From IMG/VR virus record IMGVR_UViG_3300009182_000042, positions 20,053 to 84,052 of that record: 64,000 nt of DNA; one strand, written 5' to 3'. Within the stretch, counting starts at the first letter, position 1, and every line of letters starts with the position of its first letter. Source of the stretch: a virus. This document shows positions 1 through 64,000 of the stretch, piece by piece. The translations under genes and the position numbers were made by a program. Below the pieces are notes generated by a model, which saw only the letters and a program-made list of their open reading frames with translations, was not told the origin of the DNA and searched no databases.

Positions 1-887
1 CAACCAGCGTGTTAATTACAGGAAACGGATTTGCAGACACCTTTCAAACGGGATATAATCTTGTTCTCAATAACATAACTGCGTTGCCAAGCCCGGGTGC
101 CAACTTGACCATAACTGGAAATACTGGTGTTTATAAAGTTACCAGTGCTACTGCGATTTACGGTACCACTGCTCCAAATTTGGAAGTGAATGTGGCTATC
201 AATCCTGCTCTTAGCATACTTGAAAGTCCTGCGAACGGCACCAATGTGCAAATACGTGTCAAGTACAGTCAGGCAAGATTGACCAATCATGATTTCTTAA
301 ATATTGGATTTGGAGATCTAGTAGAATCAAATTATCCTCTACAGATACCACAACCCGGATATAGCAATTTGCTTAACAATCAAACTATTGAAGCCAACTA
401 TGGTCGTGTGTTCTTTACAAGTACGGATCAAGACGGTAACTTCAAGGTAGGTAACTTGTTTGGTGTACAACAGGCTACTGGTATTATTACATTGAGTGCA
501 AGTCAATTTGGATTGTCAGGATTGAGTAGTTTGTCATTGGGTGGTATTGCATTGGGATCTTCCAGTGTGGTCATTACACAATTCAGTACAGATTCTTCAT
601 TCACATCAAATAGTGATGGTATAATACCAACACAACGAGCAATTAGATCATACTTGTCAAGTCGCTTGAGTCAGGGTGGTGCAAACACATTCACTGGGCA
701 AATAACAGCAGGTACGGTAGTAGTCGGCGGCCCAAATTACATCAGATCTAGCATTCCAGCGGGACAAGCAGGATCTTCGGTAAATGTGCAAAGCAAGATG
801 TATATAAATGCTAATGGAGTAGACGGCAATATAGTAGCCCTACATTACTTCATACGTTGGGGTGCGCATCGCACTTTCACGCAATAA
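1..887 (+). CDS. Large tail-fibre/structural protein, C-terminal part (5' truncated by window edge)
   Basis: The reading frame is open from base 3, so the GTG at position 9 is not a real start and the gene begins outside the window. The visible 290 or so residues are Ser/Thr/Gly-rich. They are clearly paralogous to the last 270 residues of the downstream giant protein: both carry GRVFFTSTDQDGNF, then VGNLFGVQQ, then a segment ending FSTD..F..NSD.IIPTQ.AI..Y. This C-terminal domain is typical of fibre-like virion proteins of aquatic T4-like phages (family knowledge from memory). The 3' end is followed by a late-promoter-like box and the next structural gene on the same strand. Role inferred: distal or adhesin part of a virion fibre. 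Receptor unknown. Confidence 0.75.
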   Translation, partial: TSVLITGNGFADTFQTGYNLVLNNITALPSPGANLTITGNTGVYKVTSATAIYGTTAPNLEVNVAINPALSILESPANGTNVQIRVKYSQARLTNHDFLNIGFGDLVESNYPLQIPQPGYSNLLNNQTIEANYGRVFFTSTDQDGNFKVGNLFGVQQATGIITLSASQFGLSGLSSLSLGGIALGSSSVVITQFSTDSSFTSNSDGIIPTQRAIRSYLSSRLSQGGANTFTGQITAGTVVVGGPNYIRSSIPAGQAGSSVNVQSKMYINANGVDGNIVALHYFIRWGAHRTFTQ

Positions 888-895
888 GATAAATA
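888..895 (+). promoter_or_regulatory. T4-late-type promoter box GATAAATA
   Basis: GATAAATA resembles the T4 late -10 element TATAAATA. It ends 23 nt before the ATG of the giant adhesin, leaving room for a short leader with a purine-rich ribosome site (agagg). The same box recurs before other structural genes in this window, which supports a regulatory role. Confidence 0.5.
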
Positions 896-918
896 TTAAT
901 AGACCAGAGGAATAAAAA

Positions 919-3900
919 ATGGCAGAATATAAATTAGGTAGAATTAAGTTTGTATATCAAGGTACTTGGACAGGTAGCAGTACCTATGTGGTAGACGACG
1001 TGGTTTCGGTCGGCGGAAAAACTTATATTTGTATCGTAAGTAACACATCATCAGCGGTATTTGCAACAGATTTAGCTTCCTCATATTGGAGTTTGGTTGC
1101 AGACGGTACTCGTTGGACTGGTACTTGGGCAAATGCTACTTATTATCAATTAGGCGATCAGGTGTTGTACGGCGGTATTGTTTATCAAGCAACAACAGCT
1201 CACACCAGCGCCACTGCAACAGCCACTTTGACAGCTACTGGATTTACAGTTAGTGGCGGAACTGCCACACTGACTTATGCCAGCCAAGTGGTGCAACCAT
1301 TCCTTGTTGGTGCAACTATTACTCTTGCTGGATTTACTCCAACACAGACTAGTGGTACAGTTAATACCGTCAACACAACATTTACAGTTGTTACTTGTAC
1401 TACAACACAAGTTACATTTGCATTGACTGGCACATACACAGTATCGGTTCTGGGCACTGTGGCAGGAGCAAGCCAATTAGGATTAGAACTTAATCAAGCC
1501 AACTGGACAGCATTTGCCAGTAATATCAATTATCTAAGCACATGGTCTGTCAACACACGATACAAAGTCAACGACCTAGTTACATACGGTGGTTATACAT
1601 ATATTGCTACCACTGCACATGTGTCAGCAAACACAACAGCACTGGGTCTTGAACAAGATCAAGCCAAGTGGTCAACATTTAATCCAGGTCTAAGTTATCA
1701 AGGAGCCTGGAGCGGAAGTAGTGTAAAATATCGTTTGAATGATATTGTAAAATACGGAGCCAGCTTGTTTATTTGTACAACAGCTCACGTGTCAAGTGCA
1801 ACATTTAGTACTAGTAATTTTGCCACATTCGTAAACGGACTTCAATATGTTCCAGGCGGTAGCAATGCATGGTCAAGTGCGACAACATATGTAACTGGTG
1901 ATATTGTCACATACGGTGGTAATTTATATGTTGCTTCACAGATTGCAAGTAATCAAAATCCAACAACTGCAACCACTTATTGGAATTTATACACAGGCGG
2001 ATTCAGTTATCAGGGTGCATGGACTGGAGTAACCAGTTACAAAATCGGCCAGGTAGTAAATCTTGGTGGCTATACATATCTAGCTTTGGCAGACAACACT
2101 CAAAATGTATTGACTTTGACAGGTACAACAGTAACAACAAACATTATTACCTTGAGTGCATCAACAACTGCTTTAGTTGCCAATTTACCAGTTGTATTTG
2201 CATCAACAGTCGGCGGACTCACCGGCAGCCAAACTTATTATGTTATCGGTTCAAGCATTACAGCCAACACATTCCAGGTAGCTTCTATATCCGGTGGTGT
2301 TTCACCGGTAACCTTATCAACTACAACAGGGCAAAGTGTTTCGGTAACAACTCAGCCTCAACCACCATTTGCTACTTACTGGTCTCGTTTGAATTCTGGT
2401 ATAAGATACAATCCCACTACCGGTACATATAATGCCGTATCAGCAACCAATGTGACCGGTACTGGCACTAGTGCAACATTTAACGTTACTGCTAGTAAAA
2501 CAACTTACAGTGTTACCCTTGCAAGCGGCGGCTCAGGTTACAGTTCTACCGGCGGATCAAATACAATTAAAATTGTAGGTACCAGTTTGGGCGGATTGAG
2601 CCCAGCTAACGACATCACCATAACAATTACCGGCCAGTCTTCGGGTGCAATTACAACATTTACTTCTGTAGGCTATGCAGTTACTTGGAGTACAGCAGTT
2701 TCTTATGTGTTAGGCGATGTGGTATATTTTGGATCTAATAGTTATATCTGTGTGTCAGGACACGTGAGTGCATCGGGTAATAAACCAGATGCTGATACTG
2801 TTGGTGCCTATTGGAATTTATTGGCAGCAGGTAACGAATCCGCTGTGTTAACTGTCACAGGCGACTTGTTCTATTATGGTTCTACTGGACCTACACGATT
2901 GCCAATTGGCACTGATGGACAAGTGTTACGTGTGAATTCAAATACTCCAAGTTGGGCTTACTACGGACAAATCAACAATATTGTGTATGTGTCCAGCGCC
3001 ACAGGTGTAGATACATTGGCAACAAGTCAAGGAACAACTTTAGACAAACCTTGGAGAACCATACAGTTTGCTTGCCAGCAGGTAGAAAATGGTTACTTGA
3101 ATTTAAATTTAGGTAATTTGATTCAAATCAACAAGCAGTTCTTGTTGAAAGAAGTTAATAATTTTGTTCTTTACAATTACACATTCAACATCACAGCAAC
3201 AACAACATCAACCAACTTGATAACAGTTGGCGGATCCAGCACAATTGCACAGACCACAACTACTAATTTGTATAGTAACATGCCCGTTGTGTTTAACGTG
3301 ACAGCGGGTGGATTGACTGCTGGTACCACATATTATGTGATTGGGTCCAGCATTACTTCTACACAGTTTCAAGTGGCCACCAACCCCAGCACATCTGGCG
3401 CTCAAACAGCAGTGACTTTATCAACAACCAGCACAGCCAATTTGGGTCAATATGTTTACAGTCAGTCTAAAACTGAAAGAGATACAGGATTTATTGTTGA
3501 CGGAATAATTTTTGATATTACACACACTGGTAATAGCAAGACTATTGCCAATGCATTGACTTATTTCAATAGTGCTGGTACTGGCTATACATCCGGAGTA
3601 TTGGCATATGATATCAGCCCGTTTGTCAAGGCATTGAATTATCTAAGTACCTTGATAACATCAAATGTTGGTGCAAATACTGCTCCTGGTACAAATTATC
3701 AAACCACAATCAGCTCAGCAGTTACAGTAACTGGTGCTAGCGGTACTGGTGCAATAGCAACAATCACATTTTCTGCACAAAGTTATGCTTATAATGTGGG
3801 AAGTCAGATAACAGTAGCCAGCGTCAGTCCAGCTGGATATAATGGAACTTATGTGGTACTAAGCAGTACAACCACAAGTGTCAGTTATGCCAACACCACA

Positions 3901-6900
3901 ACTGCCAGCTATATCAGTGGCGGTACTGTGAACTACACAAGAGCTACTCAGCAAATCAATACTACATACACAGCAGAAGCGGCAGCGTTGACCAGAATTC
4001 CAGTATTAGTTGGATTGGTAACAGCGCCATTGAGTTTAGGAAATACAACTCCAATAACTGGTATCCTTGCAAATGCAACTACAACCATATCAGTTAAAAC
4101 AGGAACTTATAACGAAGTATTACCAATCGTGGTACCGTCATACACAGTGGTGTATGGAGATGAATTGAGATCATCAACTGTACAACCAGCTGTAGCTAAT
4201 ATCACGCTGGCTAACGACAAACCAAAAACTATTGTGGCATTGACTCGTCTACAGACACAACTTGGCAATTTGCTACAAAACACAAGTATAACAGGTTCAA
4301 CAGGTAACACACAATATCTGTCAGTATCAGCTTCAACTGGCGCTGCCAGTGTTGCAACATTGACATTTGCCGCACAAACAACTGCACCATTTAGTGTTGG
4401 TCAGTATATCACAGTGAGTGGTTTTACAAGTTCAGCCGCAGGCTACAACGGCAGTTATGCAGTAACAGCATGCACCACTACAACTGTAAGTTATGCCAAC
4501 GCAACAACAGCTTCAACATCTGGATCGCCTATTGTTAGCGGACAAAATACTCAGTTGTCAGTAGCTGATGTGGGAAGTTCTACAGCAGTTAATACAATCA
4601 ATACATTTACCAGCAGTATCAATAACATGATCTTTAACGGAATTGCACAAGTTCCTGCGATTAGTATTACAACTGTTACTGGATACAATAGTTCATTCTT
4701 ACCAGGCCATAGCACAGGTGTTACACAGATTACCAGCAACTATGGATTTATTAAAGCTGAATTGACAGCATTCATGAATACCAACTATAGTAGTGTCTGG
4801 TCAAGTCTAGGAGTTGCTGGTCAACAAATATATCTATTGCAAATTCAATATATTCTGGACGGTATGCAATATGATATGGCTTACGGTTGTAACAATCAAA
4901 GTATAATTAACGGCAGCTCATACTACAGTTTAAATATTAATCAAATTCCTTTGGTTAATCAGCCAGCATATCTTGCAACGTTCCAAAGATTACAAGCCAT
5001 CGTTGGACAAATTGTACGAGCTCAAAGTGTTGCCGCAACAGCTGGTAACGGTGCGACCCAGACAACAGGTTCAGATGCAGGCGTAGCACCAGCCGCATTT
5101 GCTTCAGCACGTATTGCTGATGTAATTTATTGGTTCACCAACGGTAATGCAAACTCAACAGTTAATACTATTACCGGCAGTATCAGCGGTACTACATTAA
5201 CTGTAAGCTCACAAACTAGTGCAGTTGCACCGGGCACATTACTAACAGGAACTGGTATCAATGGCATGTACATTGTTAACCAAATATCCAGCAGTGCTGG
5301 CGCCCAAGCTGCCACAACATACAGCAGTGGCGGTGGCAATGGTACAAGCACATTTGTTGTTGCCAGCGCAACCGGTATTGCCGCAGGTCAATTTATTACT
5401 GGTACTGGTATTCCAGCAGGAACATATGTGGCTTCAACATATAGTTCCGGTAGTACCACAGTGCCTATTGCAAACTATTTTGGTTCACCGGTAACATTTA
5501 CACTCCAAGCTAGCGGTGCATATTTGTTCTACCCAGCAAATACCGCTGGTACATATACTCTAAGCATTACTGGTGGCACAGGCACAGCATTTACATCATT
5601 GTCAACCTTTACACCAGTCAATAGCGGTGCATACACACTGGTTGGTTCCAATGCATTACAACTTGCCTACACACAATTACAAGCAAGAGCAACAGAGATT
5701 GCTTCGGATACTCAAGTATTTGTTGCAAAATACAATCAACAATACAACATAAGCGCAACATTAACAAGCCGCGATGCGGGATTGATTGTGAACGCCCTAA
5801 GTTTTGATGTGTTGTTTACAACCAACTTTAACACCATTGCAGTTGGCCGTGCATTCAACAGATCAAACACCAGCGCCCAAGCAGTTGTTAATAATGTCAA
5901 CAATCAACTTTATGCAACAACAGCCGCTATAAATTTTATTGGTTTCAAAGCCAAAATGATAGCTGCCGCTGGAGGACAAGTTCAGGCACAGACATTGATT
6001 GATGATATTATCTATAGAATTAATGGCCAAGCAACTACGACCTTGACAACAGCGACAGTTAGTACCAATGTGTTGACAGCATCCAGCACCAGTGCAATGG
6101 CAGTTAACCAACCAGTATCATTCACCAACTTGCCAGCCAATATTAACACAACTGTAACTTCAACGCTGGCAGCATTTGCAGGATCAATTACTGCAACTGC
6201 AACTGTGGCATTGACTGGAGTTGGTACAATTACAAGTAATGGTGGCGGTAGCTTTACGTTTGGTACTGCACAATCAGCAGGTACATTTTATGTGGGACAA
6301 GTACTAACACCAACTGGATCATTGAGCGGTATAACATGGACTGGCTACACAGCCGGTACCAGCTATGTTGTTAGTGTTACCAACGGTACAAGCACTGTTA
6401 CGTTGACCACGGTGACTGGCAACGTGCTGACTGTCACACAAGGTACAGCATCTGGCATCACATTCAACACATATCTGGCCACAATAACCACAACGGGTCT
6501 AGTTATTGGATCTGCAATAGCATTATCAAGTACTGGTTTTGGTGGATTAACCACAGCCACTACATACTATGTTATTGGTTTTGGCCCCACAGCAAGTGCA
6601 TCATGTGCATTGAGTGCAACAGCAGGCGGCAACAGCGTGGCGTTGTCAAATGGTTCTGGCACAATGATTGCACAGACTACTACAAATTTACTAAATCTAA
6701 CTGGTTATGTGGGAACGCTGGGTATCACAGTAGGACAACAATGTTATTTCAGTGGAGGTACCTACGCAGGAATATCTCCTTATCAGTTGTATTACATCGT
6801 CAGTGCAAGCGGAACTGGTATTACTGTAAGTACAACATCGGGTGGCTCATCAGTTACAATAAGCACTGTTTCAAGCGGTAGTATGACACTGACTGTGAAT

Positions 6901-9900
6901 GCCGCTGGCGGAATTTGGGCAAACAATCAGTATTATATCAATACAATACCAAGCTCTACCACATTCACTATTACCAATAGTTACAAGAGCGGTACAGCCT
7001 ATACAATCACCAACACAGCCAGCAGTATGACTGCCACGGCAACATTTGGTCCTACTGCTACTGTGTTGTATTACAACAGTCCTATGATACATGGTAGTGT
7101 AACGTACAATGGCACACTGACCACAGTCAATGCCGCTGAGATTATTCGTGCCAACGTTGGATTTTTAAGTGCAGAAGCAACTGCATATGTGGCTGCCAGT
7201 TATGGCGGTTCAATTTCAAGCACAGCCGCAACAACAAACTTGATAACAACTTCGGGCAATCACAACTTTACAGTTGGTGATCCTGTACAATTTAGTGGAA
7301 GTGTAGTTGGCGGGCTTAGTGCGGCAACAACTTATTATGTGTTGACTGTAAACAGCAACACAACATTCACAGTGTCGTTGACTCAAGTAAGCCAAGGTAC
7401 ACAAACGGCAGTGGCGCTAACAAATACAAGTAGTGCGTTCACTGTAACTTATTTTAACACAGCACAAAGTTATATCACTTCATTCTTAAATGGAATGATC
7501 TACGACTTGCAATATACTGGAAACAGTAGAAGTTTGAGAGCTGTAGAGCTCTACAACAATGCTGTTGGTAGCTCCACTATCAGTAACATGTTCTTGGTAC
7601 GTAATGGATCTGGACTTCGAAACATGACTTTGTCAGGTATTACAGGTACCTTGAGTGCGGCAAATGCCTATGGTACAAAACGTCCAACAGGCGGTGCTTA
7701 TACAAGCCTTGATCCAGGCTTTGGACCTAACGATACCAGTGTTCAAATATTGACACGCAGTACCTATGTACAAAATTGTACCATGTTTGGTTATGCCTGC
7801 GTGGGTGCAAAAGTTGACGGAGCACTGCATAGTGCGGGCAATAAGTCTATTGTTTCTAACGATTATACTTGCGTTATCGGTGATGGTATTGGTTGGTGGA
7901 ATACTGGCACTGGGTCTCTAGCAGAACTTGTTTCAGTTTTTAACTACTACAGCTATTCAGGCTATCTAGCTGAGCTAGGTGGACGCATCCGTGCTACAAA
8001 CGGTAACAGTTCTTATGGCACATACGGTGTGCTTGCCGAAGGTACTGACACATTTGAAACTCCAATATATGCCAATTTAAATAACAGAGCGGCTGCCGCC
8101 ACGATAACCACTGTGGTAACTGACAGCACTACACAGATTCTACGATTTGAATATGGTAATGCCGGTATCAACTATACAAATTCTGTTCCTACAGTTAACG
8201 GATCTGGTTACAACGCAGTGGCTTTCCAAGATGAATTCCGTGATGCCGCAGTATTTGAAACAAGATTGATTGATCCAAACAACACAGGATTAACTGGCGG
8301 AACAAGTTATGTGTCAGCAGTTAATGTGGGACAAACCAACGCCAACGGCGTGGGTTATCAACTGATTGCGGCTGCCGACACTGCACTAACTGGCGGGTAT
8401 AATGGCATGAAGGTACAGATAACAGCTGGTACTGGTGTTGGACAAGTTGCTAATATTTTGGCTTTCAACAATGCCAGCAAATATGCACAAATTATTCGTC
8501 CAACATTTGCTACACTACCAGTGACAGCAAGTACAAATGCAACTGCCGCATCCAGCAGTAGTGCTTTCATAGCAACATATGCAGGAAGATATCCAACGCT
8601 GGTAGCACCTGTCATGGGATCAGGCTCTTATGTGGCCGGTATGTATCTAACTAGTAGCGGTACAGTCACAGCTGGTACATATATCACAGCAATCAACACT
8701 GGATCAATCACTAGTGCATCAATAGCCAGTTCAACATTTAGTTCAACTGGATCAATTGGCGCAAGTATTACCGGTGCTGGTACAGCAGCCAATCCATGGA
8801 TAGCAACCATCACAGGTATGAGTAGCACCAGCAGTTTTGTAGTTGGTGCCCAGATCACTGCTACAAATGGTACAGGTACATTATACGGTAGCACTCCAAC
8901 CAGTGTAATTGTAGCAAGTGTTCCAAGCACAACCAGTATCACATACAGCGTGATCGGCGGCACAATTCCCACAACAGGAACTGTTACCAACATTCAACAG
9001 ACCATGTTGTCAGGCTCTGCATTTGCCAACTTGTTACCAGGTATGGTACTAAGTGGTGGTAGTGTGATTGCTAGTTATGTTGCAGGACAGGTAACAGCTA
9101 CTGGAACTGCACTGGCTACTGCCACAATGACTGGAACTATCAGTACAAACACATTGACTCTAGCAACATTCACAGTTGGCTCAATTTACACAGTACAAGT
9201 TGGGCAATATGTTGCTCAAATTAGCGGAATACCAGCGGGCACATACATAACCGCAGTGAACCCAGCAACTGGAGTGATAACAATTAACACAACATTGTAT
9301 GGTGCAGTCAGTGGTAGCAACAGTACTTACACCGCAGGTGGTGCAGGCACATATGCATTAACAGCTAACAGCTTTACAACAGTTACCGGCGCACCAACAA
9401 CAGGTACTCAATATTTGTTGAATACTGCGCAGACTCAGATAGCCGCTACTGTTACAGGCACACAGAACACATTAACTGTGGCCAGCAACGCATCGTTGTA
9501 TAACACAATGCCGTTGTATCTTGGTACAGCAGTTGCACCGTTGAGTGGTGTTGCTATTTCGGCAACTGGAGCAATTTCATTTACCTCAACTACAACAGCA
9601 CTACCAGCTAATACTCAAGTGGTTATTTCTGGTGCTAACGTTGGAACAGGCATAGTGGCGACAGGAACATTCTTTGTGGCTGCAAGCCCATCGCCAACAA
9701 CAACTGGTGTAACATTATTAACTGCACTTTCTGGTGGTACAACTATCAGTACAACAGCAGGTACAGTGGTAACTAGCGGTAACTTATCCAGTGTCAATAT
9801 TGGTTCAAGTGGTAACTTGACATTTACAGCATTAGGCGCGGCACTACCAGCAGGAACACCAGTTGTAATTAGTGGATCAAACGGTGGTGGTGGTACAATT

Positions 9901-12900
9901 GCCAACGGTACATACTATGTTGCTGTGACACCAACACCAACTTCAAGTGCAATAACATTGGTTACCACAAGCGGCGGCTCAACAAGCCCAACCACAACAT
10001 CTGGTACTCCAAGCGGTTTGACATTTGCGTTTAGTTTGGTTAATCCATTGACATTCACCTACACATTAACAGCACCGTTTGGATTATCTTCGTTTAGTGT
10101 GTACTACGTGAACGGCATCACCAACTCAAATGGCGCTGCCAGCACAACATTTAGTGTGACAACTACTGCATCTGGAACATCTCCAGTGGCAGTAAATTCT
10201 ATTACAGGACAAAACGTGTCGCTGTATGCGGCTGGATGGGACCATGTGGTTCCAGGTAGTGTTATCAATAACACTACTGATTTGACATCAGCATACATTA
10301 TAGAACCATCAATCAGCTATACAGGTCCAGGTTACACAGGCGTAGCAAGATCATTGGCAACCAGTGCCAGTTATGTGGGCGTTGCTTACGGTTCTGGAAA
10401 CTATGTTGCTGTATCAACGGGCGCTACCACTACACAATATAGCACAACTGGTCGTGCATGGGCCAACGGCGGCGCATTACCAAGTGCAACATCTTGGAAT
10501 GCTGTAACATATGGCGGAGGCCAAGGCGCACAAGCCACAGTTACAGTTGGTGGTTTTGGCGGAAGCGGTGCAGTATTAACAGCAGTTGTGGTGGGCGGCC
10601 AAGTAACAGGCATTACTATTGTCAACGGTGGCTTCAACTATAACACAGTTCCAACAATCACCATTACTCCAGTCAGCGGAGGATCAGGTGCTTCGGCAAT
10701 CTGTACAGTTCTAAATGGTACTATCACTACAGCTACCATGGTTATTAATGGTTCTGGTTATGCTAGTGGTGCTACAGTTGCAGTGGTTACCAGTGCAGTT
10801 TCCGCAGTTACCACTGTCACACGAGGACAAAATTACGGATACAACAGCACAACTCCATCTGTTACATTAAGTGCTCCATTTAGCGGCACAGTATGGAGCA
10901 GTGGTGGTAGTGGCACAAGTGGTAGTTACTACTATTTTGTGAATACTGGTGTAACTCCTAACGTAACCAACTACTATCAGGCCACAAGTACAGGTACATT
11001 TACCACAAGCGGCCCAACACATACCACCGGTACAGTGGCCAACAACACAGTAAACTTGTTGTATGTGGGTACACAAGCCACAGTAACACCTACATTAACC
11101 AATAATGGTATCAGCAGTTATACAGTAACCGTAGCTGGATTTGGATATTCAACTGTTCCTACAATTACTATTGCAGATTTGTCAGCAAGATTTGTGGCAA
11201 TCAGCACAACAACAGCTGGTGCAAACGTGGCACCTACTGGAGTAGCAGGCGCATGGAATTCTATGACATTGCCAAGTGCAGGTTATAATGCAATTGCATA
11301 TGGTCTAGGACAATATGTTGTAGTAGGCGGTACAGCCGGTGCAGGTATTATAGCAAGCAGTAGCGATGGTATCAACTTCAATGCACGAACTGTTCCAGCA
11401 GGTGCATCAGCTCAGTATTTTAGTGCTGTGGCATACGGTTCTACAGGAACAGGCGCATCTGGTAACACGTCAACTGGATTGTTTGTAGCCATACCTTTGT
11501 ATGGTAACACACCTGTTACAAGTACAAACGGTACCACATGGGCGATTCCACAAACCGCAGGCGGATCCAATGTGACTTTGCCGGCTTCACTGGCATGGAG
11601 CGGGATTGCATATGGTAATGGTCGTTTTGTAGCAATTGCCAGCAATAGTTCTAGCATAGCTTACAGTCTTAACGGTGGCGGCGCTTGGAACTTGTCCACT
11701 GTTGCTGGAGGTTCTGGACTGCCAGGTGTTTACAGTTGGTCAAGTATTGCTTATGGTGAAGGTCAATTTGTGGCCATAGCCGCAAACAGTGCTGTAAGTG
11801 CTACCAGCTGGGACGGTATCAACTGGACTATACAGACATTACCAGCAACACAAAACTGGAGCAGTGTGGCATTTGGTAACCCACTGGCCGCAACTATCGG
11901 ATATAACCCGCTGTTTGTAGCAGTTGCAAATACTGCTGGAACATCTGCGGCTGTGATACATACTGGCGCAACGCCACAAGGCCGTGTCAAAGTAACTAGC
12001 AATGCAGTTAGTGAAATACGTGTGATTGAGCCAGGAAGTGGATTTGCAAAAGGTATTGTTACTGCAACAACCGCAACCACAAACGTTATCACAGCTGATA
12101 ATATTGAAAACTTGTCAGCAAATCAACCAGTTGAGTTTAATACAGTAAGTGCAGGTGGGTTGGCTTTACAAACAACTTACTATGTGATTGGTTCCAGTAT
12201 TACAACAACCTCAGCACCAGCCGGCACGTTCCAAGTGGCTACCACATCGGGTGGCACAGTACCAGTGACATTGACAACCACTTCACCAACCGGTATGACA
12301 TACACAACTGGTCCTATAGTTACTATTACTGATCCAAACCGTATTAATGCGGCATTGGTCAGAGTGCGTACAGGTGATGGAGTGCTTGGTAACCCTAGCT
12401 TTCCTAACAGAGGTGCTGCCAATGCAACTGCAACAGCAAACACAGTAGGTGACGGATATAGCGACATCTATCAGACCAGCACATTTATCAACATAAGCAA
12501 TTTGTATACTTTACCAACTGCTGGTGCAAACGTGCAATTTGCATCAATATCAAATGTTTGGTACAAATTGGTTGCAGTGACAAACTTGTTGGGTATTCCA
12601 GGCAACTACACAGCCACATTCCAGATAAATCCAGGACTTAGCGTGTATCTTGCTCCTACCACTGGTAATTTGATTACCACAAGATTGAAATACAGTCAGG
12701 TTCGCTTGACTGGACATGATTTCTTATATATCGGTACTGGAAACCAGACACAGACAAATTATCCGTATGTCAATGTAAGTAGTGCAGTTTCTGCCAATCA
12801 AACATTGGGCAGTGTGGGTGGCCGTGTGTTCTTTACAAGTACAGACCAGGACGGCAACTTCAACGTTGGAAACTTGTTTGGAGTACAGCAATCAACAGGT

Positions 12901-13263
12901 ACTGCTAGTTTGAACGCCAGTGCGTTTAACTTGGCTGGATTACAGAGTTTGACACTGGGAGCGGTATCAGTTGGTGTGGGATCCGCTACTATTACAAGTT
13001 TCAGTACTGATCCGTACTTTACTGCTAATAGTGACAACATTATTCCTACGCAGAAAGCTATCAAGAGCTATATCACAGCCCAGATAGGTGGTGGTTCTAG
13101 TAGCTTGAACGTAAATACATTGACAGCGGGCGTGATATTCATTGGTAATAATCAAATATATAACACTACCGGATATCAACAGATATACGTAAGCAGTAAA
13201 ATGCTATTCACAGGTGGAATTGATGGGGCACCAGTTGCTCTTACATTCTTCGCACAAAGATAA
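919..13263 (+). CDS. Giant modular adhesin / tail-fibre-like virion protein (4114 aa)
   Basis: One of the largest phage ORFs one can expect, in one uninterrupted frame. Visible modules: about seven W..(S/T)Y..GD.V.YGG..Y.A units (residues ~11-54, 65-99, 203-238, 258-294, 314-348, 361-394, 589-621) resembling CBM5/12 carbohydrate-binding repeats; a pectin-lyase-like opening (VYVSSATGVDT, ~689-724) and a beta-helix-like stretch (~2213-2391); many Thr/Ser-rich units carrying GGLT..TTYYVIGSS or PAGYNGTY-type motifs; propeller-like W..(V/I)AYG.G.FVAI repeats (~3145-3195 and 3423-3691); and a C-terminal domain (~3843-4114) shared with the preceding gene. No signal peptide is seen. Start ATG follows a ribosome site and late promoter. 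Role inferred: surface polysaccharide recognition by the virion. No catalytic site was identified. Confidence 0.85.
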   Translation: MAEYKLGRIKFVYQGTWTGSSTYVVDDVVSVGGKTYICIVSNTSSAVFATDLASSYWSLVADGTRWTGTWANATYYQLGDQVLYGGIVYQATTAHTSATATATLTATGFTVSGGTATLTYASQVVQPFLVGATITLAGFTPTQTSGTVNTVNTTFTVVTCTTTQVTFALTGTYTVSVLGTVAGASQLGLELNQANWTAFASNINYLSTWSVNTRYKVNDLVTYGGYTYIATTAHVSANTTALGLEQDQAKWSTFNPGLSYQGAWSGSSVKYRLNDIVKYGASLFICTTAHVSSATFSTSNFATFVNGLQYVPGGSNAWSSATTYVTGDIVTYGGNLYVASQIASNQNPTTATTYWNLYTGGFSYQGAWTGVTSYKIGQVVNLGGYTYLALADNTQNVLTLTGTTVTTNIITLSASTTALVANLPVVFASTVGGLTGSQTYYVIGSSITANTFQVASISGGVSPVTLSTTTGQSVSVTTQPQPPFATYWSRLNSGIRYNPTTGTYNAVSATNVTGTGTSATFNVTASKTTYSVTLASGGSGYSSTGGSNTIKIVGTSLGGLSPANDITITITGQSSGAITTFTSVGYAVTWSTAVSYVLGDVVYFGSNSYICVSGHVSASGNKPDADTVGAYWNLLAAGNESAVLTVTGDLFYYGSTGPTRLPIGTDGQVLRVNSNTPSWAYYGQINNIVYVSSATGVDTLATSQGTTLDKPWRTIQFACQQVENGYLNLNLGNLIQINKQFLLKEVNNFVLYNYTFNITATTTSTNLITVGGSSTIAQTTTTNLYSNMPVVFNVTAGGLTAGTTYYVIGSSITSTQFQVATNPSTSGAQTAVTLSTTSTANLGQYVYSQSKTERDTGFIVDGIIFDITHTGNSKTIANALTYFNSAGTGYTSGVLAYDISPFVKALNYLSTLITSNVGANTAPGTNYQTTISSAVTVTGASGTGAIATITFSAQSYAYNVGSQITVASVSPAGYNGTYVVLSSTTTSVSYANTTTASYISGGTVNYTRATQQINTTYTAEAAALTRIPVLVGLVTAPLSLGNTTPITGILANATTTISVKTGTYNEVLPIVVPSYTVVYGDELRSSTVQPAVANITLANDKPKTIVALTRLQTQLGNLLQNTSITGSTGNTQYLSVSASTGAASVATLTFAAQTTAPFSVGQYITVSGFTSSAAGYNGSYAVTACTTTTVSYANATTASTSGSPIVSGQNTQLSVADVGSSTAVNTINTFTSSINNMIFNGIAQVPAISITTVTGYNSSFLPGHSTGVTQITSNYGFIKAELTAFMNTNYSSVWSSLGVAGQQIYLLQIQYILDGMQYDMAYGCNNQSIINGSSYYSLNINQIPLVNQPAYLATFQRLQAIVGQIVRAQSVAATAGNGATQTTGSDAGVAPAAFASARIADVIYWFTNGNANSTVNTITGSISGTTLTVSSQTSAVAPGTLLTGTGINGMYIVNQISSSAGAQAATTYSSGGGNGTSTFVVASATGIAAGQFITGTGIPAGTYVASTYSSGSTTVPIANYFGSPVTFTLQASGAYLFYPANTAGTYTLSITGGTGTAFTSLSTFTPVNSGAYTLVGSNALQLAYTQLQARATEIASDTQVFVAKYNQQYNISATLTSRDAGLIVNALSFDVLFTTNFNTIAVGRAFNRSNTSAQAVVNNVNNQLYATTAAINFIGFKAKMIAAAGGQVQAQTLIDDIIYRINGQATTTLTTATVSTNVLTASSTSAMAVNQPVSFTNLPANINTTVTSTLAAFAGSITATATVALTGVGTITSNGGGSFTFGTAQSAGTFYVGQVLTPTGSLSGITWTGYTAGTSYVVSVTNGTSTVTLTTVTGNVLTVTQGTASGITFNTYLATITTTGLVIGSAIALSSTGFGGLTTATTYYVIGFGPTASASCALSATAGGNSVALSNGSGTMIAQTTTNLLNLTGYVGTLGITVGQQCYFSGGTYAGISPYQLYYIVSASGTGITVSTTSGGSSVTISTVSSGSMTLTVNAAGGIWANNQYYINTIPSSTTFTITNSYKSGTAYTITNTASSMTATATFGPTATVLYYNSPMIHGSVTYNGTLTTVNAAEIIRANVGFLSAEATAYVAASYGGSISSTAATTNLITTSGNHNFTVGDPVQFSGSVVGGLSAATTYYVLTVNSNTTFTVSLTQVSQGTQTAVALTNTSSAFTVTYFNTAQSYITSFLNGMIYDLQYTGNSRSLRAVELYNNAVGSSTISNMFLVRNGSGLRNMTLSGITGTLSAANAYGTKRPTGGAYTSLDPGFGPNDTSVQILTRSTYVQNCTMFGYACVGAKVDGALHSAGNKSIVSNDYTCVIGDGIGWWNTGTGSLAELVSVFNYYSYSGYLAELGGRIRATNGNSSYGTYGVLAEGTDTFETPIYANLNNRAAAATITTVVTDSTTQILRFEYGNAGINYTNSVPTVNGSGYNAVAFQDEFRDAAVFETRLIDPNNTGLTGGTSYVSAVNVGQTNANGVGYQLIAAADTALTGGYNGMKVQITAGTGVGQVANILAFNNASKYAQIIRPTFATLPVTASTNATAASSSSAFIATYAGRYPTLVAPVMGSGSYVAGMYLTSSGTVTAGTYITAINTGSITSASIASSTFSSTGSIGASITGAGTAANPWIATITGMSSTSSFVVGAQITATNGTGTLYGSTPTSVIVASVPSTTSITYSVIGGTIPTTGTVTNIQQTMLSGSAFANLLPGMVLSGGSVIASYVAGQVTATGTALATATMTGTISTNTLTLATFTVGSIYTVQVGQYVAQISGIPAGTYITAVNPATGVITINTTLYGAVSGSNSTYTAGGAGTYALTANSFTTVTGAPTTGTQYLLNTAQTQIAATVTGTQNTLTVASNASLYNTMPLYLGTAVAPLSGVAISATGAISFTSTTTALPANTQVVISGANVGTGIVATGTFFVAASPSPTTTGVTLLTALSGGTTISTTAGTVVTSGNLSSVNIGSSGNLTFTALGAALPAGTPVVISGSNGGGGTIANGTYYVAVTPTPTSSAITLVTTSGGSTSPTTTSGTPSGLTFAFSLVNPLTFTYTLTAPFGLSSFSVYYVNGITNSNGAASTTFSVTTTASGTSPVAVNSITGQNVSLYAAGWDHVVPGSVINNTTDLTSAYIIEPSISYTGPGYTGVARSLATSASYVGVAYGSGNYVAVSTGATTTQYSTTGRAWANGGALPSATSWNAVTYGGGQGAQATVTVGGFGGSGAVLTAVVVGGQVTGITIVNGGFNYNTVPTITITPVSGGSGASAICTVLNGTITTATMVINGSGYASGATVAVVTSAVSAVTTVTRGQNYGYNSTTPSVTLSAPFSGTVWSSGGSGTSGSYYYFVNTGVTPNVTNYYQATSTGTFTTSGPTHTTGTVANNTVNLLYVGTQATVTPTLTNNGISSYTVTVAGFGYSTVPTITIADLSARFVAISTTTAGANVAPTGVAGAWNSMTLPSAGYNAIAYGLGQYVVVGGTAGAGIIASSSDGINFNARTVPAGASAQYFSAVAYGSTGTGASGNTSTGLFVAIPLYGNTPVTSTNGTTWAIPQTAGGSNVTLPASLAWSGIAYGNGRFVAIASNSSSIAYSLNGGGAWNLSTVAGGSGLPGVYSWSSIAYGEGQFVAIAANSAVSATSWDGINWTIQTLPATQNWSSVAFGNPLAATIGYNPLFVAVANTAGTSAAVIHTGATPQGRVKVTSNAVSEIRVIEPGSGFAKGIVTATTATTNVITADNIENLSANQPVEFNTVSAGGLALQTTYYVIGSSITTTSAPAGTFQVATTSGGTVPVTLTTTSPTGMTYTTGPIVTITDPNRINAALVRVRTGDGVLGNPSFPNRGAANATATANTVGDGYSDIYQTSTFINISNLYTLPTAGANVQFASISNVWYKLVAVTNLLGIPGNYTATFQINPGLSVYLAPTTGNLITTRLKYSQVRLTGHDFLYIGTGNQTQTNYPYVNVSSAVSANQTLGSVGGRVFFTSTDQDGNFNVGNLFGVQQSTGTASLNASAFNLAGLQSLTLGAVSVGVGSATITSFSTDPYFTANSDNIIPTQKAIKSYITAQIGGGSSSLNVNTLTAGVIFIGNNQIYNTTGYQQIYVSSKMLFTGGIDGAPVALTFFAQR

Positions 13264-13284
13264 AAATTTTGGAGAAATAATAAC

Positions 13285-13635
13285 ATGGCAACAGGACGAT
13301 TTACAACACCACAAACAGCAGGGTCAGTACAGGTAACCAACTCAGGTTACACTGTGCTGTATACTGTACCCAACAACACTTATAGCATTTTTAATGTGTC
13401 GTTAACCAATTCTAGTGCTAGTGCAGTTACAGTAAAACTGGCAATATGCACAACAGCCAACGTGGCATCCCCATTAGCATCAGACTTCATTGAAAGTTTG
13501 ACTACTATTGTTGGGTATGGTGTATTTGAACGTACAGGTTTGGTAATGCAGGCAGGTTTGAACATTGTGTGTCAAGCCAGCGCGGCATCTACTGTAAACG
13601 CAACTGTGTACGGTATTGAAACATCAACACAATAA
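13285..13635 (+). CDS. Small virion-type protein, beta-rich (116 aa)
   Basis: The gene lies 21 nt downstream of the giant adhesin with a good ribosome site (ggagaaat). It encodes a Thr/Ser/Val-rich protein without Cys-rich motifs, membrane segments or recognisable catalytic residues. The predicted alternation of hydrophobic and polar residues suggests a beta-sandwich. Proteins of this style (starting MATGRFTTPQ, with a SGYTVLYTVP segment) often accompany fibre genes in large phages as decoration or fibre-tip proteins; this is an analogy, not a demonstrated homology. It is co-directional with both flanking fibre genes and probably co-transcribed with them. Confidence 0.6.
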   Translation: MATGRFTTPQTAGSVQVTNSGYTVLYTVPNNTYSIFNVSLTNSSASAVTVKLAICTTANVASPLASDFIESLTTIVGYGVFERTGLVMQAGLNIVCQASAASTVNATVYGIETSTQ

Positions 13636-13659
13636 TAGGAATACAAGAGAGAATAAATT

Positions 13660-15603
13660 ATGGCACGTTATAACAGCTCAGCAGTTGCTACACTAAGTTC
13701 GGCAACGGTTATCACAACTCCAAGTCAGGGGTTGTTGACAGAATTGGTCGGATCACCGCCTTATGCGGTGCAAATTCCCGATCCAACTATTTGGTATGGT
13801 CAAACACAGACCTACTATAATAACTCAGGAGGTGTTGTAACACTGAATACTCCTGCCGGTACATTTATTGGTCCAGGAAGTTCAGGCAGTTCAAGTTTAC
13901 AGATGCCCAATCAAAGTGTTGTGGTATTGGCATCGGACACTACCAAATATGTTATCTCATCATTCGACGGCGGCCCAACTTATGCTCAAACTGGTAACGG
14001 TAACAGCAGTAGTTATGCATTGTTGTTGAACGGTGACTTGGTGCAAAGTGCATCAACCATGAACTTGGTCAACACCAACACCACAACTGTCAACGCATTT
14101 GGCGCAGCCACAAGTATCAATATTGGTGCTCCATTCAGCACAACAACCTTTAACGGCAGTGTGTTCGTCAAAGGCGGCTTGGTGCAAGTCAACTCCAGCA
14201 GTGTGTTGGTAGAAGATAAAAATATTGAAATTGGTTATATCAACCCTATCAGCTACGGCGGCGGCACAATAACAACCATCGGTGGATCCATTTCCGGTTC
14301 AACCACATTTACCAGTATTAGTGGTACAAAGATTGCCGCAGGTTATACTGGCACAGTGTCTGGTGTGAGTCAATTCAGCACCAGCGGTGCTGGCACTGGT
14401 GCAACATTCAACATCACCATAAGCGGTGCTGGCACAACATACACTGGTGTTACCACAATTACGGTGGTCGCCGGCGGCGTGGGTTATGCACTGGGTGATA
14501 CTGTAACCATTGGTGGTAGTGTGTTTGGCGGCTCAAGTGCCAACGGTACCAACAACCTGACATTCACAATCAGCAACGTGAACGCCAGTCCTTGGTATGC
14601 CACAATTACAGGCATAACCAACACCACCAACTTGGTGGTAGGCAGCGCAATCAGTGCCACAAACGGTACTGGTAGTTTTGGTTCTGGTAATACTTCTCAG
14701 TTGGTTTTGAGCAATCTAAGTAGTACCAGCATACAGATTGTGGTCACAGGCGGCACAACGCCAGTAGCGGGTACAGTTACCAATATTACACCGGGTTCCA
14801 ACGATGCTTATGCCAATGACGGTGGTATCAAGCTGTATGGCTCAACAAACAAAACACTGATTTGGTCGCTGAATTCAGTTGGACCAACCAGTGGCAATAC
14901 TGGCCAACCATCATGGACCACCAGCGAAGGCTTGTCTTTCAGAAGTGCCACTGCCAGTAACTTTGGTATCCAAACATACCCTGGATCGGGCACTGGTTTT
15001 AACATATTAACCAACGGTGTAACCAACGGCACAGTCAACATTGCTACTGATGCAGTAACTAATAACCTGTTCACAGCTGGTACTGCAAACACCATTGGTG
15101 CATCTGGATCTGGCACAACTACTATTAGAAATACCACTTTAACATTCAGCGGTACCACTCTAAATGCAACTGCCATGACCAACTTCAACGGTAAAACTAC
15201 TGGTTGTTTCATGTATATTGGTAGCCTGGCTATTGGTACAACCAACAATCCAGGTGACGGTCAGATCAATGCAACCAGCAACATCATAGCGTATTACTCA
15301 GACGACAGACTAAAAACACGATTGGGCACCATTGAAAATGCTCTTGAAAAATTGGAAACACTAACTGGTTTCTACTATGAAGCCAACGAAACAGCACAGG
15401 CACTGGGTTACAAATCAGTGCGTGAAGTAGGTGTGTCAGCCCAAGATGTGCAAAAGATCCTACCAGAAATTATCAAGCCAGCACCTATTGACGCTAAGTA
15501 CATGACAATTCAATACGAAAAGTTAACACCATTAGTAATTGAAGCAGTTAAGGAACTGAGTGCCATGGTAAAAGAGTTGAAAGCCAAGATTGATAAGGAA
15601 TAA
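13660..15603 (+). CDS. Tail fibre with C-terminal S74 intramolecular chaperone domain
   Basis: A 647-aa protein. Residues 1-540 are low-complexity Thr/Gly/Asn-rich fibre sequence with repeats such as NTTTVNAFGAATSINIGA that are shared with the fibre near 57-58 kb. The C-terminus (about 546-647) is a Peptidase_S74/endosialidase chaperone domain: YYSDDRLK places the expected Ser-Asp cleavage pair at S547-D548, followed by LTGFYYE, GVSAQDVQ and the terminal amphipathic helix region QYEKLTPLVIEAVKEL. In this family the domain trimerises the fibre and then cleaves itself off. The stop codon overlaps the start of the Cys-rich gene (TAATG), implying translational coupling with the maturation cassette. 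Confidence 0.9.
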   Translation: MARYNSSAVATLSSATVITTPSQGLLTELVGSPPYAVQIPDPTIWYGQTQTYYNNSGGVVTLNTPAGTFIGPGSSGSSSLQMPNQSVVVLASDTTKYVISSFDGGPTYAQTGNGNSSSYALLLNGDLVQSASTMNLVNTNTTTVNAFGAATSINIGAPFSTTTFNGSVFVKGGLVQVNSSSVLVEDKNIEIGYINPISYGGGTITTIGGSISGSTTFTSISGTKIAAGYTGTVSGVSQFSTSGAGTGATFNITISGAGTTYTGVTTITVVAGGVGYALGDTVTIGGSVFGGSSANGTNNLTFTISNVNASPWYATITGITNTTNLVVGSAISATNGTGSFGSGNTSQLVLSNLSSTSIQIVVTGGTTPVAGTVTNITPGSNDAYANDGGIKLYGSTNKTLIWSLNSVGPTSGNTGQPSWTTSEGLSFRSATASNFGIQTYPGSGTGFNILTNGVTNGTVNIATDAVTNNLFTAGTANTIGASGSGTTTIRNTTLTFSGTTLNATAMTNFNGKTTGCFMYIGSLAIGTTNNPGDGQINATSNIIAYYSDDRLKTRLGTIENALEKLETLTGFYYEANETAQALGYKSVREVGVSAQDVQKILPEIIKPAPIDAKYMTIQYEKLTPLVIEAVKELSAMVKELKAKIDKE

Positions 15604-16124
15604 TGATGTCAGATCAAGACAATAATCAGCCAGTCGATCCAAAAGCAATCCAACCGCAGACCATTACTGGCGGTACTATTTCGTTCGCCAACATTACAGC
15701 TGAAATTGGGCAGGGTAACAGCAATGTGGGTTTGCAATTTTTGAACACCTATGTTGCACCCAGTCTAACTGGATATTTTCAAAATGCTCCCAACGGTGGC
15801 AACTGTGTGGGCTACAATAGCAACTGCGGGTCAACTCCACGTCCCACATTCCGTAGCACATATCCTGACATGAACGAATTTAGGAACTTAACTTATTTCA
15901 ATAGTCAAAACAAGGGACAATGTAACAACGGTAATTGTACCAACAACAACTGTAACTGCGGAAATATCGCCTGCTACAACTGTACTATCAATGGTCGTAT
16001 TAACTGTCAGAATTGTGACGGACAAGCATGGCTACAAGCTAATTGTAACTGCGCCTGTACAATGAATTGTAATTATACCAGCTACAGCGTGGCTTGTAAT
16101 TGCAACTGCAATTGTAATTGTTAA
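15603..16124 (+). CDS. Cys/Asn-rich virion-like protein, candidate radical SAM substrate
   Basis: A 173-aa protein in two halves. Residues 1-~65 contain TGGTISFANITAEIG, close to the (S/G)xISF..I..E(F/I)G motif common in phage tail and fibre proteins. Residues ~66-173 carry 19 Cys, 17 of them after residue ~105, mostly as NC/CN pairs and ending in a run of alternating Cys and Asn. The start overlaps the fibre stop (TAATG); a second Met follows directly. The radical SAM/SPASM gene begins 17 nt downstream. Precursors of Cys-derived thioether peptides (sactipeptides, ranthipeptides, SCIFF) pair a leader and a Cys-rich core with such an enzyme, so this is a plausible substrate. Metal binding or a plain disulfide-rich tip are alternatives. 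Function not established. Confidence 0.75.
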   Translation: MMSDQDNNQPVDPKAIQPQTITGGTISFANITAEIGQGNSNVGLQFLNTYVAPSLTGYFQNAPNGGNCVGYNSNCGSTPRPTFRSTYPDMNEFRNLTYFNSQNKGQCNNGNCTNNNCNCGNIACYNCTINGRINCQNCDGQAWLQANCNCACTMNCNYTSYSVACNCNCNCNC

Positions 16125-16141
16125 TACACTAAAGGTAACCC

Positions 16142-17599
16142 ATGAAATTTGAAATATTAGCATCACGGAACAAAGACGACGAGAAGATATTTTATTACGA
16201 TAACCAAACAAACACGCTGAGTGACGAAACTGGGTTTGTTTATGAGTATCCCCATGCTCTGGCCAGTGTTACACATACTCACGTACAAAAACCCTATGTT
16301 AGTTTTGATAAAGATCGTCCTCTTAAAAAATCTAAATCCGCACGTATAGTAAAAATTCAGATGGGGCTTAGTTGCAATTACAGTTGTGACTATTGCAGTC
16401 AGAAATTTGTAGAACGTCCAAAAGAAACCAACGCCAAAGATATTGAAAATTTTATGGAACTGTTCAACAACCTGGAGTTTGATGAACAACAGGGACTAAA
16501 GGTGGAGTTCTGGGGCGGCGAGCCGTTTGTGTATTGGAAAACCATGAAGCCCCTGGCTGAAGCGATTGCAGATCGTTTTGAAAGCTGGCAGAAAAAACCC
16601 ATGTTCAGTGTGATTACTAATGGTAGTCTATTGACTGAAGAAATCTGTGCATGGTTATACAGCATGAATTTCAGTATAGCTATCAGTCATGATGGCCCTG
16701 GTCAGCATGTGCGTGGTCCAGATCCATTTGATGATCCAAAAAAGCGTGAAATTGTGTTGGACCTTTATCAGATTCTTAGACCTTTAGATCGTATCAGTTT
16801 CAACAGCATGCTCAACAGCAAGAACACCAGTCGCAAAGAAATTTATGATTGGTTTGTGGAATTCACCAACGATCCAAGTGTTGTACTGGGCGAAGGTGCA
16901 TTTGTTGATGCATATGATGCAGATGGTTTAGAAAACTCAATGAAAACCAAAGCTGAACATTTTGCTTTTAGACAACGTGCTTTCGGAGAAATTTATGGCT
17001 CCGCTGGTGATATTGGATTCACCGGCATCCTACAAAAAGTAGATAATTTTACTGAAGCTGTGCTTACACATAAAAATGCAGAATTTTTAGGGCAGAAATG
17101 CGGTATGGACGACGAGGGTGTTATAGCATTTGACCTAAAAGGCAATGTTATTACCTGTCAAAACGTCAGTGCATTGGAGATTGGCAAAAACGGTGAATCG
17201 CATCTGGGTGGAAACCTTGCAGATCTAGACAGTGTGGAAATCAAAACTGCCACTCACTGGAGCAATCGTAAAGAATGTAGCGGTTGCCCAGTGCTACATA
17301 TTTGTCAAGGGGCTTGTATGTTCCTAGACGGTGAATATTGGACTGCCAGTTGCAACAATGCATATAGTGATGCTATTCCCCTGTTTGCCACCAGCATTAT
17401 GAAAATAACCAACGGGTATATTCCTATGACTGTAAAAAGTGAAGAATTGCCCTTAGAAAGACAGGATATCTTTGGGACTATGATGAAACACCAAGAATGG
17501 ACACCAAAAAAGATAATCCCCATCAAAGTTGTAAGCGAAAAAGTAGCTGTTATTGACAATGTCGAAGTCTACGGACAAAGCACTGTGATAAATAGTTAA
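16142..17599 (+). CDS. Radical SAM/SPASM peptide-maturase-like enzyme
   Basis: A 485-aa protein. The radical SAM CxxxCxxC motif is C78-C82-C85 (GLSCNYSCDYCSQ), binding the 4Fe-4S cluster that cleaves S-adenosylmethionine. The GGEP-type motif (EFWGGEPF) and ITNGS and SHDGP motifs follow in normal order. The C-terminal third has a SPASM/twitch-type Cys set: C320, C339, then a CSGCP...C...C cluster and a final C near NNAY, suited to bind auxiliary clusters. Residues 1-70 form an extra N-terminal region. SPASM enzymes modify peptides or proteins (anSME, sactisynthases, PqqE); the preceding Cys-rich gene is the obvious candidate partner. Ribosome site aaggtaac. A late-type promoter box for the next gene lies inside its 3' end. 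Confidence 0.88.
   Translation: MKFEILASRNKDDEKIFYYDNQTNTLSDETGFVYEYPHALASVTHTHVQKPYVSFDKDRPLKKSKSARIVKIQMGLSCNYSCDYCSQKFVERPKETNAKDIENFMELFNNLEFDEQQGLKVEFWGGEPFVYWKTMKPLAEAIADRFESWQKKPMFSVITNGSLLTEEICAWLYSMNFSIAISHDGPGQHVRGPDPFDDPKKREIVLDLYQILRPLDRISFNSMLNSKNTSRKEIYDWFVEFTNDPSVVLGEGAFVDAYDADGLENSMKTKAEHFAFRQRAFGEIYGSAGDIGFTGILQKVDNFTEAVLTHKNAEFLGQKCGMDDEGVIAFDLKGNVITCQNVSALEIGKNGESHLGGNLADLDSVEIKTATHWSNRKECSGCPVLHICQGACMFLDGEYWTASCNNAYSDAIPLFATSIMKITNGYIPMTVKSEELPLERQDIFGTMMKHQEWTPKKIIPIKVVSEKVAVIDNVEVYGQSTVINS
17587..17594 (+). promoter_or_regulatory. T4-late-type promoter box GATAAATA inside the 3' end of the radical SAM gene
   Basis: GATAAATA lies in the last codons of the radical SAM gene and ends 27 nt before the ATG of the Ig-domain protein, so that gene may be transcribed independently as a late gene. 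The match is to the T4 late consensus; activity is inferred. Confidence 0.4.
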
Positions 17600-17621
17600 A
17601 GAGAGCACAAGGAGCCATAAA

Positions 17622-18602
17622 ATGAATTTGTATATTTCCACACATTGTCGTAGATATTATGCTGTTGAAGCAGTTGTTACCTCTGAAGGGATCGAATATA
17701 AAACTTATCCAGCATATCTAATATCAGAACTGAAAAAATACTGGGCCTCCTTGGCAAACAGTGGTATTCCGGGTACTTTGATTTTTGATGATCAACATCC
17801 TATGATTACCCCTGATATGAAACCACTGTGGACTACAGATACTGTTGCTGTGTATGATGTGCAAGTTGCAAACAACACCTATACCAGCGGAGTTATAGAT
17901 TTTCAATTGGATATAAAAAATAATAATGATTATAGCGATCATGCACAATACGATATATATTCTCCAGGGTGCCTGGCTGTAACAACGGTATTTGACGAAC
18001 ATAGAGACAAACATAGCAATGATATTATGAGCTATAGCGCAATGACCAAAGCACAGACAGTATCCAACGGTATATCTAGAGGCTACATGATTCCGATACA
18101 TAACTCTGTGGCACAAACATCTCATTCAAGAATGAAGCCGCATGTGCATCAGCGTTTGACAGGCAATGCACCTATGATCAGCATCATGGTTCCACTAGCA
18201 GACATGGACCCAACAGATTGGGAGATTGTGTTCACTGTGGCAGAAGAAGGACTGCTACGTGTGAACGGCAATACTGTTGAACCAATTCCAGTGGGATACC
18301 TATTGAATCATATGCCTAAAGTATGGTTTAAGAAAAACACTGCCACCGTAAACACTAATAATTTTGTTGATTTAGAATTTTATTTAGGCACTGCTAGCGG
18401 AAGCCCGATTACTGGCCACGATGCAACAGTGTATATCAAAACCACTGGCGGCCAACTCAATAAAACTCAAGTGCGAACAGTTAACGGAGAAGGTAAAGTG
18501 AAACTGATTTCAAATCATTTGGAATCAGGCGATGTTATCAAAGTAAGTGTTGGCTTTCAATACTATTCCGGCACAGATGATTGTATTGTTACAGTCAAAT
18601 AA
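17622..18602 (+). CDS. Unknown protein with C-terminal Ig-like (bacterial Ig type) domain
   Basis: A 326-aa protein with ribosome site caaggagcc. Residues 1-~235 match no family I recognise; they contain a Met/His-rich stretch (HSRMKPHVHQR) and FTVAEEGLLRVNG. Residues ~240-326 look like an invasin/BIG-type Ig sandwich: LEFYLGTASGSPITGHDATV..., KVKLISNHLESGDVIKVSV and a YYSGTDDCIVTVK ending. The gene sits between the radical SAM enzyme and the halogenase-like enzyme and may be a partner or a second substrate of the cassette, or simply a virion protein. It has no signal peptide. Confidence 0.65.
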   Translation: MNLYISTHCRRYYAVEAVVTSEGIEYKTYPAYLISELKKYWASLANSGIPGTLIFDDQHPMITPDMKPLWTTDTVAVYDVQVANNTYTSGVIDFQLDIKNNNDYSDHAQYDIYSPGCLAVTTVFDEHRDKHSNDIMSYSAMTKAQTVSNGISRGYMIPIHNSVAQTSHSRMKPHVHQRLTGNAPMISIMVPLADMDPTDWEIVFTVAEEGLLRVNGNTVEPIPVGYLLNHMPKVWFKKNTATVNTNNFVDLEFYLGTASGSPITGHDATVYIKTTGGQLNKTQVRTVNGEGKVKLISNHLESGDVIKVSVGFQYYSGTDDCIVTVK

Positions 18603-18608
18603 CATGGC

Positions 18609-19775
18609 ATGAAACTGGCCATAATAGGCGATGGCAAAGCCAGTGCCATAGCAATACTAACAGTTCTAGATCTAGTAAAAAATAAAAATTACACAGATCT
18701 AGAACTTTTTATTTTGCACGATACTATACGTGCCAACGACCAGTTGGCAACCGCTGCCAATCCTGTGTTAAATCGATTGCTCAAAAATGTGATTAACTTT
18801 AATGATCACGCGGACATTAAAAAAATACAAGGCAGCATGAGACTAGGAATCAGCCACACGTGGCACGATGACTCGTTGGCCAAATGCTGGATACAATCTC
18901 CAAGTCCGGGTCTACATTTTAATGGTAATATTTTCTTTGATTTTGTAGTAGAGTCAGTATGTAATCTTTATGCGAATGTCACTTATCAAACTGGGAAAAT
19001 GCGAAAATTAAATCAGTCTGATCAGTATGCCACGGTGTCACTGGACGAAACTGAATTGCTATTTGATTATGTAATAGACACAACCGGATTAGATCAGACC
19101 AATTATACAGTACCGGACTTTGCTCCAGTAGACAAAATAATAACAGCCGAAACTAAAAATTCCTATAATGAATCGCATACATCGATTACATTCCATGACA
19201 ATGGCTACAGTTTAGGAATACCACTAGTAGGCAAGAAAGTTGTATATTATTTTTATAACAGTAAAATTATCAATGTAGATCAAGCAGTGGACAATTTTAA
19301 TCAAATTGCCAGTTTAAATACCGATCCTCAATTGAAAGATTTCAATCCCAGATATAAAAAATACAGTATAAATGATAGAATCATATATGCAGGACCCGGT
19401 TTGTTCTATATGGAGCCAATACAGGCATTGCCCTTTCACTTTTATCAAGATACAATAAAAATAATATTGTCTAATCTCATGTTAGAAAATTATAACAAAT
19501 CGTTAGACATAGAAGCTAATCAAGGTTATATTACCAACATGGAATTAAAACAAGACTTGATTGCACTTACCTATCATAATAAAAATAATTATTCATCAGA
19601 ATTTTGGAAACAAGCTAGAGATAACAGTAAAAAATACTTGTCGCAGTCAGAGCATTTTAAAAAATTTGTAGATAATTATAAAAATACAGGTAATTTAGAA
19701 TATGATTTGCATGACAACAAAGTGGCCGTGAAATATATCACAGGCTTGGGCATAGATCTAGATAAGATCTACTAA
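18609..19775 (+). CDS. Flavin-dependent tryptophan-halogenase-like protein (divergent)
   Basis: A 388-aa protein, shorter than typical tryptophan halogenases (about 500-540 aa). It starts with a Rossmann strand-loop (KLAIIGDGKASAIA) instead of GGGTAGW. It then shows family-like landmarks in order: RLGISHTWHDD, GLHFNGNIFFDFV, DYVIDTTGLDQ, GYSLGIP in the position of the usual WxWxIP, and IIYAGPGLFYMEPIQALPFHFY, which parallels the GFLEPLESTS motif. The catalytic Lys in its usual G(E/K)..PT context is not evident, so halogenation cannot be asserted; a monooxygenase or other flavin-dependent activity is possible. Cyanophage halogenase VirX1 is a known viral precedent. It is 6 nt after the Ig-domain gene, and its 3' end overlaps the convergent Nudix gene by 18 nt. 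Confidence 0.55.
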   Translation: MKLAIIGDGKASAIAILTVLDLVKNKNYTDLELFILHDTIRANDQLATAANPVLNRLLKNVINFNDHADIKKIQGSMRLGISHTWHDDSLAKCWIQSPSPGLHFNGNIFFDFVVESVCNLYANVTYQTGKMRKLNQSDQYATVSLDETELLFDYVIDTTGLDQTNYTVPDFAPVDKIITAETKNSYNESHTSITFHDNGYSLGIPLVGKKVVYYFYNSKIINVDQAVDNFNQIASLNTDPQLKDFNPRYKKYSINDRIIYAGPGLFYMEPIQALPFHFYQDTIKIILSNLMLENYNKSLDIEANQGYITNMELKQDLIALTYHNKNNYSSEFWKQARDNSKKYLSQSEHFKKFVDNYKNTGNLEYDLHDNKVAVKYITGLGIDLDKIY

Positions 19776-20207
19776 ATCAAATACAGTTTGCAATTTGGTA
19801 CGTATAGTTTTACTGCTAAAACTGTTTCGTAACCCTTGATGTAGGGGTTTAGGTGCGCGGTCGATCACGGTCCACGCCCATCCCAGGTGTTCATCGCTCA
19901 ATATGGGAACAAATTCCGTTTCAACCACGCACAGATATGTGTGAAAATTAAACACACGGTCGTTGGATACAAATGTTTCTAACGGAATAGTTTTAAGTAG
20001 TGATGGTATACTGCCAATTTCTTCTGTAATTTCACGTTGAAGTCCTTGCCATGGAGTTTCGCCATGCACATTGGTACCACCCACTAAACCCCACGTGCCT
20101 TCATGTTTGCCTGATTTCTTTTGCAATAGCAAAAATCTCTTGGTGGCCTTGGCATAGAACAGCGCACCACTACAAACTATTTGGTCTTTTATAATACGAT
20201 TTTCCAT
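19758..20207 (-). CDS. Nudix hydrolase
   Basis: A 149-aa protein with a complete Nudix box GX5EX7REUXEEXGU: G44, E50, R58, E59, E62, E63, G65, I67 (GTNVHGE... REITEEIGSI). The family hydrolyses nucleoside diphosphates linked to another moiety, using Mg2+ bound by the box glutamates. WGLVGG upstream of the box is typical. Substrate unknown; nucleotide-sugar, NAD-like or oxidised nucleotides are options. It is the last gene of the minus-strand gp14-gp15 unit and its start overlaps the end of gp15 by 19 nt. It is convergent with, and overlaps, the halogenase-like gene. Confidence 0.92.
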   Translation of the reverse strand: MENRIIKDQIVCSGALFYAKATKRFLLLQKKSGKHEGTWGLVGGTNVHGETPWQGLQREITEEIGSIPSLLKTIPLETFVSNDRVFNFHTYLCVVETEFVPILSDEHLGWAWTVIDRAPKPLHQGLRNSFSSKTIRTKLQTVFDLVDLI

Positions 20208-21655
20208 TGGTCAGATCTATATTCACCTTCAAAGCTCTTGACCCATGAAACACCGTTCCATAAGTATTGAACTCCAGTGTATATATTCGTTTGCCAGACC
20301 ATGGTGTTGGTTTCTTGAGCACTGTGAAATATCACTTGCCATGCGCTTCCGGTATATTCTATAATATCGTTGGCTTTTGCCACTAAACTGCCCCATGTGA
20401 TTGCAGGATCAGTGTTATCTGTACTGCCTATATCTTCTATTACGAGATAACGAGTGCCAGCGGCCACTGTACCAAGGTTATATGTTAGTGGGTTAATGAT
20501 GGCATCAAATGTACCAGGGCTGGCAGGCCTATTGGATGATGCGGCATTGTAATGTGACACGTCGTAACTCAGATAACCACTGCTGTCAATGCCAGTGTTT
20601 GATGTGAGACTATCGGGATTATAATTAACAGTGAGTTTGGTTGAATCCAACGAATTGATAGCAACAGTGCCTATAACGTAGGTGCCATTGGGTTGTTGCA
20701 AATACAATGTACTACTGCCGGCAGCATATTGTCCTGGATATTGACTAAACAACACGTTCCAGTCTATGGCATTTCCGGTAGGTGTGGGTATGCCTAAAGT
20801 GGGCTCCATGGGGTTGAAGCCATCTGTTTGATTTAGCAAAACAGCTTGACCATTGTATACCTGTATGGTATAACCTGTAATAGTTGTGGTCTCTGTGGCC
20901 AACAGCGGATTAAAAGCAGTGGTGCCACCGTCGCTTTGTACAGCAGGATCAATACCCAACCCATTTTCATATCCAGTTGGATATGTGTTGGATCCGTTGT
21001 ACACACTGGCAATGATTTTTGTAATAACTCCAAGATGTTTGACTTTGACTGGGGGACTGATCCATATGGGGCTATCAAGTGTTAGGCTAGCAACTTCAAT
21101 AGGAGTGTCGTTGCCCACTGGAACTTGTCTACTGCTCCAATTTATCGCCCCCAAATTCAATACACTTATACTGGTCCAATCAATGTAGTTGTCTGTGGTT
21201 TGCAATTCCAAACTGGGATTGAACAACACTAAAATTTGCTCTAGGATCTGTAATTTTTGTTCTGTGCTACTGCTCCAGATGTCGCATTTCATGGTCAATT
21301 TGTATGGCGTTGGCATCAGTCGTTCCACAGTATAGTTACGACCTTGCCCTGTGGTATATTGCCCACTGTTATTAACGTCACGCTCTCTAAAATTCAATTT
21401 GCTAACAAATGATTGATCTGCCAAACGATCTCTATCAAGATCCAAACCGCTGATATAGATGCTTATTCTTGGCACACTATTGACCACGTTTTCGCTGTTT
21501 TGTCTAATGATGCTGGCAACTGCTCGATCCGGATCACCGTACATGACAGGCACTTGATGCAAACTGCCGTCGCCGTATTTCACAACAAAATTACTAAACG
21601 CACGAATAGTTTGTGTAAGATAACGTCTTACCTGACCATCATAAAAAAACTGCAT
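20189..21655 (-). CDS. gp15: gp15-like proximal tail sheath stabiliser / tail terminator
   Basis: A 488-aa protein. The first ~210 residues follow the T4 gp15 plan: F(F/Y)YDGQVRRY at the N-terminus, KYGDGSLHQVPVMYGDP, a RISIYISGLDLD strand, then PTPYKLTMKCDIWSSST.QK.QILEQILVLFNPSLE and a final beta segment SPIWISPPVKV. T4 gp15 is 272 aa; the extra ~270 residues here are Thr/Asn-rich and end with a WQTN..TG.QYLWNG..W module of the kind also found in the sheath insertion. gp15 caps the finished sheath and tube and joins tail to neck. Its ATG overlaps the stop of gp14 by one base. Confidence 0.85.
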   Translation of the reverse strand: MQFFYDGQVRRYLTQTIRAFSNFVVKYGDGSLHQVPVMYGDPDRAVASIIRQNSENVVNSVPRISIYISGLDLDRDRLADQSFVSKLNFRERDVNNSGQYTTGQGRNYTVERLMPTPYKLTMKCDIWSSSTEQKLQILEQILVLFNPSLELQTTDNYIDWTSISVLNLGAINWSSRQVPVGNDTPIEVASLTLDSPIWISPPVKVKHLGVITKIIASVYNGSNTYPTGYENGLGIDPAVQSDGGTTAFNPLLATETTTITGYTIQVYNGQAVLLNQTDGFNPMEPTLGIPTPTGNAIDWNVLFSQYPGQYAAGSSTLYLQQPNGTYVIGTVAINSLDSTKLTVNYNPDSLTSNTGIDSSGYLSYDVSHYNAASSNRPASPGTFDAIINPLTYNLGTVAAGTRYLVIEDIGSTDNTDPAITWGSLVAKANDIIEYTGSAWQVIFHSAQETNTMVWQTNIYTGVQYLWNGVSWVKSFEGEYRSDQWKIVL

Positions 21656-23106
21656 TATAGATCCGCCCTGGGTTTGAGTGCTTTGCTAAGACTGTTTCGT
21701 TGAGCATCTCGTGTGTTATATAGTGAAACAGTGTATTGACCGCTGTATAGAATGGTTTGCTGTTGAGCACTTATGATAGGTAATGTGATTCTCAAACAAG
21801 CAGTCACAGTTCCAGTAATACTGGTGTAATTGTATGTGGAATACAAGGCTGGATAATCAGCCAAAGCATATTCTAGGGTAGTTACACCTATCTTGATCAC
21901 AACATACGGAGCAGTACTGCCTAAGGAATACAATATTCTTGTGGAAATAGTTGCCGCACCCGCTGTTAACGATATCACATCGCTGGCCAGCTGATTGTTG
22001 TATGTGTAATTGTTGTTGTTGATAAAACTGGTCTTGAGTGTGTTTCGTGTATCAGTATTGGTCATGTCCATGCGCACACTGTCCTCAACTTTGACCCATG
22101 TTTGTCCCGTGCCGTCAAAACGGAATAATCTGTTGGGTAAAAAATCCGTTCTCAAAAAGAAATCATTCGCCGCAGGCGCATTTGGAAATTGTACTCCAAA
22201 TCCAAATGCATAGCCATTTTGCGGATATCCATCGCCCACCAAGTAACCGGTATATCCAGTACGTACAGGCACATCGCTCACGCTACTTGCTAGATAGCTG
22301 GTGTTGCTACCATCCAGTGTTGTTTCATCCACTGATGTCAATAGCGGTTTACCGTTGGCTGGGTCAACTGCCAGCGTGTAGAACTGTCTAGTTTCGTAAC
22401 CGCTCTTTGGAGCGTCTGCTTGTGCCTGGGCCACCACTTGATTGTTGATTTGTATTTCTTTGTTGTAAGTGCTTAACAAATCACGCAATGTGGTGTTGGC
22501 TACTGGATCGCCGTTGGCATCTTTTGCCTGTTCATTGAATATGCTGGCAAATTTCTGGTTGTCTGTGATACGCTTGATTCGTAATCTAAATAGATGCGGG
22601 AACCATGTGACACTAAAACCCTCGCTGGCACGACCCACATCTTCTATCACATAGTATCTTGGTAAACTGAAATCAAAATCATTAAGCGCAAAATCATCTC
22701 GCAGATGCGGTAGTTCTATTACATCTCCGCTGATAGGTTTACGACCAACATATTTTACAAAATCATTTATATGCACAGTCATGTATAGAGTATCGTTGTC
22801 TATAAACAGGCCAAACTGACTTAGATTAAAGTCGATATTTTGTACATTATAAATGCCACGGATTCTATAGATTTGTGTGTCGTATGTGCTGTCACGATTT
22901 TCTAAAAAAAGCAAGTCTTGAATATTACCCACACTGGTATTAGCATATACTGGACGATCTGCTATGTTAGCTTCTGTATTATTTGCACCTAAATATTTGT
23001 GAATATATACGTCTGTTCCGCCAGCCTGAAACATCTCGCTGGCTTGACGATCTATAAACTTATAGTCGTTACTTTTCTCTGGTCTATATAGGGATAATCT
23101 TGGCAT
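21655..23106 (-). CDS. gp14: gp14-like neck protein
   Basis: A 483-aa protein starting RLSLYRPEKSNDYKFIDRQ and containing GGTDVYIHKYLG, then ISGDVIELPHLRDDFAL and YYVIEDVGRASEGFSVTWFPHLFRL, which correspond to the EGDLIYFP and LFEINWVEP regions of T4 gp14 and to the long gp14 proteins of aquatic T4-like phages. T4 gp14 is 256 aa; the C-terminal extension here carries FFLRTDFLPNRLFRFDG..W and low-complexity sequence. The neck protein connects the portal vertex to the tail. The start codon sits 4 nt after a GATAAATA box on the minus strand. Confidence 0.85.
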   Translation of the reverse strand: MPRLSLYRPEKSNDYKFIDRQASEMFQAGGTDVYIHKYLGANNTEANIADRPVYANTSVGNIQDLLFLENRDSTYDTQIYRIRGIYNVQNIDFNLSQFGLFIDNDTLYMTVHINDFVKYVGRKPISGDVIELPHLRDDFALNDFDFSLPRYYVIEDVGRASEGFSVTWFPHLFRLRIKRITDNQKFASIFNEQAKDANGDPVANTTLRDLLSTYNKEIQINNQVVAQAQADAPKSGYETRQFYTLAVDPANGKPLLTSVDETTLDGSNTSYLASSVSDVPVRTGYTGYLVGDGYPQNGYAFGFGVQFPNAPAANDFFLRTDFLPNRLFRFDGTGQTWVKVEDSVRMDMTNTDTRNTLKTSFINNNNYTYNNQLASDVISLTAGAATISTRILYSLGSTAPYVVIKIGVTTLEYALADYPALYSTYNYTSITGTVTACLRITLPIISAQQQTILYSGQYTVSLYNTRDAQRNSLSKALKPRADL

Positions 23107-23110
23107 ATGA

Positions 23111-23118
23111 TATTTATC
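23111..23118 (-). promoter_or_regulatory. Late-type promoter for gp14-gp15-Nudix (minus strand)
   Basis: On the minus strand the box reads GATAAATA and is followed after only 4 nt (TCAT) by the gp14 ATG. With transcription starting 5-8 nt after the box, the mRNA would have essentially no leader. Five bases separate it from the plus-strand late box for gp13. Confidence 0.5.
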
Positions 23119-23123
23119 GCCAG

Positions 23124-23130
23124 CTAAATA
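23124..23130 (+). promoter_or_regulatory. Late-type promoter box CTAAATA for gp13
   Basis: CTAAATA (followed by TAC) faces gp13, with ribosome site aggaga and the ATG 18 nt downstream. It is back-to-back with the minus-strand GATAAATA of gp14, forming a compact divergent promoter for the neck genes. Confidence 0.45.
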
Positions 23131-23148
23131 TACTAGGAGAACAAAAAC

Positions 23149-23934
23149 ATGGATGATTTAGCACCGTCAGTAGCGTCAAATTCGACAGCAGAACGCAACA
23201 AAGTATTTGATTATATCAGAACTATGTTGGGCGATGGCATGATTGAAGTTGAGCTAGATCCTATACATTACGAAACAGCACTAGATCGTGCGTTAAATCG
23301 CTTTAGACAACGCAGTCCAAATGCTGTGGAAGAAAGCTATTTGTTCTTGGAATTAATACAGGATCAAAATGAATACAGATTACCCGATGAAGTTATTACA
23401 GTGCGTCAAGTATTCCGTCGCGCTATTGGGTCTCGTAGCGGTATTGGTGCTGGCGGCAGTTTGTTCGAACCCTTCAACTTGGCATATACAAATACATATT
23501 TGATGTCAGGTAGTATGATGGGCGGACTTGCAACTTATGATGCATTTGCAGGCTATCAAAAATTAGTAGGACGTATGTTTGGTAGTTACATAGAATTTCT
23601 ATGGAAGCCCACCAGCCATTTACTAGATATTTTACAACGACCATTTGCACAGGGCGAACAAATCTTAATACAGAGTTATAATTTTCGTCCTGACTGGGTG
23701 TTACTGCAAGATGTTTACGCTAAACAATGGCTCAAAGATTATGCACTTGCCACAGCTAAAGAAATGTTGGGAGAAGCTCGCAGTAAATTCGGCAGTATCG
23801 CCGGCCCTGGCAGTGCTATCACATTGAACGGCACTGCACTAAAGAGTGAATCCAAAGACGCATTGGAAAAACTAGATAAAGAATTAGAGAATCTCGTGTC
23901 CGGCGGCACCGGATATTACATGGTAATTGGCTAA
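23149..23934 (+). CDS. gp13: gp13-like neck protein
   Basis: A 261-aa protein with the gp13 signature seen in T4-like phages: RTMLGDGMIEVELDPIHYE, LNRFRQRSPNAVEESYLFLEL, EYRLPDEVITVRQVFRRAIG, and a C-terminal YAKQWLKDYALATAKEMLGE..SKF segment. T4 gp13 is 309 aa. It binds the portal and, with gp14, closes the filled head and creates the tail-docking platform. The ATG is preceded by a strong aggaga ribosome site. It is divergently transcribed from gp14, an arrangement unlike T4, where 13, 14 and 15 are co-directional. Confidence 0.9.
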   Translation: MDDLAPSVASNSTAERNKVFDYIRTMLGDGMIEVELDPIHYETALDRALNRFRQRSPNAVEESYLFLELIQDQNEYRLPDEVITVRQVFRRAIGSRSGIGAGGSLFEPFNLAYTNTYLMSGSMMGGLATYDAFAGYQKLVGRMFGSYIEFLWKPTSHLLDILQRPFAQGEQILIQSYNFRPDWVLLQDVYAKQWLKDYALATAKEMLGEARSKFGSIAGPGSAITLNGTALKSESKDALEKLDKELENLVSGGTGYYMVIG

Positions 23935-23941
23935 AAATAAT

Positions 23942-23970
23942 TTGACCTTGTAACAAAACTGTTATATACT
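23942..23970 (+). promoter_or_regulatory. Sigma70-type promoter TTGACC-N17-TATACT for gene 1
   Basis: -35 TTGACC at 23942-23947, a 17-bp spacer, and -10 TATACT at 23965-23970. Predicted start near 23977, then ribosome site aagaggtg and the ATG of the dNMP kinase at 23994. Both hexamers are near consensus, so the host vegetative polymerase could use it early in infection. Confidence 0.75.
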
Positions 23971-23993
23971 AGCACTACATTAAGAGGTGCTAT

Positions 23994-24680
23994 ATGATCA
24001 TAGGTGTGTGCGGTTTTATTGGTTCTGGCAAAGACACTGTTGCCGATTATCTCACTAACTTTCACGGATTTAGACGAGAATCGTTTGCCAACAGTCTTAA
24101 AGATGCAGTGAGTGCGGTATTTGGTTGGGATCGTACCATGCTGGAAGGTCGTACAAAACAGGCTCGTGAATGGCGTGAACAGGTAGATCCTTGGTGGGCG
24201 GAACGACTGGGCATGCCACATTTAACCCCCCGCTGGATCTTGCAATACTGGGGCACAGAAGTTTGCCGTCAGGGATTCCACGATGACATGTGGATTGCGG
24301 CACTGGAAAACAAACTGCGTACAAGTACAGATAATATTGTTATTTCTGATTGTCGTTTCCCAAATGAAATTAAATCAATCAAAAGTGCAGGCGGCCAGAT
24401 TGTGTGTGTGGAACGTGGCATGCGGCCGCACTGGTATGATATTGCTTTGCAGGCAAATCGAGGCAGCGCCAATGCCCGGGATTGGTTAAAAACTGAAATG
24501 ATCCATGCAAGTGAAACCAGTTGGGTTGGTACTAATTTTGATGCGGTTCTGGATAATAACGGCACTATCGAAGACTTGTTTTCGCAAGTCAAAGATCTGG
24601 TACAAGATCCCCTTGTCGCCATTGGTGCCCTTCTCGATGAAGAACCCGTTGACAGTTGGCGCACACTGTCTTTAAGTTAG
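23994..24680 (+). CDS. gp1: Deoxynucleoside monophosphate kinase (T4 gp1-like)
   Basis: A 228-aa P-loop kinase. Walker A GFIGSGKD is at residues 7-14 (K13), followed by VADYLTNFHGFRRESFA. The middle segment PRWILQYWGTEVCRQGFHDDMWI and then VISDCRFPNE are characteristic of T4 gp1-type dNMP kinases, which phosphorylate dGMP, dTMP and modified dCMP to feed phage DNA synthesis. Length is close to T4 gp1 (241 aa). It has its own sigma70-type promoter although it is embedded among late tail genes. Its last 92 bp overlap the antisense HNH-like gene. Confidence 0.9.
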   Translation: MIIGVCGFIGSGKDTVADYLTNFHGFRRESFANSLKDAVSAVFGWDRTMLEGRTKQAREWREQVDPWWAERLGMPHLTPRWILQYWGTEVCRQGFHDDMWIAALENKLRTSTDNIVISDCRFPNEIKSIKSAGGQIVCVERGMRPHWYDIALQANRGSANARDWLKTEMIHASETSWVGTNFDAVLDNNGTIEDLFSQVKDLVQDPLVAIGALLDEEPVDSWRTLSLS

Positions 24681-24915
24681 TGTGTTTGCAATTATTTAAA
24701 TCACCGTCCACATGAAATACTGCAAAGATATCTAGGTACGGTGATTTATATCCACATTTGTCGCAGGAATTTTTGATTCGATAGCCGGCTTTTAACCACC
24801 TGGGAACTTTGACTCCGCGTAAACAATGCCCACACTGAGTTCTATAGTAGGGTTTTTTGTTTTTATAATAGTTAATGGCTACTGGATGTAGTCCGCACAA
24901 GCACAAAGGTCGCAT
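24589..24915 (-). CDS. Small HNH-like zinc-binding protein
   Basis: A 108-aa protein with three Cys pairs (CLCG, CGHC, CDKCG) and a C-terminal HVDGDLNNCKHTNLKTVCANC segment, which matches the H-x-D...N...H core of small HNH/zinc-ribbon nucleases. A free-standing homing-type nuclease or a DNA-processing factor is possible; similar short proteins occur in aquatic T4-like phages. It lies on the minus strand and overlaps the 3' end of gene 1 by 92 bp, so both proteins are encoded in the same DNA there. No convincing promoter of its own was seen. Confidence 0.65.
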   Translation of the reverse strand: MRPLCLCGLHPVAINYYKNKKPYYRTQCGHCLRGVKVPRWLKAGYRIKNSCDKCGYKSPYLDIFAVFHVDGDLNNCKHTNLKTVCANCQRVLHREGHQWRQGDLVPDL

Positions 24916-24980
24916 ACGATTATTTAAGCCTTTTTGCCACCTTTTCTCGAGGCTATTACAGCTACAAATTAATCAAAAGC

Positions 24981-24988
24981 CATAAATA
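24981..24988 (+). promoter_or_regulatory. Late-type promoter box CATAAATA for the tail sheath gene
   Basis: CATAAATA ends 32 nt before the sheath ATG. The leader contains a ggag ribosome site 10 nt before the start. It is the expected promoter type for a major tail gene. Confidence 0.5.
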
Positions 24989-25020
24989 CATGAACAACAT
25001 GTCATCATGGAGATCATACA

Positions 25021-28000
25021 ATGGCCATACTTCAGTCACCAGGCGTTAGCGTAACAGTAGTAGACGAAAGTTTCTACACACCAGCCGCGCCAGGCACCGT
25101 ACCTTTAATCGTAATTGCTACAGAATCAAATAAACAAAATGCTGCCGGCACAGGTATTGCACCGGGCACATTGGCAGCCAATGCAGGAACAGTTTATTTG
25201 CTAACAAGTCAAATGGATCTGGGAGCCACTTTTGGTATTCCTATGTTCCAGACTGATGCAGAAAATAACCCTGTACATGCAAGTGAAGTTAATGAATACG
25301 GATTACAAGCCGCTTACAGTTTTCTAGGAGTCAGTAATCAAGCATATGTAGTACGTGCTAATGTTGATCTAGGACAACTAACAGGCAGTGGCACAATTCC
25401 AGCAGGCAGTCCAGTAGACGGAACATATTGGTGGGATACTGCAACAACCAGCTTTGGCGTATTTCAGTACTCCGCTGGCGGCGATCCATCGAACACAGCA
25501 TTCTATGTAAAAACAGTCAACACAATTACCAATGTGGCTTACACAACAGGATCGGGCACTTATTCTCCGCTGGGCAGTTATGGCCAAGCAGGCGATTATG
25601 CTGTAGTGGCCCTGGGTTCCACATTGCCTACCAATACCTTGTGGTTTAAAAAATACAATACACTGAGCGATGGTACTGCTGGTAGCACTGCCGGCAACAA
25701 CGTTTCATGGGTAGCAGTAGGTTCAACAGCATGGACATCTGGCTGGCCAACAGCAATTGGTACAGTGGCAGGTGTAAGTTTTATCACAAGCGATACCTTG
25801 GTTATTAACGGGTACACAGTAACAGGCGCAACCACTTACGGTGGCCTAGTAACTGCAATTGGCTCAAACGTAACTGGCGTCACAGCCAGTATACAAAACG
25901 GTTTGTTGAATTTGTATTCAACTGGTGTTGATATCGTTATCAGTGGTACGCTAACCAGTGGTGCAAAAACAATCATAGCTCCTGGCACATACAAAGCTCC
26001 GGCGCTATCAATCAGCCCACACTACACTGTCCCACAATACAGTACCTATTTGAATTCCAGCACAGTGGCAGGTTATCCAACAGGCAGTTTGTGGATCAAG
26101 ACAACCACTGTAAATCAAGGTGCCAACTGGGACATTGAAAAATACAATGCTACCACAAGTACATGGATTCGTCAAACAGTTAGTCAGTTGTATGCAAACA
26201 ATCAATCAGCAATGGCTGCGTTGGACGTAAGCGGCGGCGGAATCAACATTCCGGTAGGACAAGTTTATATCAAGTTTAATGATACAGAAGCAAGTCCCAC
26301 ACAGGCTAATTTTAAGATCTATCAACGTCAAGTAACTGGGGCCACAGTAACTACATCAGCCATCATTACTTCAGGAACATTGACCAGTGGCTCAAATACA
26401 TTCCAGATCACCAGCAGTCAAACCGGTAGCAGTTCATTACCATCACTGGTAACTGTGACATTCACAGCGGCTGGTACCACAGCAGATGCTAACACATTGG
26501 CTTCAGCTATCAATGCTCAAACTGTGGGATTGGTCAATATCAAAGCATCAGTGACCAGCAGTAACCAAGTGACGTTGCAACACATCTACGGCGGCGATAT
26601 CAGATTGGTAGACGGTACTAATACTCCAATCACTAAACTATTCAACATAACAACAAGTGCAAACTTTGATCCAGATCCAACAAGCAATGGCAGCGATGGT
26701 AAATTCATTGTCACAGCATGGAATTGGGTGAATGGCAGCAATGTAAGTTTGGTCACTCCAAGTGCCACTGCACCAACTACCAATCCAACCAATGGTACAT
26801 TATGGTACAACACCAATATTGATGTTGATATCATGGTAAATGATGGCACACGTTGGAGAGGTTATTTGACCTCTGAAGGCAAGGCCGTGGTAAATCCCGG
26901 TGTTGGTTTTGCCAGCGGTACCACAAGTACAGATCCAAATGGTCCTATCATATCTGCTACAGAACCCACTGTTCGTAGCGATGGCCTGGGATTAAATCAC
27001 GGTGATATTTGGGTCAGCACAGCAGATTTAAGCAAGTTTCCAACAATTTACAAATACAATTTTTTAACTAAAAAATGGAGACTGATTGATGTAACGGATC
27101 AAACTGGCAGTTTGGGTATGTTGTTTGCAGATGCACGTTGGAGTGACAACAGTGCGAATTCAGGAGTCAGTACAGGCGCAGGCACACCAGGCACCATTGT
27201 CAGCTTGTCCGCCAGCAATTATGTAGACTTTGACGCACCAGATCCAACTGTGTATCCAAAAGGCATACTGTTGTATAACCTACGTCGTAGCGGTTTTAAT
27301 GTCAAGAAATATGTAACAGGATATGTAAATACCAATGCATACAATACCAGAGTAACAGGTAGTCCGTTGATGACTAACTACAATCCGGATCGTTGGGTCA
27401 CTAACTCTCCTAACAGTTACAAAGGTGTTGGACAGTTTGGTGCAAATGCTCAACGTGCAGTTGTTGTTCAAGCATTAAATGCATTGATTCAAAGTAACGA
27501 TCAAATTCGCGACGAAGACAGCAGAGTATTCAACTTGCTAAGTTGCCCAGGGTATTTAGAAACTACTCCAGCACTGGTTGGATTGAACACAGATCGTGGA
27601 CTGTTATCGTTTATCGTAGCAGATGCTCCAGCACATTTGACTCCAGATGCAACATCATTGAGTAACTGGGGCAACAACGTAAACAAAGCAACTGTGGATG
27701 GTCCAGACGGGCTTATTGAAAATCATGCATACTCAGCAGTTTACTATCCATGGGGCTACACAACTGACCTAATGGGCAACAACATTGTTGTTCCCCCAAG
27801 CCATATCATGTTACGCACAATCGCACTCAGCGACAATGTGAGTTACCCATGGTTTGCACCAGCTGGTGTACGTCGTGGCGGAGTTACAAATGCCAGTAGT
27901 GTTGGCTATGTCAACGCCGCAACAGGTGAATTTGAAACTGTGGCATTGAATGCCGGACAGCGCGACACATTGTCAGCGGTACATGTGAACCCAATCACAT

Positions 28001-28389
28001 ATATTGGCGGTGTTGGTTTAGTAGCATACGGACAAAAGACTCGACAACTGGTAGCTAGTTCGTTGGATCGTATCAACGTGGCACGTTTGGTAATTTACTT
28101 GCGTTATCAACTGAACACAATTTCCAAGCCGTTTATATTTGAACCCAACGATACGATTACTCGTAACACAATTAAACAACAGATTGAAAAACTATTGCTT
28201 AACCTAACAGCAGAACGTGCTCTATATGACTTCTTAGTTGTATGTGACAGTTCAAACAACACACCAAGCAGAATTGATGCTAATGAGCTACATGTAGATA
28301 TAGCCATTGAACCAGTTAAAGCTGTGGAATTCATCTATATTCCACTACGTTTAGAAAATACTGGCGCAATCAAAGGTCTGAGCAAATAA
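25021..28389 (+). CDS. gp18: Tail sheath protein (gp18-like), enlarged
   Basis: A 1122-aa protein; T4 gp18 is 659 aa. The N-terminus (LQSPGVSVTVVDESFYTPA.PGTVPLIVIAT) and the C-terminal half from about residue 690 (NVKKYVTGY, QVRDEDSRVFN-like segment, CPGYLETTPALVGLN, VPPSHIMLRTIALSDN, PWFAPAGVRRG, final LRLENTGAIKG) are sheath hallmarks. The middle, ~130-690, is a large insertion with about five (G/S)TLW...T.....W...KYN..T..W modules, probably exposed on the outer sheath surface. The sheath polymer contracts to drive the tube through the host envelope. The next gene, the tube, follows 12 nt later. Confidence 0.93.
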   Translation: MAILQSPGVSVTVVDESFYTPAAPGTVPLIVIATESNKQNAAGTGIAPGTLAANAGTVYLLTSQMDLGATFGIPMFQTDAENNPVHASEVNEYGLQAAYSFLGVSNQAYVVRANVDLGQLTGSGTIPAGSPVDGTYWWDTATTSFGVFQYSAGGDPSNTAFYVKTVNTITNVAYTTGSGTYSPLGSYGQAGDYAVVALGSTLPTNTLWFKKYNTLSDGTAGSTAGNNVSWVAVGSTAWTSGWPTAIGTVAGVSFITSDTLVINGYTVTGATTYGGLVTAIGSNVTGVTASIQNGLLNLYSTGVDIVISGTLTSGAKTIIAPGTYKAPALSISPHYTVPQYSTYLNSSTVAGYPTGSLWIKTTTVNQGANWDIEKYNATTSTWIRQTVSQLYANNQSAMAALDVSGGGINIPVGQVYIKFNDTEASPTQANFKIYQRQVTGATVTTSAIITSGTLTSGSNTFQITSSQTGSSSLPSLVTVTFTAAGTTADANTLASAINAQTVGLVNIKASVTSSNQVTLQHIYGGDIRLVDGTNTPITKLFNITTSANFDPDPTSNGSDGKFIVTAWNWVNGSNVSLVTPSATAPTTNPTNGTLWYNTNIDVDIMVNDGTRWRGYLTSEGKAVVNPGVGFASGTTSTDPNGPIISATEPTVRSDGLGLNHGDIWVSTADLSKFPTIYKYNFLTKKWRLIDVTDQTGSLGMLFADARWSDNSANSGVSTGAGTPGTIVSLSASNYVDFDAPDPTVYPKGILLYNLRRSGFNVKKYVTGYVNTNAYNTRVTGSPLMTNYNPDRWVTNSPNSYKGVGQFGANAQRAVVVQALNALIQSNDQIRDEDSRVFNLLSCPGYLETTPALVGLNTDRGLLSFIVADAPAHLTPDATSLSNWGNNVNKATVDGPDGLIENHAYSAVYYPWGYTTDLMGNNIVVPPSHIMLRTIALSDNVSYPWFAPAGVRRGGVTNASSVGYVNAATGEFETVALNAGQRDTLSAVHVNPITYIGGVGLVAYGQKTRQLVASSLDRINVARLVIYLRYQLNTISKPFIFEPNDTITRNTIKQQIEKLLLNLTAERALYDFLVVCDSSNNTPSRIDANELHVDIAIEPVKAVEFIYIPLRLENTGAIKGLSK

Positions 28390-28401
28390 TAGGAGATTAT
28401 A

Positions 28402-29034
28402 ATGGCAATTGCGGCACTATCAAACTTTACGGTACCACTAGCTTCGGATCAAAGCGCAAGTTCACAGGGCATGTTGATGCCCAAGTTGAAATATCGTTTT
28501 AGAATTTCATTTGAAAACTTCGGAGTAAGTACACCAACAACAGAATTGACCAAACAGGTTGCAGAAGCGGCTCGTCCAAAAGTTGAATTTGAAAATCAAA
28601 CCATTGACATTTACAACAGCAAAGTATACTTTGCCGGTAAACCCAAGTGGAGTCCAATCGCAATCAAATTGCGTGACGATGTAACCAATGCTGTTAGCAA
28701 ATTGGTTGGTGAACAGAATCAGAAACAGTTTGACTTCTTTGAACAGAGTTCAGCGGCTTCAGCTGGTGATTACAAGTTTACCATGCGTATTGAAATCCTA
28801 GACGGTGGCAACGGCACCAGCACTCCTAACGTTCTTGAAACTTGGATCTGTTATGGTTGCTATATCCAGAGCACCAACTGGAACGATTTGAAGTATAGCG
28901 AGCAAGGTCCAGTATTGATTGATTTGAGCATTCAATTTGACAATGCTGTACAAGCACCAAGCGAATTGGCTATCGGTAGTCCAACATCAGTTCAGACTAA
29001 TCGCGGCAATAACACCAACGCATTGGGCGGTTAA
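28402..29034 (+). CDS. gp19: Tail tube protein (gp19-like)
   Basis: A 210-aa protein (T4 gp19 is 163 aa). Tube-fold landmarks: MLMPKLKYRFRISFENFG, KQVAEAARPKVEFENQTID, YNSKVYFAGKPKWSPI.IKLRDDV, a LETWICYGCYIQSTNWNDLKYS segment and LIDLSIQFDNA. Hexameric rings stack into the tail tube through which DNA passes. Co-transcribed with the sheath, and followed by a strong intrinsic terminator that ends this unit. Confidence 0.93.
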   Translation: MAIAALSNFTVPLASDQSASSQGMLMPKLKYRFRISFENFGVSTPTTELTKQVAEAARPKVEFENQTIDIYNSKVYFAGKPKWSPIAIKLRDDVTNAVSKLVGEQNQKQFDFFEQSSAASAGDYKFTMRIEILDGGNGTSTPNVLETWICYGCYIQSTNWNDLKYSEQGPVLIDLSIQFDNAVQAPSELAIGSPTSVQTNRGNNTNALGG

Positions 29035-29043
29035 TATTTAATA

Positions 29044-29065
29044 AGCCTACGAAAGTAGGCTTTTT
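29044..29065 (+). terminator. Rho-independent terminator after gp19
   Basis: Perfect 7-bp stem AGCCTAC/GTAGGCT with a GAAA tetraloop, followed by TTTT. Placed directly downstream of the tail tube gene. Confidence 0.85.
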
Positions 29066-29100
29066 AATGGTTGCTCATTAACTACGTACTTTATATATTA

Positions 29101-29108
29101 AATAAATA
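29101..29108 (+). promoter_or_regulatory. Late-type promoter box AATAAATA with near-leaderless start
   Basis: AATAAATA is followed after 5 nt by the ATG of the tube-fold baseplate protein, with no ribosome site in between. Predicted transcription start falls on or next to the start codon. Confidence 0.45.
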
Positions 29109-29113
29109 ATAGT

Positions 29114-30088
29114 ATGTCCTTCACCTCTAACCCCAATTTAAAACATGATCCTGCACTTAATTTCCGAGATCAGCGCCATGCCAGTAGGCTGTTTACAGCA
29201 GATCAGTTTAGGCTTGCACCCAAACAAAATTTCCTATTTCATGTGGCATTTGGCATCAACAAGGCGGCACTGATAAATTCAGAACTGGTACAGCGATACG
29301 GCAATGAAATTAACATGCTGGTGAAGAGTGCAGACTTACCAAACATCACACTAAAAGTAGATACTGTGCATCAGTACAACAGAAAAAAGAATGTGCAATA
29401 CATAAGTGAATTTACAGATTTGAGTATCAAGTTCCATGACGACAATATGGGATTGATTAATCATCTTTGGCAAAATTACTACACTTACTATTATGCAGAT
29501 CCGAGATCTGCCACAGTCAATGGATCATACACTAGAAATGCTACAAAAAACAGTAATTTTATTCCAACAGCATACGGCTTGGATAATAAAAGCACACGAC
29601 CATTCTTTGATTACATAAAAATATATCAAATGGCTCGCCATGAATATGTTGAATATTTTTTGCATAATCCAATCATTACCAACTGGAATCACAACAAACT
29701 GGATTACAGTCAGGGTAATACTCCGCATGATTTTGATATGAAAATAAAATACGAAGCAGTGAGCTATAGTCAAGGCAGTGTTAACGCTCAAAACGATGCT
29801 CCTGAAGGATTTGGCCAAACACATTATGATTTCACGCCCAGTCCGCTAAGTGGCATCAATCCTGATCCCAGTACAATAAGTCCCAGCTTTGTAGCGGCAT
29901 TGGATATTGAAACTATTGCTCCTGGAATTATTAACAATGTGATAAAGCAAATCAATACAGCACAGAACACAAAACAATCTTCAGCACCGCCATCAGCTAA
30001 TCTAACAACTTCAGCCAATACTCAAAGCACTGGCGGATTGCAAGGATATGCATTTCCGCAAAGTAGTAATACAAACAAGGCCACATAA
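29114..30088 (+). CDS. Tail-tube-fold protein, probable baseplate tube initiator (gp19/gp54-like)
   Basis: A 324-aa protein. After a 30-residue N-terminal arm it has FLFHVAFGIN..., LVKSADLPNITLKVDTVHQYNR, VQYISEFTDLSIKFHDDN and DFDMKIKYEAVSYSQG, the layout of tube-fold proteins (gp19, and gp48/gp54 at the baseplate). The C-terminal 70 residues are Ser/Thr/Pro-rich and probably disordered. A role at the tube base is inferred from fold and size; direct assignment to gp48 or gp54 is uncertain. It starts a new unit after the gp19 terminator and overlaps the next gene by one base. Confidence 0.6.
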   Translation: MSFTSNPNLKHDPALNFRDQRHASRLFTADQFRLAPKQNFLFHVAFGINKAALINSELVQRYGNEINMLVKSADLPNITLKVDTVHQYNRKKNVQYISEFTDLSIKFHDDNMGLINHLWQNYYTYYYADPRSATVNGSYTRNATKNSNFIPTAYGLDNKSTRPFFDYIKIYQMARHEYVEYFLHNPIITNWNHNKLDYSQGNTPHDFDMKIKYEAVSYSQGSVNAQNDAPEGFGQTHYDFTPSPLSGINPDPSTISPSFVAALDIETIAPGIINNVIKQINTAQNTKQSSAPPSANLTTSANTQSTGGLQGYAFPQSSNTNKAT

Positions 30089-30453
30089 TGATGATTAATA
30101 ACTTACCTAATACTACTAACGGTCCAGTTGCAGTCAAACAGTTTTTTGACAATTATTTTACAGGGACCGTTACATTTCCTGCAAATCAGATTGATGCCAC
30201 CACTGCATTCTTTACCAAACGAGGATTTGATAAAGTCAGCGCCGCAAGCACTGCAATTATTTTACTTAACCAAGCCAAAGCAGAAAGTGTCAGTGTGTTC
30301 ACATTGTTAGACAAGTTTAAAAGTCTTACCGATGTACAACTCAATCAAATTATTGTACAAGTGTTGAACGCATACAGAGAAAAAACCAGTTTACTAGGTT
30401 ATAGAACTGCCATGCAAACTGATACATTTGAAGCTCGTAATATTTTAGTGTAA
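30088..30453 (+). CDS. Conserved small structural-region protein, unknown function
   Basis: A 121-aa protein, predicted mostly helical apart from its first 40 residues (VAVKQFFDNYFTGTVTFPANQIDATTAFF, then helices with AASTAIILLNQAKAE). No catalytic motif is seen. It overlaps both neighbours by one base (TAATG junctions), so it is translationally coupled to the tube-fold protein and to gp4. A small protein in this place is typical of aquatic T4-like phages; a head or tail completion role is a guess from context. Confidence 0.6.
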   Translation: MMINNLPNTTNGPVAVKQFFDNYFTGTVTFPANQIDATTAFFTKRGFDKVSAASTAIILLNQAKAESVSVFTLLDKFKSLTDVQLNQIIVQVLNAYREKTSLLGYRTAMQTDTFEARNILV

Positions 30454-30881
30454 TGGCCAGCAAATTTGCACGTGGTAAGTTTACCATGACAACTCCTGAA
30501 AAATATGTAGGTACCAAGATGCCCACATATCGCAGTAGTTGGGAACTCACATTCATGAGATTCTGCGATACAAATCCCAGTATCTTAAAATGGGCCAGCG
30601 AAGCAATACAAATTCCCTACAAAGATCCCTTGACTGGCAAGAGCACAGTGTATGTGCCTGATTTTTTTATACAGTACGTGGACAAGCAAGGACGCATGCT
30701 GACAGAACTGATAGAAATAAAACCCAGCAGTCAGCAGATACTGGAGCGGGTGGGCAAGAACAAATTCAATCAAATGCAGTTTGTCAAGAATCAAGCCAAA
30801 TGGGCTGCCGCTGGTGCCTGGTGCAAACAGCAAGGATTGCGATTCAGAATACTGAATGAAAATGATATATTCCATGTTTGA
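30453..30881 (+). CDS. gp4: Head completion nuclease-fold protein (gp4-like)
   Basis: A 142-aa protein matching T4 gp4 (150 aa) in size and motif order: MPTYRSSWELTFMRFCD with the first acidic residue, then YVPDFFIQY (D) and LTELIEIKPSSQQ (ExK), i.e. the E...PD...ExK core of TnsA/PD-(D/E)XK nucleases. In T4, gp4 completes packaged heads before tail joining. Start ATG overlaps the previous stop. The end overlaps the extended frame of gp16 but not its likely true start. Confidence 0.9.
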   Translation: MASKFARGKFTMTTPEKYVGTKMPTYRSSWELTFMRFCDTNPSILKWASEAIQIPYKDPLTGKSTVYVPDFFIQYVDKQGRMLTELIEIKPSSQQILERVGKNKFNQMQFVKNQAKWAAAGAWCKQQGLRFRILNENDIFHV

Positions 30882-30898
30882 TCTGGATAAGTAATTGT

Positions 30899-31381
30899 AT
30901 GACTAAAAAACTAGAGGAAGTGTTGAATCTTCCAGAAAACAAAAAGATCATCAAGGACGAAGAAAAGCGTCAAGTAAAAGCTGAAGTTGCACAGCCATTT
31001 CTTCGTGATATGCAAGAGTTTGATAAAATATCAGCCGCACTACCGCAAGTCAAAGGCTTGGGCGATTTGGGCGATAGCGAACTGGATGCCTTGGCACAAA
31101 AAGCTCAGGACGCTTATGAAGACATAATGGATCTTGGTATGAATGTGGAAGCCAGATACAGCGGCAGATTGTTTGAAGTGGCTGCCAGCATGCTGGGTCA
31201 TGCTATACAAGCCAAAACTGCCAAACTGGATAAGAAATTAAAAATGGTTGATTTACAGCTGAAAAAGCAGAAAATTGACCAAGACGCTATGGGCATCGAC
31301 GACAGTGTGACACTTCAGGGCGAAGGTGTAATTGTTACAGATCGCAATAGCCTATTAGAAAAATTAAAGAATTTAAAATAA
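30899..31381 (+). CDS. gp16: Terminase small subunit (gp16-like)
   Basis: A 160-aa protein (T4 gp16 is 164 aa). It begins TKKLEEVLNLPE and has a central helical pair (DSELDALAQKAQDAYEDIMDLG) and an Arg/Lys-rich coiled-coil region (AKLDKKLKMVDLQLKKQKID), as in gp16 rings that recognise DNA and regulate gp17. The frame extends upstream to a TTG at 30878, but the ATG at 30899 fits the family N-terminus better and avoids overlap with gp4. Confidence 0.85.
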   Translation: MTKKLEEVLNLPENKKIIKDEEKRQVKAEVAQPFLRDMQEFDKISAALPQVKGLGDLGDSELDALAQKAQDAYEDIMDLGMNVEARYSGRLFEVAASMLGHAIQAKTAKLDKKLKMVDLQLKKQKIDQDAMGIDDSVTLQGEGVIVTDRNSLLEKLKNLK

Positions 31382-31384
31382 ATA
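31377..31384 (+). promoter_or_regulatory. Late-type promoter box AATAAATA
   Basis: AATAAATA overlaps the gp16 stop codon and ends 18 nt before the ATG at 31403. It matches the late-box pattern of other structural genes here. Confidence 0.4.
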
Positions 31385-31402
31385 CATGACTAGGATCCTA
31401 AC

Positions 31403-32035
31403 ATGAAATCATTTACCGAATACTTAACAGAGAGTAAAAAAGTTTACCAATTCAAGGTAAAAATTGCTGGCGAACACCCCAACAATGCAGTTGAACAACT
31501 TAAAGGGTCTTTGGACCAATTCCATGTTAGTAGCGTTAGCAAAGGCGGCACTACACCAATTCAAGAACGTCACAGTGAATTTCCAGAGCATGCTAACATC
31601 GGTATGACCATTTATGACGTGACTACAGATTATCCAGCAACTGCCATGCAAATTCGTGATATGGTTGCAACTGGACTAGGTATTACACACAGCCACGTGG
31701 TTGTGCGTAACATGGCAGAAGAACGTGAATACGAAATTAATCACGAACATGATGATCGCACACATACTGCCTTAGTGGGTACAACACAATCACCTAGCAA
31801 TCATGGCGACATGATCAACGACACATACAAATATAATTTGCTTAAAGAACTAGGCAAAGAAAAACATTCCATGACGCAGGTCAAAGGATTTAATGACCAA
31901 ATTTTAGCCAAGAGTGCTCCGGGGCCGGCTAAAGAATATGGCAAGAACAAAACAACAACTAAAAAATCTGGGACTATAAGTGCTATTGGCACCAAACAGA
32001 ATAAAATCCCTGATCCAATGAAGGGAGCAAAATAA
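31403..32035 (+). CDS. Putative internal head protein with capsid-targeting-like N-terminus
   Basis: A 210-aa protein starting MKSFTEYLTESKK. This resembles the MKTYQEFIAE capsid-targeting propeptide of T4 internal proteins, and LTE followed by S fits the (L/I)xE cleavage rule of the gp21 prohead protease. The body is His/Asp-rich (NHEHDDRTHTALVG) with a basic, probably disordered C-terminus (KNKTTTKKSG). No enzyme motif is recognised. It sits between the small and large terminase genes and overlaps the next gene by one base. Role as a packaged internal protein is an inference. Confidence 0.6.
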   Translation: MKSFTEYLTESKKVYQFKVKIAGEHPNNAVEQLKGSLDQFHVSSVSKGGTTPIQERHSEFPEHANIGMTIYDVTTDYPATAMQIRDMVATGLGITHSHVVVRNMAEEREYEINHEHDDRTHTALVGTTQSPSNHGDMINDTYKYNLLKELGKEKHSMTQVKGFNDQILAKSAPGPAKEYGKNKTTTKKSGTISAIGTKQNKIPDPMKGAK

Positions 32036-33120
32036 TGCAGTTATACGATTTGATAGCAAAATTAAAAACAATTGAAGAAGATACTGCTAGTATCGGCGGA
32101 ACTACAGTTCAGGATCCAAGAAATCCAGATATGATTACTTGGACCGATCTATTACAAAAGGGAATGTCCAACCAGATGATTCAAGCCAAATACCCAGGTT
32201 TAGATCCTAAACAAGGTTTAGTTTCTATTTGGCGACTACAGCAACAAGTTAATAAAACATATCCAGATATTAAATTTCGTCGTACCGACGGGAGTGTGGG
32301 GTTTGATGGCCGCAATGGTCCAGATACGATTGCACAATTTGAAAAAGCTCTCAAGTACGAAGAGATGAAAAAACAACAAGCCGGCGACACGCTGGCCGCA
32401 CAAACTCCAGACAATTATAATAGCGGCTATAATTTAGTTGACAACTTAAAAAAATGGGTAAGTGCAAATGTCATTGCTCCAATAACTGGTGCTAGCGATG
32501 CATATAATGATGCGTCTAGGCGTGTTCCACACCCGCAGACTGCCAATAATTCACCTATGGAAAGTATTCATAGTTTAGCAGAAAAAATGCGTAGATTAGA
32601 TGAAGGTTTGGAAATTATGCCTATGATGCCAGGACATTCAGACCATCAACCCGACAATGTGTCCATGAGTATCAATGTCAACGGTCAAGGCGAAGGCGGC
32701 ATCCGTAGCATTATGAATATTCTACGCGACATAGAAGGCAATAACAGTCACGGCGCACCAAGTCACGAACATGATCCAAAAGAGCCGCTAATTGGCGACA
32801 TGGTAAAAGACATGCACGATGATATTGATAATGATAACGGCGAAGAAAGTCCACTATCAGATGCTCCAGAAGAAGAAATGGAAGAAGGTAACGAGAATGA
32901 CGATGCAGAAATATGGGCAAATAGTGCTCACGGTGATGCGGGGCATCATACGCACGGAGTTGATGCAGTCACATTCAGCGGTGATGACATGAACAGCAAA
33001 GGTAAGATTAGTCCAGTAAGTCGCGCACCAGGTACCAACCCATTACGTGAACCAAGTAATTTTGATGAATCATTAGTTCGTAGATTGCAAGAGCACTACG
33101 AACAAATTAAAAACAATTAA
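32035..33120 (+). CDS. Putative internal/virion protein, acidic His-rich (361 aa)
   Basis: The N-terminus MQLYDLIAKLKTIEEDTA again looks like a targeting helix ending in IEE/D. Residues ~65-110 (GLVSIWRLQQQVNKTYPD... DGSVGFDGRNGPDTIAQFEKAL) resemble a peptidoglycan-binding-like three-helix unit, weakly. The C-terminal half is very acidic with many His (HGAPSHEHDPKEP; EEEMEEGNENDDAE; HHTHGVDAVTFSG), suggesting metal binding or packing against DNA counter-ions. It ends with a helix LVRRLQEHYEQIKNN. Translationally coupled to the previous gene and followed by an intrinsic terminator. Function unknown. Confidence 0.6.
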   Translation: MQLYDLIAKLKTIEEDTASIGGTTVQDPRNPDMITWTDLLQKGMSNQMIQAKYPGLDPKQGLVSIWRLQQQVNKTYPDIKFRRTDGSVGFDGRNGPDTIAQFEKALKYEEMKKQQAGDTLAAQTPDNYNSGYNLVDNLKKWVSANVIAPITGASDAYNDASRRVPHPQTANNSPMESIHSLAEKMRRLDEGLEIMPMMPGHSDHQPDNVSMSINVNGQGEGGIRSIMNILRDIEGNNSHGAPSHEHDPKEPLIGDMVKDMHDDIDNDNGEESPLSDAPEEEMEEGNENDDAEIWANSAHGDAGHHTHGVDAVTFSGDDMNSKGKISPVSRAPGTNPLREPSNFDESLVRRLQEHYEQIKNN

Positions 33121-33154
33121 GTTTCGTCGCAGTTAGCACTCTGTAACCAGTGCC

Positions 33155-33182
33155 AAATAGACCCTCCGGGGTCTATTTTTTT
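33155..33182 (+). terminator. Rho-independent terminator before gp17
   Basis: Perfect 10-bp stem AAATAGACCC/GGGTCTATTT with a TCCG loop, followed by four more T. It closes the unit upstream of the terminase gene. Confidence 0.88.
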
Positions 33183-33184
33183 GA

Positions 33185-33191
33185 TTAAATA
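33185..33191 (+). promoter_or_regulatory. Late-type promoter box TTAAATA with near-leaderless gp17 start
   Basis: TTAAATA starts immediately after the terminator T-run and is followed after 5 nt (aacat) by the gp17 ATG. There is no ribosome site between box and start codon. Confidence 0.42.
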
Positions 33192-33196
33192 AACAT

Positions 33197-34801
33197 ATGG
33201 CCAAATCACTAGACGGCGTCTTAACCAAAAAGGCGCACAGCAAAGAAAAGTTCACGGAAGAACAAGTACAGCATTTGCTGGCATGTTCTGACCCTAAGAA
33301 TGGGTATGCGCACTTTGCTAGAAACTTCTTTCACATACAGCATCCTGTCAAAGGCAAGATGATGTTCCAACCGTTTGAATATCAAGATAGACTACTGCAA
33401 AGTTATCACAATTTTAGATTCAACATAAACATGTTACCACGTCAAAGTGGCAAGACCACTTGTGCGTCAGCATACTTGCTTTGGTTTGCCATGTTCCATC
33501 CGGATCAGACCATTCTGGTGGCTGCACACAAGTACACAGGCTCGCAGGAAATTATGCAACGTATCCGTTATGGATATGAATTGTGCCCAGATTTTTTAAG
33601 GGCAGGAGTTGTGAGTTATAACAAAGGGAGTATAGATTTTGACAACGGATCACGAATTGTATCAGCTACTACTACTGGTAATACCGGTCGTGGTATGTCC
33701 ATATCCTTATTATATTGCGATGAGTTTGCTTTCGTACAGCCTAACATTGCTACGGAATTTTGGACCTCAATATCACCAACCCTGGCAACTGGCGGACGAG
33801 CAATCATTACTTCAACACCCAACAGTGACGAAGACGAATTTGCCATCATCTGGAAAGAAAGTCAAAACCTCTTAGACGAATATGGCAACGAACGCACGGA
33901 CGGCCTGGGACTTAATGGGTTCCACGGGTTTCGTGCAGAATGGCACGAACATCCAGATCGAGATGATGCATGGAAAGCAGTTGAGATGGGCCGTATTGGA
34001 GAAGAACGTTTCCGTCGTGAGTATGGATGCGAATTTTTAGTTTATGACGAAACATTGATCAGTAGTCTCAAACTAGCAGAAATGTTAGGTAAAGAACCTG
34101 CGTTCAAAATGGGCCAAGTGCGCTGGTACAAGAAACCCACATCTGGCAATGTGTATTTGTGTGCGTTAGATCCCAGTTTAGGAACAGGCGGCGATTACGG
34201 TGCTATTGAGGTATTTGAAATGCCCAGCTTTGTGCAGGTAGCCGAGTGGCAACACAACATCACACCCATCCAAGGGCAAGTTAAGATATTTAGAGATATC
34301 TTAAAATACATACAAGATGAAATTGGCGGCATAGAAAGTTTTGATCAGATCTACTGGAGTGTAGAAAATAACACTGTAGGCGAAAGTGCGTTGGTAGTTA
34401 TTGATAATCTAGGAGAAGAAACATTTCCTGGTATATTTTTAAGCGAACCCATACGCAAAGGCAATGTGCGCAAATTCCGCAAGGGTTTTAACACCACATT
34501 TGGCAACAAGATCAGCAGTTGTGCCAAGGTGAAATTCCTTATAGAAGAGGAAAAAATGGTGATAAACAGTCGCAGTCTGATCAGTGAACTAAAGACTTAT
34601 GTTGCGGCAGGCACCAGCTTCAAGGCCAAAATTGGCGAACACGACGACTTGGTAGCGGCACTGCTTCTAGTGGTACGTATGGGTAATGTGCTGGCAGAAT
34701 GGGATCCGGAAGTGTTTGAACACTTAAAGGTAACTAGCGACTGGGAATCAGATCCTGATTTTGAGCCGCCATTGCCTATATTCATATCAACCGGTCTGTG
34801 A
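33197..34801 (+). CDS. gp17: Terminase large subunit (gp17-like)
   Basis: A 534-aa packaging motor (T4 gp17 is 610 aa). Walker A is LPRQSGKTT around residues 80-88, Walker B LLYCDE places D175-E176, and motif III-like IITSTPNS follows. The C-terminal RNase H-type nuclease begins ALDPSLGTGGDYGA (D325), with further acidic residues in WSVENNTVG and EHDDLVAALLL. It pumps DNA into the prohead and cuts the concatemer. It has its own late-type box just after the upstream terminator. Confidence 0.96.
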   Translation: MAKSLDGVLTKKAHSKEKFTEEQVQHLLACSDPKNGYAHFARNFFHIQHPVKGKMMFQPFEYQDRLLQSYHNFRFNINMLPRQSGKTTCASAYLLWFAMFHPDQTILVAAHKYTGSQEIMQRIRYGYELCPDFLRAGVVSYNKGSIDFDNGSRIVSATTTGNTGRGMSISLLYCDEFAFVQPNIATEFWTSISPTLATGGRAIITSTPNSDEDEFAIIWKESQNLLDEYGNERTDGLGLNGFHGFRAEWHEHPDRDDAWKAVEMGRIGEERFRREYGCEFLVYDETLISSLKLAEMLGKEPAFKMGQVRWYKKPTSGNVYLCALDPSLGTGGDYGAIEVFEMPSFVQVAEWQHNITPIQGQVKIFRDILKYIQDEIGGIESFDQIYWSVENNTVGESALVVIDNLGEETFPGIFLSEPIRKGNVRKFRKGFNTTFGNKISSCAKVKFLIEEEKMVINSRSLISELKTYVAAGTSFKAKIGEHDDLVAALLLVVRMGNVLAEWDPEVFEHLKVTSDWESDPDFEPPLPIFISTGL

Positions 34802-34807
34802 TAAATA
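34800..34807 (+). promoter_or_regulatory. Late-type promoter box GATAAATA, near-leaderless
   Basis: GATAAATA overlaps the gp17 stop codon and is followed after only 4 nt (tatc) by the ATG of the 922-aa protein. The geometry is identical to that of the minus-strand gp14 promoter. Confidence 0.5.
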
Positions 34808-34811
34808 TATC

Positions 34812-37580
34812 ATGAACATCAACTTGAATAGAATTGCCAAGGATCTGTACGGTAAGATCGAAACACGATTTAGCGACATCAAAATCGGTGATGAAAATGC
34901 CGAAGTTTTAAGTAAAAAGACAGATATTCCCGAAGCACGTTTCTTTGAGTTTGAGTACAAGCACAATGGTGTTCCTTTAGGCACAATTACAATTACACTG
35001 GATGAAGATGACGGTGTAGTTGTACAAATCAGCGGAAACTTAGCTGAGAAGAAACACCCAGGCGCTTTTAAATTTATTCGTGGTCTACGACAATTTGCTA
35101 AAGACAGATTACTGAACTTTGATGTACAAAACATCGGCAAAGATAATTTAGACAAACGTGATTATGAATTTCAAGCCAAACCCAAGGAAGAAACGATGGA
35201 CCCGATTATGGAAAGTAAACTATATGGTACTAATAAAATAAGTTACCAAGATTTAGGAGAAGCTAGACTAGTAATCAAACACAGTCAGCCTGTTAACCTT
35301 GATCTAGCCGCTGGCCGTACAATGCATATCGAAGGCATTTACATTGAAAATACAGAAGGCGAACGTTTCCGTTATCCATACAAACATCTTAATGGCGCTC
35401 GCGCACTAGCAGAACATATCAAACACGGTGGCAATCCTTATGATGCTATTGGTAAACATATTTGCGGACTGAGTGAAGAACTGGCACAACTGCGCAAGTT
35501 CAAAGGATATGTTGGTCGCAATGAAGCATTATCAGAAGCAATGGGCGACATTACTAGTAAAGTATTTGAACGTATTGAACAAGTTAAAAAAGAAGTCAAC
35601 ATGCTACAACGTAGCAGTTATTACGAACAATTTGCAGAGTCATTTGAAGATCGTGAAGAACAAATGATTCCAGAAGATATCATGAGTGACTGGATTGATC
35701 GATTGACAATCCGCACATTTAATGAAGAATTAAAAACAGCGTTTCCTTACATCTTTAAACTGGTAAGTGAAACTGATATTCCAGTCAAAAACATATCGCC
35801 TGATGAAATGTTAGACGAACTGCGCTCAGAAGAAAAAGACAAAGACGGCAAAGTGATTCGTTGGAAGGAAGAAGGCGAGTGGAAAAAATCTGAAAAGAAA
35901 GATCCTAAAGGTAAGATTTTTAACCTAAGCGACAAAGCTCGTCGCGAAACAGAAAAGATGTCTAAAGAAGTTTCTGAAGGCGGCTGGACCTTACCACCGG
36001 CAGACGCTAGCCCAGAAGAAGCAGATGCTATAATGAAAAAGAATCAAGCTAGTCAAGATTATATTAATAAAACTGTTAGCCAAAATATGAATCAAAAAGA
36101 TTTAGGCGATGGATTTATGTTAACCTCTATTGATGCATTTGGTGAACAACGCTCTGCCATCTTAGATACCCAAAGCAATACATATTTTATACTCAATTTA
36201 ACTAAAGATGGTTCGGCTATTGCTAGGACTCCTGCGACTTATCTTACTATAAAAGATGGAAAAACAGGATCAAGCATGGGTGGGCCTAAAACTAATGCGG
36301 CATTTGAAAAAGCAGGGTTGACTCGAGCGAAGCCAACTCCACCAACACAACCAGCCGCACCGACATTGGAAGATCAGTTTGAAAGTTTCTTGGATGGCAT
36401 TGTCAACGAAGACGAAAGTGATCAAGAAGGCCATAACACATTGTTCAGTAAAGATGTAAGTGTACGAACACAAGCTATTGAAAATTTAAAAGATGCGTTA
36501 GGCAATGAAATGCTCACTGTGCAAACAGCACCAGACGAATTAAAATCCTTGTTGCCCATGGATCAATTTCAAGAATATCTAGAAGATCAGGATCAGGATG
36601 CCGGCCCAGAAGTGGTCAAGAGTCTTGTGGTGAATTACTTGAACGATTTGTCAGACGGCAAACTTGACAATCCGTTGCTGGGTCACAACGCCGCAGAAAT
36701 CGCATCCATGATCATTGATCAAGTGAAACTTACTGACGTTGACAAAGATCTACCACAGGATCTACCACCAGCAGATGCCGGCACACCTGCTCCACCCGCA
36801 CCAGCACCGGACATGGGTGCAATGCCTCCACCAGCACCGGACATGGGTGCAATGCCTCCACCAGCACCGGACATGGGTGCAATGCCTCCACCAGCACCAG
36901 GAGCACCTCCTCCGTTACGCGAAGGGCAGTTGGCCAAGATGAAAGCCAAATTCATCCGTGCCAAGGAACAAGGTGCCACGTTGGAAACCACCATGGACTT
37001 TGGTGACAGAGAATTGACACTGCATGATGCCATGAAAGAGTGTGGAATACGACCACATGATGTGGGATTCAGCAACGGTGATGAAGGTGTACAAGAAATA
37101 TTGCAAAGCATAAGCGGATTCTATAATAGAAATGTCACAGAAGGCAATTTCACTATTGGCGGTACTAGAGTAAAGACCAAAATAATAAAAGCCTACAAGA
37201 ATGGCGAATACGAACATGCTGATCCAGCAGACGTGAGAAAAGTATGCAAGTTAGTTGACAAACTGGATCCTCCCAGCAGTACAACGGGCGCATTATCACA
37301 TATTAAAAAGCTGGCTGGGTTAAATAGTACTAGTTATAGTATGGCCGAAGATCCTGAAGAGTTCAATTTGGATACCATGTTGAAACAGTTAACCGCTTTA
37401 CAGAACAATCCTCAGGCACAGGACCAGCTGGGACAACAGTTGAAACAAAAGTTCGCTACTGATATAGCGCCAAAGATGCAGGCACAGATGCCTAATCAAA
37501 CAGTGGAATTTCCTGGAGGTCAGATGAACCCACAGGAAATGATGAAAGCTATCATGCAAAAAATTTCGCAGAGTCAATAA
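34812..37580 (+). CDS. Large putative head/virion protein with Pro-Ala-Asp-Met repeats (922 aa)
   Basis: I choose the ATG at 34812 over an upstream TTG in frame inside gp17. No family is recognised for residues 1-600; the sequence is charged and helical (for example QRSSYYEQFAESFEDREEQM, PEDIMSDWIDRLTIRTF). Residues ~655-705 form a Pro-rich linker with three exact copies of PAPDMGAMPP. The segment after it (KMKAKFIRAKEQGATLETTM..., GDRELTLHDAMKECGI) looks globular, and the C-terminus is Gln-rich (QAQDQLGQQLKQKF). A membrane segment is absent. It follows terminase and precedes other unknown proteins of similar style; a packaged or scaffold-associated role is inferred only. Confidence 0.65.
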   Translation: MNINLNRIAKDLYGKIETRFSDIKIGDENAEVLSKKTDIPEARFFEFEYKHNGVPLGTITITLDEDDGVVVQISGNLAEKKHPGAFKFIRGLRQFAKDRLLNFDVQNIGKDNLDKRDYEFQAKPKEETMDPIMESKLYGTNKISYQDLGEARLVIKHSQPVNLDLAAGRTMHIEGIYIENTEGERFRYPYKHLNGARALAEHIKHGGNPYDAIGKHICGLSEELAQLRKFKGYVGRNEALSEAMGDITSKVFERIEQVKKEVNMLQRSSYYEQFAESFEDREEQMIPEDIMSDWIDRLTIRTFNEELKTAFPYIFKLVSETDIPVKNISPDEMLDELRSEEKDKDGKVIRWKEEGEWKKSEKKDPKGKIFNLSDKARRETEKMSKEVSEGGWTLPPADASPEEADAIMKKNQASQDYINKTVSQNMNQKDLGDGFMLTSIDAFGEQRSAILDTQSNTYFILNLTKDGSAIARTPATYLTIKDGKTGSSMGGPKTNAAFEKAGLTRAKPTPPTQPAAPTLEDQFESFLDGIVNEDESDQEGHNTLFSKDVSVRTQAIENLKDALGNEMLTVQTAPDELKSLLPMDQFQEYLEDQDQDAGPEVVKSLVVNYLNDLSDGKLDNPLLGHNAAEIASMIIDQVKLTDVDKDLPQDLPPADAGTPAPPAPAPDMGAMPPPAPDMGAMPPPAPDMGAMPPPAPGAPPPLREGQLAKMKAKFIRAKEQGATLETTMDFGDRELTLHDAMKECGIRPHDVGFSNGDEGVQEILQSISGFYNRNVTEGNFTIGGTRVKTKIIKAYKNGEYEHADPADVRKVCKLVDKLDPPSSTTGALSHIKKLAGLNSTSYSMAEDPEEFNLDTMLKQLTALQNNPQAQDQLGQQLKQKFATDIAPKMQAQMPNQTVEFPGGQMNPQEMMKAIMQKISQSQ
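36801..36899 (+). repeat. Three tandem 30-bp repeats plus a partial copy
   Basis: Identical 30-bp units at 36801-36830, 36831-36860 and 36861-36890, then a 9-bp partial copy. In frame they encode PAPDMGAMPP-type units of the 922-aa protein's linker. Exact identity at DNA level suggests recent expansion or slippage. Confidence 0.9.
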
Positions 37581-37591
37581 GGAAAAGAATT

Positions 37592-38470
37592 ATGAAAAAA
37601 ATAACAGAACAACAACTGATACAATCAGCAAGAAGATTACGAACTATCGTTAGAGAAGCTGATGATGATGCACCAAGTGCAACAGCTGGCCCCAAAGATG
37701 ATAAACCTATAAACTATGATACGCTTGGCAATTATGTTGGCGGTGCCACTGGCACCTTTGCAGTCAGCGCTATCGCCATGCGAAGATATTGGCCTGCCGC
37801 GGCAGCATTCATTGAAAAACTTGCTCAGAGAAATATTTGGGGGAAAGCATTAAAGTATGTAGCACTACCGACTCTTGGGTGGTTGGTGGGGTCTGGCTAC
37901 GGAAAAGGTGCTGGAGTAGATGTGGACGATTGGAATCAAACTATTAAAGATGTGGACCATTCGCTTGGTATATCAGGTATTCCTTTTAAACCAGACTGGA
38001 TTGCCCCAGAGCTAAACCTAGCCAAATACCAAGGAAAATCTGCACAAAAAAGCACCAGCTCGGGTGTGTGGGTGGTATTAGATTCGGCGGGCCTTAAAGG
38101 AAAAATACCAACTCCAACAGTTGATAGATTGCTGGATTTGAATATAAGAATACGAGACAGTGCTCAATCGGTAGCATTATCAGAGCAACTGTTGCTTCAA
38201 ATGGCGCAAGGAAAAACTACTGCGCAGACTCCAAACGGCGGCTGGAAGATTACAATAGCTGATCACGTAAATGCATTGTCAAAAGGCAATCCTACTCTGC
38301 GAGATCGACTGTATGATGACTATGTGAAAGAGCATCCAGAAGACACAACAACAGCAACTAAGAAGGCTACGTTTAAACCAGAGTATAAACCAGCGGCACA
38401 GCCGAATGGTCAGCAAAATGATGTTGCTACTCCAGCACCTGTTGTTCAGGGTTTTCCAGGTAGACAATAA
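37592..38470 (+). CDS. Unknown protein with propeptide-like N-terminus and hydrophobic segments
   Basis: A 292-aa protein. The N-terminus (QQLIQSARRLRTIVREADDDAP) is a basic helix ending VRE followed by A, again consistent with a prohead-protease site. Two moderately hydrophobic Gly/Ala-rich stretches follow (GGATGTFAVSAIAM and ALKYVALPTLGWLVGSGYGKGAG), which might contact or cross a membrane during ejection. The C-terminus is Gln/Pro/Lys-rich and likely disordered. Ribosome site aaggaaaag. Only 2 nt separate it from the next gene. Function unknown. Confidence 0.6.
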   Translation: MKKITEQQLIQSARRLRTIVREADDDAPSATAGPKDDKPINYDTLGNYVGGATGTFAVSAIAMRRYWPAAAAFIEKLAQRNIWGKALKYVALPTLGWLVGSGYGKGAGVDVDDWNQTIKDVDHSLGISGIPFKPDWIAPELNLAKYQGKSAQKSTSSGVWVVLDSAGLKGKIPTPTVDRLLDLNIRIRDSAQSVALSEQLLLQMAQGKTTAQTPNGGWKITIADHVNALSKGNPTLRDRLYDDYVKEHPEDTTTATKKATFKPEYKPAAQPNGQQNDVATPAPVVQGFPGRQ

Positions 38471-38472
38471 GT

Positions 38473-40596
38473 ATGGCAAAACTTTATAAAATAGTTGTGA
38501 CAAGTGTGGCAGACGGCGGCCACATTCAGACTTATGATAATGTTCAGCCACCATATCCAGAGCCCGCAGCCGTAAAGGCTGATATTGAAAAAAATTATCC
38601 CAAAGCCCGTTGGGTGAAAGGTATCAATATTAATTATGTTGAAATACCATCAGGCAATAATCAAGAAACTAATGATAATGGTAGAGCTGCCGAAATTGCT
38701 CGACTTGAGGCATTGATACCAGATAGCGAAAAAACTGATCTTGGCGACAGAAAGGTCCCGGTGACAGCAGTTAATCCACAGTCAAGTACAAATCCAAAGT
38801 CAACATTTAAACGTGGTCTCGCTGAACTTGCATATGAAATAAATCAAGGTGAGACCTCTATAGAGAAATTGCTGTCACGTTCTAGCACCCGAGGATGGGA
38901 CGAAGGTGATATAAATCTTCTGGTAAAATACAACCTAATCAAAGACACTAGAACCGGGTCCAACAACAGTAGCGCCAGAACTTGGAAACCAGGAACAGTG
39001 GGACGTGGCATGTCTGGTGATGAGGTCACGGCCTTACAGACAAATCTAATTGCCGGTGGATTTTTAGCTCCACAGAAAAATGGAAAAACGTCTGCTGACG
39101 GCAATTTTGGCACAGATACCGAAACCGCAGTAAAGGCGCTTCAGAAAAAACTAGGGTTTACAGGCGATGCAGTTGATGGTGCATATGGTAAAGATACCAA
39201 AAAAGCAGTAGAAGCCAACCCTGCTATATTTAAATCAGCTAGAGAGAAAGCAATTGACGCACTTGAAGCCAAATTTCCCCAAGGCCAACAGATCTCTACA
39301 GGCAAACCACCAAAATTGATTCCTCTAACAACTGTTGCCGACTGGGACACGGTGGAACCAAAACGTACATACGCCCGCATGCTTGCAATATGGGCCTATT
39401 CGATAAATCAAGATCTAAAAACAGTGGACGAATTTGCTAAGTCCTGGGGCGAATCCTCCTTGGAACTGCTTATAAAAAACAACCTGATCGATCCTGCCAA
39501 AGACACTAGACAAAAAAAATCTAATACCAGCAGTAATGGTAATACCCTTCAAATGATAATCGATCCGGCTGAAATTGCTAGACTAAACGGAAATAAAACT
39601 CAAGCAGACCAAATTAATAGATTTAGAGAATTAATTGACAAGGCCAGTACTGGCGCTCCTATACAAGAAAATCGAGATCCTGCCATATACTTTTTACACA
39701 AAATAAAATTGCTTGAAGGTATACTGCATGAAGGGATAACTCCTGCCGAAGTTCTAGAACTGGAAGATCTAGCCCAAAAATTAGGCCAGCAAGGTGCTGA
39801 AAACAATCCAGAATTGGTTAAATTGATTAATGTATATAATGGATTGAAAGCTAACGGCACTATTGCGGCCAATACTATAAAAGCACCAGCACCACCAGCA
39901 GACGGTGCGGCGGCTAGTGCAACTACGGTTGCGGCAAACGGTGCTGCCGCAACTCAAAGCTCATCGGAAGAAGATCGACGAGCTGAATCTCAAAAATTCG
40001 CAGACGAACGAGAAGCAGCCGCCGCTCAAAAATCTGCCATGGCACTTATTAGAAGTAGGGTCGTAAGTCGTTATGAAGTACCACCAGGTAAGACTGTGAT
40101 TGGCAAAGAAGACGGTGTGTTCTATTATGGCGATTCAAACAATAGAGATGCTGGTAGTACTGACACCAGCACCGGTAGAGCAATAAGCATGGCCATGTAC
40201 AAACAAGGAACAAACTTTGTGGACCAGCCACTGAAAGATGCCATTGCCAAGTGGCCACAGATAAAAATAGTGCAGTATGTCAAACCCGCAGGGCTGGGAT
40301 TTTGGAAAGGCATGCAGGCCGCACCTACCGGATCTGCAAGTATAAAAGGGTGGGTAGCCGATGGAAACGGCACGGCTATCGATCTTGGAATTACTGATGC
40401 AGACCGCGCTACTGCACCAAAAAATCCAGATAGTTCTGTAAAACTCGGCGACCCCGGCGCCAAAGTAGATGCAACGACACCACTAAATCCAGATGGTTCT
40501 GTAAAATTAAATACATTTTCTAAAGACGTAAAAGAGTCAGTTGGTTTTCAACCAGACGAATTAAACCGTATAGTAAGTTTAGTGCATTATAGATAA
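38473..40596 (+). CDS. Peptidoglycan-binding-domain protein with internal duplication (707 aa)
   Basis: Residues ~178-252 are a PG_binding_1 domain: GMSGDEVTALQTNLIAGG... DGNFGTDTETAVKALQKKLG, and then DGAYGKDTKKAVEAN. It is flanked by two copies of a helical unit: FKRGLAELAYEINQGETSIEKLL...INLLVKYNLIKDTR (~118-158) and YARMLAIWAYSINQDLKTVDEFAKS...ELLIKNNLIDPAKDTR (~298-345). A Ala/Glu-rich helical region follows. The C-terminus carries DLGITDADRATAP, which recurs in the next gene. No lytic active site is evident, so cell-wall anchoring is more likely than hydrolysis. Possibly virion-associated, acting on the wall at entry. Confidence 0.65.
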   Translation: MAKLYKIVVTSVADGGHIQTYDNVQPPYPEPAAVKADIEKNYPKARWVKGININYVEIPSGNNQETNDNGRAAEIARLEALIPDSEKTDLGDRKVPVTAVNPQSSTNPKSTFKRGLAELAYEINQGETSIEKLLSRSSTRGWDEGDINLLVKYNLIKDTRTGSNNSSARTWKPGTVGRGMSGDEVTALQTNLIAGGFLAPQKNGKTSADGNFGTDTETAVKALQKKLGFTGDAVDGAYGKDTKKAVEANPAIFKSAREKAIDALEAKFPQGQQISTGKPPKLIPLTTVADWDTVEPKRTYARMLAIWAYSINQDLKTVDEFAKSWGESSLELLIKNNLIDPAKDTRQKKSNTSSNGNTLQMIIDPAEIARLNGNKTQADQINRFRELIDKASTGAPIQENRDPAIYFLHKIKLLEGILHEGITPAEVLELEDLAQKLGQQGAENNPELVKLINVYNGLKANGTIAANTIKAPAPPADGAAASATTVAANGAAATQSSSEEDRRAESQKFADEREAAAAQKSAMALIRSRVVSRYEVPPGKTVIGKEDGVFYYGDSNNRDAGSTDTSTGRAISMAMYKQGTNFVDQPLKDAIAKWPQIKIVQYVKPAGLGFWKGMQAAPTGSASIKGWVADGNGTAIDLGITDADRATAPKNPDSSVKLGDPGAKVDATTPLNPDGSVKLNTFSKDVKESVGFQPDELNRIVSLVHYR
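40381..40445 (+). repeat. 65-bp direct repeat, copy 1 (in 707-aa gene)
   Basis: Nearly identical to 40765-40829, with two visible substitutions. Encodes DLGITDADRATAP.NPD.SVKL. A shorter third echo (NPDGSVKL) is at about 40485-40508. Confidence 0.85.
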
Positions 40597-40608
40597 TAAG
40601 GAAATATC

Positions 40609-40884
40609 ATGCCAGTAATATTAACATCAGAAGTATCATTCCAAGGATTGCAAGCCGCTTTGACGCAAGCAAGGGCGTCTCTTGATAAAGTCTATCAGAT
40701 ATCATCAGCCCTCCAAGCAAGAGCAAGTAAAGCAGAACAAAATACACAGGCTCCAAGCAGTGTTGATCTTGGAATTACTGATGCAGACCGCGCTACTGCA
40801 CCAAGAAATCCAGATGGTTCTGTAAAACTTGAAAGTTTTGAAGAAAGCATTGCCGAAATGCGCAGGATCGCTGGACTGAGATAA
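40609..40884 (+). CDS. Small protein sharing a C-terminal cassette with the preceding gene
   Basis: A 91-aa protein. The N-terminal half is a helix (FQGLQAALTQARASLDKVYQ). The C-terminal half repeats the DLGITDADRATAPRNPDGSVKL cassette of the 707-aa protein and ends SFEESIAEMRRIAGLR. The near identity at DNA level (65 bp) points to recent duplication. Ribosome site aaggaaat. Last gene before an intrinsic terminator. Function unknown. Confidence 0.6.
   Translation: MPVILTSEVSFQGLQAALTQARASLDKVYQISSALQARASKAEQNTQAPSSVDLGITDADRATAPRNPDGSVKLESFEESIAEMRRIAGLR
40765..40829 (+). repeat. 65-bp direct repeat, copy 2 (in 91-aa gene)
   Basis: Second copy of the repeat at 40381-40445, same strand and same reading phase in the neighbouring gene. 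Confidence 0.85.
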
Positions 40885-40934
40885 TTGAGTAAACCGCTCA
40901 CATTTAGAGCATAATTTCTCTTGCTTTACTAAAT

Positions 40935-40972
40935 AAAAGTGCGTACAATAACATGTATGCACTTTTTGTTTT
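40935..40972 (+). terminator. Rho-independent terminator before gene 32
   Basis: 13-bp stem AAAAGTGCGTACA/TGTATGCACTTTT with one G-T pair and an ATAACA loop, followed by TGTTTT. It separates the structural block from the replication block. Confidence 0.8.
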
Positions 40973-41025
40973 ACAGGGTGTAAAACAATATTAGGCAAAC
41001 AAAGGCATATTTAAGGAGAACAATT

Positions 41026-41997
41026 ATGGCATCTTTGGCTGAAATTAGAGCAAAACTAAAGGCATCTGAACAACGTGGTTCGGAAAACAAATCCGGTGGG
41101 GACAAATCAATTTACCCATTCTGGAATCTAAAAGAAGGCGGCGAATCTACACTTAGATTCTTACCAGACGGTAACGCTGACAACACTTTTTTCTGGGTAG
41201 AACGTGCAATGATCAAATTGCCATTCGCCGGAATCAAAGGTGAAAGCGAAAGCAAATCAATCACGGTACAAGTACCCTGCGTGGAAATGTATGGCGACAC
41301 TTGCCCAATCTTGAGTGAAGTGCGTGGCTGGTTCAAAGACCCTGCACTGGAAGATATGGGTCGTAAGTACTGGAAAAAACGCAGTTACATTTTCCAAGGT
41401 TTCGTCGTTGAAGACGGACTTGGCGAACAAGCAAGTGACATTCCAGAAAATCCAATCCGCAGATTCATTATTGGTCCACAGATTTTTCAATCAATCCGTG
41501 CGGCCTTGGTGGATCCAGAATTGGAAGACTTGCCAACTGACTTGGTGCATGGCTTGGACTATCGCATGAAGAAAACTTCCAAAGGCGGCTATGCTGACTA
41601 CTCAACTTCCAGTTGGGCACGTCGTGAGCGTCCTTTGAGTGATACAGAAAATGCGGCTGTCAAAACGCATGGTTTGTATAACTTGAATGACTTCTTGCCC
41701 AAGAAGCCAGGTGAAGTTGAACTCAAGGTCATGAAAGAAATGTTTGAAGCAAGTGTTGACGGCGAACCATATGACATGGATCGTTGGGGACAATACTTCA
41801 AGCCAGCAGGTATGAGCCAAAATACTGGTGATCCTGTCAAGTCAACTCCTAAAGCTACAGCACCTGTAGCGCATGACGAAGATGATGCTCCAGTGGCCAA
41901 AGCGGCTCCTGCTCCCAAGGCAGCAACTGCACCAGCTGGTGGCGAATCACGTGCCGAAGATATCTTGGCCATGATCCGTAATCGTCAAAAAGCATAA
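41026..41997 (+). CDS. gp32: Single-stranded DNA-binding protein (gp32-like)
   Basis: A 323-aa protein (T4 gp32 is 301 aa). The N-terminal LAEIRAKLKA resembles the LAST-type cooperative domain, then IYPFWNLKEGGESTLRFLPDG and the OB core with VPCVEMYGDTCPILSEVR, RKYWKKRSYIFQGFVVED and PENPIRRFIIGPQIF. Only two of the four T4 zinc ligands (the two Cys of CVEMYGDTC) are visible, so zinc may be absent. The C-terminus has an acidic and Ala/Pro linker (HDEDDAPVAKAAPAP) as expected for partner binding. Strong aaggag ribosome site. Adjacent to uvsX and uvsY, its recombination partners. Confidence 0.95.
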   Translation: MASLAEIRAKLKASEQRGSENKSGGDKSIYPFWNLKEGGESTLRFLPDGNADNTFFWVERAMIKLPFAGIKGESESKSITVQVPCVEMYGDTCPILSEVRGWFKDPALEDMGRKYWKKRSYIFQGFVVEDGLGEQASDIPENPIRRFIIGPQIFQSIRAALVDPELEDLPTDLVHGLDYRMKKTSKGGYADYSTSSWARRERPLSDTENAAVKTHGLYNLNDFLPKKPGEVELKVMKEMFEASVDGEPYDMDRWGQYFKPAGMSQNTGDPVKSTPKATAPVAHDEDDAPVAKAAPAPKAATAPAGGESRAEDILAMIRNRQKA

Positions 41998-41998
41998 T

Positions 41999-42020
41999 GT
42001 AAAGGGCTTCGGCCCTTTAC
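41999..42020 (+). terminator. Stable UUCG hairpin between gene 32 and uvsX, without T-run
   Basis: Perfect 9-bp stem GTAAAGGGC/GCCCTTTAC closed by an extra-stable TTCG tetraloop, starting 2 nt after the gp32 stop. No T tract follows (TCATC), so it is better read as an mRNA 3'-end stabiliser or attenuator than as a full terminator. Confidence 0.65.
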
Positions 42021-42043
42021 TCATCATTTAGGAGAATTAACTT

Positions 42044-43102
42044 ATGGCCACAAAAGCCTTCGATTTATCGAAATTTAGAAAGACCTTGACCAAATCAATT
42101 GATGGTCTCGGTGTTGGATTCAACGATCCAACAGATTGGATCAGTACCGGTAATTATACACTTAACTACTTGATCAGTGGTGACTTCCACAAAGGTATTC
42201 CTTTGGGCAAGGTCACTGTGTTTGCTGGTGAGTCGGGTGCAGGTAAAAGTTTTATCTGTTCAGGCAATCTAGTACGCAACGCACAAGCACAGGGCATCTA
42301 TGTTATCTTGATTGACACAGAAAATGCACTGGACGAAACATGGCTACACGCACTTGGTGTAGACACAAGTGAAGAAAAACTTCTTAAACTCAACATGGCC
42401 ATGATCGATGATGTGGCTAGAACCATTCATGAATTCATGAAAGAGTACAAAGAAATGGCAGAGCGTCCCAAAGTCTTATTTGTCATAGACTCATTGGGTA
42501 TGTTGCTTACCCCTACTGACATTAACCAGTTCCAGGCTGGTGACATGAAAGGAGACATGGGCCGTAAACCTAAAGCACTCACAAGTCTTGTTCGCAACTG
42601 TGTGAACATGTTTGGCAGTTACAATGTGGGCATGGTATGTACAAACCACACCTATGCATCACAAGACATGTTTGATCCGGATGACAAGATCTCGGGCGGA
42701 CAAGGCTTTGTGTATGCAAGTTCTATCGTTGTTGCCATGAAAAAACTCAAACTCAAAGAGGATGAGGATGGCAATAAAATAAGCGAGGTAATGGGCATTC
42801 GTGCATCATGCAAGATCATGAAGACTCGTTACAGCAAGCCTTTTGAAACTGTGCAAATTAAAATTCCATATGAAACTGGTATGAATCCTTATAGCGGCAT
42901 GGTGGACATGTGCGAGAAGGCAGGCTTGTTGAAACAGGAAGGCAACAGACTCAAGTGGATTGATCCAGAGACAGGTGAGGAATTCAAATTCTATCGAAAA
43001 GAATGGAAAGATGATAAATTAGATATGATAATGAATAAATTTCATATCAAAACTTTGACAACAACTACCATTCCTGAGGAGATAGAAGATAATGTTGAAT
43101 GA
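42044..43102 (+). CDS. uvsX: RecA-like recombinase UvsX
   Basis: A 352-aa protein. Walker A GESGAGKS is at residues 62-69 (K68), Walker B-like VLFVIDSLGML, followed by the loop region FQAGDMKGDMGRKPKALTSLVRN, then CTNHTYAS and GGQGFVYASSIVV. Length and order match T4 UvsX (391 aa). It coats ssDNA, displacing gp32 with UvsY help, and performs strand exchange in recombination-dependent replication. Ribosome site aggag 9 nt upstream. The end overlaps the next small gene by 11 bp. Confidence 0.95.
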   Translation: MATKAFDLSKFRKTLTKSIDGLGVGFNDPTDWISTGNYTLNYLISGDFHKGIPLGKVTVFAGESGAGKSFICSGNLVRNAQAQGIYVILIDTENALDETWLHALGVDTSEEKLLKLNMAMIDDVARTIHEFMKEYKEMAERPKVLFVIDSLGMLLTPTDINQFQAGDMKGDMGRKPKALTSLVRNCVNMFGSYNVGMVCTNHTYASQDMFDPDDKISGGQGFVYASSIVVAMKKLKLKEDEDGNKISEVMGIRASCKIMKTRYSKPFETVQIKIPYETGMNPYSGMVDMCEKAGLLKQEGNRLKWIDPETGEEFKFYRKEWKDDKLDMIMNKFHIKTLTTTTIPEEIEDNVE

Positions 43103-43322
43103 ACAACAAGTCGGTGACATCTGGGTGTTCTTTACCGAATTTATTGAAAAGAAACAGTTAGAAACTGCGGCAGAGAGATATGTTGATCTACTTGCTGACT
43201 TTGGCACAACAGACAGAGTCATGCAAGGTGCGATTGGCATCGATCCGGTACTAGATCAAGCAATCGAATACTACATGGATGAAGAATCTGACGAAGACGA
43301 CGTTGACGAATTGGAGTTTTAA
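43092..43322 (+). CDS. Small acidic conserved protein between uvsX and uvsY
   Basis: A 76-aa protein: helical, then a strongly acidic tail (MDEESDEDDVDELEF). It overlaps uvsX by 11 bp and uvsY by one base, so all three are translationally coupled. A small acidic ORF in this place is common in aquatic T4-like phages. A DNA-mimic or recombination-accessory role is possible, but there is no direct evidence. Confidence 0.7.
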   Translation: MLNEQQVGDIWVFFTEFIEKKQLETAAERYVDLLADFGTTDRVMQGAIGIDPVLDQAIEYYMDEESDEDDVDELEF

Positions 43323-43777
43323 TGGGCTGGTATTCTAGTGTAGCTAAAGACATTTCTAATATACCCGATGCGGCAGAATATTTTGAAACTGAATTACTGG
43401 TGGCAAAATCTGAATGTCGTGTTAGTGGCAATATCGAACGTGCCGCGGCCGCAATGCCCGGTGTGGTTGAACAGAGATTCAGTCAACTACAGGAAATTGA
43501 AGCTATATTAGAATATCTCAACATTGAATTACGAAGATTGAAAAGCAGTCACTTTCGCAAATATCTCGAAAACTATCAACGTGCTCTCAGCAGTAGAGAT
43601 TGTGAACGCTATGTTGAGGGTGAGTCGGATGTTGTTGACTTTGAAAAAATCATCAACGAATTTGCCTTGCTACGCAACAAGTGGTTGAGCATAACCAAGG
43701 CACTGGATCAAAAACAATGGATGATTACCAACATTGTTAAATTGCGTGTTGCAGGCATGGAAGATTCCAGTCTCTAA
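43322..43777 (+). CDS. uvsY: Recombination mediator UvsY
   Basis: A 151-aa protein (T4 UvsY is 137 aa). It is helical with a central QRFSQLQEIEAILEYLNIELRRLKSSHFRKYLENY, which is the UvsY signature, and the C-terminal segment LRNKWLSITKALDQKQWMITNIVKLR. UvsY loads UvsX on gp32-covered ssDNA. Start codon overlaps the stop of the preceding acidic ORF. Followed by an intrinsic terminator. Confidence 0.9.
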   Translation: MGWYSSVAKDISNIPDAAEYFETELLVAKSECRVSGNIERAAAAMPGVVEQRFSQLQEIEAILEYLNIELRRLKSSHFRKYLENYQRALSSRDCERYVEGESDVVDFEKIINEFALLRNKWLSITKALDQKQWMITNIVKLRVAGMEDSSL

Positions 43778-43800
43778 TCAATTCTCCCAAAATCATCACC

Positions 43801-43834
43801 ATAGGCCTTAAATAATACTGAGGCCTATTTTTTT
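43801..43834 (+). terminator. Rho-independent terminator after uvsY
   Basis: 8-bp stem ATAGGCCT/AGGCCTAT with a 12-nt loop, followed by six T. Ends the gene 32-uvsX-uvsY unit. Confidence 0.82.
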
Positions 43835-43842
43835 CTAACCGG

Positions 43843-43871
43843 TTGACCTTTGAAAATAGTAAGCGTATACT
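43843..43871 (+). promoter_or_regulatory. Sigma70-type promoter TTGACC-N17-TATACT with leaderless geometry
   Basis: -35 TTGACC 43843-43848, 17-bp spacer, -10 TATACT 43866-43871, then 7 nt to the ATG at 43879. The predicted transcription start coincides with the start codon. It follows directly after the uvsY terminator. Confidence 0.75.
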
Positions 43872-43878
43872 TAAACAT

Positions 43879-45078
43879 ATGAACGTAGATCAGTTATTAT
43901 ATAAAATTATCAAAGAAGAGGAAGTGTACACTCGGGCCAATCTTAACAAGAAAGATTTTAGTACATTAACGAGTCTATATGACACTATTACTGGTAATTT
44001 TTATATTACTGAGAATCAGGCTAGACTGATTTTAAAAATTCTAAAAGAGAATCAGAAAAAATTAAGCAATTTTTCTTTGGAGATAGAGGAAGCTGTAACT
44101 ACACCCGTGTGGTTAAAATTGTTCAGACCTGTAGAATCCGTAAAGAAACTTTTTATTGAAAACAATGGCACAGACGACCCGTGTTTGGTGATTGAAGTGA
44201 CCTACAATTCGCAGATTAGAAAATTATTAAATGCCAAAATGTCAGTGCTGGAAGAGTTTGCCCAAGCTGAAGGGTTTAAAACATTCAAGGTGGCATTGAC
44301 AGAAAAAAATATCATTACCTTGTACGAGATGTTAGAACCGTTGCAGTTTGAGATCGATTTAACCATCACAAACTATTATACCACCATAAAATCTTGGTCA
44401 AGGTCCGAAGCTGAAAATCAGTTCTTCATAGACAACATAGCCAGTAAGACCTTTCATAAACATCTTGCACAAGACATAGATACTGATATTTTTAGCAATC
44501 CACTGATCCTAGTAGACCGTAGTATGCGATATAGGTTCACAACAAATATGTCTAAAAATCACGGTGAAAACCTAACTGAACACATAGCCAATAGATCTAA
44601 AACACGAGTATGGATTGACAAGAATCAGCACTCGTTGTCTGATATTGTTACCAGTCTAAAACAACTGCATAGACTACCATTGTTGTTGGTTTTTGAAATA
44701 CAAGACACAGTAAAGTTCCAAGAGCATTTGAACATACTGTCTTGTGCTTTAGAAAAGAATGAAATTATTGACAATATCGGCATTTATTTTAGGTTGGCAA
44801 ATACCGAAGACGGTAAAAAATTCAACCAAGACATTGCGATCAAGCAGTATAATAAAATGCTGGATCATGCCACCCAAGTGGCTGTTGTACAGAGTGGAAA
44901 ACTGCCAAAGTTTTTCTTAAAAAGTTCCTGGACACCAATGAGCATTATCAATATAGACCCGCGCCTGGGCAGTAGACACGGCAAAACTGCTGTTTATTCA
45001 AACTGCTGTGATCTTATCATAGACTACGCATCCGAACAGCCAATGGAAGAAAGTTCAAAGGCCGGCGCATGGCGGTGA
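43879..45078 (+). CDS. Unknown 399-aa protein upstream of uvsW
   Basis: The frame extends to a TTG at 43843, but that codon is the -35 box of a strong promoter, so the ATG at 43879 is chosen. No family is recognised. The sequence is soluble and mixed alpha/beta, with a helical N-terminus (VDQLLYKIIKEEEVYTRANLNKKD), a central DPCLVIEVTYN strand, and in the second half SMRYRFTTNMSKNHG, LPLLLVFEI and VQSGKLPKFFLK. It overlaps uvsW by 10 bp. Context suggests a replication or repair role. Its own early-type promoter and leaderless start set it apart. Confidence 0.7.
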   Translation: MNVDQLLYKIIKEEEVYTRANLNKKDFSTLTSLYDTITGNFYITENQARLILKILKENQKKLSNFSLEIEEAVTTPVWLKLFRPVESVKKLFIENNGTDDPCLVIEVTYNSQIRKLLNAKMSVLEEFAQAEGFKTFKVALTEKNIITLYEMLEPLQFEIDLTITNYYTTIKSWSRSEAENQFFIDNIASKTFHKHLAQDIDTDIFSNPLILVDRSMRYRFTTNMSKNHGENLTEHIANRSKTRVWIDKNQHSLSDIVTSLKQLHRLPLLLVFEIQDTVKFQEHLNILSCALEKNEIIDNIGIYFRLANTEDGKKFNQDIAIKQYNKMLDHATQVAVVQSGKLPKFFLKSSWTPMSIINIDPRLGSRHGKTAVYSNCCDLIIDYASEQPMEESSKAGAWR

Positions 45079-46538
45079 AATTAATAATCAAAGACGAGGT
45101 GAATATCAAGTTTGAAAACTTGAGTCTTGATGCACGGAAAAAATTAGCCAACGCATTCAAGTATGAGGATCCCACTGCGAGATATCGTCCAGCATACAAA
45201 TTAGGTCGATGGGATGGCAAAGTCAGCATGTTTGGTCTTGGCGGAAATGGCTATCTCAGTCAACTGGAGCGATGCCTAAGCATACTTGGCGACATGGACA
45301 TCAGCATCGACGAACTGGATGATTTGCGTACTACCAAACAAATAACATTTGAGCCCATCAATGAAAATTACTGGGCAGAACAAGGTAAAGTGTGGCCCGA
45401 AGGACATAGATATGTTGGCCAACCTATTGTGCTTAGAGCGGATCAAGTTGAAGTGGTCAACAGATTTTTCACCAACACACAAAGTTTACAGGAAGTGGCA
45501 ACTGGCGCTGGCAAAACTATTATGACAGCAACCATGTCGCATTGTTGTGAAAAATTTGGGCGCACAATCGTTATTGTACCCAACAAAGACCTTGTTACTC
45601 AAACAGAAGAGGATTTCGTTAACGTGGGATTGGATGTGGGGGTGTACTATGGCGACCGTAAAGATTTGGGACGTACTCACACTATCTGTACTTGGCAAAG
45701 TCTTAATATTTTAGATAAAAAATCCAAGAACTGGGATGCTGATATTGCTGTCACCCTGGCAGAATTTCTTGACGGTGTCAAAACTGTGATTGTTGACGAA
45801 GTGCATATGGCCAAAGCGGAAGTACTGAAAAATCTACTTACACAAAACTTATGCAACGCTCCCATACGTTGGGGTTTGACCGGAACTGTGCCTAAAGATG
45901 CATTTGAATCGGAACCCATATTTGCCAGCATCGGCCCAGTAATTGGCGGCATCAAAGCACATGAGTTACAAGAGATGGGAATATTAAGTAATTTACATGT
46001 GAATGTGTTACAATTAATAGACATACCAGAATTCAAAACATACCAAGAAGAATTAAAATATCTTGTTACTAACAAAGACAGAATGACATATTTTAGCAAA
46101 TTAATTAAAGGCTTATCGGAATCAGGCAACACACTTATCCTAGTCAATAGGATTGATACAGGCAAATTACTAACAGAGATGATAGACGGTGCAGTGTTTA
46201 TTTCAGGTGAAGTCAAGGGAACAAAAAGAAAAGAGGAGTACAAAGAACATGCAACAATGGATAATAAAGTTACGGTCGCGACCTATGGTGTCGCGGCTGT
46301 TGGTATCAATATACCTCGTATCTTTAACTTGGTTCTTTTGGAGCCTGGCAAATCGTTTGTCAGAGTTATTCAAAGTATAGGACGTGGTATCCGTAAGGCA
46401 GAAGACAAAGACTTTGTACAAATCTGGGACATAACTTCAACTTGTAAATTTGCAAAACGTCATCTCACAACAAGGAAGAAATTTTACAAGGACGCCAAGT
46501 ATCCATTTACTTTAGAGAAAGTGGACTGGCAAAAATAA
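45069..46538 (+). CDS. uvsW: UvsW-like superfamily 2 helicase
   Basis: A 489-aa protein (T4 UvsW is 587 counting both parts). N-terminal DNA-binding part with RYRPAYKLGRWDGKVSMF; helicase motifs: VATGAGKT (K149), IVIVPNKDL, DEVH (243-246), LTGTVPKD, then ILVNRIDTGK, VATYGVAAVGINIPRI and QSIGRGIRK. UvsW unwinds R-loops and branched intermediates, and switches origin to recombination replication in T4. Translationally coupled to the upstream orphan. Confidence 0.95.
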   Translation: MAVKLIIKDEVNIKFENLSLDARKKLANAFKYEDPTARYRPAYKLGRWDGKVSMFGLGGNGYLSQLERCLSILGDMDISIDELDDLRTTKQITFEPINENYWAEQGKVWPEGHRYVGQPIVLRADQVEVVNRFFTNTQSLQEVATGAGKTIMTATMSHCCEKFGRTIVIVPNKDLVTQTEEDFVNVGLDVGVYYGDRKDLGRTHTICTWQSLNILDKKSKNWDADIAVTLAEFLDGVKTVIVDEVHMAKAEVLKNLLTQNLCNAPIRWGLTGTVPKDAFESEPIFASIGPVIGGIKAHELQEMGILSNLHVNVLQLIDIPEFKTYQEELKYLVTNKDRMTYFSKLIKGLSESGNTLILVNRIDTGKLLTEMIDGAVFISGEVKGTKRKEEYKEHATMDNKVTVATYGVAAVGINIPRIFNLVLLEPGKSFVRVIQSIGRGIRKAEDKDFVQIWDITSTCKFAKRHLTTRKKFYKDAKYPFTLEKVDWQK

Positions 46539-46544
46539 GGAATC

Positions 46545-47051
46545 ATGCAGATACTAACATTAGACAATCAAACGTTCTCACTGAACAATTTACCAGAGGA
46601 AGTGGACGAAAATACCAGATTCGCGGTGCTGGATAACAGCAATCCCAACGAGCCAGATTTTTTCTTCATGCCGTTGATATTCCTAGAATCATTCAACGCA
46701 CCTGCTATGGTATTAAATATCGGGGGTAACGAAATTGCAATGCCCATTGACTGGAGCATAGCAGTTGGTGATAGTTCTAGTGGCTGTGACATTGAAATTT
46801 TGCCGTTAACCAGCTTGAACGATAGAGGATTTGAAGCACTGTGTTTTAACCCTCTCAGTAGTTTTAGAGTAGAATTTAAAAAAATAGAAATTGTAAATTT
46901 TTACAATGACGTCAAATGGTATTTTCCAAAGATGAAAAACAGCCAGCTATTGGCCACTCCGATTAGACAAGGAGACAAGCCAGACTGTGTGTATTTTGTA
47001 AAAGAAATATCAAGACAGAATGAAATTATTCAATTGGATAAAATATTATGA
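46545..47051 (+). CDS. Conserved phage protein downstream of uvsW, unknown function
   Basis: A 168-aa protein of alternating strands: TLDNQTFSLNNLPEEV, then DWSIAVGDSSSGCDIEILPLTSLNDRGFEAL, NPLSSFRVEFKKIEIVNFYNDVKWYFPK and DCVYFVKEISRQ. I recall proteins of this type next to uvsW in cyanophage-like T4 relatives but know of no assigned function. It lies 6 nt after uvsW and overlaps the first oxygenase gene by 4 bp, so it belongs to the same operon. Confidence 0.65.
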   Translation: MQILTLDNQTFSLNNLPEEVDENTRFAVLDNSNPNEPDFFFMPLIFLESFNAPAMVLNIGGNEIAMPIDWSIAVGDSSSGCDIEILPLTSLNDRGFEALCFNPLSSFRVEFKKIEIVNFYNDVKWYFPKMKNSQLLATPIRQGDKPDCVYFVKEISRQNEIIQLDKIL

Positions 47052-47689
47052 CACTGAAAGTTGCTTATTTTCAACCTACAATTTTAGCAATCGACGATAT
47101 ACCGGCAGTGGAATTTAGTCGTATGTTGAGTCTGGTCAACGACATGCACTCTAGACCGGAACACGATGATTCAACACATCCAGGACTGAGTATTCGCGGA
47201 GGCCAACAGATCCACGTTTATCCCAACCCCATTGGTATCGATGTGTTGTGGTTGGTATATTATCTGGAAACATTGTGCAAAGGATATATGGATATCATTA
47301 CACAACAATCTGGCAAGGAAGAATTAAAATACTGCAAGCCATTGATTACAAGCATCTGGACCATACGTCAGAAAGAAGGAGACTACCAAGAGATGCACAG
47401 TCATCCAGACGGACATCTTAGCGGAAATATCTATATCACAGCTCCCGATATCGATGGCGATATTGCCAATTCGTCAGACGGTCAAATACTATTCCAACTG
47501 CCACAAAATAAAGACATTAGAAAATTTGTCATGCAAGATGTATGGAAATACAAGCCTATTCCCGGCACTGTGATAGTATTCCCCAGCCATGTTCCACACA
47601 CTGTTTATCCTTGGAAAGGCCCAGGTTACAGAACAGTTATGGCATTCGATGCCAAGTTGGTGCCATTGGATTTTGAACCGAAACAATAA
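47048..47689 (+). CDS. 2OG-Fe(II) oxygenase-family protein (first of tandem pair)
   Basis: A 213-aa protein with the phage 2OG-FeII_Oxy_5-like layout: SIWTIRQKEGDYQEMHSHPDGHLSGNIYI supplies the HxD-type iron ligands, and GTVIVFPSHVPHTVYPW...GYRTVMAFDAKL gives the distal His and the Arg for 2-oxoglutarate. Such enzymes hydroxylate or otherwise oxidise proteins, nucleic acids or small molecules. Substrate unknown. It overlaps the upstream gene by 4 bp (ATGA) and is followed 2 nt later by a paralogue. Confidence 0.8.
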   Translation: MTLKVAYFQPTILAIDDIPAVEFSRMLSLVNDMHSRPEHDDSTHPGLSIRGGQQIHVYPNPIGIDVLWLVYYLETLCKGYMDIITQQSGKEELKYCKPLITSIWTIRQKEGDYQEMHSHPDGHLSGNIYITAPDIDGDIANSSDGQILFQLPQNKDIRKFVMQDVWKYKPIPGTVIVFPSHVPHTVYPWKGPGYRTVMAFDAKLVPLDFEPKQ

Positions 47690-47691
47690 TT

Positions 47692-48273
47692 ATGAAAATG
47701 ATACCAATTGGTATACAGATATACCAAAGCACTATATCCGATGAACTTTACAAGTTCTTGTTGGATCAGTACGAAAATCATTTGGAATCATACAACCAAT
47801 TATATCAAAATGAAAATTATTTTGGCGGTAGAGATTTTGAATTTTTAAAGCCAGCACACAAGCAATTTGTAGAAAATCAACTGTCGAAACATGTGATTGA
47901 ATATATAGGAAAAAACAATCTAAGATTACTTAATCAGTGGATCAACATTCAAGCACATGACGGATTCCAACCTGTACATAACCATACTGGCATCATTAGT
48001 TATGTGATTTATCTTAAAATTCCCGAGTACCTACAAAACTATGAAGGCAAGCGTAGACAGTGTATCGACTATGTGGAAGGTGCTATACAATTTAATTATG
48101 GACATGCAAACAGCCTATTTCCGCCACAAGCACTGGTATATCCAGAAGAACGTATGCTATTGATGTTCCCATCTGAAATCACGCACTATGTGTATCCTTT
48201 TAGGGACCGCGACAGTTTACGCATATCTATCAGCGGTAATTTTGTAAAGGAAAATTGGAATGGGCAATCTTAA
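47692..48273 (+). CDS. 2OG-Fe(II) oxygenase-like protein (second of tandem pair)
   Basis: A 193-aa protein with the same plan as its neighbour but diverged: LLNQWINIQAHDGFQPVHNHTG places His ligands, with HNHTG in place of HSHPD, and MLLMFPSEITHYVYPF... RDSLRISISGNF gives the distal His and Arg. The usual second acidic ligand is not obvious in HNHTG, so activity needs care. It overlaps the next gene by 14 bp. Probably arose by duplication of the upstream gene or by separate acquisition; low sequence identity argues for an old event. Confidence 0.72.
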   Translation: MKMIPIGIQIYQSTISDELYKFLLDQYENHLESYNQLYQNENYFGGRDFEFLKPAHKQFVENQLSKHVIEYIGKNNLRLLNQWINIQAHDGFQPVHNHTGIISYVIYLKIPEYLQNYEGKRRQCIDYVEGAIQFNYGHANSLFPPQALVYPEERMLLMFPSEITHYVYPFRDRDSLRISISGNFVKENWNGQS

Positions 48274-48550
48274 ACCAGGTGCAAAATACATATACGAGAG
48301 GACAGATGGTGTGACGTATGCCAGAGAATTTGGTGCCGATCCTATCACTAGACAAGCTATAGGTTGGAAATATGACCCTACGGATCCAAATTTTGATCCT
48401 AGAACTCGCACTGGTAAACCGTTATACGAACAGATACAGGAAAGTAAGATGTGGGGTGAAATTCATCGCATGGCTGAAACCAATCCCACTTTACAAAAAG
48501 CTCTTGATCGTGTTATAATGATATACAAACTGAGCAAAGACAAACTATGA
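48260..48550 (+). CDS. Small conserved phage protein (96 aa)
   Basis: It contains KPGAKYIYERTDGVTYAREFG, then GWKYDPTDPNFDPRTR and a helical C-terminus WGEIHRMAETNPTLQKALDRVIMIYKL. I recall this type from many aquatic T4-like phages without a known function. It overlaps the oxygenase by 14 bp and gene 62 by 4 bp (ATGA), hence is co-translated with the clamp-loader subunit. Confidence 0.68.
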   Translation: MGNLKPGAKYIYERTDGVTYAREFGADPITRQAIGWKYDPTDPNFDPRTRTGKPLYEQIQESKMWGEIHRMAETNPTLQKALDRVIMIYKLSKDKL

Positions 48551-49020
48551 GTGATAAAATTGAACTTAAGGAAAAGTTAGCATTCGTCGATATGAATGTG
48601 AGACAGGCATGGGATGAAATGACACCCGAACAACAGAAAAGCCTTAAGAGCGAGTTCTTTATTTTAAATAGATATGTGAGCAGTGCTAAAACTCCAAAGC
48701 GCGAAGTACAGGAACATTTTGTATTAACTGTGAATGAGTACTTTAACAAGCATTGGAACAGTTTACAAAAACATCCCAAGTTATTATGGTTGTTGTTGTG
48801 CATGTGCAGTTATAACGGAGAAACTGTGTTCTTCCATGAATGGATCGGTAAAAAGAAAACAACCGGTGGCAAGCGAATAAAATTATTAGAAGAATTAATG
48901 CCCCATTTGAAACACGACGAGTTGGCAGTATTAGCAAAGATTTCTACAGATAAAGAAATTAAAGAGCTTGCACGAAAATATGGTATGGAAGAAGCTGATA
49001 TTGCCAAGCGACTGAAATGA
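48547..49020 (+). CDS. gp62: Clamp-loader small subunit (gp62-like)
   Basis: A 157-aa protein (T4 gp62 is 187 aa). Matches the family in the central NEYFNKHWNSLQKHPKLLWLLLCMCS region, the FFHEWIG.KK...GGKRIKLLEELMPHLK region and the C-terminal helix KEIKELARKYGMEEADIAKRLK. With gp44 it loads the gp45 sliding clamp. gp44 is not in the window. Overlaps both neighbours by 4 bp. Confidence 0.75.
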   Translation: MSDKIELKEKLAFVDMNVRQAWDEMTPEQQKSLKSEFFILNRYVSSAKTPKREVQEHFVLTVNEYFNKHWNSLQKHPKLLWLLLCMCSYNGETVFFHEWIGKKKTTGGKRIKLLEELMPHLKHDELAVLAKISTDKEIKELARKYGMEEADIAKRLK

Positions 49021-49715
49021 AACTAGAAACTGAAAATATTTCGTATCAATGTACCTATTGTGGTAGTAATTTTACTCGAGAAAAAACTCTATTCGTCCAT
49101 GTTTGTGAGCAAAAACGTCGATCTCTTGCAAAATCAGAAAGGCATGTGGTATTGGCATATGATACATTCAACAAATTTTATAAGTTTGCACAGCCCACAA
49201 TGTACAAAGACAAGTCGTATGAAGAGTTTGCAAAAAGTCCGTACTACAACGCATTTGTAAAGTTTGGTAGCTTTGTTAGCAATGTAAATCCATTGTATCC
49301 CGATCAATTTATTACCTATGTGGTACACAGCGGAGTAAAACTAGATCATTGGTGTAGAGAAGAGTTGTACGAAAAATATGTGATTGACTTGATCAAGACA
49401 GAACCAGCAGAAACAGCTCTTCAACGAAGCATCAGTCATATGGTAGCATGGGGAGATGCCAATTCTGCGCCATGGAATCATTATTTTCTATATGTTAGTC
49501 TCAGTCGTGCTTGTTTTGATATCAAAGATGGAAAGATTAGTCCTTGGTTGGTGTTGCATAGTGGCAATGGCAAAGCAATGTTACAAAAATTCAACGATGA
49601 ACAATTGAACGCAGTGGGTGCAATGATTGATCCTCCTTTCTGGGTCCATCGCTTTAAAAAATTGCCAGCGGATGTGGAATTTGTGAAAGAAGTTATTAGA
49701 GAATCGGACCTATAA
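49017..49715 (+). CDS. Zinc-finger protein of the replication block, unknown function
   Basis: A 232-aa protein. Residues ~9-33 are a C2H2-like finger, YQCTYCGSNFTREKTLFVHVC, in which the last ligand is Cys. The remainder is helical with YVVHSGVKLDHWCREELYEKYV and MVAWGDANSAPWNHYF. No catalytic motif is recognised. It lies between gene 62 and the DnaE-like gene with 4-bp and 1-bp overlaps. A DNA-binding accessory role is plausible from finger and context. Confidence 0.65.
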   Translation: MKLETENISYQCTYCGSNFTREKTLFVHVCEQKRRSLAKSERHVVLAYDTFNKFYKFAQPTMYKDKSYEEFAKSPYYNAFVKFGSFVSNVNPLYPDQFITYVVHSGVKLDHWCREELYEKYVIDLIKTEPAETALQRSISHMVAWGDANSAPWNHYFLYVSLSRACFDIKDGKISPWLVLHSGNGKAMLQKFNDEQLNAVGAMIDPPFWVHRFKKLPADVEFVKEVIRESDL

Positions 49716-50296
49716 TGCCAGATATTGATTTAGATTTTGCCGATAGAACTCAAGCACTAGCTGTGTTAAAACACGTGGATGCCAGTCTCGATAGTACTTT
49801 TAAAAAACACAATACCGGCATATATTGTACTTCTATTCCGTACAACCCAATCACTGGAATGAGTACTATAGATTATAAAACTGCTGAAGATCGCGGATAT
49901 TTTAAAATAGACTTTTTAAATGTCAGTGTGTACGAAGGTGTAAAAAACAAAGAGCATTTGACTAAATTATTGGAGACAGACCCTCTATGGGATCTTTTAC
50001 TAGAAGACGACTTCGTCAACAAGCTGTTTCACGTGAACGGGCATGGTTCTATATTGCGGCAAATGAAACCCACCTCGATAGAACAACTGGCCGCTGTATT
50101 AGCAATGATACGTCCCGCGAAACGTTATCTGATTGGGAAAGAATGGACCACGGTGATGATGGAAGTTTGGACAAAACCGGAGAATGATGACTACTATTTT
50201 AAGAAGGCCCACGCAGTTGCGTATGCACACGTGGTGGTTGTACAGATGAACTTAATCTGTGAAAAGTTAACGAACTTTTCTGACGAGTTGAACTGA
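49715..50296 (+). CDS. Compact DnaE / DNA polymerase III alpha-like protein
   Basis: A 193-aa protein against about 1160 aa for bacterial DnaE. It begins with PDIDLDFADR, matching the DnaE PDFDVDF motif (catalytic Asp pair, here D5 and D7). YFKIDFLNVSVYEGV (D66) matches the GLVKFDFLGLRTLT strand bearing the third catalytic Asp. GHGSILRQMKPTSIEQLAAVLAMIRP (105-133) matches the ...LLKKLKP..F.DL.AL.ALYRPGP region, and YYFKKAHAVAYAHVVVVQM matches the NKSHAAAYALVSYQT helix. PHP, OB and tau-binding parts are absent. Whether it polymerises DNA or acts as a regulator is unknown. Its 3' end overlaps the antisense gene by 30 bp. Confidence 0.7.
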   Translation: MPDIDLDFADRTQALAVLKHVDASLDSTFKKHNTGIYCTSIPYNPITGMSTIDYKTAEDRGYFKIDFLNVSVYEGVKNKEHLTKLLETDPLWDLLLEDDFVNKLFHVNGHGSILRQMKPTSIEQLAAVLAMIRPAKRYLIGKEWTTVMMEVWTKPENDDYYFKKAHAVAYAHVVVVQMNLICEKLTNFSDELN

Positions 50297-50641
50297 TTTA
50301 CGTTTTACACGTTTCATAGTTAAATTCATGAGATTCACGACCGGTCCCAATAATACTCTTACATCTTTGCTGTTGAATGTTTTTATACAGTAACTAAACG
50401 GGTATATTTGCTCTCTACAGAAAATATTAATGGGGAATTGACGATTGCTTTCCCACCACCAAGTTTCGCCGATGTCTAAAAACACTGTTTTTTCTTCGGG
50501 AGTCTTGATGGCGTTTAAATCGTAAAAGCTGGTAACAAACTGATCTTGATTTATTATGATGCCGACATACTCATTTTCACCGTAGTTGATTACGCTGATA
50601 AAAGGTAAATTTTGTTCTATATTGTCTCTTAATTTTGCCAT
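50267..50641 (-). CDS. Conserved minus-strand phage protein, unknown function
   Basis: A 124-aa protein of alternating beta segments: LPFISVINYGENEYVGIIINQ, FVTSFYDLN, KTVFLDIGETWWWESNRQFPINIF, then a basic C-terminus (NLTMKRVKRKSVQLVRKVR). I recall short proteins with the ETWWWESNR segment from aquatic T4-like phages, function unknown. It is the only minus-strand gene of the replication block, and its start codon overlaps the late promoter of the divergent structural gene. Confidence 0.65.
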   Translation of the reverse strand: MAKLRDNIEQNLPFISVINYGENEYVGIIINQDQFVTSFYDLNAIKTPEEKTVFLDIGETWWWESNRQFPINIFCREQIYPFSYCIKTFNSKDVRVLLGPVVNLMNLTMKRVKRKSVQLVRKVR

Positions 50642-50646
50642 AAATA
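50639..50646 (+). promoter_or_regulatory. Late-type promoter box CATAAATA
   Basis: CATAAATA lies on the plus strand with its first three bases serving as the antisense start codon of the minus-strand gene. It ends 20 nt before the ATG at 50667, with an aaagg ribosome site between. Confidence 0.5.
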
Positions 50647-50666
50647 CTATTAAAGGTCCTTGCCAA

Positions 50667-51509
50667 ATGCAAAAAATCCAAAGTTATTTATACCCAAACA
50701 GAGTCATACTCTTGGCCGATTTGGCAGGATTCACAACGGAGAATACAGTCGTGTACGCAAAAACAATTAAGATTTACAAAGGTGTTGCCAATGTCATTGA
50801 GTTTGACATTCAGAACGCTGACCAGAAAAGACTGGACCTAGTTACCACTCCGTCAATAACAAATTTACGATTAAATGTAATGGATTCTAGCGGCAAGGGA
50901 TTGGCAACTAGTCCGTATACTATCAGCACTACTAGTATCACAGGAATTGGAAAAGTAACTATTCCTGCCGCAGATACTGCCAGTGTAGCACACCAGTTTT
51001 TAAAATACAGTGTCACAGCAACTGATTCAAGTACTAACACAATACCACTTTATACAGACAGTAGATTCAATGCAGTTGGTACAATTGAAGTAGTTGGTTC
51101 TGCAACACCGGTTACTCGAAGTAGCATTGTTTATGATAAGTTTAGTGGCGAAATTAATTTCATGGGCAATGTTATCAATCATACCAGTGCAATACCAGCT
51201 AAATTTTACGAAGCAACACCAACTTCTACCGTAAATTTTGCAATCAGTCTAACTGGATTTGTAGGTAATCTTTATCTCGAAGCAACAGAAGATAGTACAG
51301 TGAGTGTAGAGTCATTTCGAAATGCTACACAACTTCAAACATTCTCTAGTACCAGTGCAACTACTCAAACTGTGAATTTTACCGGAACTGTGGGCAAATA
51401 TAATTACTTTAGAGTGAGTTGGAAATATCCAGACATTTGGCAATTTGGTAGTCAACAAAATGCTCTATTATACTACGGAACGGTTGATACAGTTACAGTT
51501 AGCTATTGA
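50667..51509 (+). CDS. Virion structural protein, beta-rich (280 aa)
   Basis: The ATG at 50667 is chosen because it follows a late-type box and a ribosome site; an in-frame start at 50586 would lie within the antisense gene. The protein begins QKIQSYLYPNRVILLADLAGF and is Thr/Ser/Asn-rich with repeated beta segments (VANVIEFDIQNADQKRLDL, KYSVTATDSSTNTIPLYTDSRF, YFRVSWKYPDIWQFG). This is the style of baseplate or fibre-associated proteins of aquatic T4-like phages. A late gene isolated between early replication genes. Confidence 0.65.
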   Translation: MQKIQSYLYPNRVILLADLAGFTTENTVVYAKTIKIYKGVANVIEFDIQNADQKRLDLVTTPSITNLRLNVMDSSGKGLATSPYTISTTSITGIGKVTIPAADTASVAHQFLKYSVTATDSSTNTIPLYTDSRFNAVGTIEVVGSATPVTRSSIVYDKFSGEINFMGNVINHTSAIPAKFYEATPTSTVNFAISLTGFVGNLYLEATEDSTVSVESFRNATQLQTFSSTSATTQTVNFTGTVGKYNYFRVSWKYPDIWQFGSQQNALLYYGTVDTVTVSY

Positions 51510-51534
51510 TCTTAATCAAAAAATCTGTTATACT
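51506..51534 (+). promoter_or_regulatory. Sigma70-type promoter TTGATC-N17-TATACT for gene 61, leaderless geometry
   Basis: -35 TTGATC 51506-51511 overlapping the upstream stop codon, 17-bp spacer, -10 TATACT 51529-51534, then 6 nt to the primase ATG. No ribosome site fits in this gap. Confidence 0.72.
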
Positions 51535-51540
51535 TAGGCT

Positions 51541-52551
51541 ATGAGCCTAATCTCCGAGACACTCCAAGCACATTTACCTGGCAAGCGTAAACAAACTCCA
51601 AGCGGTTGGATTAGCTTTAACGCGGTGTGTTGTGACGACAAAAGACAGCGTGGCGGATTTATTGTCAATGCAGGGGATGCAGTTAGCTATCACTGTTTCA
51701 ACTGCGGGTTCAAATGCAGTTGGCAACCTGGCAGGCATATCAGTAAGAACATGAATAAATTCATGCGGGATCTTAATATTCCGGATGATATTATTAGTCA
51801 GCTGAGGTTGGAAGCACTTAGATTAGACGACAACAACACTACCGAAGTTCGCACAATAATTCCTAAGTTTGATACCAGAGCACTGCCATTAGATTCTAAA
51901 AGTTTTGCCGAATGGCAGACATTTCTCAAGATGACTGATGAGGATTATGAAATTCCGTCGGCGTTTTATAATGTAGTAGAATACCTAGCTCGACGAAAAA
52001 TAGATCCACTTGCTTATCCGTTTTATCATACTAACAAGGTTGGATTTAATAACAGAATTATTATCCCATTCTTATACAAAGGCGAAATTGTAGGTTGGAC
52101 CGCCCGTGCTGTGAATGATGTTCAACCTAAATATTTGAGTGAGCAACAACCTGGTTATGTGTTTAATTTAGACAATCAACTGGACGATAGAGAGTTCGTG
52201 ATTGTGAGTGAAGGGCCGTTTGATGCACTAAGTATTGATGGATGTGCATTGCTGGGCGCAGAAATTAAAGACAGTCAGAATTGGTTGCTTAAGCAATTAG
52301 GCAAAGAACTAATACTAGTGCCGGACAAGGATCATGAAGGCCCACGTACTGTAGAACAGGCAATCGAATATGGCTGGTCGGTAAGTATGCCAGATTGGCC
52401 AGACGGTGTCAAAGATATTAATGATGCTGTCATCAAGCTAGGAAGACTGGCAACATTATGGTTAATCGTAAGTGCTAAAGAATCAAACGCACTGAAAATT
52501 AGATTACGAGTAAAACAATGGTTTAAGGAACAACATGAACAAAATACTTGA
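51541..52551 (+). CDS. gp61: DNA primase (gp61-like)
   Basis: A 336-aa protein (T4 gp61 is 342 aa). The N-terminal zinc-binding part has CC followed by YHCFNCGFKC. The Toprim-type catalytic centre is VIVSEGPFDALSIDG with the glutamate, followed by ELILVPDKDHEGPR with the DxD-type acidic pair. KVGFNNRIIIPFLYKGEIVGWTAR is the family core. It makes RNA primers together with helicase gp41. Downstream follow a 37-aa ORF, a carbamoyltransferase and gene 41, all co-directional. Confidence 0.92.
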   Translation: MSLISETLQAHLPGKRKQTPSGWISFNAVCCDDKRQRGGFIVNAGDAVSYHCFNCGFKCSWQPGRHISKNMNKFMRDLNIPDDIISQLRLEALRLDDNNTTEVRTIIPKFDTRALPLDSKSFAEWQTFLKMTDEDYEIPSAFYNVVEYLARRKIDPLAYPFYHTNKVGFNNRIIIPFLYKGEIVGWTARAVNDVQPKYLSEQQPGYVFNLDNQLDDREFVIVSEGPFDALSIDGCALLGAEIKDSQNWLLKQLGKELILVPDKDHEGPRTVEQAIEYGWSVSMPDWPDGVKDINDAVIKLGRLATLWLIVSAKESNALKIRLRVKQWFKEQHEQNT

Positions 52552-52648
52552 TTTGTTATTGTGGCCATGGCATCGTTGGCAAGATCACAAGATGTATAAG
52601 AAAAAACTAGAGGAACTACGGAAAAGAGATCCGTTTATCTACAAATGA
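52535..52648 (+). CDS. Conserved 37-aa micro-ORF between gene 61 and carbamoyltransferase
   Basis: The ORF starts ATG at 52535, overlapping the primase 3' end by 17 bp, and its stop overlaps the next start (ATGA). The product is Trp- and Lys-rich: an N-terminal LLLWPWHRWQDHK followed by KKKLEELRKRDPFIYK. I recall very similar tiny ORFs ending RDPFIYK in cyanophage-like T4 relatives, so it is likely a real gene. An amphipathic, possibly membrane-surface N-terminus is suggested by the Trp cluster. Function unknown. Confidence 0.7.
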   Translation: MNKILDLLLWPWHRWQDHKMYKKKLEELRKRDPFIYK

Positions 52649-54114
52649 TCAGTTGGGGAATAAGCGCCAACAGTCACGATGCGGCACTGGCTGTGTTTGC
52701 TGACGAAAAACTAGTCTTTGCTAGTCACGCCGAACGATTCAGTGGTGTAAAGAATGATAGAGATCTCAATAAAGAATTAGTTGCCTATGCCAAACGATTT
52801 GGAGATCCCGGAAAGGTGTATTGGTATGAACAACCCTTTAAGAAAACACTTAGACAATTATGGGCTGGGCAGGGCTGGAAACGTAGAGACAACGATATCG
52901 ATATTTACATGGCCCGTTATGAAATCAATGCTCCGATAGAGTATGTTAGTCATCATCATAGTCATGCGGCCGCCGGATATTATACTAGTGGATTCGATGA
53001 AGCATGTGTTTTAGTCATAGATGCCATTGGCGAATTTGAAACTATGACTATATGGCAAGGCACTGGAGACAAACTTAAGAAAGTATGGAGTCGAAGTTAT
53101 CCACACAGTATTGGTTTATTTTATAGTGCAATGACACAGCGTATTGGACTAAAACCCAATGAAGACGAATATATCACTATGGGTATGAGTGCATACGGAC
53201 GTCATAAAGATTATCTACACGCCATGTATACTGATTTTATACAAGATCCTAATAAATTTAAATTTAAAAAGAACTTGCACAGAGGATGTCAAAACTGGCG
53301 TCCAGATTTAACCATTGCAGATAGTTTCGAAATCGCCGCCAGTACTCAACTAATGTATGAACATTTATTCTGTAATGCATTAGAATTGGCACAGAAATTA
53401 ACCAAAAGTAAAAATTTAGTCCTCATGGGAGGATGTGCGTTAAATTGCTTGGCTAATCGTTACACAGGTAATTATTTTGATAAAACATGGATTATGCCCA
53501 ACCCAGGAGATGCGGGTAGTGCTATAGGTGCAGTTCTGGCAAAACATCCTACATGGAAGGATTCTACAGATTGGTCCAATAATTTCTTAGGTTACGATAT
53601 GGGGTATCGTGTGAGCAATGAAGAAATTGTAGAATATATTACACAAAACAAAATTTGTGGACTAGCTCGCGGACGTGCAGAATTTGGACCAAGAGCATTG
53701 GGCAATAGAAGTTTATTGGCAGATCCCCGCGGTGAAGATATAAAGGATAAGGTAAATGCAATCAAACAACGACAAGAATTTAGACCTTTTGCTCCGGCGA
53801 TACTTGAAGAGCTTGTGGATATGTATTTTGATATGCCTCGCGGTTGGGATCGCAGTAGGTATATGCAAGTGGTCGCTCGTTGTAGGCATCCTCAGCTTTA
53901 TCCTGCTATCACTCACTGTGATGGAACTAGTCGTGTACAAACTGTACCGGATGATGGCAGCCCGTTTAGAAAACTGTTAGAGTTATGGTACAAAGAGACT
54001 GGATGCCCTATGCTACTTAATACCAGTTTAAATATCAAAGGCAAACCCATGGTGAACGACCATGCAGATTCAAAAAACTTCGAACGCCATTATGGTGTTA
54101 AAGTGTTTAATTAG
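52645..54114 (+). CDS. Carbamoyltransferase (NodU/CmcH/TobZ family)
   Basis: A 489-aa protein. The N-terminal Kae1/ASKHA-type half has SWGISANSHDAALAVF, HAERFSG, EYVSHHHSHAAAGYYTSGF, and then DEYITMGMSAYG. NLVLMGGCALNCLANR and GDAGSAIGAVL follow, then the YrdC-like C-terminal part GRAEFGPRALGNRSLLADPR and CPMLLNTSLNIKG.P. The family transfers a carbamoyl group from carbamoyl phosphate through an adenylate to hydroxyl groups. The phage substrate is unknown; a modified base or a surface glycan are candidates. It lies between primase and helicase, with ATGA overlap to the micro-ORF. Confidence 0.92.
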   Translation: MISWGISANSHDAALAVFADEKLVFASHAERFSGVKNDRDLNKELVAYAKRFGDPGKVYWYEQPFKKTLRQLWAGQGWKRRDNDIDIYMARYEINAPIEYVSHHHSHAAAGYYTSGFDEACVLVIDAIGEFETMTIWQGTGDKLKKVWSRSYPHSIGLFYSAMTQRIGLKPNEDEYITMGMSAYGRHKDYLHAMYTDFIQDPNKFKFKKNLHRGCQNWRPDLTIADSFEIAASTQLMYEHLFCNALELAQKLTKSKNLVLMGGCALNCLANRYTGNYFDKTWIMPNPGDAGSAIGAVLAKHPTWKDSTDWSNNFLGYDMGYRVSNEEIVEYITQNKICGLARGRAEFGPRALGNRSLLADPRGEDIKDKVNAIKQRQEFRPFAPAILEELVDMYFDMPRGWDRSRYMQVVARCRHPQLYPAITHCDGTSRVQTVPDDGSPFRKLLELWYKETGCPMLLNTSLNIKGKPMVNDHADSKNFERHYGVKVFN

Positions 54115-54118
54115 AAAG

Positions 54119-54124
54119 TATAAT
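54119..54124 (+). promoter_or_regulatory. -10-like TATAAT directly upstream of gene 41
   Basis: A perfect TATAAT ends 5 nt before the helicase ATG. Seventeen bp upstream is only a poor -35 (TGTTAA). Same close box-to-ATG geometry as gene 61. Confidence 0.35.
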
Positions 54125-54129
54125 AGCAT

Positions 54130-55548
54130 ATGGCACAAAATATAGAATACGGTTATGATGTACAGAAATTGTACTTGGAAATGATGTTGAGTGATGCAAC
54201 CACCTTTGTGCGTTGCCAATCTATCTTTGATCCCACACTATTTGATCGCAAACTGCAAACCACCGCAGAATTTATGAAAAAGTATGTGGAAGATCACAGC
54301 ATATTACCTACGATAGATATTATTAATGCGGCAACCAGTCAGAGTTTCAAACCCGCCGAAAATTTAAAAGATGAACACTTTGATTGGTTAATGAGTGACT
54401 TTGAAACTTTTATTCGACACAAAGGTCTTGAGCGAGCGATTCTTGAAAGTGCTGATTTGCTGGAGAAAGGTGAGTACGGTCCTGTGGAAGAAAAAATCAA
54501 GGCCGCAGTACAAGTAGGCTTGACCAAAGACATGGGCACTGACTATTTCTTAGACCCACGTGCCAGACTCATGCGAATCAAAGACAACAACGGACAAATT
54601 TCAACTGGATGGAAAGCCGTCGATGACAAATTGTTTGGTGGTATGAACCGAGGAGAACTTAATATTTTTGCCGGAGGATCTGGTGCTGGTAAATCGTTGT
54701 TCTTGGCTAACTTGGGTATCAACTGGGCGTTGCAAGGATTGAATGTGGTATACTTAACGCTGGAACTCAGCGAAGAATTAGTCAGTATGCGCATGGATGC
54801 TATGCTAACGGGATTGGCTACTCGCGAGATTTTTAAAAATATCGATGACGTAGAAATGAAGATCAAAATGATTGGTAAGAAAAGCGGAACTTATCAAGTG
54901 AAATATATGCCGAGTGGTAAGACTGCAAATGATATTCGTGCATATCTTAAGGAATATGAAATCAAGATGGATCGTAAGGTTGATGTGTTACTGGTTGATT
55001 ATTTAGATTTGTTAATGCCCATGGGTAAGAAAATCAGTGCTGAAAACTTGTTTGTTAAGGACAAATATGTATCGGAAGAATTGCGCAATTTGGCCATGGA
55101 AAAGAAGTGTATTTTTGTAACTGCGGCGCAGTTGAATCGTGGTGCTGTGGAAGAAGTTGAGTTTGATCACAGTCATATTAGCGGCGGATTAAGCAAGATT
55201 CAAACAGCGGATAACGTGTTTGGTATTTTTACAAGTCGTGCCATGCGTGAGCGGGGACGCTATCAAATTCAACTGATGAAAACACGTTCAAGCAGTGGTG
55301 TTGGGCAGAAGATTGATTTAGAGTTTGATGTTGATAGTTTGCGTATCAGTGACTTGGCAGAAGAAGATGGCTATGGAAATCACAACAGTCAAAGTGCAGG
55401 CAGTACACTACTGAACAGTATTAAGCAACGTCAAACGGTAGCACAAGAAGATCCAACAGTGGGTGCGCCGGCACCAAAAGTACGTGCAGAAGTGGCCAGT
55501 AGTAAATTAAGAGACTTGTTAAATAATCTACCAACTGACGACTCGTAA
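54130..55548 (+). CDS. gp41: Replicative DNA helicase (gp41, DnaB-like)
   Basis: A 472-aa protein (T4 gp41 is 475 aa). The RecA-like domain starts STGWKAVDDKLFGGMNRGELNIF; Walker A GGSGAGKS is at residues 182-189 (K188); then NVVYLTLELSEELVSMRMDA, Walker B DVLLVDYLDLL, and TAAQLNRGA and QLMKTRSS motifs typical of DnaB-family motifs 3-4. The hexamer unwinds DNA ahead of the fork and binds gp61. Confidence 0.95.
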   Translation: MAQNIEYGYDVQKLYLEMMLSDATTFVRCQSIFDPTLFDRKLQTTAEFMKKYVEDHSILPTIDIINAATSQSFKPAENLKDEHFDWLMSDFETFIRHKGLERAILESADLLEKGEYGPVEEKIKAAVQVGLTKDMGTDYFLDPRARLMRIKDNNGQISTGWKAVDDKLFGGMNRGELNIFAGGSGAGKSLFLANLGINWALQGLNVVYLTLELSEELVSMRMDAMLTGLATREIFKNIDDVEMKIKMIGKKSGTYQVKYMPSGKTANDIRAYLKEYEIKMDRKVDVLLVDYLDLLMPMGKKISAENLFVKDKYVSEELRNLAMEKKCIFVTAAQLNRGAVEEVEFDHSHISGGLSKIQTADNVFGIFTSRAMRERGRYQIQLMKTRSSSGVGQKIDLEFDVDSLRISDLAEEDGYGNHNSQSAGSTLLNSIKQRQTVAQEDPTVGAPAPKVRAEVASSKLRDLLNNLPTDDS

Positions 55549-55586
55549 ATCTTTGTAATTTTAGCCAAAGAGATAAGTATGTATAT

Positions 55587-55592
55587 TATACT
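55587..55592 (+). promoter_or_regulatory. -10-like TATACT upstream of the 147-aa gene
   Basis: TATACT identical to the -10 of the three strong early promoters, ending 11 nt before the ATG at 55604. No -35 at 17 bp. Weak candidate. Confidence 0.25.
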
Positions 55593-55603
55593 GATGACAC
55601 ACC

Positions 55604-56047
55604 ATGGAACTATACCACTTACGCAGTCTAGACGATCCGTTAACAAAAGTTGTTAAAGACGATCCTGTTCGACCACATATTCCTATGGATCAGAGGATCA
55701 ACGAAGCCGCTGAAATTTTGATACTTCGTGCAGGAGAAGAAATTTTAGCCGCTACCTGTTTGCAATGGCTCAAAGATATTCCCAAAGATGAAGCAGATCT
55801 CATCAGCATGGACAAAAGCAAAGATACTGCGGTATTCTACACTATCTGGAGTTACAAACCTGGTGCAGGCGCGGAACTGATCAAACAGGCTGCCGAGTGG
55901 ATTCTTAAAGAATTTTCGGATGTGAAAGACATTGTTACCCTAAGTCCCCAGACTGAAATGGCCCGTAGATTTCACTTGAAAAACGGGGCTACAGTGCATA
56001 AAGAAAACGAAACCTCAGTCAACTATCAGTACTATCATAAAGAATAA
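55604..56047 (+). CDS. GNAT-acetyltransferase-like small protein
   Basis: A 147-aa protein. Central strands EILILRAGEEILAATCLQWL and a segment TAVFYTIWSYKPGAGAELIKQAAEWILKEF resemble strands and helix 3 of GNAT folds, and the ending VTLSPQTEMARRFHLKNGATV resembles the GNAT C-terminal 'A...F..K.GF' part. The canonical R/QxxGxG/A acetyl-CoA loop is replaced by YKPGAGAEL, so catalysis is uncertain. The gene lies between helicase and the fibre block. Confidence 0.45.
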   Translation: MELYHLRSLDDPLTKVVKDDPVRPHIPMDQRINEAAEILILRAGEEILAATCLQWLKDIPKDEADLISMDKSKDTAVFYTIWSYKPGAGAELIKQAAEWILKEFSDVKDIVTLSPQTEMARRFHLKNGATVHKENETSVNYQYYHKE

Positions 56048-56052
56048 AAACG

Positions 56053-56060
56053 GTTAAATA
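56053..56060 (+). promoter_or_regulatory. Late-type promoter box GTTAAATA for the second fibre block
   Basis: GTTAAATA ends 23 nt before the ATG at 56084, with ribosome site aaggac between. Confidence 0.42.
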
Positions 56061-56083
56061 CTAGTTAATAAGGACTGGTATTC

Positions 56084-56743
56084 ATGAGCAAAACCGTACA
56101 TTCACTAAAATTAGTACCATACGATAGCGTCGACTTAGATAGGCTAACCTATGCTCCGGGCGATGTGGTTTACGATGTAACCAACGGCACCATTCGACTG
56201 ATGAACGGCGTGACCTTGGGCGGTACCAGCATAATAACTGCTACCAAGTTAATTACTACCTTGTCCGGTTATGTGACTAATGGCGGCCTAACAACAACAT
56301 TATCAACTTATGATACCATTAGTGCTAGAAATACAGCATTAGCTAACTATACAACCACTACAGCATTGGCCGCAAATTATGTGTCTAATACCGGATTAAC
56401 AACGGCATTAACCAGTTATGTAACAAGCAGTGGATTGACAACCACGTTGAACAGTTATGTAAGCAGTAGTGGATTGACAACTACATTGGCTGGATATGTG
56501 TCCACTGGTAATGCTAAATTTACTGTTACAGGTACTACAGGAACAGCCACAATCAGTGCAAATGCCGGCACATTAACATTTGCCAGCAACAACGGCGTGA
56601 CCATAGGTGCAAGTGGAACAACCATAACAGTTGGCACCCCGCAAGATTTGCGCACAACAGCAACACCCACATTTGCTGGCGCTGTAATTGGTGGCACCAA
56701 TATAAGATCATTTGCCATCGCAATGGCAGCGGCAATGGCATAA
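56084..56743 (+). CDS. Short fibre protein with YVSSSGLTTTL repeats
   Basis: A 219-aa protein. Residues ~60-145 contain about five imperfect 15-residue repeats of the type (S/N)YV.SSGLTTTL, which suggests a triple-stranded beta shaft. The start contains YDSVDLDRLTYAPGDVVYDVTNGTIRLMNGV, a collar-like attachment domain often seen in phage fibres. The C-terminal part FTVTGTTGTATISANAGTLTF... resembles shaft units of the adjacent fibre. Trimeric fibre inferred. Confidence 0.68.
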   Translation: MSKTVHSLKLVPYDSVDLDRLTYAPGDVVYDVTNGTIRLMNGVTLGGTSIITATKLITTLSGYVTNGGLTTTLSTYDTISARNTALANYTTTTALAANYVSNTGLTTALTSYVTSSGLTTTLNSYVSSSGLTTTLAGYVSTGNAKFTVTGTTGTATISANAGTLTFASNNGVTIGASGTTITVGTPQDLRTTATPTFAGAVIGGTNIRSFAIAMAAAMA

Positions 56744-56751
56744 GGACTAGC

Positions 56752-58845
56752 ATGACATATCAGATACAATTGAGAAGAGATTCGGCAGCTAACTGGACAG
56801 CAGTTAATCCCGTATTGGCGGCCGGTGAGCCGGGGTTAGAAACAAACACTGGTCGTATCAAATACGGCGATGGTGTTACACATTGGAACAGTTTGAATTA
56901 TCCCACACTGTATTCAACACCAACTCCAGCCAGTGCGTTGACAGGTACCACATTACCTCCAAACATTTTAAACAGCAGTCTTACCAGTGTTGGAACACTG
57001 GCCAATCTCACAGTGACAAACACCATCATTGGTAGTATAAGTGGCAATGCTGTAACTGCAAACACTGCCACAAACGCAACTTCAGCGCAATCGGCTGTGT
57101 CAGCTACCACAGCCGGCACAGCAACTACACTAGCTGGCGGTAGTAATCTTCAACTGGTATATCAAACAGGCACTGGACAAATTGCCTATATAAATTCGCC
57201 AGCAGCCTCAACTGCCAATCAATTCTTAAGCAGTAATGGCAGTGTGTTTGCTTGGAGTCAAGTACCCGCGGCAGCCGCTGGCACACTTACAGGCACCACA
57301 CTTAATTCCACAGTGGTAACTTCCAGTTTGACCAGTGTGGGTACACTGACTAACCTCACAGTGACCAATACCATTACAGGCAGTGTGAGCGGATCCGCAG
57401 GCAGTATTGGTGCAGGTAATATTACGGGCACCACATTGGCAAGTGGCGTTATTACCAGCAGTTTGACTACTGTTGGAACTCTAGCCAACCTAATTGCCAC
57501 CAATGCCACAGTGAACAACAGTTTGGGTGCAAACACCGGTATCACCACAACAGCCACATCTTTTCCCCTGGTAAACACCACAGCTACCACAGTGAACTTT
57601 GCAGGAGCGGCCACAACAATCAATATGGGTGCCGCTACTGGCACCACCACAATCAATAACAACATAAGCACTGGCGGCAATATAACATTAACCACTGCTA
57701 CGCCAACCATTAATTTCAACAATACTGCACCAACAATTGCCACCAATAGTGCCAGTAGTACTGCAACCATATTCAATACCAATGCAACCACAGTTAATGC
57801 ATTTGGTGCAAGTACAGCAACCACACTGGGCGCCAGTACCGGTACTACCACAATAAACAGTGTAACAATCACTTATCCAAATGTCACAACTGTTAACTAC
57901 AACGGTGCAAATCCCACATTGGCCACCACATCAACAGGAACTGTGACACTGTTCAACACAACTGCCACTGGAGTCTCAGCATTTGGAGCTGCCACATCCA
58001 TTGGTATTGGCGCCGCTACTGGCACCACCACAATCAATAATGCCACAGTTACACTGGCCAACGCCACAGCTTTCAACATAAATGGATCCGGTACTCCGAC
58101 CATTGCATCCACACAAACAACAGTTAATCTGTTTAATGCTACCACAACTACCATAAACTTCGGTGGCGGAACCAGCACTCAATTAAACATGGGTGCCGCC
58201 AATGCAGGCACAACAACCATTGCCAGTGCTACTGTTACATTGAGTAACGCAACCTTGAATCTCAACAATGCCGCTCCAACGATTGCAACCACAGCTACAA
58301 CAGGACCCGCCGCAGTACTGAATACGAATATTTTAAGTGTAAATGCATTCGGTGCCGCCACAGCAGTAGCAATTGGTGCCGCTACTGGTACTACTACAAT
58401 CAACAATGCCACAGTGACATTGGGCAATGCTACAACTTTAAACATCAATGGTGTAAGTCCAACTGTCGCAAGTTCCAGTACTGGTACATTGACACTATTC
58501 AATACCAACTTGTTGACTGTTAACGCATTTGGGGCGGCCACGACCGTGGCTATCGGAGCGTCTACCGGATCAACACAGATCAATAATCCAACGCTGTCCT
58601 TGCCCAATGCCACCAGCTTGACCATGAATGGTGCAAGTCCGAGTATTGGTACTACCAGTACTGCCACTGCCAGTGTGTTCAATACTGCCGCACTAACTGG
58701 TAACATATTTGGAGCCGCCACATCAGTCAACATTGGAAATACTACTACAGCCGCACAAACAGTCAACATTGCACAGCCAGTACAGGCGCCAGTAGTTATA
58801 ATATTGGTACAGGTGCGACACTTACAGCAACTACTAAAACACTAA
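56752..58845 (+). CDS. Tail fibre, 5' part of a frameshifted gene
   Basis: 697 aa as read. Residues 1-50 (QIQLRRDSAANWTAVNPVLA..EPGLETNTGRIKYGDG..W) form the Mtd-type N-terminal attachment domain common in phage fibres. A long shaft of about nine imperfect units follows, with NTNATTVNAFGAATSV.IGAATGTTTINN consensus. The last ~20 residues (QAPVVIILVQVRHLQQ...) are unlike anything before and end at 58845. The adjacent -1 frame continues the repeat pattern at once (TGASSYNIGTGATLTATTKTLNIG). A single extra G in the GCACAGCCAGT context near 58776 would restore a 934-aa protein to 59555. Confidence 0.8.
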   Translation: MTYQIQLRRDSAANWTAVNPVLAAGEPGLETNTGRIKYGDGVTHWNSLNYPTLYSTPTPASALTGTTLPPNILNSSLTSVGTLANLTVTNTIIGSISGNAVTANTATNATSAQSAVSATTAGTATTLAGGSNLQLVYQTGTGQIAYINSPAASTANQFLSSNGSVFAWSQVPAAAAGTLTGTTLNSTVVTSSLTSVGTLTNLTVTNTITGSVSGSAGSIGAGNITGTTLASGVITSSLTTVGTLANLIATNATVNNSLGANTGITTTATSFPLVNTTATTVNFAGAATTINMGAATGTTTINNNISTGGNITLTTATPTINFNNTAPTIATNSASSTATIFNTNATTVNAFGASTATTLGASTGTTTINSVTITYPNVTTVNYNGANPTLATTSTGTVTLFNTTATGVSAFGAATSIGIGAATGTTTINNATVTLANATAFNINGSGTPTIASTQTTVNLFNATTTTINFGGGTSTQLNMGAANAGTTTIASATVTLSNATLNLNNAAPTIATTATTGPAAVLNTNILSVNAFGAATAVAIGAATGTTTINNATVTLGNATTLNINGVSPTVASSSTGTLTLFNTNLLTVNAFGAATTVAIGASTGSTQINNPTLSLPNATSLTMNGASPSIGTTSTATASVFNTAALTGNIFGAATSVNIGNTTTAAQTVNIAQPVQAPVVIILVQVRHLQQLLKH

Positions 58846-58970
58846 ACATTGGTACGAGCGGCGTCAGCGGCTCGACCACAACAATCAATATTGGCAGTAG
58901 TTTTGGCACAACCACAACCATTAATGGTGCCAAACTAGCGGCAGGCTCTGCTAGTATTGCCCCACTACTC

Positions 58971-59555
58971 ATGGTATCGGGCACCAACTTGACCACAGCG
59001 GCCGCAGGCGCAATTGAATACGACGGTACTGTATTTTATGCAACACCAGCAGCCAGCACAAGAAGTGTGGTGGCCGCAGAACAATTTACAGTGCTAACTA
59101 CAGCATATTCAGCCACATTGAATCAAACAGGCGCACAAAAACTGTTTAACACCAGTACCACTGGAGCCATCACCTTGCCAGTCGGCCTTTATCAATTTGA
59201 ATGTCAATTTAACCTGTCTAGCATGAGCAACACCAGTAGTAGTTTTGGGTTTGCTGTGGGCGGCACAGCAACCATTACTTACTATTACTATTGCGAGGCT
59301 AACAAATCCGCAAGTTTATCCACAGCTGGTACACCTCATCAAACATTCAGCACAGCGGCCAATACCACACTGGTAGCCAACAGCGCAGGAACTAACGGCA
59401 TAGCATTCATTAAAGGGTATATCAACATCACAGTGGCAGGCACAATTATCCCGCAATTCAGTTTGTCAGCCGCTGTACAGGCCACAGTAGGTATTGGTTC
59501 TTACTTCAAGATATCACCACTAAGTACGGGTAATATTGTAGGTAACTGGTCATAA
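58971..59555 (+). CDS. Tail fibre, 3' part (C1q/TNF-like tip) of the frameshifted gene
   Basis: Continuation of the preceding fibre in the -1 frame. The frame is open upstream to at least 58743, and its shaft repeats extend back to about 58780. The first in-frame ATG is at 58971, but there is no ribosome site there, so it is probably not an independent gene. The C-terminal ~150 residues (ALGLYQFECQFNLSS-like strand, GFAVGGTATITYYYYCE, TNGIAFIKGYINITVAGTIIPQFSLSAA) look like a C1q/TNF-type jelly-roll tip, the receptor-binding part. Full-length gene would be 56752-59555. Confidence 0.6.
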   Translation: MVSGTNLTTAAAGAIEYDGTVFYATPAASTRSVVAAEQFTVLTTAYSATLNQTGAQKLFNTSTTGAITLPVGLYQFECQFNLSSMSNTSSSFGFAVGGTATITYYYYCEANKSASLSTAGTPHQTFSTAANTTLVANSAGTNGIAFIKGYINITVAGTIIPQFSLSAAVQATVGIGSYFKISPLSTGNIVGNWS

Positions 59556-59558
59556 CGC

Positions 59559-59566
59559 GATAAATA
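59559..59566 (+). promoter_or_regulatory. Late-type promoter box GATAAATA for the right-end giant gene
   Basis: GATAAATA, 19 nt before the ATG at 59586, with ribosome site ggagaa between. Same box as at 888-895 and 34800-34807. Confidence 0.5.
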
Positions 59567-59585
59567 TAGCAACGGAGAATTTTTA

Positions 59586-62500
59586 ATGGCAAAGAGTCAA
59601 ATCAGACAATATGTGTTTACACCAGGTGCTGCCGGAGCAGGCACTATAGAAATACCTGGCAAGTATGACCTACAACAGTTTTTGGTCATAACCAATACCA
59701 CACGAAACGTAATACTATACAACTTTGCCGACAGTGCATTTGCTGGCACCCAAATATCGTTTACTAGGGCGGCTGATATTGTCAACTACCCCACTGCATT
59801 GGATAATGCAGACGGTTATACTCTCATGACCTTGGCTGTCAGCACAGTTGGTATGAGTGCCAGTGATACCATACAGATTTTCTACGAACAGCCGTTCCAG
59901 TATGTGCGCAGTCCAGAAATTGGTACAGATGCGTTTGAACGTCAACGTGTGGCCGCTCCACAATCATTGCTAGACGCTGACTTTGAATATGGTATGCAAC
60001 CTACCAAGTGGTTGACCATCAGTCAAATGCGTAACTACCCAGCAACTTATGAAGTTCCTGGAACTGACCTAGCTGTTACATCAGCTATATCTGATGCCAG
60101 TTCAACAACCGGCGGTGCCAATACAGCAGAATCATTAATAACTATTACTACCAGTATTGCTCACGGGTATGCCGTAGGTCAACCGTTTACCATAGTTGGT
60201 ATGAACAGTGCCTTTACAGGATTCGATCGTGCAGAAGGCACATTCATTGTGTACACCGTTCCTACCACAACAACATTCACTTACATTGCCAAAGGCAAAG
60301 TGGGTTTCAACAACGGCGACAGTATCGGTACAGCATTTACACAACTGCGTCAAGCTGGATTTTATTCGGGCTCAAACATCAATGCTGTTATCAACTTAAC
60401 AGCTAGTGCTACCAATGCAAGCGGCTATTTGATAACATTAAATTCAGTAACGGGCCTTGCTGTCAACAGCCCTATCACGTTTCAATCAGTAACCACCAAC
60501 TGCATAGCAACCAATGTCAACGGCAACATTTCCATGGGCACCACAGTTGGCATGATTGCAGGCATGCCGCTGGCATTTTCTGGTATAAATTTTGGTGGAT
60601 TAATTACCGGAACCACGTACTATGTATTAACTGTTGTGGATGCAAGAACTGTGACACTTAGCCTTGTACCCAGCGGCCCACAATTCTTTCCAACCAGCAC
60701 TGCAATTGGCGGCAACATGTATGTGGTAGGGGGCGGCAGCTTTGGTAACATCATAGCTGGTACACAATATTATATCAGCAGTATCGTAAGCAATCAAGTT
60801 TCAATCAGCACCAACATCACGTTTACCACCACAATCACAGCCACCACAGCATTGAACAATGCTGTGCGTTTTGGTACCACAGTGAATATGACTGTGGGCG
60901 AATACATCAACATATCGGGCACCACAATTGGTAATTTGCCCGCTGGTTTCTACTATGTGTATGCTATCCTAGACAGCAACTATGCTCAGTTGAGCGTGAC
61001 GAGCCCAACCAGTTTGAATGGTATGAGTCTGTTGGCCCAAACAACCGCAACAGGCACCATGACTGCTGTGGCAGGACAAAGTGTGCCCTTGACAACTGCC
61101 ACAGGATATCTATGGGGAGTGGCGGTATGTCCACCCACATTCACATACACAACTCCGGTAAACGCAACACAATTCACGGGCACCACATCTGGAAATGTGC
61201 TCACTGTGGGATCCGTGACATTTGGCACCATAGCTGGAGGTCAGGGCCTGTTGGGCGGTGGCGGAGCAGTTCCCAGTAGTACTGGCATTATAGCTCAATT
61301 GACTCCCACGGGTGCCAGCGCGGCAGCCAGCCCAACTATTATTTCAGGCGGCGCAGCCGGCACATTCACAGCCACAGTGAGCAGTGTGACAAATATTCAA
61401 GTTGGACAGATTGTAACGGGTGTGGGTATAGGTGTTACAGTATTTGTCCAAGCCATAAATGGCACTGTTGTCACTTTGACTCGAGCATTTACCGCAGCCG
61501 CATCTGGCACGTATAATTTTTATGCTTCTGGTGGTCTTGGCACTTACAGTATCAGCACTGCCAGTTCATTGTCAGGCACCTTCTTCACAGTGACATCCGG
61601 TGCAGTGATCACAGTGAATACCAACAGTCCTCACGGATTTGTTCCTGGTGCCACTATCAATGTGATAACCAGTAGTGAAAATGGATTCAATAACAACACT
61701 TTGGCCAACGGTCCATTCTTTGTTGAATCTACGCCAAGTACTACTCAATTCACATACACAGCCCGTGCTCCTGGTGTTATATCAGGCACAATCAGTGGTA
61801 CACTGTATGCAAGACCAGACAGCTTTTATCAACATAGACCATTTGACGGTGGTGTACAATTGGGTACAGGTTTGCCAGCATATGGTGCGCATGCCATACG
61901 TATGAGCAAGAAATACATACGTTATCAATCGGGCAAAAGTATCAACTTCAACACTGGCTTATTAATGGCGCCAAACTACTTTGTACGTAGTGCGATTGCA
62001 ACAGGCACCAGTTATGTGACAAATTTAAATATTACCAATATCACCACAGGCGGTGTTGCCACAATCACATCCGGTACATATACACAGGGACAGGCCATTG
62101 TGGTCAATAGCTTGACACTCAACGGTGCTATTGGATTCACAACAGGCATATATTACTCGTGTACTAGCGGCACTACTACAACCATCACCTTGGCCAATTC
62201 GTATGTCAATGCCACGGCGGCCACTCCAGTTCCCATCACAACAGTAACAACTACCGGTGCTGTCAGTGCCAGCAATGTCACTGCCGCGCAAGTTATCACC
62301 ATAATCACAGACGATGTTGATCATGGATGTCAAATAGGCGCCGGAGTGAATCTACTGGGTGTTGTCACTTCGGGATATAATGGCAATTACACTGTGGCAG
62401 GAATCGTAGACGAACGCTCGGTACAATTGATATCTCAAAGAACATTAGGTTCGGCCGGCGGTGTCACTGGAGCTGTGGTCAGCGACCCAGCCTTGATGAG

Positions 62501-64000
62501 CTTGACCAGTTGGTATGGGGCAACAGTGCGCAGTGGAACATTTGATGAACAAAACGGTGTATTCTGGCAGTTTGATGGCAGTGTCATCAGCGCAGTAAAA
62601 AGATCAAGCACATTTCAGCTGGCGGGTACAATTTCGTTGAACACTGGATCTGGACAAGTGATTGGAACTAATACTCGCTTTACTGCTCAGTTGTTTGTGG
62701 GCGACCGAGTGGTGATCCGTGGTATGACTTATCATATCACACAAGTGCTGAACGACACACAACTGTTTGTGAACCCGCAATGGCGTGGGGCAGTCAATGT
62801 GGCTGGTATCAAATTTACCAAGGTCATTGACTATGTGATTCCACAAAGCCGCTGGAATCTGGATCGTTGCGATGGATCCAATGGAGCTTTTAACCCCAGC
62901 GGATATCAAATAAACCCAATCAAGATGCAGATGGTTGCAGTGCAATGGACTTGGTATGGTGCTGGATTTATTGACTGGATGCTACGTGGCCCAGACGGAA
63001 AATACATCACTTGCCATCGCTTGCGCAACAACAACTTGAACAATGAAGCATGGATGCGTACCGGTAACATGCCAGTGCGTTATGAAGTATTGAACGAAAG
63101 CGCCCGTAGTTTTGTTGTGGGCAGTGTAAATGTCAGTGCAACAGACACTGTGATCCCTTTGAATGATGTCAGCTTGTTTCCTACTCCAGCCGCACTGAAC
63201 GTGTGTACAGTTTTTGTAGATAACGAATTGATCAATTACACCGGCAAAGTGTATGCTTATTTGATAAGCACACAAGCATCGGGCAACACAGTTACCATGG
63301 ACAACACCACCAACATGGCAGTGGGTCAGCCCATAGTGTTTATCAACCCCAATGTTTATACCAATATGGGCAACATAGTATTGGGTACCACTTATTACAT
63401 AGCCAGTGTGAGCGGTGTGACGATTCAGATCAGTACAACCAATGTGAACCCTGCTGGCAATGTCTTTACTCAAGTTAACTATCAACAGTTTCCAGCCAAC
63501 GGTTATGCCTATGCGCACAGTTTGATTGGTTGCACAAGATCACAATCCATGTCACCGTGGGCCACTGGTGGATACAAAGCATTTACAGCAGGTGCTGCCG
63601 CCACACATACACCACAAACTGGAGTGATCTTGGTCAACAACAGTGCCAGCCCAGTCATCAGCCATTGGGGTGCGGCATTTATTGAAGACGGCGGATTTGA
63701 CTCGGATCGTTCATACATTTTCAACTATCAAGTTACCAACGTGAACATCTCAACCAAGAAAAACACAGCGTTTGCCATTCGACTGGCACCCAGTGTGAGC
63801 AATGCGCTGCCTGGGGATCTTGGCAATCGTGAACTGATCAATCGTGCCAGTTTCTTGCTACAACAGCTGGAATCATCATCAGGTACTGGTGGTACCAACG
63901 CGGCCATTGTGGTTGAGGGTGTGTTGAATCCCAGCAATTATCCCGCACTCACAAACATACAGTTCAACAGTTTGAGTTCAGCTGTGAACCCAACCGGACA
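59586..64000 (+). CDS. Giant virion structural protein (3' truncated by window edge)
   Basis: An open frame of 1471 codons from ATG 59586 to the window end without a stop. The N-terminus AKSQIRQYVFTPGAAGAG.. and NYPTALDNADGYTLMTLAV, with FEYGMQPTKWLTI further on, resembles the large structural proteins of aquatic T4-like phages. The middle carries the same TTYYV-type and fibronectin/Ig-like units as the 4114-aa adhesin (GGLITGTTYYVLTVV; IVLGTTYYIASV). A more globular part near 62.5-63.3 kb (RVVIRGMTYHITQVLNDTQLFVNP, VQWTWYGAGFIDWMLRGPDGKY) follows. Probably a baseplate wedge/fibre connector-type protein; exact role unknown. Confidence 0.85.
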   Translation, partial: MAKSQIRQYVFTPGAAGAGTIEIPGKYDLQQFLVITNTTRNVILYNFADSAFAGTQISFTRAADIVNYPTALDNADGYTLMTLAVSTVGMSASDTIQIFYEQPFQYVRSPEIGTDAFERQRVAAPQSLLDADFEYGMQPTKWLTISQMRNYPATYEVPGTDLAVTSAISDASSTTGGANTAESLITITTSIAHGYAVGQPFTIVGMNSAFTGFDRAEGTFIVYTVPTTTTFTYIAKGKVGFNNGDSIGTAFTQLRQAGFYSGSNINAVINLTASATNASGYLITLNSVTGLAVNSPITFQSVTTNCIATNVNGNISMGTTVGMIAGMPLAFSGINFGGLITGTTYYVLTVVDARTVTLSLVPSGPQFFPTSTAIGGNMYVVGGGSFGNIIAGTQYYISSIVSNQVSISTNITFTTTITATTALNNAVRFGTTVNMTVGEYINISGTTIGNLPAGFYYVYAILDSNYAQLSVTSPTSLNGMSLLAQTTATGTMTAVAGQSVPLTTATGYLWGVAVCPPTFTYTTPVNATQFTGTTSGNVLTVGSVTFGTIAGGQGLLGGGGAVPSSTGIIAQLTPTGASAAASPTIISGGAAGTFTATVSSVTNIQVGQIVTGVGIGVTVFVQAINGTVVTLTRAFTAAASGTYNFYASGGLGTYSISTASSLSGTFFTVTSGAVITVNTNSPHGFVPGATINVITSSENGFNNNTLANGPFFVESTPSTTQFTYTARAPGVISGTISGTLYARPDSFYQHRPFDGGVQLGTGLPAYGAHAIRMSKKYIRYQSGKSINFNTGLLMAPNYFVRSAIATGTSYVTNLNITNITTGGVATITSGTYTQGQAIVVNSLTLNGAIGFTTGIYYSCTSGTTTTITLANSYVNATAATPVPITTVTTTGAVSASNVTAAQVITIITDDVDHGCQIGAGVNLLGVVTSGYNGNYTVAGIVDERSVQLISQRTLGSAGGVTGAVVSDPALMSLTSWYGATVRSGTFDEQNGVFWQFDGSVISAVKRSSTFQLAGTISLNTGSGQVIGTNTRFTAQLFVGDRVVIRGMTYHITQVLNDTQLFVNPQWRGAVNVAGIKFTKVIDYVIPQSRWNLDRCDGSNGAFNPSGYQINPIKMQMVAVQWTWYGAGFIDWMLRGPDGKYITCHRLRNNNLNNEAWMRTGNMPVRYEVLNESARSFVVGSVNVSATDTVIPLNDVSLFPTPAALNVCTVFVDNELINYTGKVYAYLISTQASGNTVTMDNTTNMAVGQPIVFINPNVYTNMGNIVLGTTYYIASVSGVTIQISTTNVNPAGNVFTQVNYQQFPANGYAYAHSLIGCTRSQSMSPWATGGYKAFTAGAAATHTPQTGVILVNNSASPVISHWGAAFIEDGGFDSDRSYIFNYQVTNVNISTKKNTAFAIRLAPSVSNALPGDLGNRELINRASFLLQQLESSSGTGGTNAAIVVEGVLNPSNYPALTNIQFNSLSSAVNPTG

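Follow-up and report, generated by a model that had tools for sequence, protein, structure and literature searches.

Radical SAM enzymes of the SPASM subfamily are known to form thioethers at the beta-carbon of Asn and Asp (PMC8326336). The ranthipeptide maturases PapB/NxxcB and the SCIFF maturase CteB, in which a radical SAM domain and a 7-Cys SPASM region are found together with a Cys-rich neighbor gene, are the closest described counterparts of the system presented here, and the PapB/NxxC substrates show NxxC or CX3D spacing. In a classic RiPP pathway a small precursor is cut to release the product, a definition which the fibre-type proteins described below fall outside. QhpD, the maturase of quinohemoprotein amine dehydrogenase, is a radical SAM/SPASM enzyme whose target is not a small peptide but a subunit of a protein. 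Phage fibres are likewise finished at their C-terminal end by dedicated steps, such as those carried out by S74 (endosialidase chaperone), Hint and fibre chaperones. Radical SAM cassettes have been reported in the host-recognition region of pelagiphages, with their function not given (PMC7029224). The literature that we searched held no fibre-maturation pathway using a radical SAM enzyme, and nothing comparable under phage RiPP, virion or NCNCNC.

The locus described here lies in a window of 64,000 nucleotides, the whole stretch of viral DNA that was analysed, and all of its features given below are on the + strand. A gene for a Cys-rich protein of tail-fibre type, F (15603..16124; 173 aa, 19 Cys), the proposed substrate, is followed after an intergenic gap of 17 nt by the gene for a 485-aa radical SAM/SPASM enzyme, R (16142..17599), the proposed maturase. 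The ATG of F shares 1 nt with the stop codon of the fibre gene directly upstream (13660..15603), which matches Peptidase_S74 (E=9.5e-10) and tail-fibre PHROGs. Both the spacing of the two genes and the overlap with the S74 gene had been noted in a first-pass annotation of this DNA, and the ORF coordinates confirm them.

R is a member of the radical SAM superfamily, as seen from its cluster motif, its match to Pfam PF04055 (E=8.7e-9; 36.2 bits, over the 29.5-bit cut-off) and its fold matches. The motif C78-X3-C82-X2-C85 (CX3CX2C; 16373..16396) is invariant in 31 aligned homologues, and so is the SPASM region from C320 to C404 (17099..17353), which reads C320-X13-G-X4-C339 ... C379-X2-C382-X5-C388-X3-C392 ... 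C404. R is thus also a member of the SPASM subfamily, since this is the full 7-Cys pattern CX9-15GX4C ... CX2CX5CX3C ... C; the first-pass annotation had recognized the three Cys of the motif and a C-terminal Cys cluster, and the complete pattern bears it out. The best fold match of the predicted model of R, made from an alignment drawn from the window and the scanned loci, is CteB, a thioether maturase; other close ones are the peptide-modifying anSME, TigE, ChlB and SuiB. Among NCBIfam models, PapB is the best match (73.4 bits) and QhpD the second best (67.6 bits), both falling far short of the cut-off (340 for the PapB equivalog, 453 for QhpD). No PqqD/RRE leader-binding domain was matched by Pfam, which such domains can escape. 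R differs from PapB/NxxcB and CteB in that it is phage-encoded and would act on a fibre protein instead of a small leader-core peptide; it differs from QhpD in that its locus has no dehydrogenase subunits and that the halogenase-like gene found nearby is not conserved with the F-R pair. R belongs to phrog_1802 (PHROG 1802, 'radical SAM domain-containing protein'; E=4.5e-63), a family without an assigned function, which the present analysis is the first to connect with (NC)n fibres.

The Cys residues of F, described in the first-pass annotation as clustered in NC/CN pairs, follow a sharper rule: Asn directly precedes 15 of the 19, an arrangement reached by 0 of 100,000 residue shuffles. F ends in the repeat CNCNCNCNC (residues 165-173; 16095..16121), which is common to partners with unrelated N-termini. 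A CX3D-like site is also present, but its first Cys varies among the aligned homologues. The structure model of F is uninformative (pLDDT 38). The 'phage-tail-type' motif noted at its N-terminus in the first-pass annotation has no match of its own in Pfam or PHROG, and the whole F of the window likewise matches no Pfam or PHROG profile; its fibre nature is indicated instead by the gene context, by a relative (L117), an S74-domain fusion with PHROG matches of the tail-fibre type, and by several partners from other phages with hits to tail-fibre PHROGs. Assignment of the partner family to the tail-fibre type is well supported by this combination of fusion, homology and fibre gene context.

The pairing of R with Asn-Cys-rich proteins is reciprocal and extends far beyond this locus. 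An Asn-Cys-rich partner is encoded within 4 kb of R in 164 of 180 distinct R relatives. In the reverse direction, viral contigs retrieved solely by an (Asn-Cys)4 DNA pattern carried R in 74 of 120 loci, compared with 0 of 116 in an (Asn-Tyr)4 control scan; some, not all, of the other 46 (NC)4 loci, which are without R in the stretch examined, are truncated or chance reading frames. Co-conservation of the two genes, which the first-pass annotation had put forward as a test, thus holds in both directions when examined at scale. Where an IIC domain is preceded by an NC linker, R is present in 48 of 51 cases, whereas it is found with neither of the two IIC proteins that have a polyPro/polyGly linker; a complete cyanophage with the IIC domain has no R. 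In the table on which this linker contrast is based, one entry (L455) is misclassified, an NC protein having been read as 'other'. The (NY)4 scan, the linker contrast and a set of control ORFs replaced a first shuffle control, which was weak because a shuffled Asn/Cys-rich ORF retains many NC pairs.

Partner proteins range from about 65 to 620 aa, and their Cys-bearing portion is C-terminal. Their N-termini are fibre-like and mutually unrelated, falling into 10 clusters that share the same (NC)n repeat, and the repeat either forms the C-terminus or, in several lineages, is immediately followed by another domain (Hint, S74 or IIC). Asn occupies position -1 of about 70% of all partner Cys and of 69% of the isolated ones, compared with 5.6% in control ORFs. 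The enrichment of Asn is confined to -1, with -3 near background, and this offset profile rules out NxxC or CX3D as a general partner motif. Two partners (L015 and L027) have (AC)n tails, indicating that Asn is not strictly needed.

We propose that these genes make up a phage-encoded system for maturation of the fibre tip, with R as peptide maturase and F as its substrate, an interpretation that we regard as likely. Its first element, that R modifies F, appears highly probable. R and F would be produced from one operon, with F serving as a tail-fibre or adhesin protein; R would abstract a hydrogen near the Asn of an Asn-Cys dipeptide, and the Cys sulphur would then be joined there. A thioether is the product that we would put first, though tentatively. 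A bond between adjacent residues would close a small strained ring, which counts against it, and the specific link is not readable from known SPASM thioether examples because the partner motif is neither CX3D nor NxxC. Once linked, the Cys-rich tip and the (NC)n tail would give the fibre a rigid distal end, resistant to proteases and redox changes, at the site of host recognition, where we infer that F is located in the virion and may have a role in adsorption. Hint and S74 come from self-cleaving families, so that in the lineages that carry them the mature protein would, after processing, end in (NC)n. P, the product of a third conserved gene, would probably act where present as a tip partner, either a chaperone or a tip protein. 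The cross-linked tip envisaged in the first-pass annotation is, as a whole, partly supported. These observations suggest that phages chemically remodel their host-recognition fibre tips in a manner not previously described. It is conceivable, if somewhat short of probable, that radical SAM enzymes like R form a widespread, virus-encoded class with a new reaction on vicinal Asn-Cys, giving for instance an adjacent-residue or inter-chain link, that covalently hardened host-recognition tips are built in this way on the tail fibres of unrelated phages, and that self-cleaving Hint or S74 domains expose the modified tail.

Metals can also be held at a fibre tip, as in the needle of T4 gp37, where iron is bound by histidines. 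At the distal C-terminus of the partners Cys alternate strictly, in a way that resembles metal-binding CxC strands, and the non-Cys positions of the repeats are filled by small residues (N, A, D), so that CxCxCxC strands of a fibre trimer might bind metal while R modifies few sites or a partner only and does not cross-link the repeat. This would leave unexplained both the near-obligate presence of the R gene and the occurrence of isolated Cys after Asn, and we consider it unlikely. Slightly less likely still is that R inverts alternate residues of (XC)n, producing an L/D-alternating helix as in polytheonamide in which the Cys would be structural rather than linking. The repeat does alternate, radical SAM epimerases act on every second residue, and EpeE/YydG also has an extra cluster (PMC8326336); YydG is one of the proteins to which R shows a weak sequence match. 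However, the SPASM 7-Cys set of R is intact, its nearest folds are CteB and anSME, not YydG, and the same signature is present at isolated Asn-Cys pairs outside the repeats. That R acts mainly on P or a small molecule, with F a passenger of the fibre operon, is very improbable: P is likewise linked in many lineages and phage radical SAM genes are usually labelled auxiliary metabolic genes, but F is present in the 94 of 164 pairs that lack P, including all 52 IIC-fused ones, the pairing survives changes in gene order (F-R, R-F, F-P-R, P-F-R), and (NC)n by itself retrieves R in unrelated phages.

If R does modify F, phages would build a part of the virion by radical chemistry of a kind hitherto associated with peptide antibiotics and the maturation of enzymes, and views of fibre stability and of host recognition would be affected. 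Natural pairs of substrate and enzyme, marked by a clear and directional Asn-Cys signature, would become available in the hundreds. They might include a new peptide cross-link, and PHROG 1802 and P would each gain a likely role.

Two genes adjacent to the F-R pair had been overlooked in the first-pass annotation, namely that of P (17622..18602; 326 aa) and, 3' of it, an accessory gene for a Trp-halogenase-like flavoprotein (18609..19775; Pfam PF04820, 6.9e-15). The latter, which is without the WxWxIP motif, occurs in the closest relatives only (L003-L011, not L001). A parallel with QhpC/QhpD/QhpG, joining the halogenase to a conserved Trp of F, was dropped as a general model because of this restricted distribution and because L001, without the halogenase, retains the Trp. 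JWF, a cultured phage of this type (PMC3899368), encodes R as gp30 and an (NC)n-Hint fibre as gp28; Lumi (PMC9959647), a related Xylophilus phage, comes from an environmental host. JWF gp29, encoded between fibre and R genes, was discarded as a universal third component, as few loci have it. The Campylobacter CP220-type radical SAM proteins were not accepted as the same system since their similarity is weak and limited to the core, with no obvious NC fibre gene alongside. Homologues of P accompany 70 of the 164 F-R pairs; the homology is full-length (hhalign Prob 99.9, E=1.2e-35), and the C-terminal part of P appears Ig-like, as judged by eye only.

The genes for the Cys-rich tail-fibre-type protein F (window 15603-16124, + strand, 173 aa) and the radical SAM/SPASM enzyme R (16142-17599, + strand, 485 aa) are linked in both directions, from enzyme to Asn-Cys repeat and from repeat to enzyme. 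The coordinates and features from which the first-pass annotation had proposed a virion protein cross-linked by a phage-encoded maturase were all found in the window. An S74 fibre gene precedes F, its stop codon sharing one base with the start codon of F; R lies downstream of F after a gap of 17 nt and carries the radical SAM motif and a complete SPASM Cys set that are invariant in 31 homologues (lowest identity to the window R about 39%). In F, 15 of the 19 Cys are immediately preceded by Asn, which none of 100,000 residue shuffles matched. The source is an 84-kb virus record, and this virus encodes tail sheath, tail tube, a T4 gp15-like sheath stabiliser, terminase, a DnaB-like helicase and fibre proteins, a gene set that marks it as a contractile-tailed phage with features resembling those of T4. 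A single ORF of 4114 aa (919-13263), Thr/Ser-rich, low-complexity and fibre-like, lies upstream of the S74 fibre gene.

Searching the viral collection with the window protein returned 41 relatives of R, and an alignment as query at least 557, of which 80 were kept. Of 180 distinct R proteins, 164 have a gene for an Asn-Cys-rich partner no more than 4 kb away and in the same orientation. In clade 1 (L001-L012, L015, L017, L027) the F-type gene is immediately 5' of R; in clade 2, R lies outside the fibre operon, adjoining phoH-like and other genes, and the F-type gene immediately 3' of it encodes the N-terminus and Cys core of clade 1 plus a C-terminal IIC domain of ~165 aa. Many of the R proteins with no partner call come from loci truncated at the R end, or accompany either a frame-shifted fibre or (NC)n-Hint fibres whose repeats are fewer; a few, such as that of L095, are not accounted for in this way. 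Downstream of the R-F pair, clade 2 loci such as L018:3591-8500 share a conserved gene run with no function assigned, some members resembling 2-oxoglutarate oxygenases by eye, together with a further enzyme of ~505 aa.

A search of viral contigs for an (Asn-Cys)4 DNA pattern, made without R as a criterion, yielded 120 loci, of which 74 encode R (HMM >80 bits, mostly far higher); a control search with (Asn-Tyr)4 yielded 116, none of which does. The loci are not fully independent, owing to near-duplicates in the collection. Some (NC)4 loci lacking R are short or have implausible reading frames. In another group (L166, L172, L207, L215 and L231) a small protein ending HTHIFYDDYSTACNCNCNCNCTRG recurs; two of these have a more distant R (141-153 bits) several kb off, and in the others no R was found within the locus stretch examined. 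Two radical SAM proteins of much greater divergence (86-90 bits), possibly representing further subfamilies, adjoin (NC)n proteins at L219:4821-7076 and L243:1696-3583, the L243 protein having many CQxxC repeats as well.

The IIC domain served as an independent bait for a linker contrast. In 51 distinct cases the domain follows an NC segment; R adjoins 48 of them, and the sequence ends on the relevant side in the other three. R is absent from both cases (a small group) in which the domain follows polyPro or polyGly. The fibre of cyanophage SynMITS9220M01 (L077:7669-9519) has its IIC domain behind ~36 prolines and a polyArg run, with no NC repeats, and the complete genome has no R. With a fibre body of the type carried by the cultured phage JWF as bait, all distinct tails bore the NC signature and R was present in 51 of 54. 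The partners sort into 10 groups whose N-termini are unrelated to one another (71 T4-like, 52 JWF-like, 13 Rhodobacterales, 5 small, 6 single), which indicates that the R-(NC)n link was assembled or transferred on several occasions.

In 99 of 147 unique partners the final CxC is no more than 10 residues away from the C-terminus, and in most others it stands immediately N-terminal to another domain (IIC, Hint or S74); (NC)n precedes Hint in JWF, phage 2-1, Burkholderia paludis and Halomonas L108, and S74 in L117. Because Hint and S74 are self-cleaving families, (NC)n would be meant as the mature C-terminus. On the Halomonas sulfidaeris chromosome (L108), the R-like gene is broken across several frames, and NCNCDC stands immediately before the Hint domain of an S74-type fibre.

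NCBIfam models (PapB, QhpD, geopeptide and other peptide maturases) match R far under their cut-offs, and the structures nearest to its AlphaFold model (pLDDT 84) are CteB, anSME, TigE, ChlB and SuiB. R thus belongs with the peptide- or protein-modifying radical SAM/SPASM enzymes, but forms a separate family (PHROG 1802) outside the characterised ones. The strongest hint to its chemistry is the directional Asn-Cys dipeptide. Asn stands at -1 of 70% of 2071 Cys in 148 unique partners, compared with 5.6% of 5318 Cys in other ORFs of the same loci; among isolated partner Cys (n=942) the figure is 69% (73% among 641 distinct 9-mers), with no comparable enrichment at +1, -2 or -3. Known thioether substrates (for their links see PMC8326336) have NxxC and CX3D motifs, whereas the partners have the dipeptide instead. 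The simplest account would have R modify F at its Asn-Cys sites, probably by thioethers, and thereby harden the fibre tip. The two-way gene linkage, the dipeptide signature and the enzyme motifs are observed; we infer F as the substrate, as well as the bond type, the virion location and an effect on adsorption. The (AC)n tails of L015 and L027 and the (NC)4 loci lacking R fit this account poorly. Literature searches returned no description of such a fibre/radical SAM system, and the publications consulted on JWF and its relative Lumi mention neither a radical SAM gene nor mass spectrometry. We regard the system as extending radical SAM/SPASM maturation, and there is a fair chance that the chemistry itself is new.

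A third conserved gene, P (17622-18602, + strand, 326 aa), follows R. Its homologues, which align with it from end to end (hhalign Prob 99.9, E=1.2e-35), lie beside the F-R pair at 70 of 164 loci (41/55 JWF-like, 13/13 Rhodobacterales, 6/6 of the small-fibre cluster, 7 T4-like loci and three singletons); P had no match in Pfam and none convincing in the PDB. It occurs beside none of 52 IIC-fused and none of three Hint-fused partners, and this mutual exclusivity suggests that P, IIC and Hint may substitute for one another. Downstream of P is a Trp-halogenase-like flavoprotein gene (18609-19775; Pfam 6.9e-15), whose product lacks the WxWxIP motif; it is present only in the closest relatives (L003-L011) and absent from L001. 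Rhodobacterales genomes (L093-L104, L107) contain multiple P-F-R cassettes whose small F protein terminates in NCNCNCRC, at least four loci being found in Thalassobacter stenotrophicus and two, about 10 kb apart, in Thalassobius vesicularis; these cassettes may be of prophage or gene-transfer-agent origin.

Follow-up and report, generated by a model that had tools for sequence, protein, structure and literature searches.

A short halogenase-fold protein encoded beside phage tail-fibre genes, probably a repurposed or catalytically dead relative of flavin-dependent halogenases

The locus and the halogenase-fold gene

The stretch of DNA analysed here (the window, 64,000 nucleotides) comes from a virus record of 84,052 bases which, by gene content, belongs to a T4-like phage. 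The gene under study is the last of four co-oriented genes, encoding a Cys-rich protein, a radical SAM/SPASM enzyme, an Ig-type protein and a protein with the fold of flavin-dependent halogenases (FDHs). This four-gene run sits between an S74 tail-fibre gene and an oppositely oriented Nudix gene, the latter being conserved in related phages both with and without the halogenase-fold gene:

13660..15603, + strand: tail fibre carrying an S74 chaperone domain; bounds the variable site on the left
15603..16124, + strand: Cys-rich protein, 173 aa, with a conserved NCDxQxWLQxNCNC core
16142..17599, + strand: radical SAM/SPASM enzyme, 485 aa; best scores for the PapB and QhpD types, all under cut-off
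17622..18602, + strand: Ig-type protein, 326 aa; variable N-terminal part, C-terminal intimin-type Ig-like domain
18609..19775, + strand: short FDH-fold protein, 388 aa (PF04820; from sequence profiles and predicted fold)
19758..20207, - strand: Nudix hydrolase, 149 aa; bounds the variable site on the right

The open reading frame at exactly 18609-19775 (+) begins with ATG, and its translation contains all the segments quoted in an earlier reading of this DNA (hereafter the sequence-only reading), which had taken the product for a halogenase-like flavoprotein, shorter than its relatives (388 aa against about 490-550 aa). This assignment is borne out by sequence profiles: the protein scores 55.3 bits (E = 6.9e-15) against PF04820, whose curated cut-off is 21 bits, and 111 bits (E = 1e-31) against PHROG 2928 ('tryptophan halogenase'), and its matches in the PDB are LooH, PrnA and RebH (E 6e-5 to 7e-4). 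By sequence profile, it is thus a member of the FDH superfamily.

A search with the single sequence of the window protein returned only one near-identical contig, and its clade was then reached through an alignment. Because an independent IMG/VR contig (L001) carries the same ORF at 99% identity (PF04820 score of this copy, 52.7 bits), the ORF is not an assembly artefact; together with the E-values, this contig also rules out chance as its source. The two copies differ by five synonymous and four non-synonymous codons, with the frame open in both contigs, which may hint faintly at purifying selection on the window gene.

An AlphaFold2 (AF2) model of the window protein reached a pLDDT of 87.5 and a pTM of 0.88, although it should be noted that its input, an alignment of 35 relatives, can impose the fold of the relatives on the window protein. 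The best Foldseek match of the model was Xcc4156 (TM 0.83) and the best VIA match was AbeH (Z 39.9), with Z of 31-36 over about 370 residues for PrnA, RebH, Thal, VirX1 and MibH. By all three methods, the FDH fold is predicted across the whole chain. The lack of an FAD-binding fold had been named as a result that would speak against the sequence-only reading; because the top PDB structural matches are all flavin-dependent halogenases, no objection arises on this ground.

Catalytic residues, motifs and phylogeny

In flavin-dependent halogenases, Lys79 and Glu346 (PrnA numbering) direct hypohalous acid chemistry onto the substrate. Both were placed on the phage proteins by profile alignment, in which PrnA K79 aligns with the Lys of 'DATxKxGVKF', and E346 with the second Glu of 'EPxEAL', of the cyanophage homologues. 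The corresponding features of the window gene are the following:

18627..18644, + strand: residues 7-12, GDGKAS, remnant of GxGxxG, with Ser for the third Gly here and in most of the clade
18738..18764, + strand: residues 44-52, DQLATAANP, in place of the xxxGES of the other family members (flavin loop, PrnA G48/E49)
18840..18842, + strand: Arg78, at the position of catalytic Lys79 of PrnA/Thal (alignment)
19206..19223, + strand: residues 200-205, YSLGIP, at the position of WxWxIP (alignment)
19422..19424, + strand: Gln272, at the position of catalytic Glu346 of PrnA (alignment)

By this alignment, the window protein has neither the catalytic Lys, replaced by Arg78, nor the catalytic Glu, replaced by Gln272. 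The flavin motifs GxGxxG and GxGE[AS]T are not kept (GDGKAS and LATAAN), nor are WxWxIP and Fx.Px.Sx.G (YSLGIP and YMEPIQALP), two motifs as defined in PMC8407142, variants of which are known in some active enzymes. Also replaced are W200 and F202, which do not vary among the other family members compared. The sequence-only reading had rightly pointed out the altered GxGxxG and WxWxIP regions (GDGKAS and GYSLGIP), but had overlooked the larger changes, namely the replacement of both catalytic residues and the loss of the GxGES loop.

None of the variants obtained by saturation mutagenesis of Lys79 in Thal was active for halogenation (PMC7948982), and a Glu-to-Gln mutant of a halogenase is reported to be inactive (PMC8407142). 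Because these mutants of other halogenases are inactive, the window clade should be incapable of halogenation. The halogenase activity proposed by the sequence-only reading is therefore contradicted by Arg78 and Gln272, which take the place of both halogenation residues, and by the loss of most of the flavin and tunnel signature.

The residues were counted in 63 unique short phage proteins, 20 in the window clade and 43 outside it; in a FastTree phylogeny of non-redundant sequences, the window clade has a support of 1.0 and a branch of 0.64. The catalytic Glu is kept in none of the 20 clade proteins, its place being taken by Q, H, G, M or N; in 17 of them, the catalytic Lys is replaced by Arg. 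Outside the clade, Lys is kept in 43/43 and Glu in 38/43 of the short phage proteins, and the full-length phage halogenases in the same loci keep Lys in 18/18 and Glu in 17/18 cases. The replacements are also found in clade members located outside the radical SAM cassette.

The window protein has the longest branch (1.92 versus 0.93-1.39, FastTree), and has changed 27 of the 70 clade-conserved positions (39%, compared with 0-17% in other members). Its losses include Gly47, Trp200, Phe202, Gly213, Asn263 and Phe267, invariant in all 72 other sequences, and likewise Glu48 of GxGES. Its identity to the other cassette homologues is 29-33%, compared with 49-65% among those homologues across clusters; when the same phages are compared with the window, the radical SAM proteins are 66-75% and the Nudix proteins 82-85% identical, an ordinary divergence.

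Compared with PrnA, RebH, Thal and PyrH (PF04820), the window protein shares the fold over all 388 residues, the order of the motifs and the conserved DxxG, IP and EP positions; however, it is only 12-17% identical, is 100-150 residues shorter, and is devoid of the catalytic Lys and Glu, GxGES and WxWxIP. VirX1 from cyanophage Syn10 (6qgm) is also phage-borne and has the same fold (Z 30.9), but it is a protein of 531 aa that keeps the catalytic Lys79 and is an active viral halogenase (PMC8407142), whereas the window protein falls in a different clade, of short proteins, that lacks Lys79. The nearest annotated relatives are the short 'tryptophan halogenases' of the T4-like cyanophages S-SSM5, S-SSM7, S-RIM4 and S-MS29, which have a similar length (367-388 aa) and the same layout. 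These are 22-26% identical to the window protein and, unlike it, keep Lys, GxGES/GxGEG, GWMFG/GWVFG and, in most cases, Glu; a search of three of these cyanophage genomes found no radical SAM cassette.

Two further groups of short homologues were observed. In L061, L063 and L065, short Glu-less halogenase-fold proteins share small islands with a full-length halogenase having both Lys and Glu, and it is conceivable that they are its non-catalytic partners. Short homologues also occur in uncultured bacteria (L129-L138; Vampirovibrionales, Eremiobacterota and myxobacteria), where Lys is kept, the catalytic Glu is Val or Ile, and a 'FEPL[VI]ANSI' motif is conserved.

The radical SAM gene and the tail-fibre-proximal site

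Relatives of the radical SAM gene were collected from 41 IMG/VR loci. Because the Cys-rich gene adjoins the radical SAM gene in all of those loci with flanking sequence, the two form the stable unit. The pair (15603-17599 in the window; L002-L042) recurs in about 38 phage contigs, its radical SAM/SPASM enzymes having seven invariant SPASM Cys residues, and it adjoins tail fibres in several phages; the Cys-rich protein looks like a phage protein modified by the radical SAM enzyme. In another phage group (L014, L015, L017 and L019-L040), the Cys-rich domain is encoded downstream of the radical SAM gene, as part of a fusion protein that also has a conserved domain of ~160 aa; this domain looks helical and gave no Pfam match in the one protein searched. 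In the Achromobacter phage JWF (L044, 5679-9200), a radical SAM relative with 41% identity is encoded downstream of a tail protein that gave shufflon and Hint-type matches, and has no obvious Cys-rich partner. Searches of annotated phage proteins with the Ig and Cys-rich proteins gave no matches.

The Ig gene was found in the window lineage only (14 loci), and the presence of the halogenase-fold gene is patchy even there. It lies between the Ig and Nudix genes in five of the six sequence clusters of the lineage, and is absent from the sixth, the closest relatives L002 and L003, in which the Ig gene is directly followed by the Nudix gene even though the radical SAM proteins are 93% and 91% identical to that of the window. 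Among other records, 0/29 of those carrying the radical SAM gene gave a halogenase homologue, and 0/31 of those carrying halogenase homologues gave the radical SAM gene; positive controls were detected in both searches, but many records are fragments, and gene presence may be undercounted.

Linkage of the halogenase-fold gene to the radical SAM gene is therefore weak. The sequence-only reading had paired the two enzymes, had proposed co-occurrence as a check, and had considered that lack of linkage to the cassette elsewhere would count against it. Linkage holds inside one phage lineage and fails outside it, so that the partnership finds little support in these counts and in the absence of the gene from L002/L003. 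A search of titles and abstracts, with a coverage outside which most subscription journals fall, retrieved no link between a phage radical SAM/SPASM enzyme, a halogenase and a tail fibre.

Short halogenase genes elsewhere often share an island with full-length halogenases, NodU-type carbamoyltransferases and arrays of 2OG-Fe(II) oxygenases, and most islands examined have genes for tail fibres or virion structure next to them. In L061/L062, L069 and L110/L112, such islands are flanked by the same 149-aa Nudix gene as in the window; a search of the L061, L069 and L110 records for the radical SAM gene found none. Given this shared border in islands without a radical SAM gene, the window gene appears to belong to an exchangeable tailoring site by the tail fibre, and not to the radical SAM system as such.

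Some other features of these islands were recorded. Several halogenase-family genes, up to five, occur per phage locus in L110/L112, L097/L098, L084 and L088; some of these islands also hold 2OG oxygenases and carbamoyltransferases, and tail-fibre genes lie near the loci in L097, L084 and L088. The PHROG families 'DNA endonuclease V' and 'ferrochelatase' match proteins at L122 4001-4483, L122 6736-7401 and L097 9166-9762, which stand within runs of 2OG-Fe(II) oxygenase genes and partly match that family; the two labels look wrong. Finally, PHROG 7084 (about 245 aa) recurs near halogenase genes (L060 10322-11059, L069 9203-9961 and L097 12070-12804).

Possible function of the protein

The window protein is probably a repurposed or catalytically dead halogenase relative located by tail-fibre genes, rather than a working halogenase. 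The reading we favour, to which we give a probability of roughly one half, is that of a short phage FDH-fold protein which no longer halogenates and is kept by selection as a folded, binding pseudoenzyme. The ancestor would have been a tailoring flavoenzyme of the kind that T4-like phages keep beside their tail-fibre genes. Judging from the published mutants, halogenation would have been lost at the level of the clade, when the equivalents of Lys79 and Glu346 were replaced; flavin chemistry would then have been lost in the window lineage along with the flavin loop and the tunnel motif, and it is because of this additional loss that a pseudoenzyme seems most likely. What is left may be a folded protein binding a substrate or a partner, which selection would keep in its own lineage and which would be dispensable in the sister phages. 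Such a protein might, for instance, hold the Ig-type adhesin or the Cys-rich protein during maturation. A role without chemistry of its own would have a parallel in QhpG, which strongly promotes the crosslinking of QhpC by the radical SAM enzyme QhpD (PMC7876137). On the other hand, an enzyme that evolves quickly could bind flavin through some other loop.

A possible, though clearly less favoured, explanation is that the protein works as a flavin monooxygenase and not as a halogenase, and hydroxylates an aromatic side chain in the Cys-rich, Ig or fibre protein, in the way that QhpG dihydroxylates a Trp of QhpC after crosslinking by QhpD (PMC7876137). QhpG, LodB and GoxB, the flavoproteins of tryptophylquinone enzyme maturation, have an FDH-like fold, and the gene order recalls the qhp operon, in which the flavoprotein gene lies beside those for a radical SAM enzyme (the window enzyme has a QhpD-type score of 8e-19) and a small Cys-rich protein (PMC7876137). 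Within this lineage, the layout is found in the window and in four further sequence clusters; it was not seen in other lineages. In addition, the WxW gate, thought to block monooxygenation, is altered in the window clade, and Lys79 variants of Thal still form the hydroperoxyflavin; because even Lys79Thr makes the C4a-hydroperoxyflavin (PMC7948982), oxygenase chemistry is possible for the clade. Weak LodB/GoxB-type HMM matches to the clade point the same way. However, the scores for the QhpG, LodB and GoxB families are 12-23 bits (at most 23.4 bits among clade relatives) against cut-offs of 240-400. The window protein itself gave no match to the QhpG and LodB models and 13.3 bits for GoxB, far from the NCBIfam equivalog cut-off of 400. 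On these family scores, membership of the QhpG family is rejected; the absence of 7CTQ among the 50 VIA matches listed says nothing in this respect. The window cassette contains no dehydrogenase genes, and no signs of a modified Trp like those of the QhpG/LodB/GoxB systems were found for it. Moreover, the Trp of the Cys-rich core (NCDxQxWLQ) is kept in nearly all phages without the flavoprotein, including L002/L003, and since it does not track the halogenase-fold gene, it is unlikely to be the target. The window copy has also lost GxGES, together with Gly, Trp, Phe and Asn residues that do not vary in any of the relatives compared, and the oxygenase reading is more plausible for the clade than for the window copy.

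It is rather improbable that the window gene is on its way to loss, with no remaining function. The clean deletion in the sister phages L002/L003, the longest branch with many conserved sites gone, and the lack of a Shine-Dalgarno sequence, unlike the homologues of L004, L007 and L010 (three of the four other cassette homologues), would agree with decay; yet all 388 codons are open despite a branch of ~1.7 substitutions per site, the fold is predicted to be intact (AF2), and about half of the other genes of the window also lack a Shine-Dalgarno sequence. Very improbable is a phage counterpart of QhpD/QhpG, in which the radical SAM enzyme would crosslink the Cys-rich, tail-associated protein and the halogenase-fold flavoprotein, deprived of its halogenating residues, would oxidise or chaperone it, to give a virion adhesin with thioether crosslinks or a protein-derived quinone. 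Equally hard to credit is a working halogenase acting on a peptide, a protein or a host metabolite, as the sequence-only reading had it: the PF04820/PHROG match, the FDH fold, the active viral VirX1 and the lanthipeptide halogenase MibH, which shares the fold, speak for it, but both residues whose replacement abolishes halogenation in the enzymes tested are replaced, GxGES, WxWxIP and Fx.Px.Sx.G are lost, and no flavin reductase was found in the 84-kb record (a fragment, and the host could supply one).

In aquatic T4-like phages, genes named 'tryptophan halogenase' occur frequently and are mostly described as auxiliary metabolic genes. Mapping of their catalytic residues divides them into plausible halogenators and the window clade, which on published mutant data should be unable to halogenate. 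Because both kinds sit in a tail-fibre-proximal hotspot with oxygenases and carbamoyltransferases, they point to modification of the adsorption apparatus, and not to host metabolism. If the window protein is still functional, it would represent a natural case of a halogenase fold reused without its chemistry.
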